A stretch of DNA of 64,000 bases from Geoalkalibacter subterraneus. Lineage in GTDB: Bacteria; Desulfobacterota; Desulfuromonadia; Desulfuromonadales; Geoalkalibacteraceae. A program made the position numbers and the translations under genes. The DNA is taken from assembly GCF_000827125.1 (NCBI RefSeq), contig NZ_CP010311.1, positions 2,749,001 through 2,813,000 of the forward strand, read 5' to 3'. The notes below the pieces were generated by a model. It was not told where the DNA came from. It saw nothing but the letters and a program-made list of their open reading frames with translations, and ran no database searches. Each line of letters begins with the position of its first letter. The stretch's first letter is position 1. This document shows, piece by piece, positions 1 to 64,000 of the stretch.

Positions 1-1
1 C

Positions 2-3000
2 CAGGCCGACGAGCCTCTACGCATCTGGGTCGCCGGCTGCTCCACCGGCGAGGAAGCCTATACCCTGGCCATCCTGCTGACTGAATTTCTCGAATCACAG
101 TCCCGAATGGTCGACTTTCAGATATTCGCCAGCGACCTTGACGCAGAGGCCATCTCCTTTGCCCGTCGCGGCATCTATCCCGCCGGCATTGCGCGAGACC
201 TGACGCCCGTGCGCCTGCAGCGTTTTTTCACGGAGAAAGACCATCACTACCAGGTCTGCAAATCCCTGCGGGAAAAGATTCTGTTTGCGCAGCACAATCT
301 GCTCAAAGACCCGCCCTTTTCCCGGCTGAACCTGGTCTCCTGCCGCAACCTGCTCATCTATCTTCAACCTCAGGCTCAGCAGAAATTGCTGCTTTACTTT
401 CATCAGGCCCTGATTCCAGGGGGGTATCTCTTCCTGGGCGCATCTGAACACCTGGGGGAAGCGGCAGAGCACTTTACAGCCGTGGACAAAAAATGGCGAC
501 TCTTTCAACGCGGCAATTCAAGTCTCCCTACGGCGCAGAGATTTTCCCACCTCGGGCGATTCTCCTCACCGGGAATCCTGCTCCCGGCCGCACCCCGCTC
601 TGCCGCCTGCGCCCTCTCACTGGGTACGCTGGCCGAAAAAAAACTGCTCAAAGAACATGCACCGGCTGCAGCCGTCGTCAACCGCGAATACGAGGTCCTG
701 CATTTCCCTAGTCATACCGGCAGATTCCTGACTCCCCCATTCGGCGAGGCGTCTCTCAACCTTCTGAAGATGGCGCGCAAGGAACTTCGCCCGGCATTGC
801 GTTCGGCAATTCACCAGGCCTTTGAGCAGAAAAAACGAATCTGCTTTGAAGAAATTGCTCTCGACAACGACCCCTCTCAACCGCTGAAGATCACCGCGGA
901 CCCTTTCCTGGACACCTTCTCAAACACGGATCAGGAACTTCTGGTGATGGTCGTCATCGAGGAGTCCGCATCCTGCTCCGGTCGTGCGCTGGAATCTGCC
1001 CAGTCCCTCACGCCGATCGAAAGCGGCGACAAGGATCTCATGATCCGCTACCTCGAAGAGGAATTGCGGGAGAAAAGCGACCAGCTCGCGCAGGTCCTGC
1101 GCGAATACGAGTCCTCCAACGAGGAACTCATGTCCATCAACGAGGAGATGCACTCGGCCAACGAGGAGCTGGAAACGTCGCGGGAAGAACTGCAGGCCCT
1201 CAATGAAGAGCTGGTGACGGTCAATACGGAACTGCAGAGCAAGAATGATGAGCTGGCCCGCACCACCAGCGACATGACCAACCTGATCAAGAGCGCGGGC
1301 ATTTCCACTATTTTTCTCGACCGGGAACTCAGGTTGCGCCGTTTTACCCCTGCGGTAACGCAACTGTTCCACCTCATTGAGAGCGACCTCGGCCGCCCCT
1401 TCCATCATATCTCCGGACATCTCGCCACCGAAACAATCCTTGACGCGGCCCGGCAGGTGCTTACAAACCTCCACGGGCAGGAGCAGGAGATGACGGCTGA
1501 TGACGGGCGCTGCTTTGTCCTGCAGATCTCCCCTTATCGAACCCCCGCGGATGTCATCGAGGGAGTGGTCATTTCATTCTTAGACATCACGGCGCGCAAA
1601 GAAGCCGAGATCGAGCGTGAATATCAGCGACAGCGGGCTGAAAGCCGCGCCCGGGAGGCCGAGGAATCCCGACGCATCCTGCAGGCCATCACCGACCATA
1701 TCCCCCTCGGTCTGGGTGTCGCCGACCGGGACGGCAAGCTGCTCACGATCAGCCGCTACGGCTTGGAGCTGGGCGGGTTGCGCCCCGAGCAGGTTCATCA
1801 GACGGCCGTCAGCGATTACCCGAAACTCTGGGACATGCGCCGCCCGCAGGACAATCAGCCACCGCAGATGCAAGAACTTCCCCTGATTCGCGCCCTGCAG
1901 CATGGCGAAATCACCATCGGCGAAAAATGGCTGCTGACCAGCCCCCAGGGACGCAAGATCGTGGCATCCATCCACGCCGCGCCGATCCGGACGCGGGAGG
2001 GAGAAATCACCGGCGCGGTCGTGGCCTGGAGTGACGTCACCACGGAGCGCCGCCAGAAAATTGAATTGCAGCAGAGCGAACAGCGCCTCAAGGTGGTCAT
2101 CGCCAACATGCCGGCCATGGTGTTCGCTGCCGATGCCGAAGGGCGGCTGGTGTTCTGGAACAAGGAATGCGAAAGGGTCACCGGCTACCAGGCTGAAGAG
2201 GTGGTGGGCAACTCCCTCATTGCCGACCGTCTGTTTATCGATGCAGAGCAGCGGCGAGCCTGGATGGAGGTCTGCCACGGTGTGTCCGATGCCTATCAGG
2301 ATCTGGAACTCGAAATCCGCTGCCGCGACGGCAGCCGCAAAACCATCCTGTGGGGCAACGGCTCCTGCTACTGCACCATTCCCGATTGGGACATCTGGGG
2401 CACCGCCATCGACATCACCGAGCGCAAGGAGACGGAAAAAGCCCTGCAGAAGGCGCGCGAGGCTTCCGATAACGCCAACCGGGCCAAGAGCGATTTTCTG
2501 GCCAACGTCAGCCACGAAATCCGCACGCCGCTCACGATCATCAAGAGCGCACATGAACTTCTGTCCGAATCGCCGCTGTCCTCCTATCAGCATCAGTTCC
2601 TGAATATGGCGCAGAGCTCAGCCGACACGCTGATGCGCCTGATCGAGGATCTTCTCGATTTCAGTCGCATCGAAGCGCGTCGTCTGACGCTGGAAAGCAC
2701 CCCGTTTGACCTGATCGACATGGTGGAAACCACCCTGGCCGGTTTTGCCATGGAGTCCGCCAAGAAAAAACTCCCCATTCATTTCCACTGTGACGAATCC
2801 GTGCCGCGGCAAATTATAGGCGACTCTCTGCGCCTGCGTCAGGTCCTGACCAACCTGCTCTCCAACGCGGTCAAGTTTACCGATCGCGGGAGCATCGATC
2901 TGCGCATCACCCTGCGCCGCGACGAAAAGATCGACAAGGATTCCGCCATGCTGTTTTTCTCCGTCGAGGACACCGGCATCGGCATCCCGCCCGACAAGCT

Positions 3001-3646
3001 GTCACTGCTGTTTCAAAGCTTCAGCCAGGTCGACACCTCGGCCACGCGCCGTTATGGCGGCACCGGGCTAGGGCTGGCGATCACCCAGCGAATCATTACT
3101 TTGATGGGGGGAGAAATCTGGGTGGAAAGCACCGAGGGGGAAGGAAGCCGCTTTTTCTTCACCATTCCGGCGCTTGCGGCGGAAATTATTCAACCTGCCG
3201 CCGATACCGGAAAACAGTCACCGCCACCAACCGACGAACAATCCGAAACCGTCAACGATGAGGTGCGCATCCTGGTCGCCGAAGATGAGTCCATGATTCG
3301 CCACCTGGTCGGCACCGTGCTTGAGCGCAAAGGGTGGACAGTCATCGGCGCCCGCGACGGCAAGGAGGCGATGAGTCACCTGGAGAATGAAATCTTCGAC
3401 CTCGTGTTGATGGATATTCAGATGCCGCATCTTGACGGGATCGAGGTGACCCGCATACTACGTCAGAAGGAAGCGGAGATCGGGCGGCGCACGCCGGTCA
3501 TTGCCCTCACTGCCCATGCCGGTGAAGACGACCGCCGCCGCTTTTTGCGGGCCGGTATGGACGGCCGCATCACCAAGCCGATCAAAATCGGCGACTTTCT
3601 CCAGACGATCGAAAAAATTCTTGGCGACCGCATTCGCCAGGGATAA
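2..3646 (+). CDS. CheR-PAS-histidine kinase-receiver hybrid protein (5' end outside window)
   Basis: The reading frame is already open at base 2, so the start lies upstream and the visible part is about 1214 residues. It opens inside a CheR-type methyltransferase domain (GCSTGEEAYTLA, the SAM-binding motif; then SCRNLLIYL). Next comes a long Glu/Leu-rich coiled coil (about residues 340-425, repeats of the type NEELMSINEEM), then PAS-like segments each ending in a D-I-T motif. A HisKA domain follows with the phospho-acceptor His of SHEIRTPLT at nt 2513-2515. The HATPase has DTGIGIP and GGTGLGLAI. A C-terminal receiver has its phospho-acceptor Asp in LMDIQMP at nt 3413-3415. In this family a CheB methylesterase domain often precedes CheR; whether it does here cannot be seen. 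The likely role is a sensory hybrid kinase coupling a chemotaxis-like module to phosphotransfer; the ligand is unknown. It seems transcriptionally separate from selA (113 bp gap). Confidence 0.9.
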   Translation, partial: QADEPLRIWVAGCSTGEEAYTLAILLTEFLESQSRMVDFQIFASDLDAEAISFARRGIYPAGIARDLTPVRLQRFFTEKDHHYQVCKSLREKILFAQHNLLKDPPFSRLNLVSCRNLLIYLQPQAQQKLLLYFHQALIPGGYLFLGASEHLGEAAEHFTAVDKKWRLFQRGNSSLPTAQRFSHLGRFSSPGILLPAAPRSAACALSLGTLAEKKLLKEHAPAAAVVNREYEVLHFPSHTGRFLTPPFGEASLNLLKMARKELRPALRSAIHQAFEQKKRICFEEIALDNDPSQPLKITADPFLDTFSNTDQELLVMVVIEESASCSGRALESAQSLTPIESGDKDLMIRYLEEELREKSDQLAQVLREYESSNEELMSINEEMHSANEELETSREELQALNEELVTVNTELQSKNDELARTTSDMTNLIKSAGISTIFLDRELRLRRFTPAVTQLFHLIESDLGRPFHHISGHLATETILDAARQVLTNLHGQEQEMTADDGRCFVLQISPYRTPADVIEGVVISFLDITARKEAEIEREYQRQRAESRAREAEESRRILQAITDHIPLGLGVADRDGKLLTISRYGLELGGLRPEQVHQTAVSDYPKLWDMRRPQDNQPPQMQELPLIRALQHGEITIGEKWLLTSPQGRKIVASIHAAPIRTREGEITGAVVAWSDVTTERRQKIELQQSEQRLKVVIANMPAMVFAADAEGRLVFWNKECERVTGYQAEEVVGNSLIADRLFIDAEQRRAWMEVCHGVSDAYQDLELEIRCRDGSRKTILWGNGSCYCTIPDWDIWGTAIDITERKETEKALQKAREASDNANRAKSDFLANVSHEIRTPLTIIKSAHELLSESPLSSYQHQFLNMAQSSADTLMRLIEDLLDFSRIEARRLTLESTPFDLIDMVETTLAGFAMESAKKKLPIHFHCDESVPRQIIGDSLRLRQVLTNLLSNAVKFTDRGSIDLRITLRRDEKIDKDSAMLFFSVEDTGIGIPPDKLSLLFQSFSQVDTSATRRYGGTGLGLAITQRIITLMGGEIWVESTEGEGSRFFFTIPALAAEIIQPAADTGKQSPPPTDEQSETVNDEVRILVAEDESMIRHLVGTVLERKGWTVIGARDGKEAMSHLENEIFDLVLMDIQMPHLDGIEVTRILRQKEAEIGRRTPVIALTAHAGEDDRRRFLRAGMDGRITKPIKIGDFLQTIEKILGDRIRQG

Positions 3647-3759
3647 GGGATCGCCCTGTTTCAGCACTCCTCCCCTTGCAGTGCGTCTTGTTCGGGCAAT
3701 CGTTTCTATGGTAGTTTGCGTCCTTATCCCGCTCGACGCGAATTCAAAGGCATCATCCC

Positions 3760-5184
3760 ATGAATCCAACACAACAGCTTTTGCGGAAACTGCCGGGCAT
3801 AGACAAACTGCTGGACTGCCAGGCGCTGACCGAACTCGGCGAGAGCGTCCCGCATGATGTGCTGACTAAAGCCGCGCGCGAAACGGTGGAGCAACTGCGT
3901 ACCGAGATCCTGGAATCCGCAGAGGATTTTGACGCGACCCGACTGGGCCTGGAACAAGTGGCCGCAGAGGTGGCACAGCTTGTCCAAAACCGCATGAGGC
4001 CGAACCTGCGCCCGGTGATCAACGCCACCGGCACCCTGCTGCACACCAACCTGGGGCGCGCCCCTCTCGCGGAAACAGCCCTGCAGGCCATCACCGAAAC
4101 GGCACGCATGTACTCCAATCTCGAACTCGACCTGGAGAGCGGCAAGCGCGGGCTGCGCCATGACCTGGTCGCCGAACTGCTGTGCCAGCTCACCGGCGCC
4201 GAGGCGGCGATAGCGGTCAACAACAACGCCGGCGCCGTCTATCTGGCGCTGGCCGCCCTGGCCCAGGGTAGAGAAGGGATCGTCTCGCGCGGCGAGCTGG
4301 TGGAGATCGGCGGCGCCTTCCGCATCCCCGATGTCATGGCCGCAAGCGGCGTACGGCTGGTGGAAGTCGGCACCACCAACAAAACTCATCCCCGCGATTA
4401 CCTCAACGCCATCACCGAAGAAACGGGGCTGTTTCTCAAGGTCCACACCAGCAATTTCCGTGTCGTCGGGTTTACCTCGCAGGTCAGCGGTGCCGAACTG
4501 GTGGAAATCGCCAGACCACACGGCATCGCCGTGATGGAGGATCTGGGCAGCGGCATGCTGTTCGATCTCAGCGAATATGGCCTGCCCCGCGAGCCGACGG
4601 TGGCCGAGGCGGTGGCAGCAGGGATCGACGTCGTCACCTTCAGCGGCGACAAGCTGCTGGGCGGACCCCAGGCGGGCATCATCGTCGGGCGACGGGAGCT
4701 GATCGAAAAAATCCGCTCCCACCCCATGGCCCGCGCCCTGCGCATGGACAAGCTGACCCTCGCCTCGCTGGAAGCCACGCTGCGCCTCTACCTCGACCGC
4801 GAACGCGCCCTGCGCGAGATTCCAGTCCTGCGCATGCTGGCCACCCCCGCTGAAGAACTGGAACAGCGCTGCATCAAGCTGGCGCGCCGGGCGACGGAAG
4901 AAATCGACAGCCGCGCACAAATCGAGGTGGTTGCCGCGCCTTCCACCGTGGGCGGCGGAGCGCTGCCCACCACGGAACTGCCCGGCTTCGCCATGGCCGT
5001 CACCCCCAGAGAACAGTCCGTCGACGCGCTTGCGCGCCGCCTGCGCCATGGACAGCCTGCCGTAGTCGCCCGCGTGCAGGATGATCGCCTGCTGTTCAAT
5101 GTGCGCACCCTGGCGAGCGACCAGGAAAACGATCTTCTCACCGCATTGCAAACCGCTTTGGATAGAAACCATGAGCAAGACTGA
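3760..5184 (+). CDS. selA: L-seryl-tRNA(Sec) selenium transferase
   Basis: SelA is the PLP enzyme that converts seryl-tRNA(Sec) to selenocysteinyl-tRNA(Sec) using selenophosphate. The 474-residue length is close to that of known bacterial SelA. The N-terminal helical tRNA-binding part (LLRKLPGIDKLL) leads into the fold-type I domain with INATGTLLHTNLGRAPL. The PLP lysine sits in SGDKLLGGPQAG (Lys298 by codon count). A short AAAGG lies about 10 bases before the ATG. The gene overlaps selB by 14 bases, and selD follows, so the three core selenium genes are expressed in order. This gives the cell the machinery needed for the two in-frame UGA codons further downstream. Confidence 0.97.
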   Translation: MNPTQQLLRKLPGIDKLLDCQALTELGESVPHDVLTKAARETVEQLRTEILESAEDFDATRLGLEQVAAEVAQLVQNRMRPNLRPVINATGTLLHTNLGRAPLAETALQAITETARMYSNLELDLESGKRGLRHDLVAELLCQLTGAEAAIAVNNNAGAVYLALAALAQGREGIVSRGELVEIGGAFRIPDVMAASGVRLVEVGTTNKTHPRDYLNAITEETGLFLKVHTSNFRVVGFTSQVSGAELVEIARPHGIAVMEDLGSGMLFDLSEYGLPREPTVAEAVAAGIDVVTFSGDKLLGGPQAGIIVGRRELIEKIRSHPMARALRMDKLTLASLEATLRLYLDRERALREIPVLRMLATPAEELEQRCIKLARRATEEIDSRAQIEVVAAPSTVGGGALPTTELPGFAMAVTPREQSVDALARRLRHGQPAVVARVQDDRLLFNVRTLASDQENDLLTALQTALDRNHEQD

Positions 5185-7087
5185 ACACCACGTCATCATC
5201 GGCACCGCCGGCCACGTCGACCACGGCAAAACCGCCCTGATCGGCGCATTGACCGGTGTCGAAACGGACCGTTTAACGGAAGAGAAAAAACGCGGCATCT
5301 CCATCGATCTGGGTTTTGCCCCCTTTCGCCTGCCCGGCGGCATGATCGCCGGCGTGGTCGACGTGCCGGGTCACGAGAAGTTCATCAGCAACATGCTGAC
5401 CGGCATCGGCGGCATCGACCTGGTGCTGCTGGTCGTCGACGTCAACGAAGGGGTCATGCCGCAGACCCGCGAGCATCTGCAGATTCTCGACCTGCTGCAG
5501 ATCCCCCAGGGGATCATCGTGTTGACCAAGTGCGATCTGGCGGAAGAGGACTGGATCGACATCGTCGAGGAAGAGGTCCGCGAAGAAGTGTCCGGCACCT
5601 TCCTGGAAAAGGCACCGGTGGCGCGCGTCTCTGCCATCACCGGAGACGGGCTCGATGGTCTTGCCTCCTTGATCGAGACCAAGGCGCGAACCCTGCCGAT
5701 CAAGGATGCCGACGGCCCCATGCGCCTGCCTATTGACCGCCACTTTACCCTGTCCGGATTCGGCACCGTCATTACCGGCACCCTTCTGTCGGGACGGGTC
5801 CGCGCCGGGGACATGGTGGAGGTACTGCCCCCTGGAGACACGGTGCGTGTGCGCGAAGTGCAGGTGCACGGCAAGCAGGTGGAAGAAGCCAGCGCCGGGC
5901 AGCGCGTCGCCCTCAACCTCGCGGGGCTTGATCGCGAACGCATCCGCCGCGGCGCAGTGGTCGGCACCCCGAAGGTATTTGAACAAACCACCTGCATCGA
6001 CGCCCGCCTGACCCTGCTGGCCGACGCGCCGCGCCCCCTCAAATTCCGCGACCCGGTTCATCTCTATCTGGGCACTGCGCGGGTGGTGGGGCTGGTGGCG
6101 TTGCTCGATCGCGACCTGATGGAACCGGGAGAAAGTGCCATTGTCCAGATTCACCTTGACCGTCCCCTGGTCGCCCACCGCGAGGACCGTTTCATCGTGC
6201 GCTCCTACAGCCCCATGACTACCATCGGCGGCGGTCGGGTGCTCGATCCGCGTCCGGTCAAGCATCGTCGTTTCCGCACGGAGATCATGGAGGCGCTCAA
6301 GGATCTGGAAAGCGGTGAAAAATCCTTCCTGCTGCAGAAGCTCAGCGATCAGCAGTCCACCACGGTGAAAAATCTCGAACTGCTCTCCGGGCTCGGCCGT
6401 GAGCGAGTCGAGAAAAACCTGCGTCAACTGGAGGAAGAAGGCCTCGCCTGGCAGCTTGTCGACCAGTGGGCCGCCAGTGACGCCCTGGCGTCCTGGCGCC
6501 ACCGTCTGCGCGACGCCACCACCCGTTTTCACAGCGAAAATCCCTTGCAGCCAGGCATCCCCCATGCCACCCTGAAGGGCGCGCTGCCGGACAAGGTTTC
6601 ATCAAAGGCATTTCAGAAGCTGCTCACCATGATTATCGACGACGGCCAGCTGGTGCGAAAAGGGGAATGGATTGCCCTGTCGGACTGGACACCCCAGCCG
6701 ACCCGGCAGCAGGCGGAAGATCTGGAGAAGATCGAAGCGGCCTATCAGCGCGGGGGAGCTCTGGTCAAAAACCGCAACGAGATGATCGAGCGCCTGAATC
6801 TCACTCCTGAACAGGCCGACACCTACTTCACCTTCCTGTTCGCTGAAGGGCGCCTGGTCAAGCTCACTGAAGAGACCTATCTGCACGCCGAGACCTATCA
6901 AAATGCGGTGCAGCTCCTCAGGGATCACTTCGCACAGAACGAGACCCTGACCCTGGCCCAGTTCCGCGACCTGTTCGGCAGCGCCCGCAAACAGGTGCAG
7001 GCCCTGCTGGAACATTTCGACAGCCTCAAATACACCCGCCGCGTCGGAGATGAGCGGGTTGCGTGGAAACTGCCGGAGAAAGACTGA
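5171..7087 (+). CDS. selB: Selenocysteine-specific elongation factor SelB
   Basis: SelB brings Sec-tRNA to UGA codons and recognises the mRNA SECIS hairpin. The G domain is plain: [10 protein letters not shown] (G1), DVPGHEKF (G3) and TKCD (G4). It is followed by EF-Tu-like beta-barrel domains and a C-terminal half of winged-helix repeats (from about residue 375), which in the family bind SECIS RNA. I chose the ATG at 5171, giving 638 residues, because [21 protein letters not shown] is the usual SelB N-terminus. A longer in-frame reading from 5081 would run through the end of selA with no family counterpart. The start lies inside the selA stop region, suggesting translational coupling. Confidence 0.96.
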
Positions 7088-7098
7088 AAAATCGATTT

Positions 7099-7189
7099 CA
7101 ACGCAGAGACGGAGAGCAGGGAGAGAAAAGATCTGAAAAGTCTTTTTCTTTTGTTTCTCTGCGCCTTTGCCTCTCTGCGTCTTTGCGTT
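7099..7189. repeat. Imperfect inverted repeat between selB and selD
   Basis: The left arm at about 7099-7128 (AACGCAGAGACGGAGAG then GGGAGAGAAA) faces a right arm at about 7155-7189 (TTTCTCTGCG, then CTCTCTGCGTCTTTGCGTT). The arms are rich in the alternating words GCAGAGAC and GTCTTTGCG and could fold into a long imperfect hairpin. Similar aacgcagagacgcagag-type intergenic repeats are known to recur in several bacterial phyla. Here it fills almost the whole 136-base gap in front of selD. No other copy was seen in the window. Confidence 0.6.
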
Positions 7190-7223
7190 AAAATTTAGCT
7201 TTTGATTTTTAAAAGGATAAGCA

Positions 7224-8264
7224 ATGACCGAAAAGATCCGCCTGACGAGTCTGTCGCGCACCTCCGGGTGAGCGGCCAAGATCGGGCCTGAGACCCTGGC
7301 GCAGGTTCTGCGTCAACTTCCCATATCCGCCGACCCCAACCTGCTGTCGGCCGCGATTCCCTTCGCCGATGCGGGCATCTACCGTATCTCGGACGACCTC
7401 GCACTGGTGCAGTCGATCGACTTCTTCACTCCAGTGGTGGATGATCCCTACCTGTTCGGCCAGATTGCCGCGGCCAACGCCCTCTCCGACGTGTTCGCCA
7501 TGGGGGCGCGCCCCATCACGGCACTCAACCTGATCGGGTTCCCCCTGTGCACGCTGGGCGTCGACGATCTGACCGCCATTCTGATCGGCGGTGCCGACAA
7601 GGTGGCGGAGGCGGGCGCCGTGATTGCGGGAGGGCATTCGGTCGAGGACGATGAGCCCAAATACGGCCTTGCTGTCACCGGGCTGGTGGATCCCGCCGCG
7701 ATGATCACTACCGTCGGCGCACGCCCCGGTGACCGCCTGATTCTGACCAAACCGCTGGGGACCGGCCTGCTGGCAACCGCCCTCAAGGGGGAAGTGCTCA
7801 CCGAATCCGACCTGTCCGAGGCTATAAGCGGCATGGCGACCCTCAACAAGCGCGCCGCTGAAGTCATGCTGGAAACAGGCGTCCACGCCTGCACCGACAT
7901 CACCGGTTTCGGCCTGCTCGGCCACGCTCTCGAGCTGGCTGCGGCCAGCAATGTCCGCATCGTTCTCGACGGCAAAAGCCTGCCCGCCTACCCCCAGGCC
8001 CTCGAAATGGCGTCCATGGGGCTGGTACCCGAAGGCAGTTATCGCAACCGCTCCCACTATCTGCCCCGCGTCCAGGACCCGGAGCGCATCCCCGCAGCCA
8101 CCCTCGACCTGCTGGCCGACCCACAGACTTCCGGCGGCCTGCTGATGGTCGTCGCACCCGACAAGTGCGACCGGCTCCGGGAAAAACTTTCCGCTGCGGG
8201 CTGCGGCGCCTGGCTGATCGGCCACATCGAAGAAGGCCCGGCAGGACAAATGCGGGTCTATTAA
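7224..8264 (+). CDS. selD: Selenide, water dikinase, itself a selenoprotein (Sec at codon 16)
   Basis: SelD makes selenophosphate from selenide and ATP, the selenium donor for SelA. The ATG at 7224 follows an AAAAGGA Shine-Dalgarno. The frame reads MTEKIRLTSLSRTSG, then UGA (7269-7271, codon 16), then AAKIGPETLAQVL, and continues open to a stop at 8262-8264, giving 346 residues. The UGA falls exactly where SelD carries its catalytic Cys or Sec, just before the conserved Ala-Lys-Ile. Downstream the frame has the expected AIR-synthase-like motifs, for example VQSIDFFTPVVDDP and DITGFGLLGHALE. Read with a standard code the gene would be miscalled as a 285-residue protein from 7407. A bSECIS-like hairpin follows the UGA, supporting decoding as selenocysteine. 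Confidence 0.96.
7297..7315 (+). promoter_or_regulatory. Putative bSECIS hairpin for the selD UGA
   Basis: Eight base pairs (TGGCGCAG against CTGCGTCA, one of them G-U) close a three-base loop GTT beginning 34 bases after the start of the UGA... that is, about 33 bases past its last base. Bacterial SECIS elements have a short stem with a G-U containing apical loop within roughly 15-40 bases of the UGA, which this satisfies. It is coding sequence at the same time. Confidence 0.6.
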
Positions 8265-8308
8265 AACCCGAACCGCCCCAGCTTCCCCCACCCCGCAAAT
8301 GTTTTTGC

Positions 8309-8345
8309 TCCTCCCCCCAGCGGGGGGAAGCCGGGAGGGGGGGCA
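8309..8345. repeat. GC-rich palindromic repeat, copy A
   Basis: The sequence CCTCCCCCCAGCGGGGGG is followed by AAGCCGGGAGGGGGGG. It can fold as a C-tract/G-tract hairpin around AGC. It closely matches copies at 56780 and 57289 (inverted) and resembles those at 57334 and 59676. It lies 45 bases after selD and 140 bases before the formate dehydrogenase promoter, and could act as a transcription-processing element, though no U-tract is present. Confidence 0.65.
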
Positions 8346-8484
8346 CTTCCGGGTCAGCAGTACCCACTGGGTCATAACGACCCGATCTCCCCTGCCAGAC
8401 TCTTCTCTCCGCCACGCAACACCGTTTACGCTAACCTGTCGTAAATTCTTAAATTATCCCATTCTCTCAACCCTTGCGCCAAAA

Positions 8485-8499
8485 TGGCACAACTGTTGC
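8485..8499 (+). promoter_or_regulatory. Sigma-54 promoter of the formate dehydrogenase operon
   Basis: TGGCAC, a five-base spacer AACTG and TTGC match the -24/-12 consensus, with exactly ten bases between the invariant GG (8486-8487) and GC (8498-8499). Transcription would start near 8511, leaving a leader of about 50 bases with a good Shine-Dalgarno (AAAGGAGAGAG) before fdhG. Sigma-54 promoters need an AAA+ enhancer-binding activator; none is encoded in the window. The remaining bases of the 299-base gap after selD hold only repeat copy A. Confidence 0.85.
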
Positions 8500-8563
8500 G
8501 CATAGGCTCGGAAGCCTCGGCAGCTGCCCGGGTTATTTCATAGAATTCTGAAAGGAGAGAGAA

Positions 8564-11500
8564 ATGGGAATTTCTCGTCGAAACTTCCTCAAGGGCACCG
8601 GCCTCGCCGCCGGCACGGTCGCACTGACCGGCGCCCAGGCGCAGGCAGGCGCGGACGCGCCCGAAATGCGCACCAAGGGACTTAAAACCACCACCACCGT
8701 CTGCCCCTACTGTGCCGTGGGCTGCGGGATGATTGTCCACACCAAGGATGGACGCATCGTCAACATCGAGGGCGATCCTGAACATCCCATCAATCGCGGC
8801 TCGCTCTGCTCCAAGGGCAGCGCCATGTTCCAGGTCGCCAACAACGAACGGCGCCTGACCACCGTCAAGTACCGCGCCCCCGGCAGCGACCGCTGGGAGG
8901 AAAAATCCTGGGAGTGGGCGATGGATCGCATTGCGCGGCTGATGAAAGACAGCCGCGACCGGCAGTTCATCAAGACAGAAAAGGTCAACGGCAAAAGCTA
9001 CCAGGTCAACCGCAACGACGGCATGACCTTCCTCGGCGGCGCGGCCCTCGACAATGAAGAATGTTACCTGTGGGGGAAATTCTCGCGCGCCATGGGGGTC
9101 GGCTACCTCGAACACCAGGCGCGAATATGACACAGCGCCACTGTCGCCGGTCTGGCGGCATCATTCGGTCGTGGAGCCATGACCAACCATTGGAACGACA
9201 TTCAGCATGCCGATGTGATTCTCGCGATCGGCTCCAACCCCGCTGAAAACCATCCGATCTCCTTCAAATACGTGGAACGGGCGATGGACCGCGGCGCCAA
9301 GCTGATCTCTGTCGACCCGCGCTACACCCGCACCTCGTCGAAAGCCGATATCTACGCCCAGCTGCGGCCGGGCACCGACATCGCCTTCATCGGCGGATTG
9401 ATCAACCATACCCTTGAGAACGGCCTCTACCATAAAGACTACGTGGTGAACTACACCAACGCCGCCTTTGTCGTCGATGATAGTTTCGACTTCGAGGAAG
9501 GAATATTCTCCGGCTACAACAGCGACAGCTTCAGCTACGACAAAACCAGCTGGAGTTACAAAACCGGGGCAGACGGCAAACCGCTGCGCGACGACACGCT
9601 TGAGAACCCGCGCTGCGTTTTTCAGTTGATGAAGAAACATTACAGCCGCTACTCTCCGCAGGCTGTGTGTGAGATCACCGGCACCAGTATTCAGGATTAC
9701 ATGGCGGTCGCCCGTGCTTTCTGCGGGACCGGCACCACCGACAAGGTGGCGACCATCATGTACGCCATGGGAACCACCCAGCATACCTACGGCACGCAGA
9801 ACGTGCGCTCCTACGCCATGCTGCAGCTGCTGCTCGGCAACGTCGGCCGCGCCGGCGGCGGCATCAACGCGCTGCGCGGCGAGTGCAACGTGCAGGGTTC
9901 CACCGACTACGCCCTGCTCTATCACATCCTGCCGGGCTACCTCAAGGCACCTGAATATCATGACACCGACCTGAAAAACTACCTCGAGAAAGCCACGCCG
10001 CGCACCACCGACGAACAGAGCGCCAACTGGTGGAGCAACTATCCCAAGTACATGGTCAGCCTGCTCAAGGCCTATTACGGCGACCATGCGGTGAAAGACA
10101 ATGATTTCTGCTTCAACTACCTGCCCAAGCGCAGCGGCAACTACTCCTACATCCAGGTGATGGAGCGGCTGCAGGCAGGCGGCTTCGACGGCATGTTCTG
10201 CCTGGGCACCAACCCGATAGTGGGCGGGCCCGACGCCAACGGCATCTCCCGCGGCATGGACAAGCTCAAGTGGCTGGTTGCTGCCGACCTGTGGGAAACC
10301 GAATCGTCCATCTTCTGGAAACGTCCCGGCGTCGACCCGAAGGAGATCAAGACCGAGGTCTTTCTGCTGCCGGCCGCATCGAGCGTGGAGAAGCAGGGCA
10401 GCGTCTCCAACTCCGGACGCTGGGCTCAATGGCGCTACAAAGCCGCCAACCCTCCGGGGCAGGCGGAAAGCGACGCGTTCATCATCGACCAGATGTTCCG
10501 ACGCATCCAGGCCCTTTACAAAAAAGAGGGCGGGGCTTTCCCCGACCCCATCGTCAATCTGTCCTGGGAGTACGGCGACGGCCACGAACCGGATATCGAC
10601 CTGGTGGCCCGCGAGTGCAACGGCCGCTTTACCCGCGACGTGCAGATCGGCGGCAAAACCTACCGCAAGGGGCAGCAGGTTCCGAGTTTCGCACTGTTGC
10701 AGGATGACGGTTCCACCACCAGCGGCAACTGGCTTTACTGCGCCTCCTACACCGAGGAGGGCAACATGATGCAGCGCCGCGGTCAGGAAGATCCCACCGG
10801 TATGGAGATGTACCACAACTGGGCCTGGTGCTGGCCGGTCAACCGCCGCGTGCTTTACAACCGTGCCTCCGTCGACCCCGACGGTCGTCCCTGGGATTCC
10901 AAACGCCCGGTGATCAAATGGGATGCCGTCAGCGGCAAATGGCAGGGCGATGTCCCCGACGGCGGTTGGCCGCCCATGAATCAACCCGGCGGACGCAAAC
11001 CCTTCATCATGGTTGCGGAAGGATTGGGACGTCTTTATGCCGCCGGGCTGGCCGACGGTCCGTTCCCGGAACATTACGAGCCGATGGAAAGTCCGGTCGC
11101 CAACCTGATGAGTCGTCAGCAGTGCAATCCTGCGGTGGCAACCCCCGGCAACATCAGCAACTCCGGCAAATTCCCCTATATCGGAACCAGCTACCGGGTC
11201 TCCGAACACTGGCAGGCAGGCGCGATGACCCGCAACCTGCCCTGGCTGGTGGAGTTGGTGCCCGATATGTTCATCGAAATGAGCGAACAGCTGGCGGCTT
11301 GGAAGGGAATCGAAAACGGCGACTGGGTCAGGGTCTCCTCCGAACGGGGCAGCATCCGGGCACGCGCCCTGGTCACTTCCCGCATCAAACCCCTACGTAT
11401 CGGGGGCAAGCTGGTGGAACAGGTGGGGCTGCCCTGGCATTTCGGCTTTGCCGGTCTGGCCAAAGGCGATACCGCCAATGCCCTGACCACGGCGGTCGGC

Positions 11501-11572
11501 TGCGCCAACACCACCATACCCGAATACAAAGCGTTTTTGTGCAACATCGAAAAAGGGGGTAAAAGCGCATGA
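8564..11572 (+). CDS. fdhG: Formate dehydrogenase catalytic subunit, selenocysteine-containing, Tat-exported
   Basis: This is the molybdenum/tungsten bis-MGD subunit that oxidises formate. The N-terminus MGISRRNFLKG is a Tat signal, so the enzyme faces the periplasm. A [4Fe-4S] cluster is bound by CPYCAVGCGM and SLCSKG. The frame meets UGA at 9128-9130 (codon 189) in the context HQARI-Sec-HSATVAGLAASFGRGAMTNHW, which is the invariant Sec site of FdnG/FdhF-type enzymes. Translation continues to 11572, giving 1002 residues with Sec, close to E. coli FdnG (about 1015). Standard-code calling would split it into a 188-residue piece and a 797-residue piece starting at 9179. Its stop overlaps the start of the beta subunit (ATGA). 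Confidence 0.97.
9142..9160 (+). promoter_or_regulatory. bSECIS hairpin for the fdhG UGA
   Basis: Seven base pairs (TGTCGCC against GGCGGCA, with one U-G) close the five-base loop GGTCT, which starts 19 bases after the UGA. The loop matches the GGUCU apical loop known from the E. coli formate dehydrogenase SECIS elements recognised by SelB. Confidence 0.8.
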
Positions 11573-12468
11573 GTGCCGGCAAGGATTTCAGCAATAACAA
11601 GGCGTTTTTGATCGACATGACCAAATGCACCGGCTGCCGTGGCTGCCAGGTGGCCTGCAAGCAGTGGAACCAGCTGCAGGCGGAAGAGACGGATTTCTTC
11701 AGTGGTGAGGGGTACCAGAATCCGCCGGCCATGTCGGAACATACATTCACCCGCATCAAGTTCCGCGACTATCAGCGCAACGGGCACAACGAGTTCGCTT
11801 TTTACAAAGAGATGTGCATGCACTGCAACGAACCGGCCTGTGCCTCGGTCTGCCCGGTCGGGGCCTTCCAGAAAACCGATGAAGGCCCGGTGGTCTACAA
11901 GGCCGAACGCTGCATCGGCTGTCGCTTCTGCATGATCGCCTGCCCCTTCGGCGTGCCTAAGTACGAGTGGAGCAAGGTTTTCCCGCTGGTCCGCAAATGC
12001 ACCGGCTGCTACAGCCGCGTGCGCGAGGGCTTGGAGCCGGCCTGCGTCACCGCCTGCCCCACGGCCATCAGCTACGGCCCGCGCAAGGAGATGATCAAGG
12101 AAGCCGAGCGACGCCTGACCCAGCATCCCGACCGCTACATCCACAAGGTGTACGGCAAGGATGAGGCAGGCGGCACCAATGTCATCTACCTGACCAACCT
12201 GCCTTTCAACGAACTCGGATTCAAGCCGGTGACCCTGCGCCCGCTGCCCGAATACACCTGGCAGGCGCTGCGACTCGTGCCTGGCATCTTCGTCGGTGTC
12301 GGTGCCGCGCTGTCGGGCATTACCTGGTTCCAGCACCGCAAGGAGCGGCTCAGAAAAGAGCGTTCCGCAGAACATGACCAGAAGGGTGCAGCATGCTGCG
12401 CCCCGGCCGAAGAGTCGACCCATCAGGTGGAATCCGATCAGAAGGGCAAGGAGGATCAGCACTCATGA
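11569..12468 (+). CDS. fdhH: Formate dehydrogenase iron-sulfur (beta) subunit
   Basis: This 299-residue ferredoxin-like subunit passes electrons from FdhG to the membrane. Four cysteine groups for [4Fe-4S] clusters are visible: CTGCRGCQVACK, CMHCNEPACASVCPVG, CIGCRFCMIACPFG and CTGCYSRVREGLEPACVTACPT. Near the C-terminus is one hydrophobic helix (VPGIFVGVGAALSGITWF, about residues 241-258), as in E. coli FdnH, which anchors it on the periplasmic face. It has no signal of its own and would be co-exported with the Tat-bearing FdhG. After the helix comes a hydrophilic tail with a Cys pair (AACCAPAEE) of unknown role. It is translationally coupled on both sides by 4-base ATGA overlaps. Confidence 0.95.
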   Translation: MSAGKDFSNNKAFLIDMTKCTGCRGCQVACKQWNQLQAEETDFFSGEGYQNPPAMSEHTFTRIKFRDYQRNGHNEFAFYKEMCMHCNEPACASVCPVGAFQKTDEGPVVYKAERCIGCRFCMIACPFGVPKYEWSKVFPLVRKCTGCYSRVREGLEPACVTACPTAISYGPRKEMIKEAERRLTQHPDRYIHKVYGKDEAGGTNVIYLTNLPFNELGFKPVTLRPLPEYTWQALRLVPGIFVGVGAALSGITWFQHRKERLRKERSAEHDQKGAACCAPAEESTHQVESDQKGKEDQHS

Positions 12469-13685
12469 CCGCAGCCAAAACTATTCTCACTGAAATTCAG
12501 GGCTACCATCGCTTTATCAAGTTCCTGATATTCCTCGTCGCCCTGGCGGCTTTGGGTTCGGCGGTGCGCTTCATCTTCGGACTGGGCGCCACCACCAATC
12601 TCAACGATACCTATCCCTGGGGATTGTGGATCTCTTTCGATGTCGTCACCGCCGTACCGCTGGCGGCAGGTGCCTTCACCCTCGGCGTGGTGGCGCATGT
12701 TTTCCGCATCGAAAAGCTCGAGCCCCTGGTGCGCCCGGCCATCGTGACCGGTTTTCTCGGCTATTCTCTGGTGTGCGTCGGGCTGATGCTCGACCTCGGC
12801 CAGCCTCATCGCGGCGTCTACGTACTCTTTCCCTGGAACTGGAACGTACACTCGCCCATGTTCGAGGTCTCCATGTGCGTCATGGCCTACACCACGGTGC
12901 TTTTCCTGGAATTTCTGCACCCGGTGTCGGAGCGCTTCGGCTGGCACATTCCGCTGCGGCTGCTGCGCAACCTGCAGATCCCCTTCGCGATCCTGGCGGC
13001 GATGATCTCCACGTTGCACCAGTCGACCCTGGGAACCTTCTTCCTCATCGCGGTCGATAAATTGCACGCCCTGTGGTACACGCCGCTGCTGCCCCTGCAG
13101 TTCTGGCTGTCGGCCATCTTTACCGGCCTGTGCATCGTCATGCTGGAGGCCAGTTTGGTGCATCGCTACATGGGGCAGCCGGACGAATCCAGCCTGCTGT
13201 CAACCCTGACCCGCATCGTTCCCTGGGTCATGGGCGCCTACATGCTGGTGAAATTCGTTCCGCTGCTGGTCGCCCCCCAGGGGCCGCTGTTCGACCGGCC
13301 GATTCTGACCGCGCTGTTCTTGGTTGAAATCACCATCGGCCTGCTGCTGCCGTTCTGGATGTTTCTGCAAAGCCGCATCCGCACTGACAAGAATATGCAG
13401 CTGCGCGCCGCCAGCCTGGCCATTTTCGGGCTGGTTCTCAATCGCTTCAACGTCTCCATGTTCGGCATGATCCAGCCGGGTCAGGAAATCTATGTACCCA
13501 ATCTGCTGGAATCGATGGTGACGGTCGGTATCATTGCGGCGCATATCCTGTTCTTTGTTCTGATCGCCAAGTACTTCCCCATCTTCGAACACCACCCGGA
13601 AACGGTCGACTACTCGATTCCCGACCGTTTTCATAAGGTTGAAGGAGACGGAGAAAAAACCGCCGTGGCTGCATCAAAGAACTAA
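12465..13685 (+). CDS. NrfD/HybB-type membrane subunit of formate dehydrogenase
   Basis: This is a 406-residue polytopic membrane protein with about ten hydrophobic segments. It belongs to the NrfD/PsrC/HybB family, which exchanges electrons with quinones without haem. It is not the di-haem cytochrome b556 (FdnI) of the E. coli enzyme. Family-like features are PWGLWISFDVVTAVPLAAGAF and LDLGQPHRGVYVL. I chose the ATG at 12465, which has AAGGAGG at its usual distance and overlaps the beta-subunit stop as ATGA. An extension from 12393 is unlikely. Position and orientation make it the quinone-reducing membrane anchor of FdhGH. A strong terminator follows 90 bases later. Confidence 0.9.
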   Translation: MTAAKTILTEIQGYHRFIKFLIFLVALAALGSAVRFIFGLGATTNLNDTYPWGLWISFDVVTAVPLAAGAFTLGVVAHVFRIEKLEPLVRPAIVTGFLGYSLVCVGLMLDLGQPHRGVYVLFPWNWNVHSPMFEVSMCVMAYTTVLFLEFLHPVSERFGWHIPLRLLRNLQIPFAILAAMISTLHQSTLGTFFLIAVDKLHALWYTPLLPLQFWLSAIFTGLCIVMLEASLVHRYMGQPDESSLLSTLTRIVPWVMGAYMLVKFVPLLVAPQGPLFDRPILTALFLVEITIGLLLPFWMFLQSRIRTDKNMQLRAASLAIFGLVLNRFNVSMFGMIQPGQEIYVPNLLESMVTVGIIAAHILFFVLIAKYFPIFEHHPETVDYSIPDRFHKVEGDGEKTAVAASKN

Positions 13686-13777
13686 TCGAAAATCAGCATC
13701 AACCACGACATCCTCTTGTCCATAAAGGCTGATCCGACCTGACAAATCGGTCTTTTTCAGACGTTGTTAAAATCTAA

Positions 13778-13810
13778 GGGGCGGCGGGTCAAACCGCCGC
13801 CCCTTTTTTG
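13778..13810 (+). terminator. Rho-independent terminator of the fdh operon
   Basis: A perfect ten-base stem, GGGGCGGCGG against CCGCCGCCCC, closes a six-base loop GTCAAA and is followed directly by TTTTTTG. It ends the sigma-54 driven operon. The 160 bases from here to the antiporter gene show no further gene. Confidence 0.93.
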
Positions 13811-13971
13811 TCTGTCACGATGCCAATGCAACACTCGGTACGACATGTTTAATTCAGAGCCTCCCACCACCTTTTTACTTGCCACTGCTCCAAGGCTTGC
13901 TTAAACTTTTTCTCCTCCATTTAAACTGTTCTGCAGGATGCCTCGAATCTGAGCCGGAGAAATGAGAGTGC

Positions 13972-15663
13972 ATGGACGCTTTAACTCCCCATGAAATAAC
14001 GGCGCTGTTTCTGGCCCTCGGCCTGCTGCTCGCCACAGCCCGCGGGCTTGGCGAGTTGGCGCAGCGCTATAATCTGCCGTCGGTCCTGGGAGAAATCTCG
14101 GCGGGCATCCTGTGGGGACCGACTATTTTCGGCGCGTTGGCCCCAGACTGGCACACCTTTCTTTTTCCACGCACGGGAGGCGGGGCTCTTGCTTTCGACG
14201 GGCTGACCACCCTGGCTATCGTGCTTTTTCTGCTGGTGGCAGGGATGGAGGTCGATCTCTCCACGGTCTGGCGTCAGGGGAAAACTGCGCTTTGGGTGGC
14301 CCTTGCCGGCATGCTGCTGCCTTTTTCACTCGGTTTTGCCGCCGCCTGGTGGACCCCCGGACTGGTCGGTTACCAGGCGCCCGCCCCCCCGCTGCCGTTT
14401 GCCCTCTTCATGGCGACGGCGCTTTCAATCTCTGCGCTGCCGATCATCGCCAAGATCCTGATGGATCTCAACATCTATCGCAGCGATCTGGGCGTCACAA
14501 TTATAGCTGCCGCGGTATTCAACGACCTGCTGGGCTGGCTGGTGTTCGCCGTCATTCTCGGCATGATCGGCGCCGGCCACGGCATGCCGCTGGAACATAC
14601 CCTGTGGATCACGCTGGCCTTTACCGCCGCCATGCTCACTATTATCCCCTGGTGCCTGCACCGGGTGCTCCCCTGGATTCAGGCCCATACCACCTGGCCC
14701 GGCGGCGTGCTGGGCTTTGCCCTGTCCGTCTGCCTGGTTTCGGCGGCCTTTACCGAGTGGATCGGCATTCATGCCATTTTCGGCTCCTTTCTCGCGGGAG
14801 TCGCCCTGGGGCATTCCAGTCACCTGCGGGAGCGGACCCGGGCCACAATCGATCAGTTTGTCTCCTTCATATTTGCGCCGCTGTTTTTCGCCAGCATCGG
14901 ACTCAAGGTCAATTTCGTTGAGAATTTCAATGTTCTGCTGACCCTGACGATCCTGATCCTCGCCCTGAGCGGCAAGGTGATCGGCAGCGCACTGGGCGGA
15001 AGAGCAGGCGGGTTGACGCGGCGAGACTCCATCGGGGTCGGCTTCGGTATGAGCGCGCAGGGCACCATGGGGATCATCCTCGGTGTGCTGGCCCTTCAAT
15101 TAGAATTGATCAGCAACGAAGTGTTTGTGTCTCTGGTGGTTATGGCACTGATCACCTCCCTGGTCAGCGGGCCTGCGCTGCAGCGCATCCTTCACCTGAA
15201 GAAACCGCGCCGTTTTATCGACTTCCTGCAACCGCAGGGGTTCATCACCTGTCTCGAAGCGACCGATCGCTGGGAAGCGATTCGAGAGCTGTCCCGCAAC
15301 ATTGCGCCCTACGCCGGACTTGATGTCGGGGTCGTCAGCGCTGCGGTGTTGAGCCGCGAACGCCTGATGGCCACCGGCATCGGCGAAGGCGTGGCGGTCC
15401 CCCATGCTCGCCTGCCGGGATTGATGACTCCGATCGTCGCCATCGGACTTTCACCGACAGGCATCGAATTCGATGCGCCCGACGGCTCCCCCAGCCACAT
15501 CGTCTGCCTGATCCTGACCCCTCACAACGATAACGGCGCCCAGCTTGAAATCCTTGCCGACATCGCCACAACCTTCAAAAAACCCCAGTTGCGCGATAAA
15601 ACACTGACGGTCAATGGATTCACCGAATTTCTCGCGCTGGTACGCAGCGGCGAGCCCACCTGA
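13972..15663 (+). CDS. Kef-type cation/proton antiporter with C-terminal PTS EIIA domain
   Basis: Residues 1 to about 405 form a CPA2-family sodium/potassium-proton exchanger with about 12 membrane segments (NLPSVLGEISAGILWGP near the N-terminus is the family signature). Instead of the usual NAD-binding TrkA-N regulatory domain, the C-terminal 150 residues are a PTS EIIA type-2 (fructose/nitrogen type) domain. Its phospho-acceptor His lies in VAVPHARLPG (His478 by codon count). The inference is that exchange is gated by phosphorelay from a nitrogen- or sugar-type PTS. The gene stands alone between a terminator and fdhD-mobA. The start has only a weak GAGAG Shine-Dalgarno but fits the hydrophobic N-terminus. 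Confidence 0.88.
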   Translation: MDALTPHEITALFLALGLLLATARGLGELAQRYNLPSVLGEISAGILWGPTIFGALAPDWHTFLFPRTGGGALAFDGLTTLAIVLFLLVAGMEVDLSTVWRQGKTALWVALAGMLLPFSLGFAAAWWTPGLVGYQAPAPPLPFALFMATALSISALPIIAKILMDLNIYRSDLGVTIIAAAVFNDLLGWLVFAVILGMIGAGHGMPLEHTLWITLAFTAAMLTIIPWCLHRVLPWIQAHTTWPGGVLGFALSVCLVSAAFTEWIGIHAIFGSFLAGVALGHSSHLRERTRATIDQFVSFIFAPLFFASIGLKVNFVENFNVLLTLTILILALSGKVIGSALGGRAGGLTRRDSIGVGFGMSAQGTMGIILGVLALQLELISNEVFVSLVVMALITSLVSGPALQRILHLKKPRRFIDFLQPQGFITCLEATDRWEAIRELSRNIAPYAGLDVGVVSAAVLSRERLMATGIGEGVAVPHARLPGLMTPIVAIGLSPTGIEFDAPDGSPSHIVCLILTPHNDNGAQLEILADIATTFKKPQLRDKTLTVNGFTEFLALVRSGEPT

Positions 15664-15695
15664 TAACTTCTTGTCTACAATCTCTGGATCAAAAT

Positions 15696-15709
15696 GACCC
15701 ACATGGGTC
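15696..15709. promoter_or_regulatory. Perfect short palindrome upstream of fdhD-mobA
   Basis: GACCCA-CA-TGGGTC is a 14-base inverted repeat in the 188-base gap before the fusion gene. Its size and place suit a regulator binding site, but no regulator is identifiable and chance is possible. No convincing sigma-70 promoter was found next to it. Confidence 0.3.
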
Positions 15710-15851
15710 GTCCCGACTCATCCACATACTGTCAACACATTGTTTTTAAAGAACTTTTCTGCGGCACGCTTCCTGCTATGTTCTTCGCCGAACAGCGACA
15801 GGCTTTTTCTGAACCGGCAAGGAACAACCTGATGGAAGCGAGGTTCGACAG

Positions 15852-17303
15852 ATGACAGGGACGCTTTCCCCCCGCACCACCGTGCGTTATGAAAAACAGG
15901 CATTTCAGCAGCGTGAACGCCACATCGTGCAGGAGTTCCCCCTGCGCCTGATGGTCAATGAACGTGAGCTTGCGACCTTGGTTGCCAGCCCTCATCAACT
16001 GAATTTTCTCGCTGTCGGTTTTCTGCGACTGCAGGGCTTTATCTCCACTCCCGACGACATTCTAAGCCTGGGAGTCTGCAGTGAATTCGGGCTTGCCAGC
16101 ATTCGCCTCAAAAAAGACATTCCGGAGCGCCTTACCCCGACCCTGACCTCCGGCTGCGGCACGGGGATCGTCTTCAACCTCCCCCAGCACCTCAGGCCGT
16201 CTGAAAACGAGGGCACAGCTTCACCCTCCAGCGTTGATCCGCAGACCGTGCTCGGCCTGATGGCCAACCTGGCACGGTTGGCGGACAATTACTCCCGGCA
16301 CGGGGGAATTCACTCTGCGGCCGTTTCGTCGACTGAAGATCCGGAGCTGTTCGCTGAAGACCTCGGGCGCCACAACACCCTCGATCGCATTGCGGGGGAG
16401 GCGTTGTTCAGGGGAATCAACCTGAAGGGAAAGCTGCTGGTCACATCGGGAAGAGTATCAACGGAGATGGTGGCCAAAGCGACCCGGCTGGGCATCGCCC
16501 TGATCGCCTCGCGCACCTCGCCCACTGACGCTGCCGTGGAACTTGCTCAACAGGCGGGGATCACCCTCATCGGCTATGTGCGCGGCGGCAGCTTCGAGGT
16601 GTACGCCCATCACGAACGCCTCCGTCAGGTGGCAGCGGATGGACGGATTTCCGGCATCACCGGCGTCATACTGGCAGGCGGCGAGAGCCGGCGCATGGGG
16701 TGCGACAAATCACTGCTGCCGGTCGCTGGAGCGCGTTTCATTGATCATATCTACCGGAAGATGACGGAACTGTTCGATGAGGTGATCATCGTTACCAACT
16801 CGCCCGGACTCTACCAGGACATTCCCTGCCGCAAAGTGCCCGACATCTACTATGGTCGCGGCGCCCTGGCGGGCATACATTCTGGTCTGTGCCATGCGCA
16901 GAACCAGCGTATTTTCGTGGCCGCCTGCGACATGCCCTACCTGAACACGGATCTGATCCGCACCCTCTGCCACCACTCTGAGCAGAGCGATGTGGTGATT
17001 CCGCAGAGCCCCAACGGCCTCGAGCCGCTGCACGCCCTCTACCACAAGAACTGCCTTGGCGCCATCGAAAACACCCTCGATCGCGGACGGCGACGCATTG
17101 TGCACTTCTTCCCGCAGGTCCGCGTAAGCGAGGTGGCGATCACCGCGGTCAACGCCGTCGATCCGCAGGGAAAGAGCTTCCGCAATATCAACACGCCGGA
17201 GGAATACTTTCACTGCCGCCTGACGGCCGACGGGACCAGCGCACCGCTTAAAACAAGCGAAGAAGAGCAATTGAGCATCCAGGGGCGCTCCTCTTCAGGC
17301 TAA
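15852..17303 (+). CDS. FdhD-MobA fusion: formate dehydrogenase sulfur carrier fused to Mo-cofactor guanylyltransferase
   Basis: Residues 1 to about 262 match FdhD, which passes sulfur from IscS to the molybdenum cofactor of formate dehydrogenase and also binds MGD. Residues from about 268 match MobA, which adds GMP to molybdopterin: LAGGESRRMGCDKSLLP is the nucleotide-binding signature and ACDMPYL the metal site. The two activities act on the same cofactor, so the fusion could channel it straight into the Sec-FDH encoded upstream. The FdhD loop reads TSGCGTG, so only the first cysteine (Cys102) of the CxxC seen in E. coli FdhD is present. The stop codon abuts that of the convergent YyaL-type gene with no base between. 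Confidence 0.92.
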   Translation: MTGTLSPRTTVRYEKQAFQQRERHIVQEFPLRLMVNERELATLVASPHQLNFLAVGFLRLQGFISTPDDILSLGVCSEFGLASIRLKKDIPERLTPTLTSGCGTGIVFNLPQHLRPSENEGTASPSSVDPQTVLGLMANLARLADNYSRHGGIHSAAVSSTEDPELFAEDLGRHNTLDRIAGEALFRGINLKGKLLVTSGRVSTEMVAKATRLGIALIASRTSPTDAAVELAQQAGITLIGYVRGGSFEVYAHHERLRQVAADGRISGITGVILAGGESRRMGCDKSLLPVAGARFIDHIYRKMTELFDEVIIVTNSPGLYQDIPCRKVPDIYYGRGALAGIHSGLCHAQNQRIFVAACDMPYLNTDLIRTLCHHSEQSDVVIPQSPNGLEPLHALYHKNCLGAIENTLDRGRRRIVHFFPQVRVSEVAITAVNAVDPQGKSFRNINTPEEYFHCRLTADGTSAPLKTSEEEQLSIQGRSSSG

Positions 17304-18494
17304 TCATCCATCCAGAATCTGCCTCAGCGCCTCGACCGAGGTGACCGGTTCCCGACAGCTTTGGTCCCGACAGACCCAGGCTGTCGGTTTTCCATCAACG
17401 ACATGTTTGTCGCGTAAAGGGTCGAGGGGCGAGCGGCTCTCTGCATCATCCGGTCGCTGCAGAAATACCAGCGTCCCAGGGTGCAGCCCCTGGCGAAAAA
17501 CAGCAAGCATCTCCTGCGGACGCGCATCGTGTTCCGGTACGCAAATGACCACTTCCTGCCGCGGCCCGAGCGCATAATCGAGGGCGATAAGAAGTTGCCC
17601 GAAAGCCTGCGGATTCTGTTCGGCCATCGGCAGCAGCCTCCCCAGGAGCCGCTCGCCCCGCTCCTCCAGTTCCACATCCCCCGAAAGACGAGCCATCCGC
17701 ATCCGCTTCAGGGTGTGCAGCGCCATATCTCGGGCCTTCGTATCATCAAAACGACGACCGATGCGCAGCAGCAGGGAAAGGTTGTGTGCGGTGGGAAATT
17801 TGGGCGCCCGGCCGAAGCCTCCGTGCTGTGTGTCATAAACACGCGCGAAGTGACTGCGTGCCGCCTCCAGATAGCGGGGTTCGAGAGCGGCCTCGCTCCC
17901 CTCTCCCTGATTGAGATGCAACAGGGATTGATGGATCTGCTCACCGGCCTCGGTAATCCGCTTGCGGTCACTGTGCCACAGATCCGCCACCCGCTGCGCC
18001 AGTTCGATGAGCCCCATCGCCCCGCCACGGGATCGCTTCGGAAGGTAGGTCGCGGCGAAAAAAGGCTTGCCGTCGGGAGAAAGCAGAAGCGTCAGCGGCC
18101 AGCCGCCGCTGCCGGTGAGCATCTGGCAGACGGTCATGTAGGTGTCGTCAATATCCGGGCGCTCTTCGCGGTCGACCTTGATGCAGATGAAATGACGATT
18201 GAGGACCTCGGCGACTTCAGGATCTTCAAAGGACTCATGGGCCATGACATGGCACCAGTGACAGGTGGAAGAGCCGATGGACAGAAACACCGGCTTATCT
18301 TCCCGCCGCGCCCGCGCGAAGGCCTCTTCCCCCCATGGATACCAGTCGAGGAGATTCTCCGCATGCTGCAGCAGGTACGGGCTTTTTTCGAAGATCAGAC
18401 GGTTGAAGGCATCGCCGCCATCAGGGGGTAGTTGGGACAGATCGATTTGGCTGAGGCGCGAGATCGGATCGTGATTGTTGGGATCTGTATCCAT
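17304..18494 (-). CDS. YyaL/DUF255 thioredoxin-domain protein with internal in-frame deletion
   Basis: The N-terminal 180 residues are a typical DUF255 thioredoxin-like domain: [24 protein letters not shown] in two blocks, the CHWC redox motif, [10 protein letters not shown] and GSGGWPLT. Then the alpha-barrel begins ([21 protein letters not shown]). At about residue 265 (near nt 17700) the sequence jumps from LKRMRM straight to [11 protein letters not shown], a segment that in family members lies near the C-terminus. The protein has 396 residues against roughly 620-700 for the family, so about 250 residues of the middle are missing without breaking the frame. The thioredoxin part may still work; the glycosidase-like barrel cannot be complete. 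The start has a strong AAGGAG. Confidence 0.85.
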
Positions 18495-18561
18495 GATGAG
18501 CTCCTTGCCGAGATATTAATTACCTATCCTATCTTATTTTCGACGGAGTTCACCTTGTGTG

Positions 18562-18966
18562 CTACAGATCCCCGGTCAATTCCTGCAGTTTGAAAATCTT
18601 GGGGTTGAGGTCGCGTACTGCGGCGATGATCTCCCGCAGGGACGGTTCATCGATGCCCTCTTCTTCGTCCCGTGCCTGAAACCAGTTGTAACCGCGCGGC
18701 AGCGGTGAGGGGGCGCCATCGCGCAGCAAAGTCACGTCGACCAGGTCGTTGACGCGGCCGCCGGCTTCCCAGGGGTCTCGGTAGTTATACTGGCGGGCGA
18801 GGATCTGCAGTACAAGGCCGTTGGGGAACTGGGCGCGCACTTCAAAGGAGAATTCGCGCGGGGCACCGTAGTTCTCGGTGCGGCCGCCGCGAGAGGCGAC
18901 GCGGGCGCCGGCTTCTTCGAGCAGGGCGCGCACGGAGTCTTCTGTCATGGGAGGCAGCTCGTTCAT
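18562..18966 (-). CDS. Conserved-looking hypothetical protein, last gene of the MoxR-VWA operon
   Basis: This is a 134-residue soluble protein I do not recognise. It is acidic, with no signal peptide or membrane segment, and has a central beta-like stretch (REFSFEVRAQFPNGLVLQILARQY). It starts 38 bases after the VWA gene stop and is followed 67 bases later by the YyaL-type gene, all on the same strand. The position suggests an accessory or substrate-specific factor of the MoxR/VWA pair. The Shine-Dalgarno is poor, so expression may depend on read-through from the gene before. Confidence 0.7.
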   Translation of the reverse strand: MNELPPMTEDSVRALLEEAGARVASRGGRTENYGAPREFSFEVRAQFPNGLVLQILARQYNYRDPWEAGGRVNDLVDVTLLRDGAPSPLPRGYNWFQARDEEEGIDEPSLREIIAAVRDLNPKIFKLQELTGDL

Positions 18967-19004
18967 GTCCGTTGTCCGTTCTTCGTTGATGGCGATCTTC
19001 CAGG

Positions 19005-20195
19005 TCAGGCGTCGAGGCGAAGTTCGACTCCCCAGTCAGCGGGTTTTTGGCCTTCCCGTGTCAGCACCCAGAGGGTGGGAAATTCCATCTTCTCGGGCGC
19101 CTCGCCGTAGCCGTCGGTCAGGTAGATGACGGCGGCCGGGCGTGGGTGCATGCTGCGGGCGTAGTCAAAGGCGGGGCGCAGGTCGGTGAAACCGCCGCCA
19201 TGATAGACCTCAGCGACTACGTCAGTGCCGCGGAAATGCGTGATCTTCTGGATGCGGCTGCCGGCGTAGAGGACCGTAATCAGACTGTCGCGCCCACGGG
19301 CGATGCGCACCAGCTCGGCGGCAAAGGTTTCACGCAGCGCCTGAATATTGGTGGAGTCGCTGACATCGACCGCCACCAGCAGATTGAGGCGGTGGCGCTT
19401 GCGCTGGCCGGGGGTCTGGTGGCCGAAGCGCCTGTTTTCACGCATCCAGGTGGCTCTTCGCCCGACACGCCCGGCGGTTGCGACGAACTGGCGCAGAACC
19501 TGGCGCCAGGGGACCGGCGAGGGGGCCAGCATCGACAGCACCAGCGGTGAGACATCGCCAGGCACCTCGCCAGAGGATTTGCGCCAGGCCTGCCGGACCA
19601 GATCGCGCACTGTCTGTTCTGCGAGTTTGACGGGAGTCGCATCGGCTTCGCGCCAGATCTCGTGATCGTCTACCGGAGTGGCCTGGGGCGTATCTTTCGA
19701 ATCGGCGTCGCTGCCCGCCAGTGTGCCGGCCTCTTCGCGACTGGCGCTGCCCAGTCCCTCCCCTTCCAGGTTGCCCATGTCCAGAGGGGATGACAACTGG
19801 CGGGCATATTCCTCTGCGGCCAAGCCGGGTTCAAGCCCGAACTTCTCCGGCCGTGGCGCGGCGGCAGGCATGTGCTCGATGCCCGGGTTAATGGCCAGAT
19901 CGGTGGCGACATCCCACAGCAGCCGGTGGCAGTCTCTGCGGCGGACCATGTGCATATGCAGCAGATGCTTGATCAGGTGTTCGAGCAGGGCTTCCTGCTC
20001 CTCCCCGCGATACGCCCGCAACCGTTCGGCGTTGACACTCAGAGTCGGCACGCCGCCGGACAGTGTGATGCCGACAGGCGCGGGCGCATTGCTGGGGCGG
20101 CGGTGCAGGCCGAGCAGCATATGGCCGTAGAAGGGACGCCGCTTGAGCAGACGGATAATGGCGTTTTCTATTCCGCGCTGCTGTGGGTCGTTCAT
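19005..20195 (-). CDS. DUF2201/VWA-like metallopeptidase-related protein
   Basis: The N-terminal half resembles the DUF2201 putative metallopeptidase domain: a long helix (IENAIIRLLKRRPFYGHMLLGL), then a His-rich helix EHLIKHLLHMH where family members often carry a HExxH-like motif. Here the Glu of HExxH is replaced (HLIKH), so peptidase activity is doubtful. The C-terminal half is a VWA-like domain with a metal-site motif DVSDST in place of DxSGS. MoxR ATPases and VWA proteins work in pairs as cofactor-insertion or remodelling chaperones. I chose the ATG at 20195 (396 residues); a TTG at 20213 would overlap the moxR stop. Confidence 0.82.
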   Translation of the reverse strand: MNDPQQRGIENAIIRLLKRRPFYGHMLLGLHRRPSNAPAPVGITLSGGVPTLSVNAERLRAYRGEEQEALLEHLIKHLLHMHMVRRRDCHRLLWDVATDLAINPGIEHMPAAAPRPEKFGLEPGLAAEEYARQLSSPLDMGNLEGEGLGSASREEAGTLAGSDADSKDTPQATPVDDHEIWREADATPVKLAEQTVRDLVRQAWRKSSGEVPGDVSPLVLSMLAPSPVPWRQVLRQFVATAGRVGRRATWMRENRRFGHQTPGQRKRHRLNLLVAVDVSDSTNIQALRETFAAELVRIARGRDSLITVLYAGSRIQKITHFRGTDVVAEVYHGGGFTDLRPAFDYARSMHPRPAAVIYLTDGYGEAPEKMEFPTLWVLTREGQKPADWGVELRLDA

Positions 20196-20209
20196 GGTGA
20201 TCGGCTTTT

Positions 20210-21271
20210 TCAACTGGCTTCGCGGCTGATCTGCTCGATGACATCGAACACCACCGCATCATGCTCGTCGCGGCTGAGAATCGTCGCAACCGCCGGGATC
20301 TGCAGCAGGGTCTTGACCAGCCCGAAACGCAAGTCCCGCGGCAGCACATCGATGTATTGCACCAGGTTTTTCTCCTGGGACGAATTCAGATCGGCATCGT
20401 CGCGCAGGCGGTTCACCACCGCGTTGAGGGTTGCCGCCTGCAGGTCGTCGCGTTGGTGGGCCACCCGGTCAGCCACCTTGGGCCACTGGTCGAGAACCTG
20501 ATGCGCCTCCACTGGGCGTTCACGGTTTTCATGGCACCAGCGCAGGAACATGGCGGCGGCCTCGTTGCCGACCAGCCCGGCGTAAACCTCCATCTCCAGA
20601 TCGGGATCGAAACGACAGTTTTTGCGCAGAATACTGACCATCTCCCAGGCCCGCTCCGTCGGCTCGATCTGCATGTCCATCGCTTCACCGGGCGCGGCCA
20701 GCATCTGCGTGTTCACCGAAAGGAAGCGGCGCACCTCGGCATCAAAGCCCTTGCGCTCGGCATAGCGGGCCCAACAGGCGTAGTCCGACTCCACGTAGAT
20801 CATCACCATACGGTCGAGAAGCGCCCGGTCGAGCGTCGCCACCTGGTAAGTGCCGTCCGGAGGGTTGATGGTCACCACCACCTTGTGGCGAGGATCGAGC
20901 TGATGGGTGTGAAGAGCACGCTGCTGCCCTTCAGCGGGGGGCTCGACGAACTGAAAAATCGCCTGCAGGGTATCTTCCTGCTGCGCCCGGTTGAGTTCGT
21001 CGCAATGGACAACGGTCGGCGGGTCATGGTCGGCGGGCCACCAGGAAGGCCGCGACCAGCGCATGACATCGCCCTCGCGGTAAGGCATGCCCACGAGATC
21101 GCCGACCTCCATCTGCCCAAGCCGCAGCGGGATATAATTGAGATCCGCTTCACGGCACACCTGAACCAGACCGGCGGTTTTCCCGACCCCGCGGTGTCCC
21201 ACGATGCAGGGCGTCAGATCGGTGCGGGTCAGGATCTCGCGCACCACCTTTTTCATCTGTTCAACATTCAT
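20210..21271 (-). CDS. MoxR-family AAA+ ATPase
   Basis: This 353-residue AAA+ protein has Walker A GHRGVGKTAG, Walker B VVHCDELNRA and a sensor region INPPDGTYQVATLDRALLDRMV. It is first in a minus-strand operon with the VWA-like protein and a small unknown protein. MoxR proteins act on a partner VWA protein to load metals or activate enzymes; the client here is unknown. A formate dehydrogenase or Mo-enzyme client is conceivable from the neighbourhood but not shown. The gene is divergent from the TatA-like gene, with a 152-base gap holding no other ORF. Confidence 0.88.
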   Translation of the reverse strand: MNVEQMKKVVREILTRTDLTPCIVGHRGVGKTAGLVQVCREADLNYIPLRLGQMEVGDLVGMPYREGDVMRWSRPSWWPADHDPPTVVHCDELNRAQQEDTLQAIFQFVEPPAEGQQRALHTHQLDPRHKVVVTINPPDGTYQVATLDRALLDRMVMIYVESDYACWARYAERKGFDAEVRRFLSVNTQMLAAPGEAMDMQIEPTERAWEMVSILRKNCRFDPDLEMEVYAGLVGNEAAAMFLRWCHENRERPVEAHQVLDQWPKVADRVAHQRDDLQAATLNAVVNRLRDDADLNSSQEKNLVQYIDVLPRDLRFGLVKTLLQIPAVATILSRDEHDAVVFDVIEQISREAS

Positions 21272-21423
21272 CGCGCAATCTCTGTTCTATGACAGTCGAA
21301 AAATTTAAGGATCAGCAGCTTTTACGATAAAACATCCCTCCGCTCCCATGCAAGTTACGCTAAGCCTTGAACCTGAAGAGAGATTCGGGCTAAGATCCGG
21401 AGCAGGATGAAAAGGAGACGAAT

Positions 21424-21618
21424 ATGTTCGGATTCGGGATGTGGGAAATCGCTATTTTCATCGGCCTGCTGGTGGTGCTGTTCGGTGCGCGCCGCGCCGG
21501 GCGCATCGTTCGCCGCGGCGTGGACCTGCACGGTCGAGCCCAGGATCTGCGCCAGCAGTCGCGGCGGCTGTTCAGCCTCGAAAGCCTGCTGGGAAACCGC
21601 GGCAATCGCGACCGCTAA
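21424..21618 (+). CDS. Short TatA/E-like membrane protein
   Basis: The product has 64 residues: an N-terminal hydrophobic helix (MWEIAIFIGLLVVLFGARRAG), the hinge-like FGARR in the place of TatA's FGPKK, then an amphipathic basic helix. This is the TatA/TatE layout, but the tail is very short. AAAGGAG sits eight bases before the ATG. No tatC or tatB is nearby, so it would be a stand-alone, extra TatA paralog serving a translocase encoded elsewhere. The Tat-exported FdhG in this window is a possible client. Confidence 0.7.
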   Translation: MFGFGMWEIAIFIGLLVVLFGARRAGRIVRRGVDLHGRAQDLRQQSRRLFSLESLLGNRGNRDR

Positions 21619-21638
21619 CCCATCCCTTTGAAATGATA

Positions 21639-21666
21639 AAAGCCCCCGCCGTCAGACAGGGGCCTT
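21639..21666 (-). terminator. Terminator of tpx
   Basis: On the minus strand GGCCCC pairs with GGGGGC across a loop of about 12 bases and is followed by TTTTAT. It lies 28 bases past the tpx stop, and it also closes the convergent TatA-like gene region. Confidence 0.6.
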
Positions 21667-21693
21667 CATCAGCAGATTGTCTGAAAATCTCTC

Positions 21694-22212
21694 TCAGACC
21701 AGCTTCTTCACCGCCGCCAACGCCGCATCGTAATCGGGCTCGTCCGTGACCTCGGGGACGATTTCGCGGTAGGCGATCTTGCCCGCCGCGTCGATCACGA
21801 AAACCGCGCGCGCCAGCAGTTTCAGTTCCTTGATCAAAATCCCGTAGTTCTCGCCGAAAGAACGCTCCTGGTAATCGGACAGGGTTTTGACCTTGTCGAT
21901 GTCGGCGTTGCCGCACCAGCGCTTCTGGGCAAAGGGCAGATCCATGCTGATGGTGTAGACTTCTACATTGTCGGGCAACTGCGCGGCCTGCTCGTTGAAC
22001 TTGCGGGTCATGGTATCGCAAACCGGCGTATCGATAGAGGGGACCACCGTAATCAGCCGCACCTTGCCGGCGGAATCGCCCAGGCTTACCGGCTGCAGCC
22101 CCGTATCAACCACTTTGAAATCCGGCGCGCTCTGCCCCACGCCCACATCAGGACCGATCAGCGTCATGGGATTGCCTTTAAAGGTGATCACACCGGTTCT
22201 TTCCTGTGCCAT
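21694..22212 (-). CDS. tpx: Thiol peroxidase (Tpx family peroxiredoxin)
   Basis: The 172-residue protein reduces hydrogen and alkyl peroxides with electrons from thioredoxin. The peroxidatic Cys65 is in PSIDTPVCDTMT, and the resolving Cys100 is in FAQKRWCGN, the usual spacing of atypical 2-Cys Tpx enzymes. The start has AAGGAGG at good distance. It is a single-gene unit with its own sigma-70-like promoter and terminator. In this organism type it would protect an anaerobe's metal enzymes from oxygen exposure. Confidence 0.95.
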   Translation of the reverse strand: MAQERTGVITFKGNPMTLIGPDVGVGQSAPDFKVVDTGLQPVSLGDSAGKVRLITVVPSIDTPVCDTMTRKFNEQAAQLPDNVEVYTISMDLPFAQKRWCGNADIDKVKTLSDYQERSFGENYGILIKELKLLARAVFVIDAAGKIAYREIVPEVTDEPDYDAALAAVKKLV

Positions 22213-22263
22213 AAAAAACCTCCTTGCGCAACTGCGCGTTAAATGATTATCGAATCGGTCATC

Positions 22264-22291
22264 ATTTTACCCGCTCCCCTGCATCTGTCAA
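22264..22291 (-). promoter_or_regulatory. Sigma-70 promoter of tpx
   Basis: TTGACA (22291-22286) and TAAAAT (22269-22264) are separated by 16 bases on the minus strand, about 50 bases before the tpx start codon. A GCGCA-GT-TGCGC inverted repeat lies between the promoter and the Shine-Dalgarno. Confidence 0.65.
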
Positions 22292-22307
22292 GTCGTGCGC
22301 CTTCGAT

Positions 22308-24059
22308 TCATGAATGTGTGGCGGTTGCGGTCGGCTGCCCGCAGACGCCGCAACGAACACAGCCGGGGGCACGGCGAGGGGTCGGATCGCATTGCAGGGC
22401 ACGACGGTATTCCTGCAGAAGATACTCCCGGCGGACCCGGTTGTCGATGATTTCCCATGGGAACACCTCGTGCGGGTCACGCTCGCGGATCACCACCGCG
22501 TCCGGGTCCAGCCCCTGCTCCCGGCAGGCAGCCTTGAGGTTTTTGCCCTGCGCCAGCAGCCTGATCACCTCGGCGGCTCGGCGGTCGGCGCGGGCAAGAA
22601 AGGCCTGCAGTACAGCGGATTTAAGTGATTCGAAAATCACCTCCGTATTGGGCATGTGCGCCACCGCGCTACGCAGTGTTTTGACCGCCTTGCGCAAGGC
22701 TTTCTCAGATCCCATGCCGGCCCACTGAAAAGGGGTAAAGGGTTTGGGGATAAAGGGATTGACCGACAGAGTCAGCGTCCCGAGCCGGCCACGGCGGCGG
22801 CCCGCTTCGCGCCAGATAAGCCGGATTTCATCGCTTAAAGCGATAATCGCCTCGATATCCTCGTCCGCCTCACCGGGCAGCCCGATGAGGAAATAGAGCT
22901 TGAGGTTAATCATCCCCGCCTCTGCCAGACGGTGCACGGCTTCCAGGATCTGCTCTCTGTCGATCCCTTTGTTGATCAGGTCGCGCATCCGCTGGCTACC
23001 GGCCTCGGGAGCGATGGCCACGGTCTTGTGTCCGGACGCCACCAGGTCCTCAATTTCTTCCTGTCGCAAAGCGTCAAGACGCAGACTGGAGACGGACACT
23101 TCGCCGCCGTGTTCCAGAATATGGCGCTGCAGAGCCGGTGCGTCGGGATGGTCGGAAACCGCCGCCCCCACCAGGCCGACGCGCGCCCGGTGGCAGAGAC
23201 CTGCATCGATCTGTTCGCGCAGCGTCTCAAAACTGCGCTCACGCGGGGGAAGATAGATGTACCCTGCGGCACAGAAGCGGCAGCCGCGGGAACACCCGCG
23301 CGAAATTTCGCTCAGAAACATTTCGCCGAATTCGGTATTTGGTGTAAGCACAAAAGACAGGCTCGGCGACTGGTTCAAGTCGGCAAGGTACTGGCGCTCG
23401 ACCTTGGCGGGGATATCAGCAAGGGGATGATGTCCGGCAAACTGCCCATGTTCGTCATAAGTCGCCTCGTAAAGCGAAGGAACGTACAGGCCGGGCTGCC
23501 GCGCCAACCGGACAAGCAATTCCGCACGATCGCCCGTATTTGCCTGCAACGTTTCGAGCAAAGACGGCAGGATCGGCTCCGCTTCACCGACCGCGAACAG
23601 GTCCACGACATCCGCCAGGGGTTCCGGGTTGAGAAAAGCGCAAACGCCCCCCGCCAGCAGCAGTGGAGAGCGTTCGTCGCGCGCATCGGATCTCCAGGGG
23701 AGCCGCCCCAGTTCAAAGATCGTCGGCAGATGAAGGTAGTCGTTTTCAAAACTGAGAGAAAAGGCGATGAGGTCGAACTCGTCGAGAAACCTTCCCGATT
23801 CAAGGGAGAAAAGGGGGTAGCCGGTATTGCGGTGCTCCTTCAGATCTTCAGGGTCCGGCAGGAAGAAACGCTCGCACAATACATCGTCGCGCTGATTGAG
23901 CAGGTGGTAGACGGTCAGAAAGCCAAGGTTGCTCATGGCATGGTGGTAGGTGTTGGGATACACCAGCGCCACGGCGAGCCGTCCCCCCCAGGGGTTGGCC
24001 CGATCCCCGCTCTCCGCCGCCAGACGACGGCGTGCCTTGTCAAGTAGACGTCTACTCAC
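22308..24059 (-). CDS. B12-binding-domain-like radical SAM protein
   Basis: The 583-residue protein has an N-terminal B12-binding-like fold (VALVYPNTYHHAMSNLGF) and then the radical SAM cluster motif EISRGCSRGCRFCAAG, a C-x3-C-x2-C. A later IGLPGE fits the SAM barrel. The C-terminus carries a possible metal knuckle (CVRCGVCG). It resembles the uncharacterised radical SAM family that is often split from, or fused to, a DUF2344 protein; no DUF2344 is encoded next to it. The substrate is unknown. It starts with GTG after GAGGAGTGAGGAGT and lies alone between tpx and the dcw terminator. Confidence 0.85.
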   Translation of the reverse strand: MSRRLLDKARRRLAAESGDRANPWGGRLAVALVYPNTYHHAMSNLGFLTVYHLLNQRDDVLCERFFLPDPEDLKEHRNTGYPLFSLESGRFLDEFDLIAFSLSFENDYLHLPTIFELGRLPWRSDARDERSPLLLAGGVCAFLNPEPLADVVDLFAVGEAEPILPSLLETLQANTGDRAELLVRLARQPGLYVPSLYEATYDEHGQFAGHHPLADIPAKVERQYLADLNQSPSLSFVLTPNTEFGEMFLSEISRGCSRGCRFCAAGYIYLPPRERSFETLREQIDAGLCHRARVGLVGAAVSDHPDAPALQRHILEHGGEVSVSSLRLDALRQEEIEDLVASGHKTVAIAPEAGSQRMRDLINKGIDREQILEAVHRLAEAGMINLKLYFLIGLPGEADEDIEAIIALSDEIRLIWREAGRRRGRLGTLTLSVNPFIPKPFTPFQWAGMGSEKALRKAVKTLRSAVAHMPNTEVIFESLKSAVLQAFLARADRRAAEVIRLLAQGKNLKAACREQGLDPDAVVIRERDPHEVFPWEIIDNRVRREYLLQEYRRALQCDPTPRRAPGCVRCGVCGQPTATATHS

Positions 24060-24099
24060 TCCTCACTCCTCACAAGAATCATCCTAACACGATATCACG

Positions 24100-24126
24100 A
24101 AAAAAAGGCCGCGGTTAAGCGGCCTT
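24100..24126 (-). terminator. Terminator of the dcw operon
   Basis: On the minus strand AAGGCCGC-TTAACC-GCGGCCTT is followed by seven T's. It is about 180 bases past the ftsZ stop and is the only convincing terminator found for the 15-gene operon. The bases between it and ftsZ show no gene. Confidence 0.85.
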
Positions 24127-24303
24127 GATAAGGGAGACAGAATAAAAATAAAAAACGCGCACCTCCCCTGCTTCGCCGGGCGGAGAACCGACTCGGGAAG
24201 GAACGGACTGATGACAGGTGACATTTTCTGTTTTACAGCCTCGGACGCAGTTCACCCGCAGACCGAGGCCGGATACAATCCAGGTCTCTGAAAAAAGTTT
24301 TTA

Positions 24304-25464
24304 TCAGTCTACGCGCTTGCGCAGGAACGTGGGGATATCGTACTCATCCTCACTTCCGGAAGCACCGCCGAGAGTCGAGCGCATGTTGCGGATCGACTCG
24401 CGCTGGCGCTCGCGAATGAAAGCCGGAATATCGCGATCGACCTTGGAGCCCATCGCCATGGCCGCCTGCGCCTTGAGTTCGTCGCTGGCCAGCTTGCTGC
24501 GCTCGAAGGATTCCCCAAAACCGGTGGCGATCGCGGTGATCTTGAGGTTCTCGCCCATCTCCTCGTTAACCACCAGTCCGATAATGATATTGGCGTCCTC
24601 GTGAACTTTCTCGTGAATGATGCGGGAAGCCTCGTCGAACTCCTCCATCGTCATACTGGAAGAACCGCAGATGTTGACCAGTACCCCTTTGGCACCGGAG
24701 ATGTCGATATCTTCCAGCAGCGGGCTGCTGATGGCCTTCTGGGCCGCCTCGGCCGCACGTTTTTCTCCCGATGCCGCACCGATTCCCATCATGGCCATGC
24801 CGCGCTCGCTCATGATCGCCTTGACGTCGGCAAAGTCGACGTTGATCAGGCCGCTGGTGGTGATCAGGTCGGAAATGCCCTGAACGGCCTGACGCAATAC
24901 ATCGTCCGAAGGCTTGAACGCATCGAGAATACTCATGTTCTTTCCGGCCAGACCCAACAGTCGGTCATTGGGAATCACGATCAGCGAGTCGACCACCTTC
25001 TTCAGGCACTCAACGCCCTGCTCCGCCTTCTTCATGCGCTGCTTGCCTTCGCGGGTAAACGGCTTGGTCACGACCCCTACGGTCAAAGCGCCGAGTTCCC
25101 TGGCAACCTCAGCAATAATAGGCGCTGAACCCGTGCCGGTGCCTCCGCCGAGACCTGCGGCGATAAACACCATGTCGGCCCCGTCAAGGAATTCGGCAAT
25201 GCGCGCCCGGTCTTCCAAAGCGGCTTCGCGGCCGATTTCCGGGTTGGCACCGGCCCCCAGGCCCTTGGTCAGCTTGCTGCCGAGCTGGACTTTCATCGGC
25301 GCGTGGCTGTTTTTGAGCGCCTGGGCATCGGTGTTGGCCGTGAGAAACTCGACCCCGTCCACCATGTTGTCGATCATGGTGTTGACCGCGTTTCCGCCGC
25401 CTCCCCCGACTCCGATCACTTTGATTTTCGCGGTTTGATCCAAACTGTCGTCAAATTCAAACAT
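24304..25464 (-). CDS. ftsZ: Cell division protein FtsZ
   Basis: FtsZ is the tubulin-like GTPase that forms the division ring. The nucleotide motif GGGTGTGSA is present, along with the N-terminal [15 protein letters not shown]. The conserved C-terminal peptide [11 protein letters not shown] binds FtsA. I chose the ATG at 25464 (386 residues, [10 protein letters not shown]), which has AGGAGGGAGA just before it; the frame extends 13 codons further with no support. It is the last gene of the dcw operon, 60 bases after ftsA. Confidence 0.98.
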
Positions 25465-25524
25465 GTCTCCCTCCTCGCCTTTTGTATCCGAAATTCTCCG
25501 CAACTCCGGATGTGTTTTGATGTT

Positions 25525-26754
25525 CTAAAAAAATTCGCCGAACCATTCCTTCATCCGTCTCACCACCTTGTCGAAGATATTTTCCTGACCGATGGTGAAA
25601 TTTCTGCTCTCCATGTTGCGGCAGCCGTACTTGACCAACCCGACTCCGGTGGCATAAACAGGTGAATTGACCACATCGGTCAGGCCACCAATGTCCCTGG
25701 GCACACCGCGCCGAACCGGCATGCCGAAGATCTGCTCGGCCAGTTCGGGCATACCCGGAAGAATCGAAGTTCCACCGGTGATGACCACTCCCGAGGCAAT
25801 CAGATCCTCGTACCCGCTTTTGATAATCTCCCGGTTGACCAGGGTGAAAATCTCTTCGACACGCGGCTCGAGAATTTCAGCGAGCAACTGACGCGACAGC
25901 ACGCGCGGTTCCCGCCCGCCCACGGAGGGCACTTCGATGCTTTCATCCTTGCCGACCTCGCTGGTCAGGCAGCAGCCGTAGGCATGCTTGATCTTTTCCG
26001 CTTCGCCCATGGGGGTGCGCAGGCCGACAGCAATGTCGTTGGTGAGGTGATTTCCGCCCAGCGACAAAACCGCAGTATGCTTGATGGCTCCGTCGATATA
26101 GATGGCGATGTCGGTGGTGCCGCCGCCGATATCGACCATCGCGACACCGAGTTCCTTCTCGTCGCTGGAAAGGACCGCTTCGGCAGAAGCCAACTGCTCC
26201 AGAACGATATCGGCAACATCGACCTGCGCCCGGTTGCAGCTCTTGATGATATTCTGCGCACTGGCAACGGCGCCGGTGACGATGTGCACCTTCGCCTCGA
26301 GCCGCACGCCGCTCATTCCCAGCGGCTCCTTGATCCCATCCTGGTCGTCGATGATGAATTCCTGCGGCAGGATGTGAATCACCTCGCGGTCCATGGGGAT
26401 GGCGACGGCCTTGGCGGCATCGATAACACGCCGCACATCCTCGCTGGTCACTTCACGATTTTTGATGGCGATCACCCCCTGGGAGTTGAATCCCTTGATA
26501 TGACCGCCCGCGATCCCGGCGAATACCGTTTTGATTTCGCAACCCGCCATCAGCTCCGCCTCCTGCAGCGCTTTGCGCACAGCAGATACGGTGCTCTCGA
26601 TATTGATCACCACTCCTTTGCGCAGCCCCTTTGAAGGGCTGGTGCCGATGCCGACAATGTCAAGACCTTCATCGGTCAGATTGCCGACAATGGCGCAAAT
26701 CTTTGTGGTTCCGATATCGAGTCCGACGACCAGGTTGTCTTTTCTGCTACTCAT
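25525..26754 (-). CDS. ftsA: Cell division protein FtsA
   Basis: FtsA is the actin-like ATPase that tethers FtsZ to the membrane. It shows VVGLDIGTTKICAIVG (phosphate-1), MVDIGGGTTDIAIY (phosphate-2) and VVITGGTSILPG (adenosine motif). The C-terminal WFGEFF resembles the amphipathic membrane-targeting helix. The ATG at 26754 (409 residues) has AAGGGGG upstream and gives the usual FtsA N-terminus; an upstream in-frame extension is not supported. Confidence 0.97.
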   Translation of the reverse strand: MSSRKDNLVVGLDIGTTKICAIVGNLTDEGLDIVGIGTSPSKGLRKGVVINIESTVSAVRKALQEAELMAGCEIKTVFAGIAGGHIKGFNSQGVIAIKNREVTSEDVRRVIDAAKAVAIPMDREVIHILPQEFIIDDQDGIKEPLGMSGVRLEAKVHIVTGAVASAQNIIKSCNRAQVDVADIVLEQLASAEAVLSSDEKELGVAMVDIGGGTTDIAIYIDGAIKHTAVLSLGGNHLTNDIAVGLRTPMGEAEKIKHAYGCCLTSEVGKDESIEVPSVGGREPRVLSRQLLAEILEPRVEEIFTLVNREIIKSGYEDLIASGVVITGGTSILPGMPELAEQIFGMPVRRGVPRDIGGLTDVVNSPVYATGVGLVKYGCRNMESRNFTIGQENIFDKVVRRMKEWFGEFF

Positions 26755-26875
26755 GGTTCCCCCTTGTTTGCCGATATTCGCCTGTGCGAAAAACTCTTGT
26801 CCCGCCTCTGTCAACGGAGACGCGCCTTTATGCCTCTTGAACACCACGCGACTCCGTGTTTTTTTCTTTCAAAAG

Positions 26876-27733
26876 TCAGCCGCCGACGTTTGCCGTGCCT
26901 GCATCCCTGCGAACAATAACCCGGTCGGGCACCTGCAGGTCGATATATTCAAGCACCGCCAGACGCGGTTCCAATTCCTTGTAGATACGTTCGAGCCGGT
27001 CCAGCTTTGCAGCGTAATCCCCTTCGCCCAGATGAACCGGGACGGCGCTGCGATAGGTGTAAAGCGCGATTCCCCGGCGGGCATCCAGATGGATTTCCGA
27101 CACCGCTTCGATATTGAAATGCCGCCTTTGTTCCAACTCCCCCAGCAGCGATATCGCCCGACGCAGCCGATCCTGCGCCTGCCGGGGGTTGTCGACCAGC
27201 TCATCACGCTCCATGCCGGTAATGACGGGATAGTCGAGGCAGTCGCGCCCGTCCAGCATTTTAAAGACCTCGCCCCCCTCGTCCACATAATAGAGGTAAC
27301 CCAGGTTGACGATTGCCCGCGGCTCGCGCTCGGCAACGCGGATGCGCACATCCTGGGGAAAGATCCGGTCGACCCGCGCCTGCCGCACCCAGGGGTTTTC
27401 CTCGATGCGTGCAGCGATCATCTCCAGATCCAGCTCAAAGATCCTGTCGCCAATCTTGATATCCGAAAGGGCGGCTATCTCCTCCTCACTGGTCCGTTGC
27501 GTGTTTTCAACCTGGACACGGGCGACCCGCATGAAATCAGAAGCGGCCAGCATGCGGGCGGCAACCACCGCGCCGCCGACAATAAAAGTGACACTAACAG
27601 CCGCGACCGCAACCCGTAAAGCCCGCTGCAGCAATCTGCGCCAGTCTCGGGGCTGCCGCTTGCGCTTGACCTTGTTGGGCTTGGTCTTGTTACGCTTAAG
27701 GCGCGGGTTGTCAGTGGCTTTGAAATCACGCAT
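26876..27733 (-). CDS. ftsQ: Cell division protein FtsQ
   Basis: This is a bitopic divisome protein of 285 residues. It has a very basic cytoplasmic tail (KRNKTKPNKVKRKRQPR), one membrane helix at about residues 40-62, a POTRA domain beginning with VARVQVENTQRTSEEEI, and the periplasmic FtsQ beta domain. It connects the early ring to FtsL and the FtsW/FtsI synthase. It lies between ddl and ftsA as in most dcw clusters. Confidence 0.93.
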   Translation of the reverse strand: MRDFKATDNPRLKRNKTKPNKVKRKRQPRDWRRLLQRALRVAVAAVSVTFIVGGAVVAARMLAASDFMRVARVQVENTQRTSEEEIAALSDIKIGDRIFELDLEMIAARIEENPWVRQARVDRIFPQDVRIRVAEREPRAIVNLGYLYYVDEGGEVFKMLDGRDCLDYPVITGMERDELVDNPRQAQDRLRRAISLLGELEQRRHFNIEAVSEIHLDARRGIALYTYRSAVPVHLGEGDYAAKLDRLERIYKELEPRLAVLEYIDLQVPDRVIVRRDAGTANVGG

Positions 27734-27765
27734 CCGGTTGTCTTTTCTTTCATTGCGCCCGGGTT

Positions 27766-28692
27766 TTATTTATCGAGCGCCGCTCCTTCAAGAATACGCT
27801 GTACCAACTCATCGAATGCAATCCCTGCCTCGGCCGCGGCCTTAGGAAGCAGGCTGGTCTCCGTCATTCCGGGGATCGCGTTGACTTCAAGGCAATAAAA
27901 ATCGTTTTCCCTGACCCGAAAATCGGCCCGCACCGCGCCGCGACACTCCAGTGCGTCGCATGCAGTGACTGCCGCATGTGCAATACGCCGGTAGAGGGCC
28001 GGTTCCAGCGGCGCAGGCAGCAGATACTCTGTGGAGCCGGCGACGTATTTGGCATTGAAATCGTAAAAACCGCCGCGAGGGACAACCTCGATGATCGGCA
28101 GAGCTTCTCCGTCAAGAACGCTGACCGTCACTTCCCGCCCAGGAATGTATTCTTCCACCAGTACCCGCGTATCAAATTTAAGCGCATCCTGCAGCCCCTT
28201 GTGCAGGGATTCCCGGTCATGGGCGATGGTCACTCCCAGCGTCGATCCCTCCCTGCAGGGCTTCACCACCAGGGGAAAATCAGTGCATTGGGTCATCAAC
28301 GGCTCCAGATCATCGCCCCTGCGGACAACTTTGAAATCCGGCGTCGGCACATCATGATAGACGAGGATTTTCTTGGTGGCGATTTTGTCCATGGTCAGGC
28401 TGCTGGACAAGACACCGCAACCGGTATAGGGAACCCCCATCATCTCCAGCAGCCCCTGAACGGTCCCGTCCTCACCGAATCGACCGTGTAGAGCGACAAA
28501 GGCCACGTCCGCCCCTGCGTCGTGAAGCTGTTGGGGGAGATCACGCCCGACATCGATGCCGCAGGCCTGATAACCGCTGCCCTGCAAAGCCTTGAGCACG
28601 GCCTTTCCCGTGCGCAGGGAGACTTCCCGCTCACCGGACCAGCCGCCCATAAGGACGGCGATCTGTTTGGATTTCAATTCCGCTCGCATCAT
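27766..28692 (-). CDS. ddl: D-alanine--D-alanine ligase
   Basis: Ddl joins two D-Ala residues with ATP to give the dipeptide MurF adds to the UDP-muramyl peptide. The 308-residue ATP-grasp protein has LMGGWSGEREVSLRTG, LHGRFGEDGTVQGLLE and the C-terminal RADFRVRENDFYCLEVNAIPGMT. It begins with two ATGs in a row; the first is used here. Only 84 bases separate it from murC, where murB is usually found in related genomes. Confidence 0.96.
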   Translation of the reverse strand: MMRAELKSKQIAVLMGGWSGEREVSLRTGKAVLKALQGSGYQACGIDVGRDLPQQLHDAGADVAFVALHGRFGEDGTVQGLLEMMGVPYTGCGVLSSSLTMDKIATKKILVYHDVPTPDFKVVRRGDDLEPLMTQCTDFPLVVKPCREGSTLGVTIAHDRESLHKGLQDALKFDTRVLVEEYIPGREVTVSVLDGEALPIIEVVPRGGFYDFNAKYVAGSTEYLLPAPLEPALYRRIAHAAVTACDALECRGAVRADFRVRENDFYCLEVNAIPGMTETSLLPKAAAEAGIAFDELVQRILEGAALDK

Positions 28693-28776
28693 AATTTAAT
28701 TCCATACCGGACCGGCGTGCGACATTTTCTGTCAATACCTGCCTGTATCTCTGTTGCATATCAGAACAAACGAAAT

Positions 28777-30156
28777 TCAGGCCCTTCGTTCCCGCCACAG
28801 GCGGATCAGATCCTCACCGGCCTGCCAGACATTGCCGGCCCCCAGGGTGATCACCATATCACCGTCACTCAATCGCGGCAGCAGGCAGGAGGCAATGGCA
28901 TGGCGATCGGCTACATACGAGGCTTTTTTATGTCCATGCGTCCTCAAACTCTCAACCAGTGCCGCACTGTTGACCCCTTCAATCGGCTCCTCTCCGGCGG
29001 CGTAGATGTCTGTGACGATCACTTCATCCGCCTGGTAGAATGCCGTGACGAATTCATCGAACAGGGCTTCGGTACGCGAATAGCGATGGGGCTGAAAAAC
29101 CGCCACAATCCGCCTGTTCCAACCGGAGCGGGCGGCCGCCAGGGTGGCCTTGATCTCCACCGGATGATGCCCGTAATCGTCGACGACCATCAGCTGATCG
29201 TCCGTGTACTTGATCTGGAAGCGGCGCTGGACCCCGCCGAAATCCCTGAACCCCTCAACGAGCACCTCGAACGGCACGCCGAGTTCCACGGCAACCGCCA
29301 GAGCGGCAAGCGCGTTGAGCACATTGTGACGACCGGGCATACGGAACGAGATCTCGCCCAACGTTTCACCCTGATAACAGACCGTGAAATAGGTCCGATC
29401 ACCCTCGTGCCGGATCTTGTCGGCGCTCAGATCCGCCTGTCCCGCCAGGCCATAGGTGATGAAACGCTTCTTGACCCTGGGAATGATCGCCTGTACCTCC
29501 GGGTCGTCCAGACAGAGAACCGCCAGTCCGTAAAAGGGCACCTTGTTGATAAAATCAACGAAAGTATCCTTGATTTCCTCGATATCGCTGTAAAAATCGA
29601 GATGGTCTTCATCGATGTTGGTGACCACCGCGATCGTGGGCGAGAGCAGCATGAAGGATCCGTCCGACTCGTCCGCCTCCGCCACCAGGAACTTGCCCTG
29701 CCCAAGCTTGGCATTGGAACCGAGGGAATCGAGGCGTCCGCCGATGACCGAGGTCGGATCGATGCCGCCATGGTACAAAAGGGTCGCCACCATGCTGGTT
29801 GTGGTTGTTTTACCATGGGTTCCAGCCACCGCGATGCCGTATTTCATGCGCATCAATTCAGCCAGCATTTCGGCGCGCGGGATCACGGGGATCAAGCGCT
29901 TGTGCGCCTCGGACACCTCGGGGTTGGATTCCTTGACCGCAGTGGAGGTCACCACCACGTCGACGCCGATTACATTCTCCGGCCGATGGCCGATGGCAAT
30001 CTCTCCACCCAGATTGGCCAGACGCAGCGTCGTCTCGCTCTCCTGCAGATCGGAGCCGGACACCTGGTAGCCGAGGTTGAGCAGGACCTCGGCAATGCCG
30101 CTCATGCCGATGCCGCCGATGCCGACAAAATGAATTTTACGGATTTTCCCGTACAT
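28777..30156 (-). CDS. murC: UDP-N-acetylmuramate--L-alanine ligase
   Basis: MurC adds the first amino acid, L-Ala, to UDP-MurNAc. The 459-residue Mur ligase has an N-terminal Rossmann domain ([16 protein letters not shown]), the ATP loop [12 protein letters not shown] and the C-terminal [16 protein letters not shown] precedes the ATG. It lies 90 bases after murG. Confidence 0.97.
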
Positions 30157-30246
30157 GGTCTCTCCACCGATCGCCTGCGGCGATCCTTCCTCGCGTTCCA
30201 GGGAACAGGCTGTTGCCTCTTAAGTCGAGTTGTCTATCCACCGCGT

Positions 30247-31323
30247 TCATTTTTTTCGCGCGACCTGGCGGCACTGCTGCAAAAGAACCTCCGCCGCATC
30301 GCGCCGCCCCAGGGCATGGGCCGACCGGGCCATCGATGTCAGCAGCTCCCGGTCGGGAAGAAGCTCACGCAGCAACTGCCCGAGCCGCTGCGGTGTCAGC
30401 TCGCTCTGCGGCAACAGAAGCGCCGCACCCCGTTCGGCCAACGCCCGCGCGTTATCGGTCTGATGATCCCCGGCGGCGTAGGGATAGGGCACCAGGATGG
30501 CCGCACGTCCGCAGGCGGTCAGCTCGGCCAGGGTCGTCGCCCCGGCGCGGCACAGGATAAGGTGAGCTTCGCGATAGGCTGCAGCCATGTCTTCGATAAA
30601 AGAAACGACGCCTCCATCGTCCCACCCGACCGCGCGATAACCGGCGCGCACCCTCTCAAGATCCTCATCTCCGGTCTGATGCAGAAGGCGGATCCTGCCG
30701 CGCATGCTTTCCAGTTCCGGCAAAGTGTCAAGTACGGCGTCGTTAATGGCGCGAGCGCCCCGCGATCCCCCAAAGATCAGCAGTGTCGGCATCCCGTCGC
30801 CGAGGGCATGGGAATGAACAAGAGCCGTGCGCACCGGGTTCCCTGTCACGACCGTCGGCACTCGCTTGAAGGCCTCGGCCGTATCCTCAAAGGACAGGCA
30901 GACGCGGTCGACCCAGGGCGCCAGGATGCGGTTGGTCAGCCCGGGACGCGCGTTCTGTTCGTGAATCAAGGCAGGGTACCGCAGCAGACGGGCGGCAGCA
31001 AGCACCGGGCCGGCGGCATAGCCACCCACTCCCACCACCACATCCGGATTAAATTCCCGCACTACGGCGCGGGATTGAGCAAGACTTCGGATCAGTCTTG
31101 GCAGCAGGGCAAGCTTTGCCCCCAGACCCTTGCCGACAAAGCCGGAGATATCAATGGTGCGCAGTGGAAAACCTAACCTTGGCAGAATTCTGCTCTCGAT
31201 TCCCTGGCGCGTGCCGACAAAAAGCACTTCTGCTTCGGGCTGTTCGCGCAGAAGCTGCTCCGCCAAAGCAACCGCCGGGAAGAGATGACCGCCTGTTCCG
31301 CCACCGGCTAAAAGCATTTTCAT
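30247..31323 (-). CDS. murG: MurG, lipid II synthase (GlcNAc transferase)
   Basis: MurG transfers GlcNAc from UDP-GlcNAc to lipid I to form lipid II on the inner face of the membrane. The 358-residue GT28 protein has the glycine-rich GGTGGHLFPAVALAE, the second G-loop GGSRGARAIND and the acceptor-site region CRAGATTLAEL. Its ATG overlaps the ftsW stop by four bases. Confidence 0.97.
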   Translation of the reverse strand: MKMLLAGGGTGGHLFPAVALAEQLLREQPEAEVLFVGTRQGIESRILPRLGFPLRTIDISGFVGKGLGAKLALLPRLIRSLAQSRAVVREFNPDVVVGVGGYAAGPVLAAARLLRYPALIHEQNARPGLTNRILAPWVDRVCLSFEDTAEAFKRVPTVVTGNPVRTALVHSHALGDGMPTLLIFGGSRGARAINDAVLDTLPELESMRGRIRLLHQTGDEDLERVRAGYRAVGWDDGGVVSFIEDMAAAYREAHLILCRAGATTLAELTACGRAAILVPYPYAAGDHQTDNARALAERGAALLLPQSELTPQRLGQLLRELLPDRELLTSMARSAHALGRRDAAEVLLQQCRQVARKK

Positions 31324-32426
31324 GGGCTCCCCTCCCGATTCCGGCTGGTGATGTTGAGCAGAATTCCGACGGCAAACAGGGTTGTCAACAGGCTGGTCCC
31401 TCCATAGGAGAGGAAAGGCAGCGCCAGCCCCTTGGTGGGCAGCAGTCCCATGACCACTCCCATATTGACAAAGGCTTCCATGCCGATCAGAAACGTCAGT
31501 CCGAAGGCCAGATGTCGGCCGTAATCATCCTGATGCTGCACCGCGGCCCGCAATCCACGCAGGCAGAAAACCAGGAACATGGCGGCGATAATTATGATGC
31601 CGGCAAACCCAAGCTCCTCGCCGATGACCGACAGGATAAAATCGGTATGTGCTTCAGGCAGATAGAAGAGTTTCTGCCGCCCTTCGCCCAGACCCTGTCC
31701 AAAAGTACCGCCCATGCCGAAAGCCGTCCAGCTCTGGATAATCTGAAATCCCGTATTGTAGGGATCTTCCCATGGATCGAGAAACGCCATAATCCGGCGG
31801 CGCCGGTAGTCGACCTGCATGATAGCGACATAGAGCACCGGAAGGGCCAGAAGCCCGACCGAGATCAGGTAGCTCAAACGGGCGCCGGCCACCATCAGCA
31901 TCGCCATCGCCACACCGGCAATGACCATGGCGCTGCCCAGATCCGGCTGTCCGAGCAGCAGCCCAAGCACCACACCCAATACCACCATATAGGGCAGAAA
32001 GCCGAGCTTGAAACTTTTGACCTTATCCTTCTTGCGCGTCAACGAATGCGCCAGGTAAAGCACCATGGCGATTTTCGCGACCTCAGCCGGCTGCAGTGAA
32101 AAACCGGGCAGCCGCAACCAGCGTGAAGCGCCACCGACCTGAGTGCCGACGCCCGGGATCAAAACCAAAGCCAGCAGCACCGCGGCCGACAGCATCGCCG
32201 GTACCGTCAGGCGACGCCAGAAGTGATAGTCGATGCGCATGCAGGCGGCCATCACCAGGAAACCGGCAACCGCAAAAATCCCCTGGCGCTTCAGAAAGTA
32301 AAATCCGTCGCTGAAACGCTGCGAGGCCATGATAGCCGAGGCGGAATAGACCATGACGACGCCCAGGCAAGTCAGAACCACTGCCAGCAGCAGAATCGTC
32401 GTATCATATTCACGCCGCACCATCAT
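31320..32426 (-). CDS. ftsW: SEDS-family peptidoglycan polymerase FtsW
   Basis: FtsW is the divisome glycosyltransferase that works with FtsI. The 368-residue protein has about ten membrane helices and the SEDS motif near the C-terminus (LPFLSYGGTSLL). A TTG-ATG-ATG run gives three possible starts; I use the ATG at 32426, whose A is the last base of the murD stop (TGATG), so the two genes are translationally coupled. Confidence 0.95.
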   Translation of the reverse strand: MMVRREYDTTILLLAVVLTCLGVVMVYSASAIMASQRFSDGFYFLKRQGIFAVAGFLVMAACMRIDYHFWRRLTVPAMLSAAVLLALVLIPGVGTQVGGASRWLRLPGFSLQPAEVAKIAMVLYLAHSLTRKKDKVKSFKLGFLPYMVVLGVVLGLLLGQPDLGSAMVIAGVAMAMLMVAGARLSYLISVGLLALPVLYVAIMQVDYRRRRIMAFLDPWEDPYNTGFQIIQSWTAFGMGGTFGQGLGEGRQKLFYLPEAHTDFILSVIGEELGFAGIIIIAAMFLVFCLRGLRAAVQHQDDYGRHLAFGLTFLIGMEAFVNMGVVMGLLPTKGLALPFLSYGGTSLLTTLFAVGILLNITSRNREGSP

Positions 32427-33793
32427 CAACCGATATCCCTTCGTTGAGGTTCCGGCAACTGCCGCACCAGAGAAGCGAATTGATCGCCCCGGTCCTCAAA
32501 ATCACGAAACATATCAAAGCTTGAACAAGCGGGCGACAGCAACACAGTCGTCCCTGCGGTAGCAAGGCGATGGGCTGTTTGCACGGCCTCGGCCAGATCG
32601 GCGGCGCGCTCAATGCGCGTCGTTCCCGCAAGGTCCTGCTCCATGCGCGCAGCAGCTTCACCGATCAGAATCAGGCAGGCAACTTTCCCAGCCACCAGGT
32701 CCCGCAAGGGTCCATAGTCGCCCCCTTTATCCTTGCCGCCGGCAATGAGTATGATCGGAGCCGCCGGCCCCTCCAGGCTTTTGACGACACTGCCGACATT
32801 GGTCGCCTTTGAGTCGTCATACCAGCTTACGCCGTCGAGAGTGCGCACGTGGGTCATGCGGTGCGGCAGGCCTGTAAACCTGCAGACGGCCTCCCACGCA
32901 GTTTCAGCGGGGCAGCCTTCAAGCAGTGGCGGGATCAGGGCGGCCATGACATTTTCAATGTTGTGGATTCCAGCCAGCTTCAACTCTGCTGCGGGAAAGC
33001 GTTTCTCGCTCCCGTCATGGCGCCAGACGATGTCGCGTCCGTCAAATCCCATGCCTTCCTCAAGCACCTGCCGGGAAGAAAACTGGATCCGGCGCGCACG
33101 CCCCTGGTGGGCAATCTTCTGGACCAGAGAGTCTTCAGAGTTGAGGATCGCCCAGTCGTTTTCCGTCTGCGCCGCGAATATCCGGGCCTTGGCCGCCATG
33201 TAATCTTCCATGGCGTCATAGCGATCCAGATGATCCTCGCTGATATTGAGCAGCAGAGCATGACGGGGACGAAAAGTCTGTACGGCTTCGAGCTGAAAAC
33301 TTGAAATTTCAGCGATGATCCAGTCCCAGTCGTGTTCACGTTCAGCTTCGATCAGGGGCTGGCCCAGATTCCCGCCGACAAATGTCTTGGAGCCGCACTT
33401 TTCGAAAATCCTGCCGATCAGGGTGGTGACCGTCGACTTGCCGTTGGTTCCCGTGATTGCCACCAGGGGCGCATTAAGAACACGGGCTGCAACCTCTATT
33501 TCTCCCCATACCGGCACTCCCGCCTCAATCGCGGCGGATATAGCGGGCTGGGTCAGCGACACGCCGGGGCTGACCACGATCAGGTCGGCATTTTTGAATT
33601 TGGCCGGGTCATGTCCCCCAAGATCGAGGGTCACTCCGGCCCGCCGCATGATCTCCACCTGGGGGATGCGGGTCTCGTCCCTGCGGTCGGAGAGGGTCAC
33701 ACGGGCTCCCTGGCGCAGGAAAAACCCCAGCAGCGCCAGCCCCGTTTTGCCCCCCCCCACGATCAGGACATTTTTTCCCCCGAATTGCTTCAC
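32426..33793 (-). CDS. murD: UDP-N-acetylmuramoyl-L-alanine--D-glutamate ligase
   Basis: MurD adds D-Glu to UDP-MurNAc-L-Ala. The 455-residue Mur ligase has the ATP loop GTNGKSTVTTLI, the central LLNISEDHLDRYD and the C-terminal WYDDSKATN. It starts with GTG after a GAGGTAGG Shine-Dalgarno, four bases past the mraY stop. Confidence 0.97.
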   Translation of the reverse strand: MKQFGGKNVLIVGGGKTGLALLGFFLRQGARVTLSDRRDETRIPQVEIMRRAGVTLDLGGHDPAKFKNADLIVVSPGVSLTQPAISAAIEAGVPVWGEIEVAARVLNAPLVAITGTNGKSTVTTLIGRIFEKCGSKTFVGGNLGQPLIEAEREHDWDWIIAEISSFQLEAVQTFRPRHALLLNISEDHLDRYDAMEDYMAAKARIFAAQTENDWAILNSEDSLVQKIAHQGRARRIQFSSRQVLEEGMGFDGRDIVWRHDGSEKRFPAAELKLAGIHNIENVMAALIPPLLEGCPAETAWEAVCRFTGLPHRMTHVRTLDGVSWYDDSKATNVGSVVKSLEGPAAPIILIAGGKDKGGDYGPLRDLVAGKVACLILIGEAAARMEQDLAGTTRIERAADLAEAVQTAHRLATAGTTVLLSPACSSFDMFRDFEDRGDQFASLVRQLPEPQRRDIG

Positions 33794-33797
33794 GTAC

Positions 33798-34874
33798 CTA
33801 CCTCAACTTCAGTGTCGAAAGCCCGACCAGGGCAAGGATAATGGCGATAATCCAGAACCTGACGATGATCTTGGGCTCAGGCCATCCCTTAAGTTCAAAA
33901 TGATGGTGCAGGGGCGCCATCTTGAAAATCCGCTTGCCGTACAACCGGAAGGAAGTCACCTGGAAAATGACCGACAGGGCTTCCATCACGAAGATGCCGC
34001 CAACGATGACCAGTACGATCTCCTGCTTGGTCACCACGGCGATCGTCCCCAGGGCCCCGCCAAGAGCCAGGCTACCCACATCGCCCATGAATACCTGGGC
34101 CGGGTAACTGTTGAACCAGAGGAATCCAAGCCCGGCGCCCACCATTGCGCCGCAGAGGATGGCGAGTTCCCCGGCCCCCGGCACGCTGTTGATCTGCAGA
34201 TATGCCGAAAGACGCGCGTTGCCGGCCAGGTAGGCGAACAGCAGATAAGTGGCGGAGGCGATGATGACAGGGCCGATTGCCAAGCCATCCAGCCCATCCG
34301 TCAGGTTGACCGCGTTTCCGGACCCGACCACCACCAGCAGCACAAAAGGGATATAGAACCACCCCAGGTCCGGCCGTACATTTTTAAAGAACGGCACCCC
34401 CAGGGTCGTTTGAAAATCCGGGTGAAAATAGAGCATGGTTCCTGCCGCCAGCGAAATAAGCAGGAGCCAGAACATTTTCTGCCGGGCCGACAGACCGTCG
34501 CTGCTGCGGCGCTTGACCTTGAGCAGATCGTCGGTAAAGCCGACGACGCCGAAACCGACCGTCACCAGCAGGGTGACCCAGACATAAAAATTGGTCAGAT
34601 CGGCCCACAGCAGGGTCGGCAGCACGATGGCGCACAGAATCAGGGTTCCCCCCATGGTGGGGGTGCCCTCCTTTTTAAAATGGGACTCGGGTCCGACTTT
34701 GCGGATCGATTGGCCGATCTGCAGAGCGGAGAGCTTGTTGATCAGCCAGGGACCGATAATAAAGGAGATCACCAATGCCGTGATAGTGGCATAGATGGTG
34801 CGGAACGTGATGAAGCGAAACACGTAGAACGCACTGTATTCCGTATGAAGCGGATAAAGAAGATGATAAAGCAT
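33798..34874 (-). CDS. mraY: Phospho-N-acetylmuramoyl-pentapeptide transferase
   Basis: MraY makes lipid I by moving phospho-MurNAc-pentapeptide onto undecaprenyl phosphate. The 358-residue, roughly ten-helix protein has the family sequences [32 protein letters not shown] and the cytoplasmic [15 protein letters not shown] lies before the ATG. Confidence 0.97.
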
Positions 34875-34883
34875 CGGCGTCCC

Positions 34884-36281
34884 TTAGATGACCACTGCCA
34901 GCCGGAAATCCTGACGTTCCCGCAGCAAAGCACAAATTTTTTCCATTTTCATGCCACGCGAACCCTTGACCAGCAGTCGGTCACCTCGGGCCAGCACATT
35001 ACGCAGGCGCTCGGCCGCCTCCCGGTGGTCGTTGGCAGTCCAGATCCGGTTGGCGGGCATGCCTGCGGCACGCGCCCCGGCGGCAGTTTCCTCCCCCAGG
35101 GTTCCCATCACCAGCAGCACATCACAGCAGCGCGCCGCTTCAGCGCCGATTTCGCGGTGCAGGCGCGCGGCATCAGAACCAAGCTCAAGCATATCGCCGA
35201 GCACCGCGATGCGACGGCCGGCGCCTGGCATCTCGGACAGGGTCGTCAGCGCGGCTTTGACCGACAGGGGATTGGCATTATAGCTGTCGTCAATAAGCAG
35301 TGCCCCCCCCGGCAAGGAACTCAAATTGAAGCGGCCGGAGACCGGACGGTAGCGTGCAAGCCCGCGCGCGATCGTTCCGGGATCGACCCCAAGCGCTGCG
35401 GCTGAAGCAGCGGCCGCCAGCGCATTGAATACATTGTGACGTCCCGGCACATGCAGGCGCACCAGCACCTCGGTGCTGCCCATGCACAGCCGGAAGGCCG
35501 AATCACGTTCCCGCAGCCTCAGCTCCCGCCCGCGCACCTGGGCATCAGGGCTCATCCCGAACAGCACACGCTTTACGCCATTGGCCACCGGCAGCGACCG
35601 CACTCGGAAATCATCGGCATTGACGATGGCCGTGCCTCCCGGCGGAAGTGCAGCAAAAAGCTCCCCTTTGGCCCGGGCCACCCCTTCGATCCCTCCCAGG
35701 GTTTCAAGGTGGGCGTGACCGATATTGGTGATTACGCCAACCTGGGGGCGGGCAATCTGCACCAGCCTTGCAATCTCTCCCCGGGCGCTCATGCCCATTT
35801 CCACCACCGCCCATTCATGGCTCTGGGGGTCAAGCCGAAACAGGGTCAGGGGCACCCCGATCAGGTTGTTGAAATTGCCTTCGGTTTTTAGCCCGTCTCC
35901 CGTTTCCTTTAAAATGGAGGCGAGCATCTCCTTGGTCGTTGTCTTCCCCGATGAGCCGGTGACCGCCACCATAGGGCCACGCAGGCGCTCACGCCAGGCC
36001 GAAGCCAGATCGCCGAGAGCTTTCAAGGCATCGCTCACCTGAACCACGGGTGCCGGAAACCCCGCAACGACCTCTTCTGACACACAGGCCGCCGCCCCGC
36101 GCCTTGCCGCCTGGAGCAGAAAGTCGTGGCCGTCGAAATTCTCGCCCCGCAGGGGAACAAACAATTGCCCCTCGGCAATGGAGCGGCTGTCCGTCGAAAC
36201 CCCTTCGATCATCCCCTGGGCATCGGCTGGGATCAATGTTCCACCAGTGACGCGGGCCACTTCGGTCAAATCGATTTTCAT
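34884..36281 (-). CDS. murF: UDP-MurNAc-tripeptide--D-Ala-D-Ala ligase
   Basis: MurF adds the D-Ala-D-Ala made by Ddl and completes the UDP-MurNAc-pentapeptide. The 465-residue Mur ligase has the ATP loop GSSGKTTTKEML, VVEMGMSARGEI, and DDSYNANPLSVKAAL. Its start overlaps the murE stop by four bases (ATGA), so murE and murF are coupled. Confidence 0.96.
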   Translation of the reverse strand: MKIDLTEVARVTGGTLIPADAQGMIEGVSTDSRSIAEGQLFVPLRGENFDGHDFLLQAARRGAAACVSEEVVAGFPAPVVQVSDALKALGDLASAWRERLRGPMVAVTGSSGKTTTKEMLASILKETGDGLKTEGNFNNLIGVPLTLFRLDPQSHEWAVVEMGMSARGEIARLVQIARPQVGVITNIGHAHLETLGGIEGVARAKGELFAALPPGGTAIVNADDFRVRSLPVANGVKRVLFGMSPDAQVRGRELRLRERDSAFRLCMGSTEVLVRLHVPGRHNVFNALAAAASAAALGVDPGTIARGLARYRPVSGRFNLSSLPGGALLIDDSYNANPLSVKAALTTLSEMPGAGRRIAVLGDMLELGSDAARLHREIGAEAARCCDVLLVMGTLGEETAAGARAAGMPANRIWTANDHREAAERLRNVLARGDRLLVKGSRGMKMEKICALLRERQDFRLAVVI

Positions 36282-37798
36282 CCTGAGACCTCCTGCTCTG
36301 CCAGACTTCGGCGAACCTGTTCCCGATCATCAAAATGCAGACGCTCAGAGCCGATGATCTGATAATCCTCGTGCCCCTTGCCGGCCACCAGCAGCAGGTC
36401 GCCGGGCTGCAGCAGCGAAACGGCCAGGTCGATTGCCCGACGCCGATCGTGCTCGATAAAATATCCCTTGTCCAGTCCGCTCAATTCCTCGCGCGACAAA
36501 GAGCGGCCGCCCGCTTCGCGACACCCCGTCTCGATCTCGCTGATGATCGTCGCCGGGTCTTCGCTGCGCGGGTTATCCGTCGTGATAATGGCAAGATCGG
36601 CATGGCGTATCGCAACCGCCGCCATGGCAGGACGCTTGCTTTTGTCCCGATCCCCACCGCAGCCGAACACCACCAGCAACCGCCGGGGGTTGAGCCGACA
36701 GACTGTGGATAAAACCTTTTCGAGCGCGTCGCCGGTGTGGGCATAGTCCACAAGGATGACAGCCCCTTTGCTGTTTTCAATCCGCTCCAGACGTCCCGGC
36801 ACTCCGGGCGCCTGCCGTATCCCTTTTTCGATAATTTCGATGGGCAGATCCAGCGCAATACCCGCGGCCACCGCACACAGAAGATTTTCCAGGTTAAACT
36901 CACCCAGCAGTCCGGATTGCAGTTCAAAGGTCCCGGCGGGTGTGCGGATCCGGCCATTGATTCCATCGAGAGTCAATGTCACCGATTCGGGAGTCACCGC
37001 AGCGCCCTCCCTGCGTCCGCAGGTCAGGGTACCCTCGATCTCCTCCGCCAGCTGCCGCCCGTAAGGATCGTCAATATTGACGACCGCATGCCCTTCGGCC
37101 TCCGGCAGCAGATGAAACAGGCGCTTCTTGCTGGCAAAATAAGATGCCATATCACCATGATAATCGAGGTGCTCGGAGGTCAGATTAGTGAACACTCCGA
37201 CCGTAAAATGAACACCATCGGCGCGGTGCTGCGCCAGGGCGTGGGAAGAAACCTCCATGACCAGGCTGTCTGCGCCCTCCTGGCGAAACTGGGCCAGCGT
37301 TTTTATGAGGTCGGTCGATTCCGGTGTCGTATGGGGGGCCGGAAGGCAGGTGTCCCCCAGGCGGTAGTTGATGGTTCCCAGCACGGCAGGTCTGAAGCCC
37401 GCAGCCTTGAGGATCGATTCAAGAAGATAGGTCACGGTGGTCTTGCCGTTGGTTCCGGTCACACCAACAACCGGCAGCCCCGCCGTCGGGTCATCGTAAA
37501 AAAGAGCGGCAGCATGCGCCATGGCCTCACGCCCGTTCGACACCACGAACCCTGCAATCCCCTCGGGCAGATCGACCGGGTGCTCTGCGACCACGGCCTG
37601 GGCGCCACGCTGCAGAGCATCGGCAATGAAGCGGCGACCGTCGGATTGAACGCCGGGCAGCGCAAAAAACGCATGTCCCGCTTCGACCCGGCGCGAATCA
37701 CAGCACAGCCCGGTGACCTCGGGATCGGGAGTGCCCCCCGTCATCGCTTTTGCCGTGTTCGGCAGTATGCTGGATATTTTCTTACGAACAGTCATCAT
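36278..37798 (-). CDS. murE: UDP-MurNAc-L-Ala-D-Glu--2,6-diaminopimelate ligase
   Basis: MurE adds the third stem-peptide residue. The ATP loop is GTNGKTTVTYLLE, and the substrate motif DNPRSEDP is the meso-diaminopimelate type, so the wall is of the Gram-negative DAP kind. I chose the first of two adjacent ATGs at 37798 (506 residues), 19 bases past the ftsI stop. The frame stays open to 37882, but that would run into ftsI. The Shine-Dalgarno is weak (AGGCAG), consistent with coupling to ftsI. Confidence 0.95.
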   Translation of the reverse strand: MMTVRKKISSILPNTAKAMTGGTPDPEVTGLCCDSRRVEAGHAFFALPGVQSDGRRFIADALQRGAQAVVAEHPVDLPEGIAGFVVSNGREAMAHAAALFYDDPTAGLPVVGVTGTNGKTTVTYLLESILKAAGFRPAVLGTINYRLGDTCLPAPHTTPESTDLIKTLAQFRQEGADSLVMEVSSHALAQHRADGVHFTVGVFTNLTSEHLDYHGDMASYFASKKRLFHLLPEAEGHAVVNIDDPYGRQLAEEIEGTLTCGRREGAAVTPESVTLTLDGINGRIRTPAGTFELQSGLLGEFNLENLLCAVAAGIALDLPIEIIEKGIRQAPGVPGRLERIENSKGAVILVDYAHTGDALEKVLSTVCRLNPRRLLVVFGCGGDRDKSKRPAMAAVAIRHADLAIITTDNPRSEDPATIISEIETGCREAGGRSLSREELSGLDKGYFIEHDRRRAIDLAVSLLQPGDLLLVAGKGHEDYQIIGSERLHFDDREQVRRSLAEQEVSG

Positions 37799-37817
37799 TT
37801 TTTTTCTGCCTGGCGAT

Positions 37818-39833
37818 TCACGATCGCCGTACTGGAGGCTCAAATCTGACCCGGACCTCGGAGCCGTAACGAATGGCTGCACCTGCGGCAGGTTTCTGAT
37901 CGACCACCCGCCCGGAGCCCTGCAGTTTGATATTGAGACCGGTACGCTCCATCACCTGGAGTACCTGCCGATAGCTCATTCCGTTCAAATCCGGCATGCG
38001 TCCCGGCCCGTTATCTCCACTCTCCCCGCCCTCAGTCATGGCCATAGAGGTGACGGCCACGTCTTTTTCATGGGTCAACGGCGTCACAGGAGGTGCGGTC
38101 TGCGCCGTCTGCTGCGGCGCAACCCCGACATATCTCAGCGCCTGCGTCGCAACCCGGGAAAACACCGGCGCTGCGACCAGCCCGCCATAGGTTTTATCCT
38201 TGGGCTCGTCCAGCACCACCAGAATAGTCAACCGGGGATCCTGTGCCGGAACAAACCCGACAAAGGACGACACCCGCTTGTCTGCGGAATAACCGCCGGT
38301 CACCGGATCGATTTTCTGTGCCGTCCCTGTCTTGCCGGCCACGTCAAACCCGTGAACCTGGGCCAGAGTTCCGGTCCCGCCCTCCCGGGTGGCCAGCACC
38401 ATCATGTCGCGCACCTGGGACGCGGTTTTCTCCGACACGACGCGGCGCACACGGGTCGGCCGCGTTTCTCGGACGAGATTACCGTGGCTGTCGAGAATCC
38501 TGCTGACGATATAGGGCTGCATCAATACTCCGCCATTGGCGATGGCAGAGGTGGCGGAAGCCAGCTGAAGGGCGGTTACGCCGATTCCCTGTCCGAACGA
38601 AATGGTTGCCAGGTCAATTTCAAACCATTTGGAGGGGGCACGCAACAGGCCCGAGACTTCGCCGGGCAGTTCTATTCCGGTCTTCTCTCCGAACCCGAAA
38701 TCGCGAATGTATGAATGAAATTTCTGGCGCTCCAGATACTTGCCGATTTTGGCTGTTCCGATATTGGAGCTGACCTGAATTATTTCCTCGACACTGAGCT
38801 TCTGATATTTCCGATGGTCGTGAATAGTGCGGCCGCCGACAGAAAAGCGCCCGTTTTCACAATCGATGCGTGTTTCAGGCTGGACCAGTTTCTCATCCAG
38901 CGCCGCGGCAACGACAAACGGCTTGAAGGTCGAACCCGGTTCGAAGGTGTCGCAGACTGCACGGTTACGCCACTGCCAGGGCTTGTAGCGCTGCAGGGCA
39001 TTGGGATTGAAGTCGGGCTGAACGGCCATGGCCAGCACTTCTCCGCTGCGCGGATCGAGTACCAACACTGTTCCGGCTCGGGCGCCGGTCTCCCTGATCT
39101 GGGCGGCCAGTTCCTTCTCGGCCATGTACTGAATATTGTGATCGATCGTGAGGTACAGATGGTGGCCCAGCTCTCCCTCACGCACGATATTTCCATCCAG
39201 GGCCATGGCCCGCCCCAGGGCATCACGCTCCCGCACCAGGTATCCAGGGGCGCCAAGCAGCTCGCGGTCAAAGCTCAACTCGATCCCTTCGAGCCCCTGC
39301 GGGTCAAGCCCGGTAAAACCCACCACATGCGCTGCGCTTTCCGAATTGGGGTAGTAGCGCTTGTGTTCCTTGGTAAAACCGATGCCGCGCAGGCCCAACT
39401 CACGCACCGCAAGGCTTTCATCGGGATTGATTCGCCTCTTGAGCCACACAAAACCTTTGTCGGAGGAGAGTTTTTTCTCAAGCTCCTGGCGTGAAAGGTC
39501 AAGAGCCTTGCTTAAAAGGCGCGCCGCTTCGGAAGGATCTTTCACCCGTGGCGGTTCGGCATATACAGAATCATTCTCCAGGCTGACAGCCAACTCCCGG
39601 CCGTTGCGATCATAAATAGTTCCTCGCTGCGGAGCCAGGGGGATGACCCGTTGGAGCTGTTTTTGCGCCCGTTCCTGCCAGACTTCCGCGTTGGCGACCT
39701 GGAGATAATAGGCCCTGCCTGCCACCAGCATAAATGCCAGCAGAAAAACAAAGCCGACCAGGTTCAAACGCACACGGAACCAGCGTTCGCCTCCCTCGTC
39801 TCTTTTCACTTTTTCAGAGGGTCGGGCTGTCAA
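37818..39833 (-). CDS. ftsI: Peptidoglycan transpeptidase FtsI (PBP3-type) with one PASTA domain
   Basis: This septal transpeptidase cross-links the strands made by FtsW. The N-terminus has a single membrane helix (about residues 24-46), a dimerisation domain follows, and then the penicillin-binding domain with the active-site motifs STFK, SSN and KTG (GKTGTAQ). The last 65 residues form a PASTA domain (MPDLNGMSYRQVLQVMERTG). The start is TTG, with AGGAGGAG about ten bases before it and no good ATG nearby. Its 671 residues are longer than E. coli FtsI because of the PASTA tail. Confidence 0.96.
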   Translation of the reverse strand: MTARPSEKVKRDEGGERWFRVRLNLVGFVFLLAFMLVAGRAYYLQVANAEVWQERAQKQLQRVIPLAPQRGTIYDRNGRELAVSLENDSVYAEPPRVKDPSEAARLLSKALDLSRQELEKKLSSDKGFVWLKRRINPDESLAVRELGLRGIGFTKEHKRYYPNSESAAHVVGFTGLDPQGLEGIELSFDRELLGAPGYLVRERDALGRAMALDGNIVREGELGHHLYLTIDHNIQYMAEKELAAQIRETGARAGTVLVLDPRSGEVLAMAVQPDFNPNALQRYKPWQWRNRAVCDTFEPGSTFKPFVVAAALDEKLVQPETRIDCENGRFSVGGRTIHDHRKYQKLSVEEIIQVSSNIGTAKIGKYLERQKFHSYIRDFGFGEKTGIELPGEVSGLLRAPSKWFEIDLATISFGQGIGVTALQLASATSAIANGGVLMQPYIVSRILDSHGNLVRETRPTRVRRVVSEKTASQVRDMMVLATREGGTGTLAQVHGFDVAGKTGTAQKIDPVTGGYSADKRVSSFVGFVPAQDPRLTILVVLDEPKDKTYGGLVAAPVFSRVATQALRYVGVAPQQTAQTAPPVTPLTHEKDVAVTSMAMTEGGESGDNGPGRMPDLNGMSYRQVLQVMERTGLNIKLQGSGRVVDQKPAAGAAIRYGSEVRVRFEPPVRRS

Positions 39834-39866
39834 TATTCCTAGACTCCTCCTGCTTCAAACGATCGA

Positions 39867-40184
39867 TCAACGAACGTTTATGATTTGATCCGGTGCGGGG
39901 GCGCGCAAACCAAGTTTGGTAACGGCAATCCGCTCAATTCGAGAGGGCTTGCTTAAACTGGCGACCTCCAGACGCAGCCTGCGACTGTCCTGCTCGGCTT
40001 CACGCACCTGAGTTTCCAGGGCGGAAATTTCATACTGCAACTGAAACACTTGGATTCGCGACCAGACAAAAAACAGGCAGATGAGCACCATTACTGCAAT
40101 AAACACGAACATGACGGCAAGCCGGGGGCGCTTTACGCCGACCTTCTCGCCACCTTCAACGGCTCTGCTGATCGATTGTGCCAT
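39867..40184 (-). CDS. ftsL: Cell division protein FtsL
   Basis: This is a small bitopic divisome protein with the usual FtsL shape: a basic cytoplasmic tail, one membrane helix (VMFVFIAVMVLICLFFVW), then a leucine-zipper-like coiled coil (QVFQLQYEISALETQV). It works with FtsQ and FtsB to activate FtsWI. I chose the ATG at 40184 (105 residues), eight bases after GGGAG; a TTG two codons upstream is also open. Its place between rsmH and ftsI supports the call more than sequence similarity does. Confidence 0.88.
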   Translation of the reverse strand: MAQSISRAVEGGEKVGVKRPRLAVMFVFIAVMVLICLFFVWSRIQVFQLQYEISALETQVREAEQDSRRLRLEVASLSKPSRIERIAVTKLGLRAPAPDQIINVR

Positions 40185-40214
40185 TTTCAAACTCCCGGGA
40201 GCAGCCTCCCTGAA

Positions 40215-41174
40215 TCACAACTCCTGAGGAGGCAGTTTCTCAACCGCCCTTAAAATCGCACTGCGTGAACGTGAATTAAATGCGATCTCCGACTCGCCGG
40301 CACGGACCCCCCTGCGGGTGAGCAGGCGCACACTTGGCTGCTTGCCGCACACACACATGGGAATCCGGGGCGGGCAGGTACAACCAGTTGCAAGCTCGCG
40401 GAAGAAGTGCTTCACGCGGCGATCCTCCAACGAGTGAAAACTGATTACGACCAGCCTGCCACCCGGCCTGAGCAGCGAAACCGCCTGCTCCAGCCCCTGC
40501 TCGACGAAGCGCAACTCATCGTTGACATAAATTCGCAGGGCCTGAAAAACACGGGTCGCCGGATGAATCCGTGCCGGGACGTGACCGCCGGGGACCGCAT
40601 CACGAACCAGCTCGGCAAGCTGTCCGGTAGAAACGAGCGGTTCCTGCTCCCGCTGCGCAACAATGCGCCGGGCGATGCGTCGCGCGTAACGCTCTTCTCC
40701 GAATTCACGGAAAATACGCGCCAGCTCCTTTTCATCTTCCCCCGCCAGAACCTCCGCTGCCGTCAGGCCTGTAGAATCGTCCATGCGCATGTCAAGGGGC
40801 GCATCGGCACGAAAAGAGAAGCCGCGTTCGGCTTCATCCAACTGGTAGGAAGAAACGCCCAGGTCGAGGAGGATTCCGTCGAATCCATCGATCCCAAGTT
40901 CACGCGCGACCTGCTCCATCTGTGCAAAATTGCAGTGCCGCAAATCAATGCGGTCGGCAAAGGGTGCCAGAACATCCTGCGCCCGCGTGATGGCTGCCGG
41001 GTCTCGATCCAGGCCGACAAGACGCCCGTCGGGAGACGATGCTTCCAGAAGAAGGCGGGCATGCCCGGCACCGCCCAGGGTTCCGTCGAGGTAGAGCCCT
41101 GCGCTTCGGGGAGCGAGGTATGCGATCACCTCGTCCGGCATGACCGGGACATGTCCACCAGCGGTGCTGCTCAT
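40215..41174 (-). CDS. rsmH: 16S rRNA (cytosine1402-N4)-methyltransferase
   Basis: RsmH methylates N4 of C1402 in the ribosomal P site. The 319-residue protein has [10 protein letters not shown], the SAM-binding [10 protein letters not shown], and [21 protein letters not shown]. The ATG at 41174 follows the mraZ stop by three bases; a TTG just before it would also be in frame. It is the second gene of the operon. Confidence 0.96.
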
Positions 41175-41177
41175 CAA

Positions 41178-41627
41178 TCAAAGTCCCAGGTCTGCAACGA
41201 ACTGGGGATCGGAGCGCAGAAGCTCCTGAGATTCGCGATTGACCTCGTCGTATTTGCTGCGGCTGAAAATATCGATCTTGTCGTAGCCGCCGACTACGAC
41301 GATTTCTCTGTCCAATCCGGCAAAATTCCGCAATGCATTACTGAGCTGAATGCGCCCCTGCTTGTCAAAAGTGCAGGATTCCGCCGGATTGAGGATAAGA
41401 CGATTCAAGGAAGTGCGCTGGGGACCGGCTGGAAGGGAGAGGATATTCTTGCGGATCTCCTCCCAGCGCGAGGGGGGATAGGCGGAGAGGCCACCGTCCA
41501 TATTCTTGGTCAGTTCCAGGCTCTCATCACCGAAATCGCGTGCCAGAACCTCGCGGAAACGCGCCGGAATACTGGCACGCCCCTTGGCATCGATGTTATT
41601 GTGAAATTCTCCGGTGAAACCCACCAT
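41178..41627 (-). CDS. mraZ: MraZ, transcriptional regulator of the dcw operon
   Basis: The 149-residue protein has two AbrB-like SpoVT domains with the paired DxxR signatures: NIDAKGRASIPARFR and TFDKQGRIQLSNALR. MraZ proteins form rings and repress their own operon by binding short TGGGN repeats upstream. It is the first gene, 42 bases after the probable transcription start. The promoter region has a palindrome holding TGGGG, though not a clear triple repeat. Confidence 0.96.
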   Translation of the reverse strand: MVGFTGEFHNNIDAKGRASIPARFREVLARDFGDESLELTKNMDGGLSAYPPSRWEEIRKNILSLPAGPQRTSLNRLILNPAESCTFDKQGRIQLSNALRNFAGLDREIVVVGGYDKIDIFSRSKYDEVNRESQELLRSDPQFVADLGL

Positions 41628-41656
41628 CGTCCCTCACTTGGCCTTAATTGACACAA

Positions 41657-41675
41657 TTCCCCACAATTTGGGGAA
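41657..41675. promoter_or_regulatory. Palindrome over the dcw transcription start (possible operator)
   Basis: TTCCCCA-CAATT-TGGGGAA is a perfect seven-base inverted repeat with a five-base spacer. It spans the expected start point of the dcw promoter, so a bound protein would block initiation. Each arm contains TGGGG, the core of an MraZ box, but the arms are inverted rather than direct repeats. Confidence 0.5.
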
Positions 41676-41704
41676 ACTATAGCTTTGGCATAGCGGGCTG
41701 TCAA
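41676..41704 (-). promoter_or_regulatory. Sigma-70 promoter of the dcw operon
   Basis: TTGACA (41704-41699) and TATAGT (41681-41676) are separated by exactly 17 bases. It points into mraZ, with the start expected near 41669. The same two hexamers and spacing occur at the ffh promoter. Confidence 0.88.
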
Positions 41705-41761
41705 GGAGATTTTTTTAATTTTTTTTTAGATTTTTTGAGAAGTTGTCTCACCTATCGGCGC

Positions 41762-41789
41762 AAAAAAAGGCCCCTGAAAAGAGGCCTTT
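41762..41789 (-). terminator. Terminator of the CorC/CNNM gene
   Basis: On the minus strand AAAGGCC and GGCCTTT form a seven-base stem with a ten-base loop, followed by a run of T's. It lies 43 bases past the transporter stop and just upstream of the dcw promoter, keeping the two units apart. Confidence 0.85.
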
Positions 41790-41831
41790 CACATCGACAA
41801 ATTCGACAAATAATGAATAAATTCTTATACT

Positions 41832-43085
41832 TTATTCCTCAAGGGGAAGACGCATTTCGATTTTCTCAATGCGTCGTTCCACCACTTTTTTGACGACAAA
41901 CTGGATTCCGTCTACATCGAGGGAGGCTCCCTCATCAGGAATCACACCAAGCCGGTGCATCAGGAACCCCGCCAGCGTGTTGGCATGCTCTTCGGAGAGT
42001 TCCAGGTGAAAACGACGGTTGAGCGCACGCAGCGACATGCTGCCTTCGACCAGGTAGCTGCCGGGGGAGATTTCCTTGAACTCGGCCTCTTCAATATCGT
42101 ATTCGTCCTGGATTTCACCGACGATCTCTTCGACAATGTCCTCCAGAGTTACGATGCCCTCAACGCCGCCATACTCATCGACCACGATCGCCAGATGCAC
42201 CCGGCGCTTGCGGAAAGCCTGCAGCAGAGTCCCCACCCGCTTGGACTCGGGCACAAAATAAGGAGGCCGGCACTGCTCACGCAGGCAGAACTCCTGCGGG
42301 CGACCGACAAATTTGAGAATATCCTTGGAATGAATAATCCCCACCACGTTGTCGAGTCCGCCGTCGATCACCGGAAAACGCGAATGCGGAGCCTGCTGCA
42401 CCAGGTATAGAGCCTCCTCGAAGGTGGTCTCAGCCTCAATGGCCACCACCTCCGGACGGGGAATCATGATATCGCGCACCCGGATTTCGGAGAGGTCGAA
42501 AATGCCGTAGAGCATGCGGCGATTCTCCTTCGGCAGCACACCGGCCTCTTCCCCCACCGCGATGATGGTGCGGATTTCGTCTTCAGAAATCACCGGCACT
42601 GCAACCTGCTTGCTCTGCATCAACATCGTCATGAGGCGCGAAATGCGGGTCACCACCCACACCACCGGATGCAGAAACCACATGACCGCGCGAATGGGTC
42701 GCAGCACCAGAAAAGAGACCGTTTCGGGATTGCGCGCGGCATAGGTTTTGGGGCAGATTTCGGAGAAAATCAGCAGGAGCGGGGTAAGAATCAAAATGGT
42801 CAGCCACTCTCCCTGATCGCCGTAGAGACTGACCAGCAATCCCGTTGCGAACACCGAGGCGGCGATATTGACCAGATTGTTGCCGACGAGGATGGCGCCA
42901 AGTAGGCTCTCCGGCTTCTCAAGCATATCTTCCAGTTGGTCCGCATGCGGTCTTTTCTTTCGCACCAGGTATTTGACCCGCATCCGATCGAGCGCCATCA
43001 GCGCGGTTTCTGATCCCGAAAAAAAACCCGACAACAGAAACAAAACAGCCAGGACGCCTAAACGCCACCATTCTTCCTGTTCCAT
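41832..43085 (-). CDS. CorC/HlyC (CNNM/UPF0053) family membrane protein with CBS domains
   Basis: The 417-residue protein has an N-terminal DUF21/CNNM membrane domain (FFSGSETALMALDRMRVKYL and about three to four helices), a pair of CBS domains (from VRDIMIPRPEVVAIE through VVDEYGGVEGIVTLEDIVEEIVGE) and a C-terminal CorC_HlyC domain. Relatives are linked to magnesium/cobalt efflux or membrane-damage resistance; the ion cannot be told from sequence. It is a single gene with its own terminator, divergent from ligA. Confidence 0.9.
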   Translation of the reverse strand: MEQEEWWRLGVLAVLFLLSGFFSGSETALMALDRMRVKYLVRKKRPHADQLEDMLEKPESLLGAILVGNNLVNIAASVFATGLLVSLYGDQGEWLTILILTPLLLIFSEICPKTYAARNPETVSFLVLRPIRAVMWFLHPVVWVVTRISRLMTMLMQSKQVAVPVISEDEIRTIIAVGEEAGVLPKENRRMLYGIFDLSEIRVRDIMIPRPEVVAIEAETTFEEALYLVQQAPHSRFPVIDGGLDNVVGIIHSKDILKFVGRPQEFCLREQCRPPYFVPESKRVGTLLQAFRKRRVHLAIVVDEYGGVEGIVTLEDIVEEIVGEIQDEYDIEEAEFKEISPGSYLVEGSMSLRALNRRFHLELSEEHANTLAGFLMHRLGVIPDEGASLDVDGIQFVVKKVVERRIEKIEMRLPLEE

Positions 43086-43228
43086 TCACCTCTCCGAAAA
43101 AGGAGAGACAGAAGCGCACATGGGTGCTCTCCGCCCCTCGTCACATTTCATAAACATCGATGCCGACCCCGCAAAGGTCGTACTGCACGAATACTACCCT
43201 AAGCCGCGGGACATGACAATTACCGTAA

Positions 43229-45637
<2,409 letters not shown>

Positions 45638-45650
45638 CAACCGCCCACGC

Positions 45651-46028
45651 TCAGTCGGCTTTAGTCACAAACCGTTCAAAAACCTCGACGATCTCGCGCG
45701 AAACAAACGGCTTGCCGATGAAAAAATCGCCGCCGGCCTCGCGCCCCCGGGTGACGTCCTTGTCCTGCCCGGCGGACAGAAACACGACCGGGATGTCGCG
45801 CGTCGCTGGGTCTTCTTTCAGGTACCGACAGACCGCGTACCCGTCGAGCCCGGGCATCATGATGTCAAGAAAAATCAGATCGGGACGCTGCTGTTTGACA
45901 CGCTGCAGGCCCTTGGTGCCGTCCGGCGCATAATCCAGGGTTGCGTTGCAGCACTTCAGCAGGGCCCCAAGCACCTCGGCCACGCTTTTCTGATCATCGA
46001 TCAGCAATATACGAGCTGGCTCTTTCAT
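45651..46028 (-). CDS. Stand-alone response-regulator receiver protein
   Basis: The 125 residues form one CheY-like receiver domain and nothing else: acidic pocket LLIDDQ, phospho-acceptor Asp in LIFLDIMMPG, the conserved Ser in VVFLSAG and Lys in IGKPF. No output domain or partner kinase is adjacent. It starts inside the rsmI stop (four-base overlap) and so is expressed with it, an unexplained pairing. It could serve the hybrid kinase at the left end of the window or another kinase. Confidence 0.9.
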   Translation of the reverse strand: MKEPARILLIDDQKSVAEVLGALLKCCNATLDYAPDGTKGLQRVKQQRPDLIFLDIMMPGLDGYAVCRYLKEDPATRDIPVVFLSAGQDKDVTRGREAGGDFFIGKPFVSREIVEVFERFVTKAD

Positions 46029-46870
46029 TTCAACTCCCCTTGATCCTTCAGTCGCAAATAGAAACGATACACTTCACTGCGTCCGATCCCGGTCAGGCGT
46101 GCCGCCTGGCGGACCAGTTCGGACGGTGGCAGATTGCCCTCCTGCGCCAGGCGCTGCAGGGCGGTTTTCACATCCGGAGCTTCTTCGCGTTCCTGCTTGT
46201 CGGCTGCAACCAGAAGGACGATTTCCCCACGAACCCGTTCCTTCTGAAAATGTGCCGCAGCCTCTCCGGCACTGCCGCGAAAAAACTCCTCGTGAATCTT
46301 GGTCAATTCTCGCGCCACGGCCACCTCCCGCTGTTCCCCAAGCAGACGGGCCACGGCCTCCAGCGTTGCCGCCAGTCGATGCGGCGCCTCGTAAAAAACC
46401 AGGGTGCGCTGCTCATGCGAAAGATCGCTCAGCAGCTGGTCCCGCGCTTTTTTGCGCGGGGGCAGAAACCCTTCAAAAGCAAAACGCTCACTCTGCTGCC
46501 CCGCCACAGACAGAGCCGCCGTCACCGCCGATGGACCGGGAACCGTCCGCACCGAGATTTCCTCCTCATGGCAGCGGGCAACCAGAAACCGTCCGGGATC
46601 GGAAATCCCCGGGGTTCCGGCATCACTGATCAAGGCGATGGACTCACCGTTGCGCAGACGCTCGATCAGTTGGTCGCTGCGTTGCCGCTCGTTGTGTTCA
46701 TGGCAGGAAACCAGCGGTGTGGAGATACCGAAATGAGTCAGCAGCTTGCGGCTGTGCCGAGTGTCCTCGGCGGCAATCAGAGAGACCTCCTTAAGAACCC
46801 GCAGGGCTCTTAGAGTAATGTCCTCAAGATTGCCGATCGGTGTCGCCACCACAAAAAGCGTTCCGCTCAT
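46025..46870 (-). CDS. rsmI: 16S rRNA (cytidine1402-2'-O)-methyltransferase
   Basis: RsmI methylates the ribose of C1402, the same nucleotide whose base RsmH methylates. The 281-residue tetrapyrrole-methylase-fold protein has GTLFVVATPIGNLEDIT, AEDTRHSRKLL and LISDAGTPGISDPG. It lies nine bases after nadE. The C-terminal part includes a helix-turn-helix-like end (SELVRQAARLTGIGRSEVYR). Confidence 0.96.
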   Translation of the reverse strand: MSGTLFVVATPIGNLEDITLRALRVLKEVSLIAAEDTRHSRKLLTHFGISTPLVSCHEHNERQRSDQLIERLRNGESIALISDAGTPGISDPGRFLVARCHEEEISVRTVPGPSAVTAALSVAGQQSERFAFEGFLPPRKKARDQLLSDLSHEQRTLVFYEAPHRLAATLEAVARLLGEQREVAVARELTKIHEEFFRGSAGEAAAHFQKERVRGEIVLLVAADKQEREEAPDVKTALQRLAQEGNLPPSELVRQAARLTGIGRSEVYRFYLRLKDQGELK

Positions 46871-46879
46871 CTTAACAGA

Positions 46880-48850
46880 TCACCATCCCAGGAATCCAGC
46901 ATCTCGTTCGAGGTCCTCGAGCTGTTTGAGCCACAGTGCAACGCCGGCATCACTAGGCATACGCCAGTCTCCGCGGGGAGATAAGGCCACGCTGCCGATC
47001 TTGGGGCCGTCCGGGAGGCAGGAACGCTTGAACTGCTGTGAGAAAAAACGTCGATAAAAATTTTTCATCCAGCGCAGAAGGGTCTTGCGGTCAAATTGAT
47101 CGCCAAACGCCTGCTGAGCCAGGAACAGTATCCGGTCCGGCGGAAAATTCAGGCGCACGGCCTGAAAGAGAAAAAAATCATGCAGCAGATAAGGGCCGAT
47201 GGTCTCCTCTGTTTTCTGGCGGATATCGCCCTGATCGTCGGGCGGCAGAAGTTCGGGGGAAACCGGCGTATCGCAGATATCGTGCAGTACCGCGGATTCC
47301 TCCCCGGCGAACTCGCTGTCGGCGCACCAGGCCACGAGATAGCGCACCAGCGTTTTGGGCACCCCGGCGTTGACGGCGTACATGGACATATGATCGGCAT
47401 TATAGGTGCACCACCCCAGCGCCAGCTCGCTCAAATCCCCGGTCCCCACCACCAGTCCCCCGACCTGGTTGGCGACATCCATCAGGATCTGGGTGCGTTC
47501 GCGGGCCTGAGAGTTTTCATAGGTCACGTCATGCTGTCCCTCATCGTGACCGATATCTCGGAAATGAAGCCGCACCGCCTCATCAATCGGGATCACCCGC
47601 AGCGTCACGCCGAGCATCTCGGCCAGCTTTTCCGCATTGCCCCGGGTGCGCCCGGTGGTTCCAAATCCCGGCATGGTCAGGGCGACGATATCGCGTCGCT
47701 CGCGCTGCAGCAGATCGAAGGCACGCACCGTCACCAGCAGGGCCAGCGTCGAATCGAGCCCGCCGGAAATACCGATGACCGCCTTGGCGGCACCGGTGTG
47801 CCGCAACCGCCGCGCCAGCGCCGTGGTCTGCAAAGAGAAAATCTCCCGGCAGCGCTCGCTGCGCTCATGCTCCTCCCCCGGCACGAACGGTTGGGGGTTG
47901 ACCTGCCGGAGCAACACATTCATTTCGGGGTCGCGCCAGCTGAAATCCTGTCGCCGCCACTGACCCTGCGCCCTTGCCCGCGAAAAATTGTTGTTGCGCA
48001 GACGTTCATTGGCCAAACGCATCAGGTCGATGTCCGTGATCGCGACCGTGCTGTCAAAACGGAAACGGGGAGTCTCGGTCAGCAACTGGCCGTTTTCGGC
48101 AACCAGGCTGTGGCCGGCATACACCAGGTCTGTGGAAGATTCGCCGGGGCCGGCAGCGGCATAGGCATAGGCGGCGAGACAGCGGGCCGACTGGGACACG
48201 ACCAGATCGCGCCGGTAGGCATGCTTGCCGAGGGTCTCCGGGCTGGCTGACGGGTTGACCAGTACCGTGGCCCCGGCCTGGGCCTGGGCCTGGCTTGGAG
48301 GAGAAACGGACCACAGATCCTCACAGATTTCGATGCCGATGACACAGCGCGCATCGTTGCGGGACTGAAACAGCAGATCGGTGCCGAAGGGTACCTGGTC
48401 TCCGGCCATCCACAGGGTGTCCCGTGAACATTCGAGGGCGGAGGCGAACCAGCGCTCTTCATAGAATTCATTGGTGTTGGGCAGGAACGTTTTGGGGACC
48501 AGCCCCAACACACGACCCTCTGCAAGAAAGGCCGCGCAGTTGTACAGGGCGCCGTCCACCCGCAGCGGCAGGCCGACGACGGCCGCCATGCCGAGCTGCC
48601 CCGTCTCGCGCGCCAGCACCATCAACGCCTGTTGTGCCTTTTCAAGCAGCAGGGTCTGGTAGAAAAGATCACCGCAGGTGTAACCCGTGATGCAAAGTTC
48701 AGGGAAAACCGCGAGCTGGACATGATCGTCGTGCAGCCTCTTCAATGTACGCATGATTTCGATACGATTGAAATCGACATCCGCGACCTGCACCGCCGGA
48801 GAGGCTACGCCAAGACGCAGGTAACCAAGGGAAGAAAAAGCAGGATTCAT
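46880..48850 (-). CDS. nadE: Glutamine-dependent NAD+ synthetase
   Basis: NadE converts nicotinic acid adenine dinucleotide to NAD+ using glutamine. The N-terminal nitrilase-type glutaminase domain (FPELCITGY; catalytic Cys in GIEICEDLW) feeds ammonia to the C-terminal ATP-pyrophosphatase domain with the P-loop [13 protein letters not shown] chose the ATG at 48850 (656 residues), five bases after GGAGG; a GTG two codons upstream is also open. NAD made here is the cofactor of LigA, but the genes are not in one operon. Confidence 0.96.
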
Positions 48851-48919
48851 CAACACCTCCTGACGCTGCCGGCGCCGGTCTACACAGGCCTTCCGGCAGC
48901 CAAAAACCGCCGCGCGGAA

Positions 48920-49282
48920 CTACGCGCCAAATGCATCAACAATATGTTCGAAGCGGGGGATTTCCCCGTCCGCAGTAATCGCCACCACGTCGAAGCGGGG
49001 CTGAAAGCCGGTCTTTCCCCGCTGCAGCAGGTACCACTGGGCCGCACGCAGGATCTGACGCTGCTTGCGCAAACCAACTGCCTCCTGGGGCACTCCAAAG
49101 GCATCGCTGCGGCGTGTTTTCACTTCAACAAAAACCAGATCGCGGCCTGCCTGGGCAACGAGATCAATTTCCCCCACCGGAGTCCGCATATTGCGCTCGA
49201 GGATCCGCCAGCCCTTGTCCCGCAGGTAAGTTTCGGCCTGTCTCTCCCCCCACTCTCCCAGACTCCGGCGCTCGCGGCTCAT
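48920..49282 (-). CDS. YraN/UPF0102 endonuclease-like protein
   Basis: The 120-residue protein has the UPF0102 pattern: GEWGERQAETYLRDKGWRILERN, then EIDLVAQAGRDLVFVEVKTRR, which is a PD-(D/E)xK nuclease-like core. The function is not firmly known. Its start overlaps the rnhB stop (ATGA). The order rnhB-yraN next to rplS is common in relatives. Confidence 0.92.
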   Translation of the reverse strand: MSRERRSLGEWGERQAETYLRDKGWRILERNMRTPVGEIDLVAQAGRDLVFVEVKTRRSDAFGVPQEAVGLRKQRQILRAAQWYLLQRGKTGFQPRFDVVAITADGEIPRFEHIVDAFGA

Positions 49283-49923
49283 GAACCCTCCAGGTGTTCG
49301 CGTACCCCGCGAAAGGTTGTGCGATGCTGGGGACAGGGCTTGAGACGGGCGATAGCTTCGCGATGGGCACGGCTGCCATACCCCTTGTGACCGGCAAAAC
49401 CGTACCCGGGATAAGCGCGGTCAAAGGACTCCATAATCCGATCGCGGATTACTTTGGCGACAACCGAGGCGGCCGCGATGGACAGAGAGCGGGCGTCGCC
49501 CTGCTTCAAAGTAAGCTGTTCGGTTGAAACAGGCAGGGGGGTAATGCCGTCGATGAGCAGATAATCGGGGGATGGCGCCAACCGGGCCACGGCACGCTGC
49601 ATGGCGATCAAGGTCGCCTGCAGGATATTGACGCGGTCGATCAGTTGCGCGGAGGCGACGCCCACCCCCACGCTCAGTGCCTTCCGGCGGATTTCGGGAT
49701 AGAGGGCACGGCAGCGGGCCGGACCAATCTGCTTTGAATCGGTCAGGCCGTCAAGTTCGAAATCTTCAGGCAGGATGACCGCCGCCGCCACCACCGGCCC
49801 GGCAAGGGGCCCACGGCCCGCCTCGTCGATCCCGGCTACTGCACGGAATCCGCGACTGCGAGCCCGCTGCTCGAAGTGCAGTACAGAGCATTGATTTTCA
49901 GCGAAGAGAGAGGCTTGATTCAC
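49279..49923 (-). CDS. rnhB: Ribonuclease HII
   Basis: RNase HII removes ribonucleotides from DNA and RNA primers. Its signature [20 protein letters not shown] carries the first acidic residues, with further acidic sites downstream ([13 protein letters not shown]). I chose the GTG at 49923, giving [11 protein letters not shown], the usual start in related bacteria (214 residues); the frame is open to another GTG at 49950. Neither start has a clear Shine-Dalgarno. Confidence 0.94.
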
Positions 49924-50094
49924 AACAGTACCGTTTCGACATCTGCGCACCTTCAGCCTGACGGCGAGGGCAGCCTATTTCATCTGGATTTCGACAAACG
50001 ACTGATGTAGTATACGGATGTTTCAGTGTGATTTAAAGTGCTGGGCGTCCCTTTGCGGTGACGCCAATTCAACCCGGCAAAGGAGGAAAGAAAA

Positions 50095-50286
50095 ATGGGC
50101 CTGTTTATCTTAGCGCTGGCGGTTGTCGCCTATCTGGTTCTGCTGGTCGACTGGAACGAATTTCTCGGGGCTTTCGGCAAGGGCGGATGGCTGTCGGTTG
50201 CTCTGTATGCATTTCTGACGGTCATGATCATCATGATCCTGACCAACCCCGACATTCCGCACATCGCTCCGGTCGGCCATCACTGA
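50095..50286 (+). CDS. Small two-helix membrane protein of unknown function
   Basis: The 63-residue product has two hydrophobic helices (about residues 2-18 and 33-50) joined by WNEFLGAFGKGGW, and ends in a short His-containing tail. A strong AAAGGAGGAAAG precedes the ATG, and a good terminator lies 24 bases past the stop, which together make it a real single-gene unit. It is on the plus strand in the middle of a long minus-strand run, between rplS and rnhB. I do not recognise the family. Confidence 0.75.
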   Translation: MGLFILALAVVAYLVLLVDWNEFLGAFGKGGWLSVALYAFLTVMIIMILTNPDIPHIAPVGHH

Positions 50287-50309
50287 TTGCCACCGTTGTG
50301 TGCCTGCGC

Positions 50310-50342
50310 AAAAAAAGCCCCGGCCGAGCCGGGGCTTTTTTT
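50310..50342. terminator. Bidirectional terminator between the small membrane gene and rplS
   Basis: AAAAAAGCCCCGGC pairs with GCCGGGGCTTTTTT across a three-base loop. T-runs on both strands mean it can end both the plus-strand small gene and the minus-strand ffh-rplS operon, whose last stop is only a few bases away. Confidence 0.95.
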
Positions 50343-50344
50343 GT

Positions 50345-50692
50345 TTAGAAGCTGCGCTTCTCGCGAATGCGGGCGGCCTTGCCACGCAATTTGCGCAGAT
50401 AGTAGAGCTTGGCGCGACGCACGCGGCCGACGCTGACCACTTCGATCTTCTCGATAGTCGGGGAGTGCACAGAGAAGACCCTCTCTACCCCGTAACCATC
50501 GGAGATTTTGCGGACAGTGAAAGTGGAACCCACACCGCTGTTGGAACGGGCGATGCAAACACCCTGGTAAACCTGGATTCGCTGCTTGTCGCCTTCGGAG
50601 ATCTTCACATGGACTCGCAGGGTATCGCCCCCTTTGAATCGGGGGATGTCCTTGCGGATGTGCTCCATGGCGAGCTGGTCGATGACGTTCAT
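50345..50692 (-). CDS. rplS: 50S ribosomal protein L19
   Basis: The 115-residue protein sits at the 30S-50S interface. Family sequences are present: [23 protein letters not shown] and [16 protein letters not shown] precedes the ATG. It is the last gene of the operon. A 143-base leader separates it from the SPOUT methyltransferase gene and holds a GCCGCC-CCG-GGCGGC hairpin without a U-run, possibly an attenuation or processing site. Confidence 0.97.
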
Positions 50693-50835
50693 GATGTCCT
50701 CCTGTATTGATCCCTGTCAGATCCTGTTGAGCGTGATGTCCTCAAGCCGCCCCGGGCGGCGCTCATGGCTTTCCCGGCACCTTTGTCTTACAGCTTTGGT
50801 GCCTGAATATGGTTTGTGAGACGGGACTTACTTAT

Positions 50836-51399
50836 TCAAAAATCCCGGTCACCCAGTAAACGGTCAAGAATAATGGCAGCAGCAGCCCGCACCGGCAGAT
50901 GATTGCTCGATCCCGGGCCGTGTATCGCTTCAAGAGTCGCCCAGCCGCGTTCAAAAAACTCGGGCGCCAGGCCCCATCCGGTGCCAAAAATCACAAAAAG
51001 CGACTCATCCCGAAGCAGCTGTCGTGCTGCGGCGATGCTCATGCCGTCTCGACAGCCGGCGGCCGTCAGAACTGGCTGAACCGGGCCGGGCACGGAACTG
51101 CGAAAATTTTCCAGGGCCTGCTCCACTGTCTCGGCAACGCTCAGACACTTCAGCGCCTGACTGCGATCCGGGTTGTAAGTGGCGCCGAACCCTTCACTCC
51201 AATGCCCGATGATGCGCCCCGCGAGCCGCTGCTGTTCAGCCACCGGAGTCACCACGTAAACCCGCTCGACCCCATAGGTCAGCGCCGTGCGTGCCAGGTC
51301 GTGAAGATCGAGGTTGGTCACCGCTGTCGTGATGACATCGCCTCGCCGGTCCAGAACAGGATGGTGCACAAGCGCAAGCGCCACACTGGGACGATTCAC
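50836..51399 (-). CDS. SPOUT-type RNA methyltransferase (RNA_Me_trans, TM1570-like)
   Basis: The 187-residue protein is of a family found next to trmD in deltaproteobacteria and others: [21 protein letters not shown] in two blocks, the SAM-site-like [15 protein letters not shown], and [15 protein letters not shown]. The family is predicted to bind SAM in a trefoil knot; its RNA target is unknown. Its start overlaps the trmD stop by four bases. Confidence 0.85.
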
Positions 51400-52139
51400 G
51401 CCGTTTCCTCACGGCGTTCACGCTTCAACTCGGTCAGCAACTCCCGGTCGGCATCACTCAGCGGGGCTGAATCAAGCAGATCAGGGCGCCGTTCCAGGGT
51501 GCGCGCCAGCTGCATCCGACGGCGCCATCGCGCGATGTCGCCGTGATGACCGGACAATAACACCTCAGGTACGGACTGTCCTTCAAATTCCGCCGGCCGG
51601 GTGTATTGAGGGTACTCCAGCAGACCGTCGGAGAAAGAATCTCCAGCGGCGCTCCCCTCGCTGCCGAGAACGCCCGGCACATGCCGAGCAACGGCATCGA
51701 TCATAACCATGGCGGGCAACTCGCCGCCGGTCAGAACAAAATCGCCCAGGCTGTATTCGAAATCAACCAGCGTGCGGATGCGTTCGTCAAAACCTTCGTA
51801 ACGCCCGCACAGAAAAATCAGCCCGGGGTATTCAGCCAGGCGACGTGCATCGTCCTGCCGAAAGGGGCGCCCCTGCGGGGTCGTGAGAATCACCGGCGCA
51901 CCCGGCACCCGTTCGCGCAGGTCACGCAAGGCGCGTGCGGCCGGTTCAACCTTCATGATCATGCCGTCGCCGCCGCCATAGGGAGCGTCGTCGGTCACCT
52001 GGTGGCGACCCTGCGCCCAATCGCGCAAATTGTGCGCACGCACCGAGATCAGTTCGCGCGCGACGGCTTTGCCCAGAATGCTTTCCTCAAAAGGGGAAGC
52101 GAACATCCCGGGAAACAGGGTCAGAATATCGAAGGTCAT
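51396..52139 (-). CDS. trmD: tRNA (guanine37-N1)-methyltransferase
   Basis: TrmD makes m1G37, which prevents frameshifting. The 247-residue SPOUT protein has [35 protein letters not shown] and the knot [16 protein letters not shown]. Its ATG overlaps the rimM stop by four bases, continuing the tight rpsP-khpA-rimM-trmD order. Confidence 0.97.
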
Positions 52140-52684
52140 GCCGGATCCCGCCGCTCCTCCAGGTTCACCAACCCTTGAGGAAGGTCGACCCGAAGCAGAG
52201 CTTGGTCGAAATCCACCGCCTTGATGAATTCTTCCACGGCGGGGACAAGAACTTCTCCGAACGGGCCACGCACAACATAAATGTCGTGTGCCGGTGTGGT
52301 GAACATCTCTTCCAGCACACCGATTTCACCGAGGGTGGCATCGATCACCCGAAGCCCCTCCAGTTCGAACCAGTAACTTTCGTCCTCGTCAAGCTCAGGC
52401 AGGTCGGCCCGATCCATCCAGACTTCGGCACCGATCCATTCCTGCACGACGTTGATGTCTTCGCGCCCCTGCAGGCGCAGCAACATCACGTTCTTGTGGG
52501 GCGTCGCACGCGCAGGTGTGAAACGCTGTGTGCTGCCTCCTTCAGCGGGCCGAAGCTCGACAAAGCGGGCATGACACAGCGAATCCGACCCTGAGGTCAG
52601 GGTCCTGACTTTCAGATCCCCACGCAATCCGTGGGTGCCGGTGACAACGCCAACCTTGAACAGTGAACTGCCGGAACGGTTCAT
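52136..52684 (-). CDS. rimM: Ribosome maturation factor RimM
   Basis: RimM helps mature the head of the 30S subunit and binds S19. The 182-residue protein has the N-terminal barrel ([16 protein letters not shown]) and the C-terminal PRC-type domain ([14 protein letters not shown]). Its ATG shares one base with the khpA stop (TAATG), so the genes are coupled. Confidence 0.95.
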
Positions 52685-52917
52685 TACTCCTCGATCCGCA
52701 GGGTGGCGCGCCGGTTTTCGCGGGTCGCCTTGGCATTGAGCAGGGTCCGCATAGCCTTGGCTGTGTGCCCCTGCTTGCCGATGATGCGGCCCATGTCTTC
52801 CGGGGCTGCAACAAGGGTCACAACCGTGGTGCCGTCTTCCCCCGGTTCCTCATTGACAATGACGGATTCGGGATTTTCGACCAACGATCTGGCGATAAAT
52901 TCGATCAGCTCTTTCAT
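52684..52917 (-). CDS. khpA: KH-domain RNA-binding protein KhpA (YlqC)
   Basis: This is a single type-II KH domain with the RNA-binding GxxG loop in RIIGKQGHTAKAMR. I chose the ATG at 52917, which gives the standard length of 77 residues and has GAGGA upstream; the frame is open back to 53076, but that extra part is out of keeping with the family. It lies between rpsP and rimM. Confidence 0.93.
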   Translation of the reverse strand: MKELIEFIARSLVENPESVIVNEEPGEDGTTVVTLVAAPEDMGRIIGKQGHTAKAMRTLLNAKATRENRRATLRIEE

Positions 52918-52985
52918 CGGTTTTATCCTCGGGAGAAAAAGACTGTTCGCCGCCCCGGCCGCAAGGCACCTAAAACCGGAAAGCT

Positions 52986-53249
52986 TCAGGCAGACTGCTT
53001 GTGCTTGCTCCAGAGCCCGCGTGCGCTGAGAATCTGACGGACCGTATCCGTGGGCTGAGCGCCTTTTTTCAGCCATTCGAGAACGCGCTCTTCGTCGAGA
53101 CGGACCATGGGCGGATCCTGGCGGGGATCATACTGCCCGAGCCGATCGATACAACGGCCATCGCGCGGGAAACGATCATCCGCCACTACAACCTGATAAA
53201 AAGCTTTCTTCTTGGCACCGCCGCGGGCCAGTCTGATTTTAACCGACAT
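52986..53249 (-). CDS. rpsP: 30S ribosomal protein S16
   Basis: S16 is an 87-residue early-binding 30S protein. It reads [32 protein letters not shown] in two blocks and [17 protein letters not shown]. The ATG has a strong AGGAGGAAGC Shine-Dalgarno. It follows ffh after 96 bases in the same direction. Confidence 0.97.
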
Positions 53250-53345
53250 GATTGCTTCCTCCTGAAATTTTCCTTGAAAACGTTTTCGAGTCCGTCGTTA
53301 TATTTTATCTGAACTCAACCCAGAATGCGTCATCGACATGTGCTG

Positions 53346-54707
<1,362 letters not shown>

Positions 54708-54752
54708 GCTTTATAATCAACTCTTACCCTTCAAAAGCAGCGCAAAGCTGCA

Positions 54753-54781
54753 ACTATAGACACCACCCCCTGGGTTGTCAA
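54753..54781 (-). promoter_or_regulatory. Sigma-70 promoter of the ffh-rpsP-rplS operon
   Basis: TTGACA (54781-54776) and TATAGT (54758-54753) are 17 bases apart on the minus strand, about 45 bases before the ffh start. A GCAGCGCAAAGCTGC inverted repeat lies in the short leader. Confidence 0.88.
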
Positions 54782-54820
54782 GAAAAAACCCGGCGGCGGC
54801 GCTACTTGCTTTATGAGTGT

Positions 54821-55072
54821 TTATACGGCCAGATACTCCTTGCCCTGTTTGCGGTAAAGCTCAACAATCGGGACATCGGCCTCCCGCAGCAGCGTCTCGA
54901 TCTGCTCACGGTCGCGGTCCTCGAAACGCAGCGCCAATCCACAGTCGGAACTGAGCTGCCGGGGAGTCGGGATCAGAAGCACCGGGGCACCGGCCTGCTT
55001 GAGCACCTTTTCAGCCTTCATGACCTTGTGAACTGAATGAAAAACCGCAACCAGATCGTTTTCGCGCACCAT
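54821..55072 (-). CDS. DUF3343 (putative Se/S carrier-like) protein
   Basis: The 83-residue protein matches the small DUF3343 type: LVAVFHSVHKVMKAEKVLK at the N-terminus and the conserved cysteine motif SSDCGLALRF. The family has been proposed to carry selenium or sulfur because it neighbours SirA/YedF-like and selenium genes. I chose the ATG at 55072, with GGAG upstream; the frame is open to 55159, but the added part is not family-like. Its presence fits a selenium-using organism, though sel genes are about 48 kb away. Confidence 0.75.
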   Translation of the reverse strand: MVRENDLVAVFHSVHKVMKAEKVLKQAGAPVLLIPTPRQLSSDCGLALRFEDRDREQIETLLREADVPIVELYRKQGKEYLAV

Positions 55073-55193
55073 GCTTCCACTCTCCGCAGTCAATTCGTGG
55101 CGCATAATGACACGTTTAAAATGCCGGCGCAAGGCTTCTGCACCCATAAGCGCAGGCACGCCCCAAAGCCGAGCCGCGGGCCCAAGTTCAACA

Positions 55194-55223
55194 TTGACAA
55201 GCAGCGACCTGAAAGAGTATTTT
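55194..55223 (+). promoter_or_regulatory. Sigma-70 promoter of the membrane protein-dciA pair
   Basis: TTGACA and TATTTT are 18 bases apart, about 55 bases before the GTG start of the downstream membrane protein gene. Confidence 0.55.
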
Positions 55224-55278
55224 GGTCACAATTAGCCATTTCCTGAACACTTAGAATACTCGGCATTCGGCGGTCTCT

Positions 55279-55539
55279 GTGCACCCATCCCTGCTGCTCC
55301 CTTTTCTCATTCTGATGATTTTCGCACTCGGCATCAACGTCCCGCTGGGCTACATGCGCGAGGCCTCTCCGAAGTATTCCCTCTCCTGGTTTATCTACAT
55401 TCACCTCTCCATCCCCTTCATTGTCGCCCTGCGCACCAGCGCCGGTTTCGGCTGGGAAGTCGTGCCCTTTTCCCTGGGCTGCGCCGTGGCAGGCCAGTTA
55501 TTGGGGGGATTTCTGCGCCGCGCGAGCAGAAGATCATGA
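55279..55539 (+). CDS. Small membrane protein, unknown
   Basis: The 86-residue product starts with GTG and has three hydrophobic stretches: LLLPFLILMIFALGINVPLG, FIYIHLSIPFIVAL and a short C-terminal FSLGCAVAGQLLGGFL, ending in a basic tail. It overlaps the dciA start by four bases (ATGA), so the two are co-translated. Similar small membrane proteins of unknown role precede dciA-type genes in some relatives; I know no function. Confidence 0.72.
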   Translation: MHPSLLLPFLILMIFALGINVPLGYMREASPKYSLSWFIYIHLSIPFIVALRTSAGFGWEVVPFSLGCAVAGQLLGGFLRRASRRS

Positions 55540-56060
55540 AAAAAAGCGACCGCCCACGCGCTCCGCGCGCCCTGCCTCTGGCTGAGATCCTTGAGGATCT
55601 GCTGCACGAACGCGGCATGGAAACCAAACTCCACAAGTACCGTGCGTTCAGTTGCTGGCCGAAAGCCGTCGGCCCCCAGATCGCCGCACAGACTCAACCG
55701 GCGCGTATCCGCGACGGCGTTCTTGAAGTGAAGGTCGCCCATCCGGTCTGGATGCAGCAGCTGCAGTTGCTCAAGCCGCGCATTCTGGCACGGCTGGCTG
55801 AAGAACTCGGCCCCGACGTAATCCGTGAAATCTATCTGCGCCAGGGGCGCATCGAACGCGGCGGACACAGTGAACCGGCAGCCCCGCCGGCATGGCGCGA
55901 CGTGGCGCTTTCCCCCGAGGAAGAGGATGAAATCCACCAGGTTGCCGAACGCCTGGCCGACCCTGACCTGCGCGATGAATTCGAACGGCTGATGCGGCGC
56001 CAGAAGAAACTCGACAAATGCCGCGAGAAAGCTCAGTCCTCCGAGAAATCCTCGTCGTAA
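55536..56060 (+). CDS. dciA: DUF721/DciA-like helicase operator
   Basis: DciA-type proteins help load the replicative helicase DnaB in bacteria without DnaC. The N-terminal 100 residues have the family pattern (WPKAVGPQIAAQTQPARIRDGVLEVKV in two blocks and HPVWMQQLQLLKPRIL). The C-terminal 70 residues are charged and probably disordered. The 174-residue gene runs 28 bases into the tail of the convergent methyltransferase gene. Confidence 0.85.
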   Translation: MKKSDRPRAPRALPLAEILEDLLHERGMETKLHKYRAFSCWPKAVGPQIAAQTQPARIRDGVLEVKVAHPVWMQQLQLLKPRILARLAEELGPDVIREIYLRQGRIERGGHSEPAAPPAWRDVALSPEEEDEIHQVAERLADPDLRDEFERLMRRQKKLDKCREKAQSSEKSSS

Positions 56061-56830
56061 ATCCTCAGCACCTCGCTTGTATAGCGCTCACCTTCCCAGA
56101 CCACCAGCGGCGGCTCGATGCTCACCCCAAAGCCGCCGTTCTTGCGCCCCTCCACCAGCACCATGCGCGCCGGCTCGTCGGTGCGCCCATGCACGCAGCG
56201 CAGCCGCTTCGGCGCCAGATGAAATTTGCGCATGCCGGCCAGCAGCTCATCGACGCGATCCGCCAGATAGACGATAAAAAAACGCCCGCCATCGGGCAGC
56301 AGCCAGCTTGCCGCGGCAACGAAATCTGCCAGCGAGCCCGCCAGCTCATGCCGCGCCGCCGCGCGCTCGGAATCAGGCGCAACACGCCCCCCTCCCGGCG
56401 CACGAAAAGGCGGATTGCACACCACAACGTCGACGGATTGAGGCTCAAGCACCCGGCTGATCGCCCGCACATCCCCCTCAATGATCTCGATGCGCTCCTG
56501 CAGTCCGTTCAACAACACACTGCGCCGCGCACGCTCCACCATTTCAGCCTGGCGCTCGACGCCGACAATGCGTGCCGCTCCGCTGCGCCGCGCCAGCACC
56601 AGAGGGATCACCCCATTGCCGGTACCCAGATCCACCACCCGGTCGCCCTCGCTGATGCGAGCAAAAGCGCATAGCAGGATCGGGTCGAGGGAGAAGCGGT
56701 AGCCGTTTCTGTGCTGGATTATTTTAAGGTTGCCGAGGCGCAGGTCGTCGAGGGTTTCGCCATCCGCCGGCCCAACTAATTCCCCTCCCCCCAGCGGGGA
56801 GGCCGGGAGGGGGGAGCCTGGAAGAAGCAC
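56033..56830 (-). CDS. TrmN6-like tRNA/DNA adenine-N6 methyltransferase
   Basis: The core resembles TrmN6/YfiC, which methylates A37 of a tRNA: FSLDPILLCAFARI, the SAM motif VVDLGTGNGVIPLVLA and the adenine-N6 catalytic motif CNPPF. The natural start is not obvious. Between the family N-terminus (TLDDLRLGNLKIIQHRNGY) and any ATG/GTG/TTG lies repeat copy B, read in frame. The nearest start is the GTG at 56830 (265 residues), which would put about ten repeat-coded residues at the N-terminus. The frame is open to 57121 across the DUF559 gene, which is not credible. The 3' end overlaps dciA tail to tail. Confidence 0.85.
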   Translation of the reverse strand: MLLPGSPLPASPLGGGELVGPADGETLDDLRLGNLKIIQHRNGYRFSLDPILLCAFARISEGDRVVDLGTGNGVIPLVLARRSGAARIVGVERQAEMVERARRSVLLNGLQERIEIIEGDVRAISRVLEPQSVDVVVCNPPFRAPGGGRVAPDSERAAARHELAGSLADFVAAASWLLPDGGRFFIVYLADRVDELLAGMRKFHLAPKRLRCVHGRTDEPARMVLVEGRKNGGFGVSIEPPLVVWEGERYTSEVLRIYDEDFSED

Positions 56831-57215
56831 CCCCGTCGAGAGAGGCCGCGACACTCTCCAACACGCCAGTGATATTCGACAGAACCTCATGATTCCAGAA
56901 CCGCAGCACCCGAATTCCCTGTTCATTGAGAAAACGGCTACGTTCCGCATCGGCGGCCCGCGCCTTTTCATCATCATGCTGCCCACCATCAACCTCCACC
57001 GCCAACCGCGCCTCGGCGCAATAAAAATCGAGCACATAACGATCCACCGGATGCTGCCGCCTGAACTTGCAGCCACCCAGTTGCCGCCCCCGCAGATGCC
57101 GCCACAGCAACCGCTCCGCATCAGTCAAATTGCGGCGCAGATCACGCGCCGCGTCCAGCAGGGGATCGGGGACAGGGGATGGCGACCAGGAATCTGGATG
57201 ACTTTTATCGGACAC
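56724..57215 (-). CDS. DUF559 (Vsr-like) endonuclease-domain protein
   Basis: The core is a typical DUF559 domain related to the very-short-patch repair fold: LRRNLTDAERLLWRHLRGRQL, KFRRQHPVDRYVLDFYC, and LAVEVDGGQHDDEKARAADAERSRFL in blocks. The last 30 residues (from GGASSRLPPPGLP) are coded by repeat copy B and the 5' end of the methyltransferase gene, so the stop at 56724 is probably not the ancestral one. I chose the GTG at about 57215 (GAGAGG seven bases upstream, 163 residues); a TTG at 57230 is also open. Confidence 0.85.
   Translation of the reverse strand: MSDKSHPDSWSPSPVPDPLLDAARDLRRNLTDAERLLWRHLRGRQLGGCKFRRQHPVDRYVLDFYCAEARLAVEVDGGQHDDEKARAADAERSRFLNEQGIRVLRFWNHEVLSNITGVLESVAASLDGGASSRLPPPGLPAGGRGISWAGGWRNPRRPAPRQP
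56780..56818. repeat. GC-rich palindromic repeat, copy B
   Basis: TCCCCTCCCCCCAGCGGGG is followed by AGGCCGGGAGGGGGGAG. It is almost the same as copy A at 8309. It lies at the junction of the DUF559 and TrmN6-like genes and is read in both frames. Confidence 0.75.
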
Positions 57216-57288
57216 AAAAAAACCTCTCAATCAATGGATGAGAGGATAATTTACCGTGCCGGCACCGCACGGGGCAAGCGTTGAAAAA

Positions 57289-57328
57289 CCACCCCCCTCC
57301 CAACCTCCCCCCGCTGGGAGGAGGAGCA
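57289..57328. repeat. GC-rich palindromic repeat, copy C (inverted)
   Basis: CCCCCTCCCAACCTCCCCCC is followed by GCTGGGAGGAGGA. Its reverse complement matches copies A and B. It lies in the gap between the DUF559 gene and the beta-barrel gene, next to copy D. Confidence 0.65.
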
Positions 57329-57333
57329 AGAAC

Positions 57334-57372
57334 AACCTCCCTCTCCCAGCGGGAGAGGGCTGGGGTGAGGGA
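57334..57372. repeat. GC-rich palindromic repeat, copy D
   Basis: CCTCCCTCTCCCAGCGGGAG is followed by AGGGCTGGGGTGAGGGA. It is the CCCTCTCCC-AGC-GGGAGAGGG variant of the same hairpin plan and ends just 15 bases from the stop of the beta-barrel gene. Copies C and D together could work as a transcription barrier between convergent or tandem units. Confidence 0.65.
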
Positions 57373-57386
57373 GGCGAGGGAGCGCC

Positions 57387-59630
57387 TTAAAAAACCTTCC
57401 GCGCCTTCACCTCCCAGCGATGCTCAACCCGCTCAGGGTCGGTCTCCCCTTCATCGCGCGTTCCGTACGCATAATCCACCGAGATCTGAAGTTTCTCCCA
57501 GTTGATCCCCGCCGTCAGATAGCCGGTGTAGGTGGTGGTGTCTTCCGGCTCGAGGTAGCGGTAGCGCAGGCGCACGCCGAGCAGGGTGCGGACGGTGGGG
57601 TAGATCTCACCGATCAAAGTCAGAGTGCGGGCGGAGCGGGTTTCGGATTGGGGGGATTCCACACGCTCATAGAGAAACTCCTGTCCCAGCAGAGCCAGAT
57701 TGCGGCCGATTCCACCGCGGCGCAAATAATAGCGCAGGCGCTGCTCTATCAGGTACTGGTGGGAGTCGCCATTGTTGAAGCTGCGCCAGTCATGATCAAC
57801 GCGCAGACTGGCCTCCATGGCCCGCACCGGATAGGCCATCAGGTAAAAGCGGTTTTCCATGGTATAATCGGCTTCGCCGGAAGTACTTCCTCCTTCAACC
57901 GAACTTGCCCCGAGACCGCCTGAAGAGACCCGATGGTTCCCAATAATCAAACGGTTTTGCAAAGTGGCATAGAAACGGCGGCTATCATAACGCAATCGAT
58001 GACTGGCGATAAAGACATCTTCTTCACCTTCTTCATCGTTGAGATAATCATAGGTGAACTCCAACCGGCTCGCGAGCCGGGAACTTCCGCGATATTCTCC
58101 AAACCAGGTGGTGGTCGAACGCAGCACGCTACCGTCGCGCTGCTCAACTTCACCTCCGGAGAACATCAACCCCAGGTCACTCTTAGGGTTAATATAGTTC
58201 CCGACACGCCGATCAAGAGTACCGCTGCCATAAAGAAATTCCTGTGTAAAACCAGTGCGATAGTTGGGGCTTAGATCAGTTTCAATACGCCCGACAAGGG
58301 TCTGCTCCCAAAATCCGACAGTTTCGTCCCTATCATCATTCTCCTCAGCACCCTCGCCACTGAAATAAGATAGGGAATAGGCGCCAAAAAGGTCATATTG
58401 GGGTCGAAAAAGTCGGTTGGTCGCAGTCTCAACCAGGGCGCGGGCAGAAAGTCCTTCGCCATCACCTCCACTTTTATGCTCAACATCGAACTGGCCAGCC
58501 AATGTCCAGGGTTGGCGCTGGCGCAATTCAAGGCGGTTACTGAGAAACACAACCTCTTGATTGGCCTTCCGGTCCTCGGCAAACACGAGAGAATCTTCGA
58601 ATTCGGCAATAAATCGCGTTCGCAAGCTGGTTTCAGGATCAAACTGCTTGCTGATGTAGACCGGAAATTCCAGCGCCCTTTCCCGTCTTGTCCCGTCAAA
58701 CTCCCGGCGATAGTTGGAGAAGTTTGCCGCCTGCCATCCGCGTCGTTGTGCGACTGTAAACAGATTGATGTCATAGCGCCGTTCTATATTGTCACCGCGG
58801 GAGAGTTCGTTCGTGGTGGTATAACTGGCATCCGCACTCACTTCAATCCAGTTGGTCAACCGCACCCAGCGCCGCTGCAGCGTATGATCGATGGTGCCCA
58901 GGATATAAGCCTTTTCAACATAATCCTCTTCAGGGTTGATGTAGTCCTTGTGGTCATAAACCCGGTAATGAAACCAGTTGTCCTTCTTGTTCAAAGACAC
59001 AAAGGCCAGATTACGGTCGCGATAATGCTGGGGAGTCGTTGACTTGAGATCCCGAACATCATGCTGGCGGTAATCTATCAGCAATCGCGGCGCATGCGCC
59101 AGGACATCCCGGTAGACACCCTCGTAATCTCCGCTGGCCGCCCCAACCATAAGAGTAAAGCCCGAAACACTCTGACGCCCATTCTGTAAACCAATCACGG
59201 TCTCCGGCGCAGGCATACTGTCCCCGGGAAGGCGCTCAAAAAGGCCTGTCGCCGACACCGAGGAGAAAGTCGAGGAATTCAGATCACGCGAGTACAGCCG
59301 CAGGTTTAACGGCAATCCGCCTGGCGCAATGACCACATCGCCCTGATAGAGCACCTTCCCGGTGCTCACATCGGTACTCTGCCCATCGATAGCGCCATCA
59401 AGAGCCAACCATTCGTACCCCAAGCTTAAATCATAGCTCCCGACGCGCCCACCAACGATCCCGCCGCCGGTATGATAAACCAGAGAATATTTCTGCGTGA
59501 ACCAGTTCGCGTCATGGACCTCTTCGCTGGATTCGTCAACAGTATGTTCGCCGTAGCGCCACTCGAACGCACCATCTATGGTGCCACGCGCACAATGGGC
59601 CACGGCTGGCAACTGACCGCAACAAACCAT
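57387..59630 (-). pseudogene. Large outer-membrane beta-barrel (porin-like), 5' end cut by an IS200-type element
   Basis: About 740 residues of alternating aromatic/polar strands separated by acidic turns, and a C-terminal Phe (VKARKVF), are typical of a big outer-membrane barrel. It is part of a locus with multihaem cytochromes and an NHL lipoprotein, so a role as the channel of a porin-cytochrome electron conduit is an inference. The N-terminus LLTMVCCGQLPAVAHCARG looks like the tail of a signal peptide whose basic n-region is missing. The right end of the IS element begins directly upstream. The first ATG is at 59630; the frame stays open into the IS to a TTG at 59744. Export is doubtful in this state. 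Confidence 0.75.
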
Positions 59631-59675
59631 AGTCAGTAAAGAATCCACGCCCACAGGACGTGGCTTTGTAGTTCG

Positions 59676-59712
59676 CCCCCCATAGGGGGGCTGGCCCTGC
59701 CCCCAAGGGGGC
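59676..59712. repeat. GC-rich hairpin inside the IS right end
   Basis: CCCCCCATAGGGGGG is followed by CTGGCCCTGCCCCCAAGGGGGCGGG: two short C-tract/G-tract hairpins in tandem between the tnpA stop and the right-end hairpin. They resemble copies A-D in composition but have different loops, so they may be a separate, IS-owned structure. Confidence 0.5.
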
Positions 59713-59740
59713 GGGCTGGAGTTGTGCCGCGGTCCTGTCC

Positions 59741-60178
59741 TCAATCTCCCAACTGAAGTTGCTCCATTTGCCGCTCTTGCTTGTCCTGATAGCGGACATA
59801 CTTGCGTATCATGTCCGCATCCATGCCGACGGTATCAACGCAATAGCCCTTGGCCCAAAAGTGGTTGCCCCAATAGGGTTTCTTCCGCAAATGCCGAAAC
59901 TGCTGAAACAGTTTCATCGACGTCTGCCCTTTTAACCGCCCCAGAAAGTTCGAGATCGACACCTTGGGCGGGATCATCACAACCAGATGGACATGATCGG
60001 GCTGAACATTCAACTCCACGACTTCACAACCGGAATAGCCACATATCGCATGAATACCTGATTCAACGGCCTCTTTCACTTTTCCCTGCAAAATCCGAAA
60101 CCGGTACTTTGGGACCCAAACGATGTGATACTGGCAGTGCCATATCGAGTGTGATAACTTACGAAATCGGCTGCTCAC
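59741..60178 (-). CDS. tnpA: IS200-type Y1 transposase
   Basis: TnpA is a single-strand transposase of the HUH class. The 145-residue protein has the family opening SSRFRKLSHSIWHCQYHIVW, the metal-binding HUH motif in PDHVHLVVMIPP, and the C-terminal helix with the catalytic Tyr (near MIRKYVRYQ). I chose the GTG at 60178 with AAAGGAG eight bases upstream; the frame is open to 60280 through the left end. No tnpB is present. Its stop codon overlaps a TTG that is in frame with the truncated beta-barrel gene. Confidence 0.93.
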   Translation of the reverse strand: MSSRFRKLSHSIWHCQYHIVWVPKYRFRILQGKVKEAVESGIHAICGYSGCEVVELNVQPDHVHLVVMIPPKVSISNFLGRLKGQTSMKLFQQFRHLRKKPYWGNHFWAKGYCVDTVGMDADMIRKYVRYQDKQERQMEQLQLGD

Positions 60179-60315
60179 TGTTTTCTCCTTTCTTTTCGAT
60201 GTTGCGGCACAACTCGAAAGAAAGAATAACAGTGAGCGGCTTTCAGCCATACCCATTCGGGACCGGCGTAGCCAGTCCACATCACCACACCCACAGGGTG
60301 TGGGTTTCTACTTCA

Positions 60316-60486
60316 AACTAAAATGGCAAACCACCTTAGACGCATCCCAGCTCAACACTCCGAGTATTTGGCCAATGAAAAATTATCAACTAAATAACTG
60401 CAATAGCCATTCCAGATTTATTTAATTTGCTATGGCAAATATCGCTCAGTCTCAGCTAGCTATAGATAGCGACACGCCATCTATAG
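60316..60486. other. AT-rich non-coding segment
   Basis: Between the IS left end and the cytochrome terminator there is no ORF worth calling. It is clearly richer in A and T than most of the window. It would have held the original promoter and start of the beta-barrel gene, but no convincing promoter is seen. A small CTATAGATAG / CTATAG inverted repeat lies near its end. Confidence 0.6.
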
Positions 60487-60515
60487 AAAAAGGCGGAGAC
60501 ACCTCTCCGCCTTTT
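60487..60515 (-). terminator. Terminator of the tetrahaem cytochrome gene
   Basis: On the minus strand AAAAGGCGGAG pairs with CTCCGCCTTTT across a six-base loop, with a T-run after it. It lies 31 bases past the stop and separates the cytochrome unit from the beta-barrel gene, which must have had its own promoter. Confidence 0.9.
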
Positions 60516-60545
60516 CAGGGCAAACATATCAAAGCAGGATGTGAT

Positions 60546-61223
60546 TCATTTTATATGGCAGGTTAGACAGAGGGCCGACCTAGTATTGGCAACGCGCAGG
60601 AAAGGAGCCGTACCAGCAGCAGCATCCCCCGGATCATGCACATTATGGCAGGACGCGCACCAGACTTCATTGGTGCCCCGCAAAAGCGCTTGAACACCTG
60701 CATCAGCTGTAGCGACAAGCCCATTCTGGGCATCCGCAGTGCTGTCGTATGTAAAACCAACGGGATGATCGTTGGTAAAATCAGTACCCAGCAGCGAAGG
60801 AGATGCTCCCGGAATAGTCAATGATCTAGTATTGGCAGCATCTGCGGTTAAAACGCCGGATGGCGCGGCATTCAGATTAACCAAGGAATCGGTCATGTCA
60901 CCATCATGACAAGACATGCACAGGGGAACATCACCCGATGTATAATCAGGGGTAAAATCAAAGGTACTGGAAGTGTATTTAGTCGCGGCACTTAAAACAT
61001 CACTATTTCGGTTCCAAAGTGGTGCGGTAGTTAATGCATAGTGAGGCGTGTGACAAAAGACACACAATCGATCCGTGTCGGTGGAACCATATTGGGTCCC
61101 ACCTGTTGCTGACGCGAAAGTACTGCTCCCCGATAAATCATGGGCCGAATTAACAATTGAAGCGGCATAGACCCCGCTCACCGAGAGCCCTAAAATTACG
61201 AGCAAAAAAATTAACTTCTTCAT
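60546..61223 (-). CDS. Exported tetrahaem c-type cytochrome
   Basis: The 225-residue protein has a Sec signal peptide (MKKLIFLLVILGLSVSGVYA, cut before AS). Four CxxCH haem sites follow: CVFCH, CMSCH, CASCH and CLTCH. The wide spacing and the TPHY and NVHDP-type surroundings suggest the doubled-CxxCH family of periplasmic or outer-surface cytochromes. It lies downstream of the NHL lipoprotein. Its DNA is clearly more AT-rich than the core genes. The likely role is electron transfer across the envelope. Confidence 0.88.
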   Translation of the reverse strand: MKKLIFLLVILGLSVSGVYAASIVNSAHDLSGSSTFASATGGTQYGSTDTDRLCVFCHTPHYALTTAPLWNRNSDVLSAATKYTSSTFDFTPDYTSGDVPLCMSCHDGDMTDSLVNLNAAPSGVLTADAANTRSLTIPGASPSLLGTDFTNDHPVGFTYDSTADAQNGLVATADAGVQALLRGTNEVWCASCHNVHDPGDAAAGTAPFLRVANTRSALCLTCHIK

Positions 61224-61440
61224 ACCTTGCCTCCATTTCTAATGTTATCGTTCCACTTCTGAAACTATCTGAGCCCTGCACCCTCGCTCCCCTAATGGGC
61301 CATCCTTAATCTTGTTACAATCCGAACGCAATAAATGCACCAACAAACAGCCTCCTTTCTCTGGGACTCAACATCTGCATTGGCGGTCAAGTTCCGCTAA
61401 AAAACGATCTCTGCTCCGTGATTTACCTGAACGGCGCCGT

Positions 61441-62517
61441 TCAGAAACCCTCCGGATTGCGATAAGCCTCTAAATCTTCATCTGTTATCGGGTTCCTGCT
61501 TAAATACTCCTCGTTAAGATACTGCCAGACGGAAAACCTCTTATTCAATAAATCAGCGATAAAGATTCTATCCCTCTTGTCAATAAAGATTGAGGTCGGC
61601 AGACCAAAACCCAAGGCATCGTGAGTTGGTTCACCAAACCCCGTGTACAGCAAAAGAACACCGTCTGTGGAATAAGTCAAAATGCCGGCTTTTCGCGAAT
61701 CGATAATATGCAAATGTCCTTCGCTGTCTATTGCGATATCTTTTGGCATTTCAAAGCCACCGATATTGTCCATTCGCTCGCCGAAAGATCTTAAAAATCC
61801 GCCATTGCTATCGAATACAGAGATTCTCGCATTGAGATTTTCTGCAACGTAAATATTCCCGTCATCATCTACTGCTAAACCTGTTGGCTTCCACAGTTGC
61901 CCGTCACCAACGCCGGGAGAACCAAAAGAACTCAAATGATTCCCCCTCAGATCAAAAACTTCGACAGTACATTTCTTTATATCTGTGACATATATTTTCC
62001 CGCGATTTTCATCCAGGGCGATCTTGCTTGGCTTTTCGAATACTTTGCTGCCAAAGTTAAAAAGAGGCTTATGATCCGGTGAGTAAACAAGAACATTTTT
62101 AGTCTCAGCAACAATCACATAAATATTCCCACCGCTATCAACTGTTATTCCCATCGGCGCACCAGCAGTTGAAACTCCCAGTCTGAAGATCCGCCCTTTG
62201 CCAAAATCGACGACATGGACTTGTTTTTTCCCAGAGTCAGAGACATACACCTTATCCTGGGAATCAGAGGCAATTCCAAAGGGGAAATCAAAAGCCAGCC
62301 CCTGCTCGCCACCGACCATTGAAGCAATCAGCTTATCTCGGTCAGTTTTATGCAAGTCCCTTTCGGAATAATAAGTACCGATGTACTCCATTTTCGGCGT
62401 CTGTGGCGGAGGAGGCCAAAGTACGCGTAAATCTCGATTCTTGGCTGAACAGCCCGTAAAAATTATGGCACACAAGCACAACAAGCCTATCCGGACAAAA
62501 CAATTGTGATTTGACAT
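61441..62517 (-). CDS. NHL-repeat lipoprotein
   Basis: The N-terminus has a lipoprotein signal with the lipobox FTGC (lipidated Cys at about residue 23). The rest is a six-bladed NHL beta-propeller, with repeats such as FPFGIASDSQDKVYVSD, PMGITVDSGGNIYV and KPTGLAVDDDGNIYVAE. NHL proteins of this kind are often encoded beside multihaem cytochromes and porins in Geobacter-type bacteria and may scaffold the conduit. A 60-base sample of the gene (61981-62040) is 43 percent GC by count, much lower than the core genes. The stop is 217 bases before the tetrahaem gene. Confidence 0.88.
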   Translation of the reverse strand: MSNHNCFVRIGLLCLCAIIFTGCSAKNRDLRVLWPPPPQTPKMEYIGTYYSERDLHKTDRDKLIASMVGGEQGLAFDFPFGIASDSQDKVYVSDSGKKQVHVVDFGKGRIFRLGVSTAGAPMGITVDSGGNIYVIVAETKNVLVYSPDHKPLFNFGSKVFEKPSKIALDENRGKIYVTDIKKCTVEVFDLRGNHLSSFGSPGVGDGQLWKPTGLAVDDDGNIYVAENLNARISVFDSNGGFLRSFGERMDNIGGFEMPKDIAIDSEGHLHIIDSRKAGILTYSTDGVLLLYTGFGEPTHDALGFGLPTSIFIDKRDRIFIADLLNKRFSVWQYLNEEYLSRNPITDEDLEAYRNPEGF

Positions 62518-62536
62518 GGATCATCCTCTCGCAAAA

Positions 62537-63067
62537 TCACTTTGGGTGACATTCTCGGCACAATGCAAAACTACTCTTAACCTCCCGCACAAACAAATAC
62601 TGCGCCTCCCCCCCATGAGGATCATGACAGCTCACGCAGGAAAATGTCTTACGCTCATCCAGCGGGTTGCGGGGCCCCTCAAGCGGATGGGCCTTGCCGC
62701 CGACTCCGCGCACCACATGGGTGCCCTGATCCAAACCCTCATGGCAGGCCAGGCACACCGCATTGGGCTTGCCGTGCAGAAAACTGGGATGGCCTGAGGC
62801 GTGGGGATCGTGGCAAACCGTACACAACCCCGCTCCCACCGGTCCGTGGGCGAAGTAGCGCGACTTGAAATCTTCCATTTTGTTCACGTGGCAGCCATTG
62901 CACAGCTCGGCCTCTTCGGATTTAAGACGGTACTTGTTGGGCACACTGTCCGGGTCGTGACAGGTGCTGCAGGCCCAGACAGCGGCCGGGCCATGCACTG
63001 AGTCCTTATCCAGCATGCGCTTATGGCAGGTGCCGCAGGCATTTTCCTCCTGCGTGATCAACGTCAA
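62537..63067 (-). CDS. Heptahaem c-type cytochrome lacking a signal peptide (probably 5'-truncated)
   Basis: Seven CxxCH motifs are packed into 176 residues: CGTCH, CSTCH, CNGCH, CTVCH, CLACH, CVSCH and CRECH, with CHDPH pairs typical of doubled-CxxCH cytochromes. The ORF opens with a TTG (MTLITQEENACGTCH) directly after a TAG stop and has no signal peptide. The sequence just upstream looks like the end of an IS21-type element. Haem attachment needs export, so this product is unlikely to be functional. The gene is GC-rich, unlike its downstream neighbours, and ends 19 bases before the NHL lipoprotein gene. Confidence 0.8.
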   Translation of the reverse strand: MTLITQEENACGTCHKRMLDKDSVHGPAAVWACSTCHDPDSVPNKYRLKSEEAELCNGCHVNKMEDFKSRYFAHGPVGAGLCTVCHDPHASGHPSFLHGKPNAVCLACHEGLDQGTHVVRGVGGKAHPLEGPRNPLDERKTFSCVSCHDPHGGEAQYLFVREVKSSFALCRECHPK

Positions 63068-63166
63068 CTATTTTTCCGGGTCAGCGACAATTAAAATTCC
63101 CGTTTCGTGAGAGCTGTTGACGACGGTGGCTGTTGGGACTTTTTGCCGCCGCCGCTTGCGGCTCTG

Positions 63167-63412
63167 CTAGATGTTTTGCTGCTGAAGCTCTCTGGCCTTT
63201 TTCTGGCTGTACCCGATGTCCGCTCTGGATACGTCATACAGGTAGACCGGGTGGTCGAAGCCCGACTTGATGAGCAACCCACCGTTACAGTCGGTGATCG
63301 CAGTGACGCAACCACTGCCGCAACGCAGAAACCGTGTCGTGTTCTCAGGTGTGAACTCCACCTCAAGCGTCTCCAGGCGGCCTTTCTGGGGGTTGTAGGC
63401 TAAGCATTTCAT
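63167..63412 (-). CDS. Small unknown ORF carried downstream of istB
   Basis: The 81-residue protein begins MKCLAYNPQKGRLETLEVEF and has a compact mixed alpha/beta look with two cysteines (RCGSGCVTAITDC region holds three in all). AGGAG lies eight bases before the ATG, and the start is 11 bases past the istB stop, so it is likely expressed with istB. I do not recognise it. It may be a passenger or accessory protein of the element. Confidence 0.6.
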   Translation of the reverse strand: MKCLAYNPQKGRLETLEVEFTPENTTRFLRCGSGCVTAITDCNGGLLIKSGFDHPVYLYDVSRADIGYSQKKARELQQQNI

Positions 63413-63423
63413 GGGGTTTGCTC

Positions 63424-64000
63424 CTAAAGGGTCTCTTGGTGTGGCTCAGTCAGGGCCTGCGCCTTTTGTGATTGCTCCAAACGGTAGCTGGGCATATTGA
63501 GCTCCAGAATCACGCTGTGGTGAACGAGTCGGTCAATGGCCGCCGCTGTGGTCATGGGATCCTTGAAGATCTGCTCCCATTTTGAGAAGGGCAGATTGCT
63601 GGTGAGCATGATGCTGCTACGCTCATAGCGATCCGCCAGCAGGGTGAAGAGGACCTCCATCTCCTCGCGGCTTTGCTGCACGTACCCGATGTCGTCGATG
63701 ATCAGCGCCTCGTATTTTGCGTAGCGCTTGAGCACGCGGGCCAGCGTCAGATCCCTCTTGGCGATCAGAAGCTCCTGCACCAGCAGGTTACAGGGCATAA
63801 AGCGTATCTGCCGGCCCTGATAAATGAGCTCCTGGGCCACCGCGCACAGCAGATGGGTCTTGCCGCTGCCGGGATTGCCGAAGGCCAGGACGTTTTCCTT
63901 ATGATCGAGAAACGTCGCCTTGAGCAGCTGGGTCAGCTGTGTATCGACCTTACGAGGCAATCGCTTGCGGTCAAACGCCTTGAGGTTTTTCTCCAGCGGC
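63424..64000 (-). CDS. istB: IS21-family helper ATPase IstB (5' end outside window)
   Basis: IstB is the AAA+ ATPase that helps the IstA transposase choose and capture targets. Visible motifs are Walker A (FGNPGSGKTHLLCA), Walker B (ALIIDDIGYVQQSREEMEVLFTLL in blocks) and the sensor region IMLTSNLPFSKWEQIF. The frame is open to the window edge, so about 190 residues are seen of roughly 250. The apparent TTG start at 63960 is internal. Confidence 0.92.
   Translation of the reverse strand, partial: PLEKNLKAFDRKRLPRKVDTQLTQLLKATFLDHKENVLAFGNPGSGKTHLLCAVAQELIYQGRQIRFMPCNLLVQELLIAKRDLTLARVLKRYAKYEALIIDDIGYVQQSREEMEVLFTLLADRYERSSIMLTSNLPFSKWEQIFKDPMTTAAAIDRLVHHSVILELNMPSYRLEQSQKAQALTEPHQETL

Follow-up and report, generated by a model that had tools for sequence, protein, structure and literature searches.

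The window, i.e. the whole stretch of DNA analysed here, comprises 64,000 nt of Geoalkalibacter subterraneus (NZ_CP010311.1, positions 2,749,001-2,813,000, forward strand). On its plus strand selA, selB and selD lie in a row and are followed by the gene of a formate dehydrogenase alpha subunit. The selenocysteine synthase gene selA occupies 3760-5184 (TIGR00474, 611 bits) and selB, which codes for the selenocysteine-specific elongation factor with its C-terminal winged helices (SelB-wing_2, wing_3), occupies 5171-7087 (TIGR00475, 404 bits). The formate dehydrogenase-N alpha subunit (8564-11572) contains an in-frame UGA at 9128-9130 with a hairpin past it, and its read-through frame scores 1336 bits with TIGR01553; as a second selenoprotein it draws on the same Sec machinery. 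Standard gene calling breaks this gene into 8564-9130 and 9179-11572. The genome has a tRNA-Sec gene (anticodon TCA) at position 2745074, which is 3.9 kb upstream of the window; selA, selB and selC, which were looked for in the host, are all present, and the genome also codes for the selenouridine synthase SelU. The search for further selenoproteins in the window by read-through extensions yielded mostly wrong-frame noise in this GC-rich DNA.

The spacer between selB and selD (7088-7205) can fold into a long, imperfectly paired hairpin (-43.6 kcal/mol, z -3.9). Its arm CTCTGCGTCTTTGCGTT is part of a repeat scattered over the genome, with 21 sites at no more than two mismatches vs. 1 for the reversed control.

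The full-length selD frame

The selD gene extends from the ATG at 7224 to the stop codon ending at 8264 on the plus strand and codes for a Sec-containing selenophosphate synthetase of 346 residues. In the read-through translation the frame has no stop other than the UGA of codon 16 (7269-7271), and it reads MTEKIRLTSLSRTSG-UGA-AAKIGPETL..., continuous with the main SelD ORF, as the first-pass annotation had claimed. A Shine-Dalgarno-like AAAAGGA (7211-7217), recognised by direct reading of the sequence, precedes the ATG by 6 nt. Under the standard code, ORF calling gives a shortened frame of 285 amino acids (7407-8264, plus strand), which begins with a GTG 61 codons later and lacks residues 1-61 together with the active site. 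This loss had also been predicted, and the observations of the first-pass annotation are confirmed in every detail.

The catalytic position and its conservation

In the profile search the read-through SelD scored 377 bits with the TIGR00476 selD family (cut-off 125), which places it in the family. It could be aligned to the solved structures 2yye/2zod and 3u0o; 2yye is the Aquifex enzyme and 3u0o that of E. coli. In this alignment with Cys-type SelD proteins the UGA stands opposite the catalytic Cys, in the SGCAAK / AGCGCK loop, a Lys follows three residues on, and the earlier claim that it takes the place of the catalytic Cys/Sec is borne out. The Cys-type E. coli SelD (PDB 3u0o) shares the fold family and the flanking residues G-C/U-x-x-K with the G. 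subterraneus protein and differs from it in having an active-site Cys in place of Sec. A TGT codon is found at the same position in one relative (L043). The catalytic motif of SelD is given as UxxK (PMC13188914). The N-terminal loop here reads G-U16-A-A-K19, in which U, A17 and K19 are invariant in 90 relatives.

Of the 136 genomes from this order, 129 gave a match to the SelD query, and nearly all near-full-length matches contained exactly one TGA. The UGA at codon 16 was kept in 90 of the 90 relatives of the same subtype tested. Since the UGA coincides with the catalytic Cys in the solved structures and these 90 relatives retain it, it is not there by chance. According to the first-pass annotation, relatives sharing the UGA but not the codons ahead of it would speak against its reading; these codons turned out to be conserved, L7 and G15 being invariant in the 90 sequences, as are U16, A17, K19 and P22, while T8 is kept in 93% and L10 in 97% of them. 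An ATG is found 11-17 codons upstream of the UGA in nearly all of the 90.

Other SelD types occur in the order as well. Some genomes carry a second Sec-SelD type, approx. 50% identical (L051 in G098, L052 in G124, L053/L054 in G091), and among the members with this type two SelD genes are sometimes found in one genome; L052-L054 and L115 have an 8-bp hairpin of their own, the loop of which lies only about 21 nt past the UGA. L046-L050 (G115, G111, G109, G116 and G110, respectively) represent a Cys-type SelD that is extended at its N-terminus and has a GGCSAK motif; G115 and G109 have a Sec-SelD in addition. By eye, L046 is flanked by an apparent NifS-like aminotransferase upstream and an apparent TusA/FdhD-like ORF downstream.

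The bSECIS hairpin

The hairpin of eight pairs with a GTT loop that had been proposed about 25-45 bases downstream was located 26-44 nt after the UGA (7297-7315, plus strand; stem 7297-7304/7308-7315, loop 7305-7307). The bSECIS model requires an apical loop of 3-9 nt with a G in its first two positions, a stem of 4-16 bp, a spacing of 16-37 nt and a minimum free energy of at most -7.5 kcal/mol (PMC13188914). With its GTT loop, 8 bp, a UGA-to-loop distance of 33 nt and -11.2 kcal/mol, the selD hairpin agrees with the model in every respect. The Rfam scan of the window gave no match at the gathering score, as would be expected if Rfam has no general bSECIS model.

In the single sequence the folding energy is unremarkable, which weighs against the Sec reading: z is -1.76, 13 of 200 shuffled sequences fold equally well, and 14% of synonymous recodings are as stable. 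Energy alone was for this reason rejected as evidence for the hairpin. Only the comparison across relatives makes the hairpin compelling, not its energy in the one sequence.

A relative that lost Sec decoding

In the relative G131 the SelD gene has TGT (Cys) where the others have UGA, and one of the eight hairpin pairs is lost. Its genome is about 100% complete. It contains no strong tRNA-Sec (best match 47.8 bits vs. 74.6 in G129 and G130). SelB is not present in full length either, its 171-bit match being below the cut-off and aligned in the GTPase part only; the selenouridine synthase is retained. The UGA, tRNA-Sec and SelB are all present in G129 and G130, which belong to the same genus. 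A reversion of Sec to Cys has been described for SelD in general (PMC1794560), and on that description the Cys16 of G131 is an instance of it.

These data bear on the possibility that the UGA is read by some mechanism other than Sec insertion, e.g. by incorporation of Trp, Cys or a near-cognate residue, as has been proposed for the insect SPS1-UGA genes (PMC4561486). Against such a mechanism stand the hairpin that fits the bSECIS model and the presence of SelA, SelB and tRNA-Sec in G. subterraneus, as well as the coincidence in G131 of the change from UGA to Cys with the loss of Sec decoding. We regard non-Sec readthrough as highly improbable and read codon 16 as selenocysteine.

Probable co-evolution of the hairpin and residue 30

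The hairpin was compared in 87 distinct sequences of relatives. All eight pairs can form in 76 of them and seven in the other 11, the one broken pair in the latter weighing against the reading as a Sec-SelD hairpin. One could suppose that the hairpin is conserved through protein constraint only, since codons 25, 28 and 29 encode invariant residues. When the proteins were kept fixed and synonymous codons were redrawn from the codon usage of SelD, however, the stems had 5.6 pairs on average and 3.9% of them were complete, while the observed values are 7.9 pairs and 87%. Moreover, the third base of codon 26 tracks the first base of codon 30 irrespective of the amino acid at position 30. Protein constraint as the sole cause is hardly conceivable in view of these results.

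The two bases last mentioned form the pair 7301-7311. In the 87 sequences this pair is G-C in 39, T-A in 18, C-G in 14, A-T in 11 and G-T in 1, and an unpaired C-A is found in 4; residue 30 shifts accordingly between Arg, Ser, Gly or Asp, and Cys. In a tree calculated from DNA beyond the hairpin, at least 16 switches between pair types are needed; the tree being short and of weak support, this number is approximate. An independent-pair test on the 234-column tree gave too few supported pairs to reach significance, but none of them speaks against pairing at 7301-7311. The broken C-A was observed at the equivalent position in L070, L080, L095 and L099, all of one clade.

It is likely that SelD and its SECIS hairpin evolve in concert, the first base in the codon of the freely varying residue 30 staying paired to the third base of codon 26 in four Watson-Crick forms. 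Given this four-way pairing, base pairing of the RNA within the coding region would limit or steer amino acid replacement in SelD, an enzyme that produces the selenium donor for its own synthesis. A coupling of this kind is expected for any RNA element in coding DNA and is here unusually clear; so tight a coupling with residue 30 is not stated in those parts of the Sec-SelD literature that were surveyed.

Discussion

In the selenophosphate synthetase encoded by selD of G. subterraneus the catalytic residue 16 is almost certainly selenocysteine, presumably inserted by SelB with the help of the hairpin. That translation begins at the GTG of 7407, the upstream frame being untranslated or a decayed 5' end, is the outcome of mechanical ORF finding and can practically be dismissed, as such a start would drop the active-site Sec/Cys, Lys19, the A48-D49 pair that is invariant among the relatives and many other invariant residues, and 90 relatives retain the UGA.

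For the full-length selenoprotein the following mechanism can be proposed. SelB would bind the hairpin 33 nt downstream and bring Sec-tRNA-Sec to the UGA. Sec16 and Lys19 would then act in the formation of selenophosphate from selenide and ATP, and the selenophosphate would be passed on to SelA, providing Sec for SelD itself and for the formate dehydrogenase, and to the selenouridine synthase SelU.

Only one SelD was found above the family cut-off in the G. subterraneus genome. A second, Cys-type SelD was not detected there; three other matches fall well short of the cut-off and seem to be different proteins of the AIR-synthase superfamily. Because it is the only SelD of the genome, the protein is needed for the selenocysteine that it contains, and the self-dependent loop put forward by the first-pass annotation is real in this organism. 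Those of its proposed checks that lend themselves to computation all turned out favourably, and its interpretation is supported. Presumably SelD protein inherited by the cell, or another residue occasionally incorporated at the UGA, allows the loop to start.

In the order to which G. subterraneus belongs SelD usually contains Sec, and this form has been in the literature since 2006 at the latest, a point that the first-pass annotation does not mention; the finding is correct and ordinary. A table of selenoproteins from that year lists SelD for Geobacter sulfurreducens, G. metallireducens and Desulfuromonas acetoxidans, and FdhA and SelD were named as the most widespread bacterial selenoproteins (Zhang et al., PMC1794560). 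The family, the catalytic Sec and the machinery are the same in those proteins, and no meaningful difference was found. SPS is often itself a selenoprotein; Sec occurs in 19% of prokaryotic SelD proteins, always at this position, and bSECIS elements were detected in the Sec forms (Mariotti et al. 2015, PMC4561486). The G. subterraneus protein does not differ from this Sec-SelD/SPS2 family, having Sec at the same position and the bSECIS directly downstream in the coding region.

The Sec-SelD described here raises no new question of mechanism. The gene model is corrected, by which SelD regains 61 residues and its active site, and the genome is confirmed to carry a complete Sec-decoding set in which the only SelD depends on itself. 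With G131 as a clean case of natural loss and with its four-way compensatory pair, this selD is well suited as a benchmark for predicting bSECIS elements.
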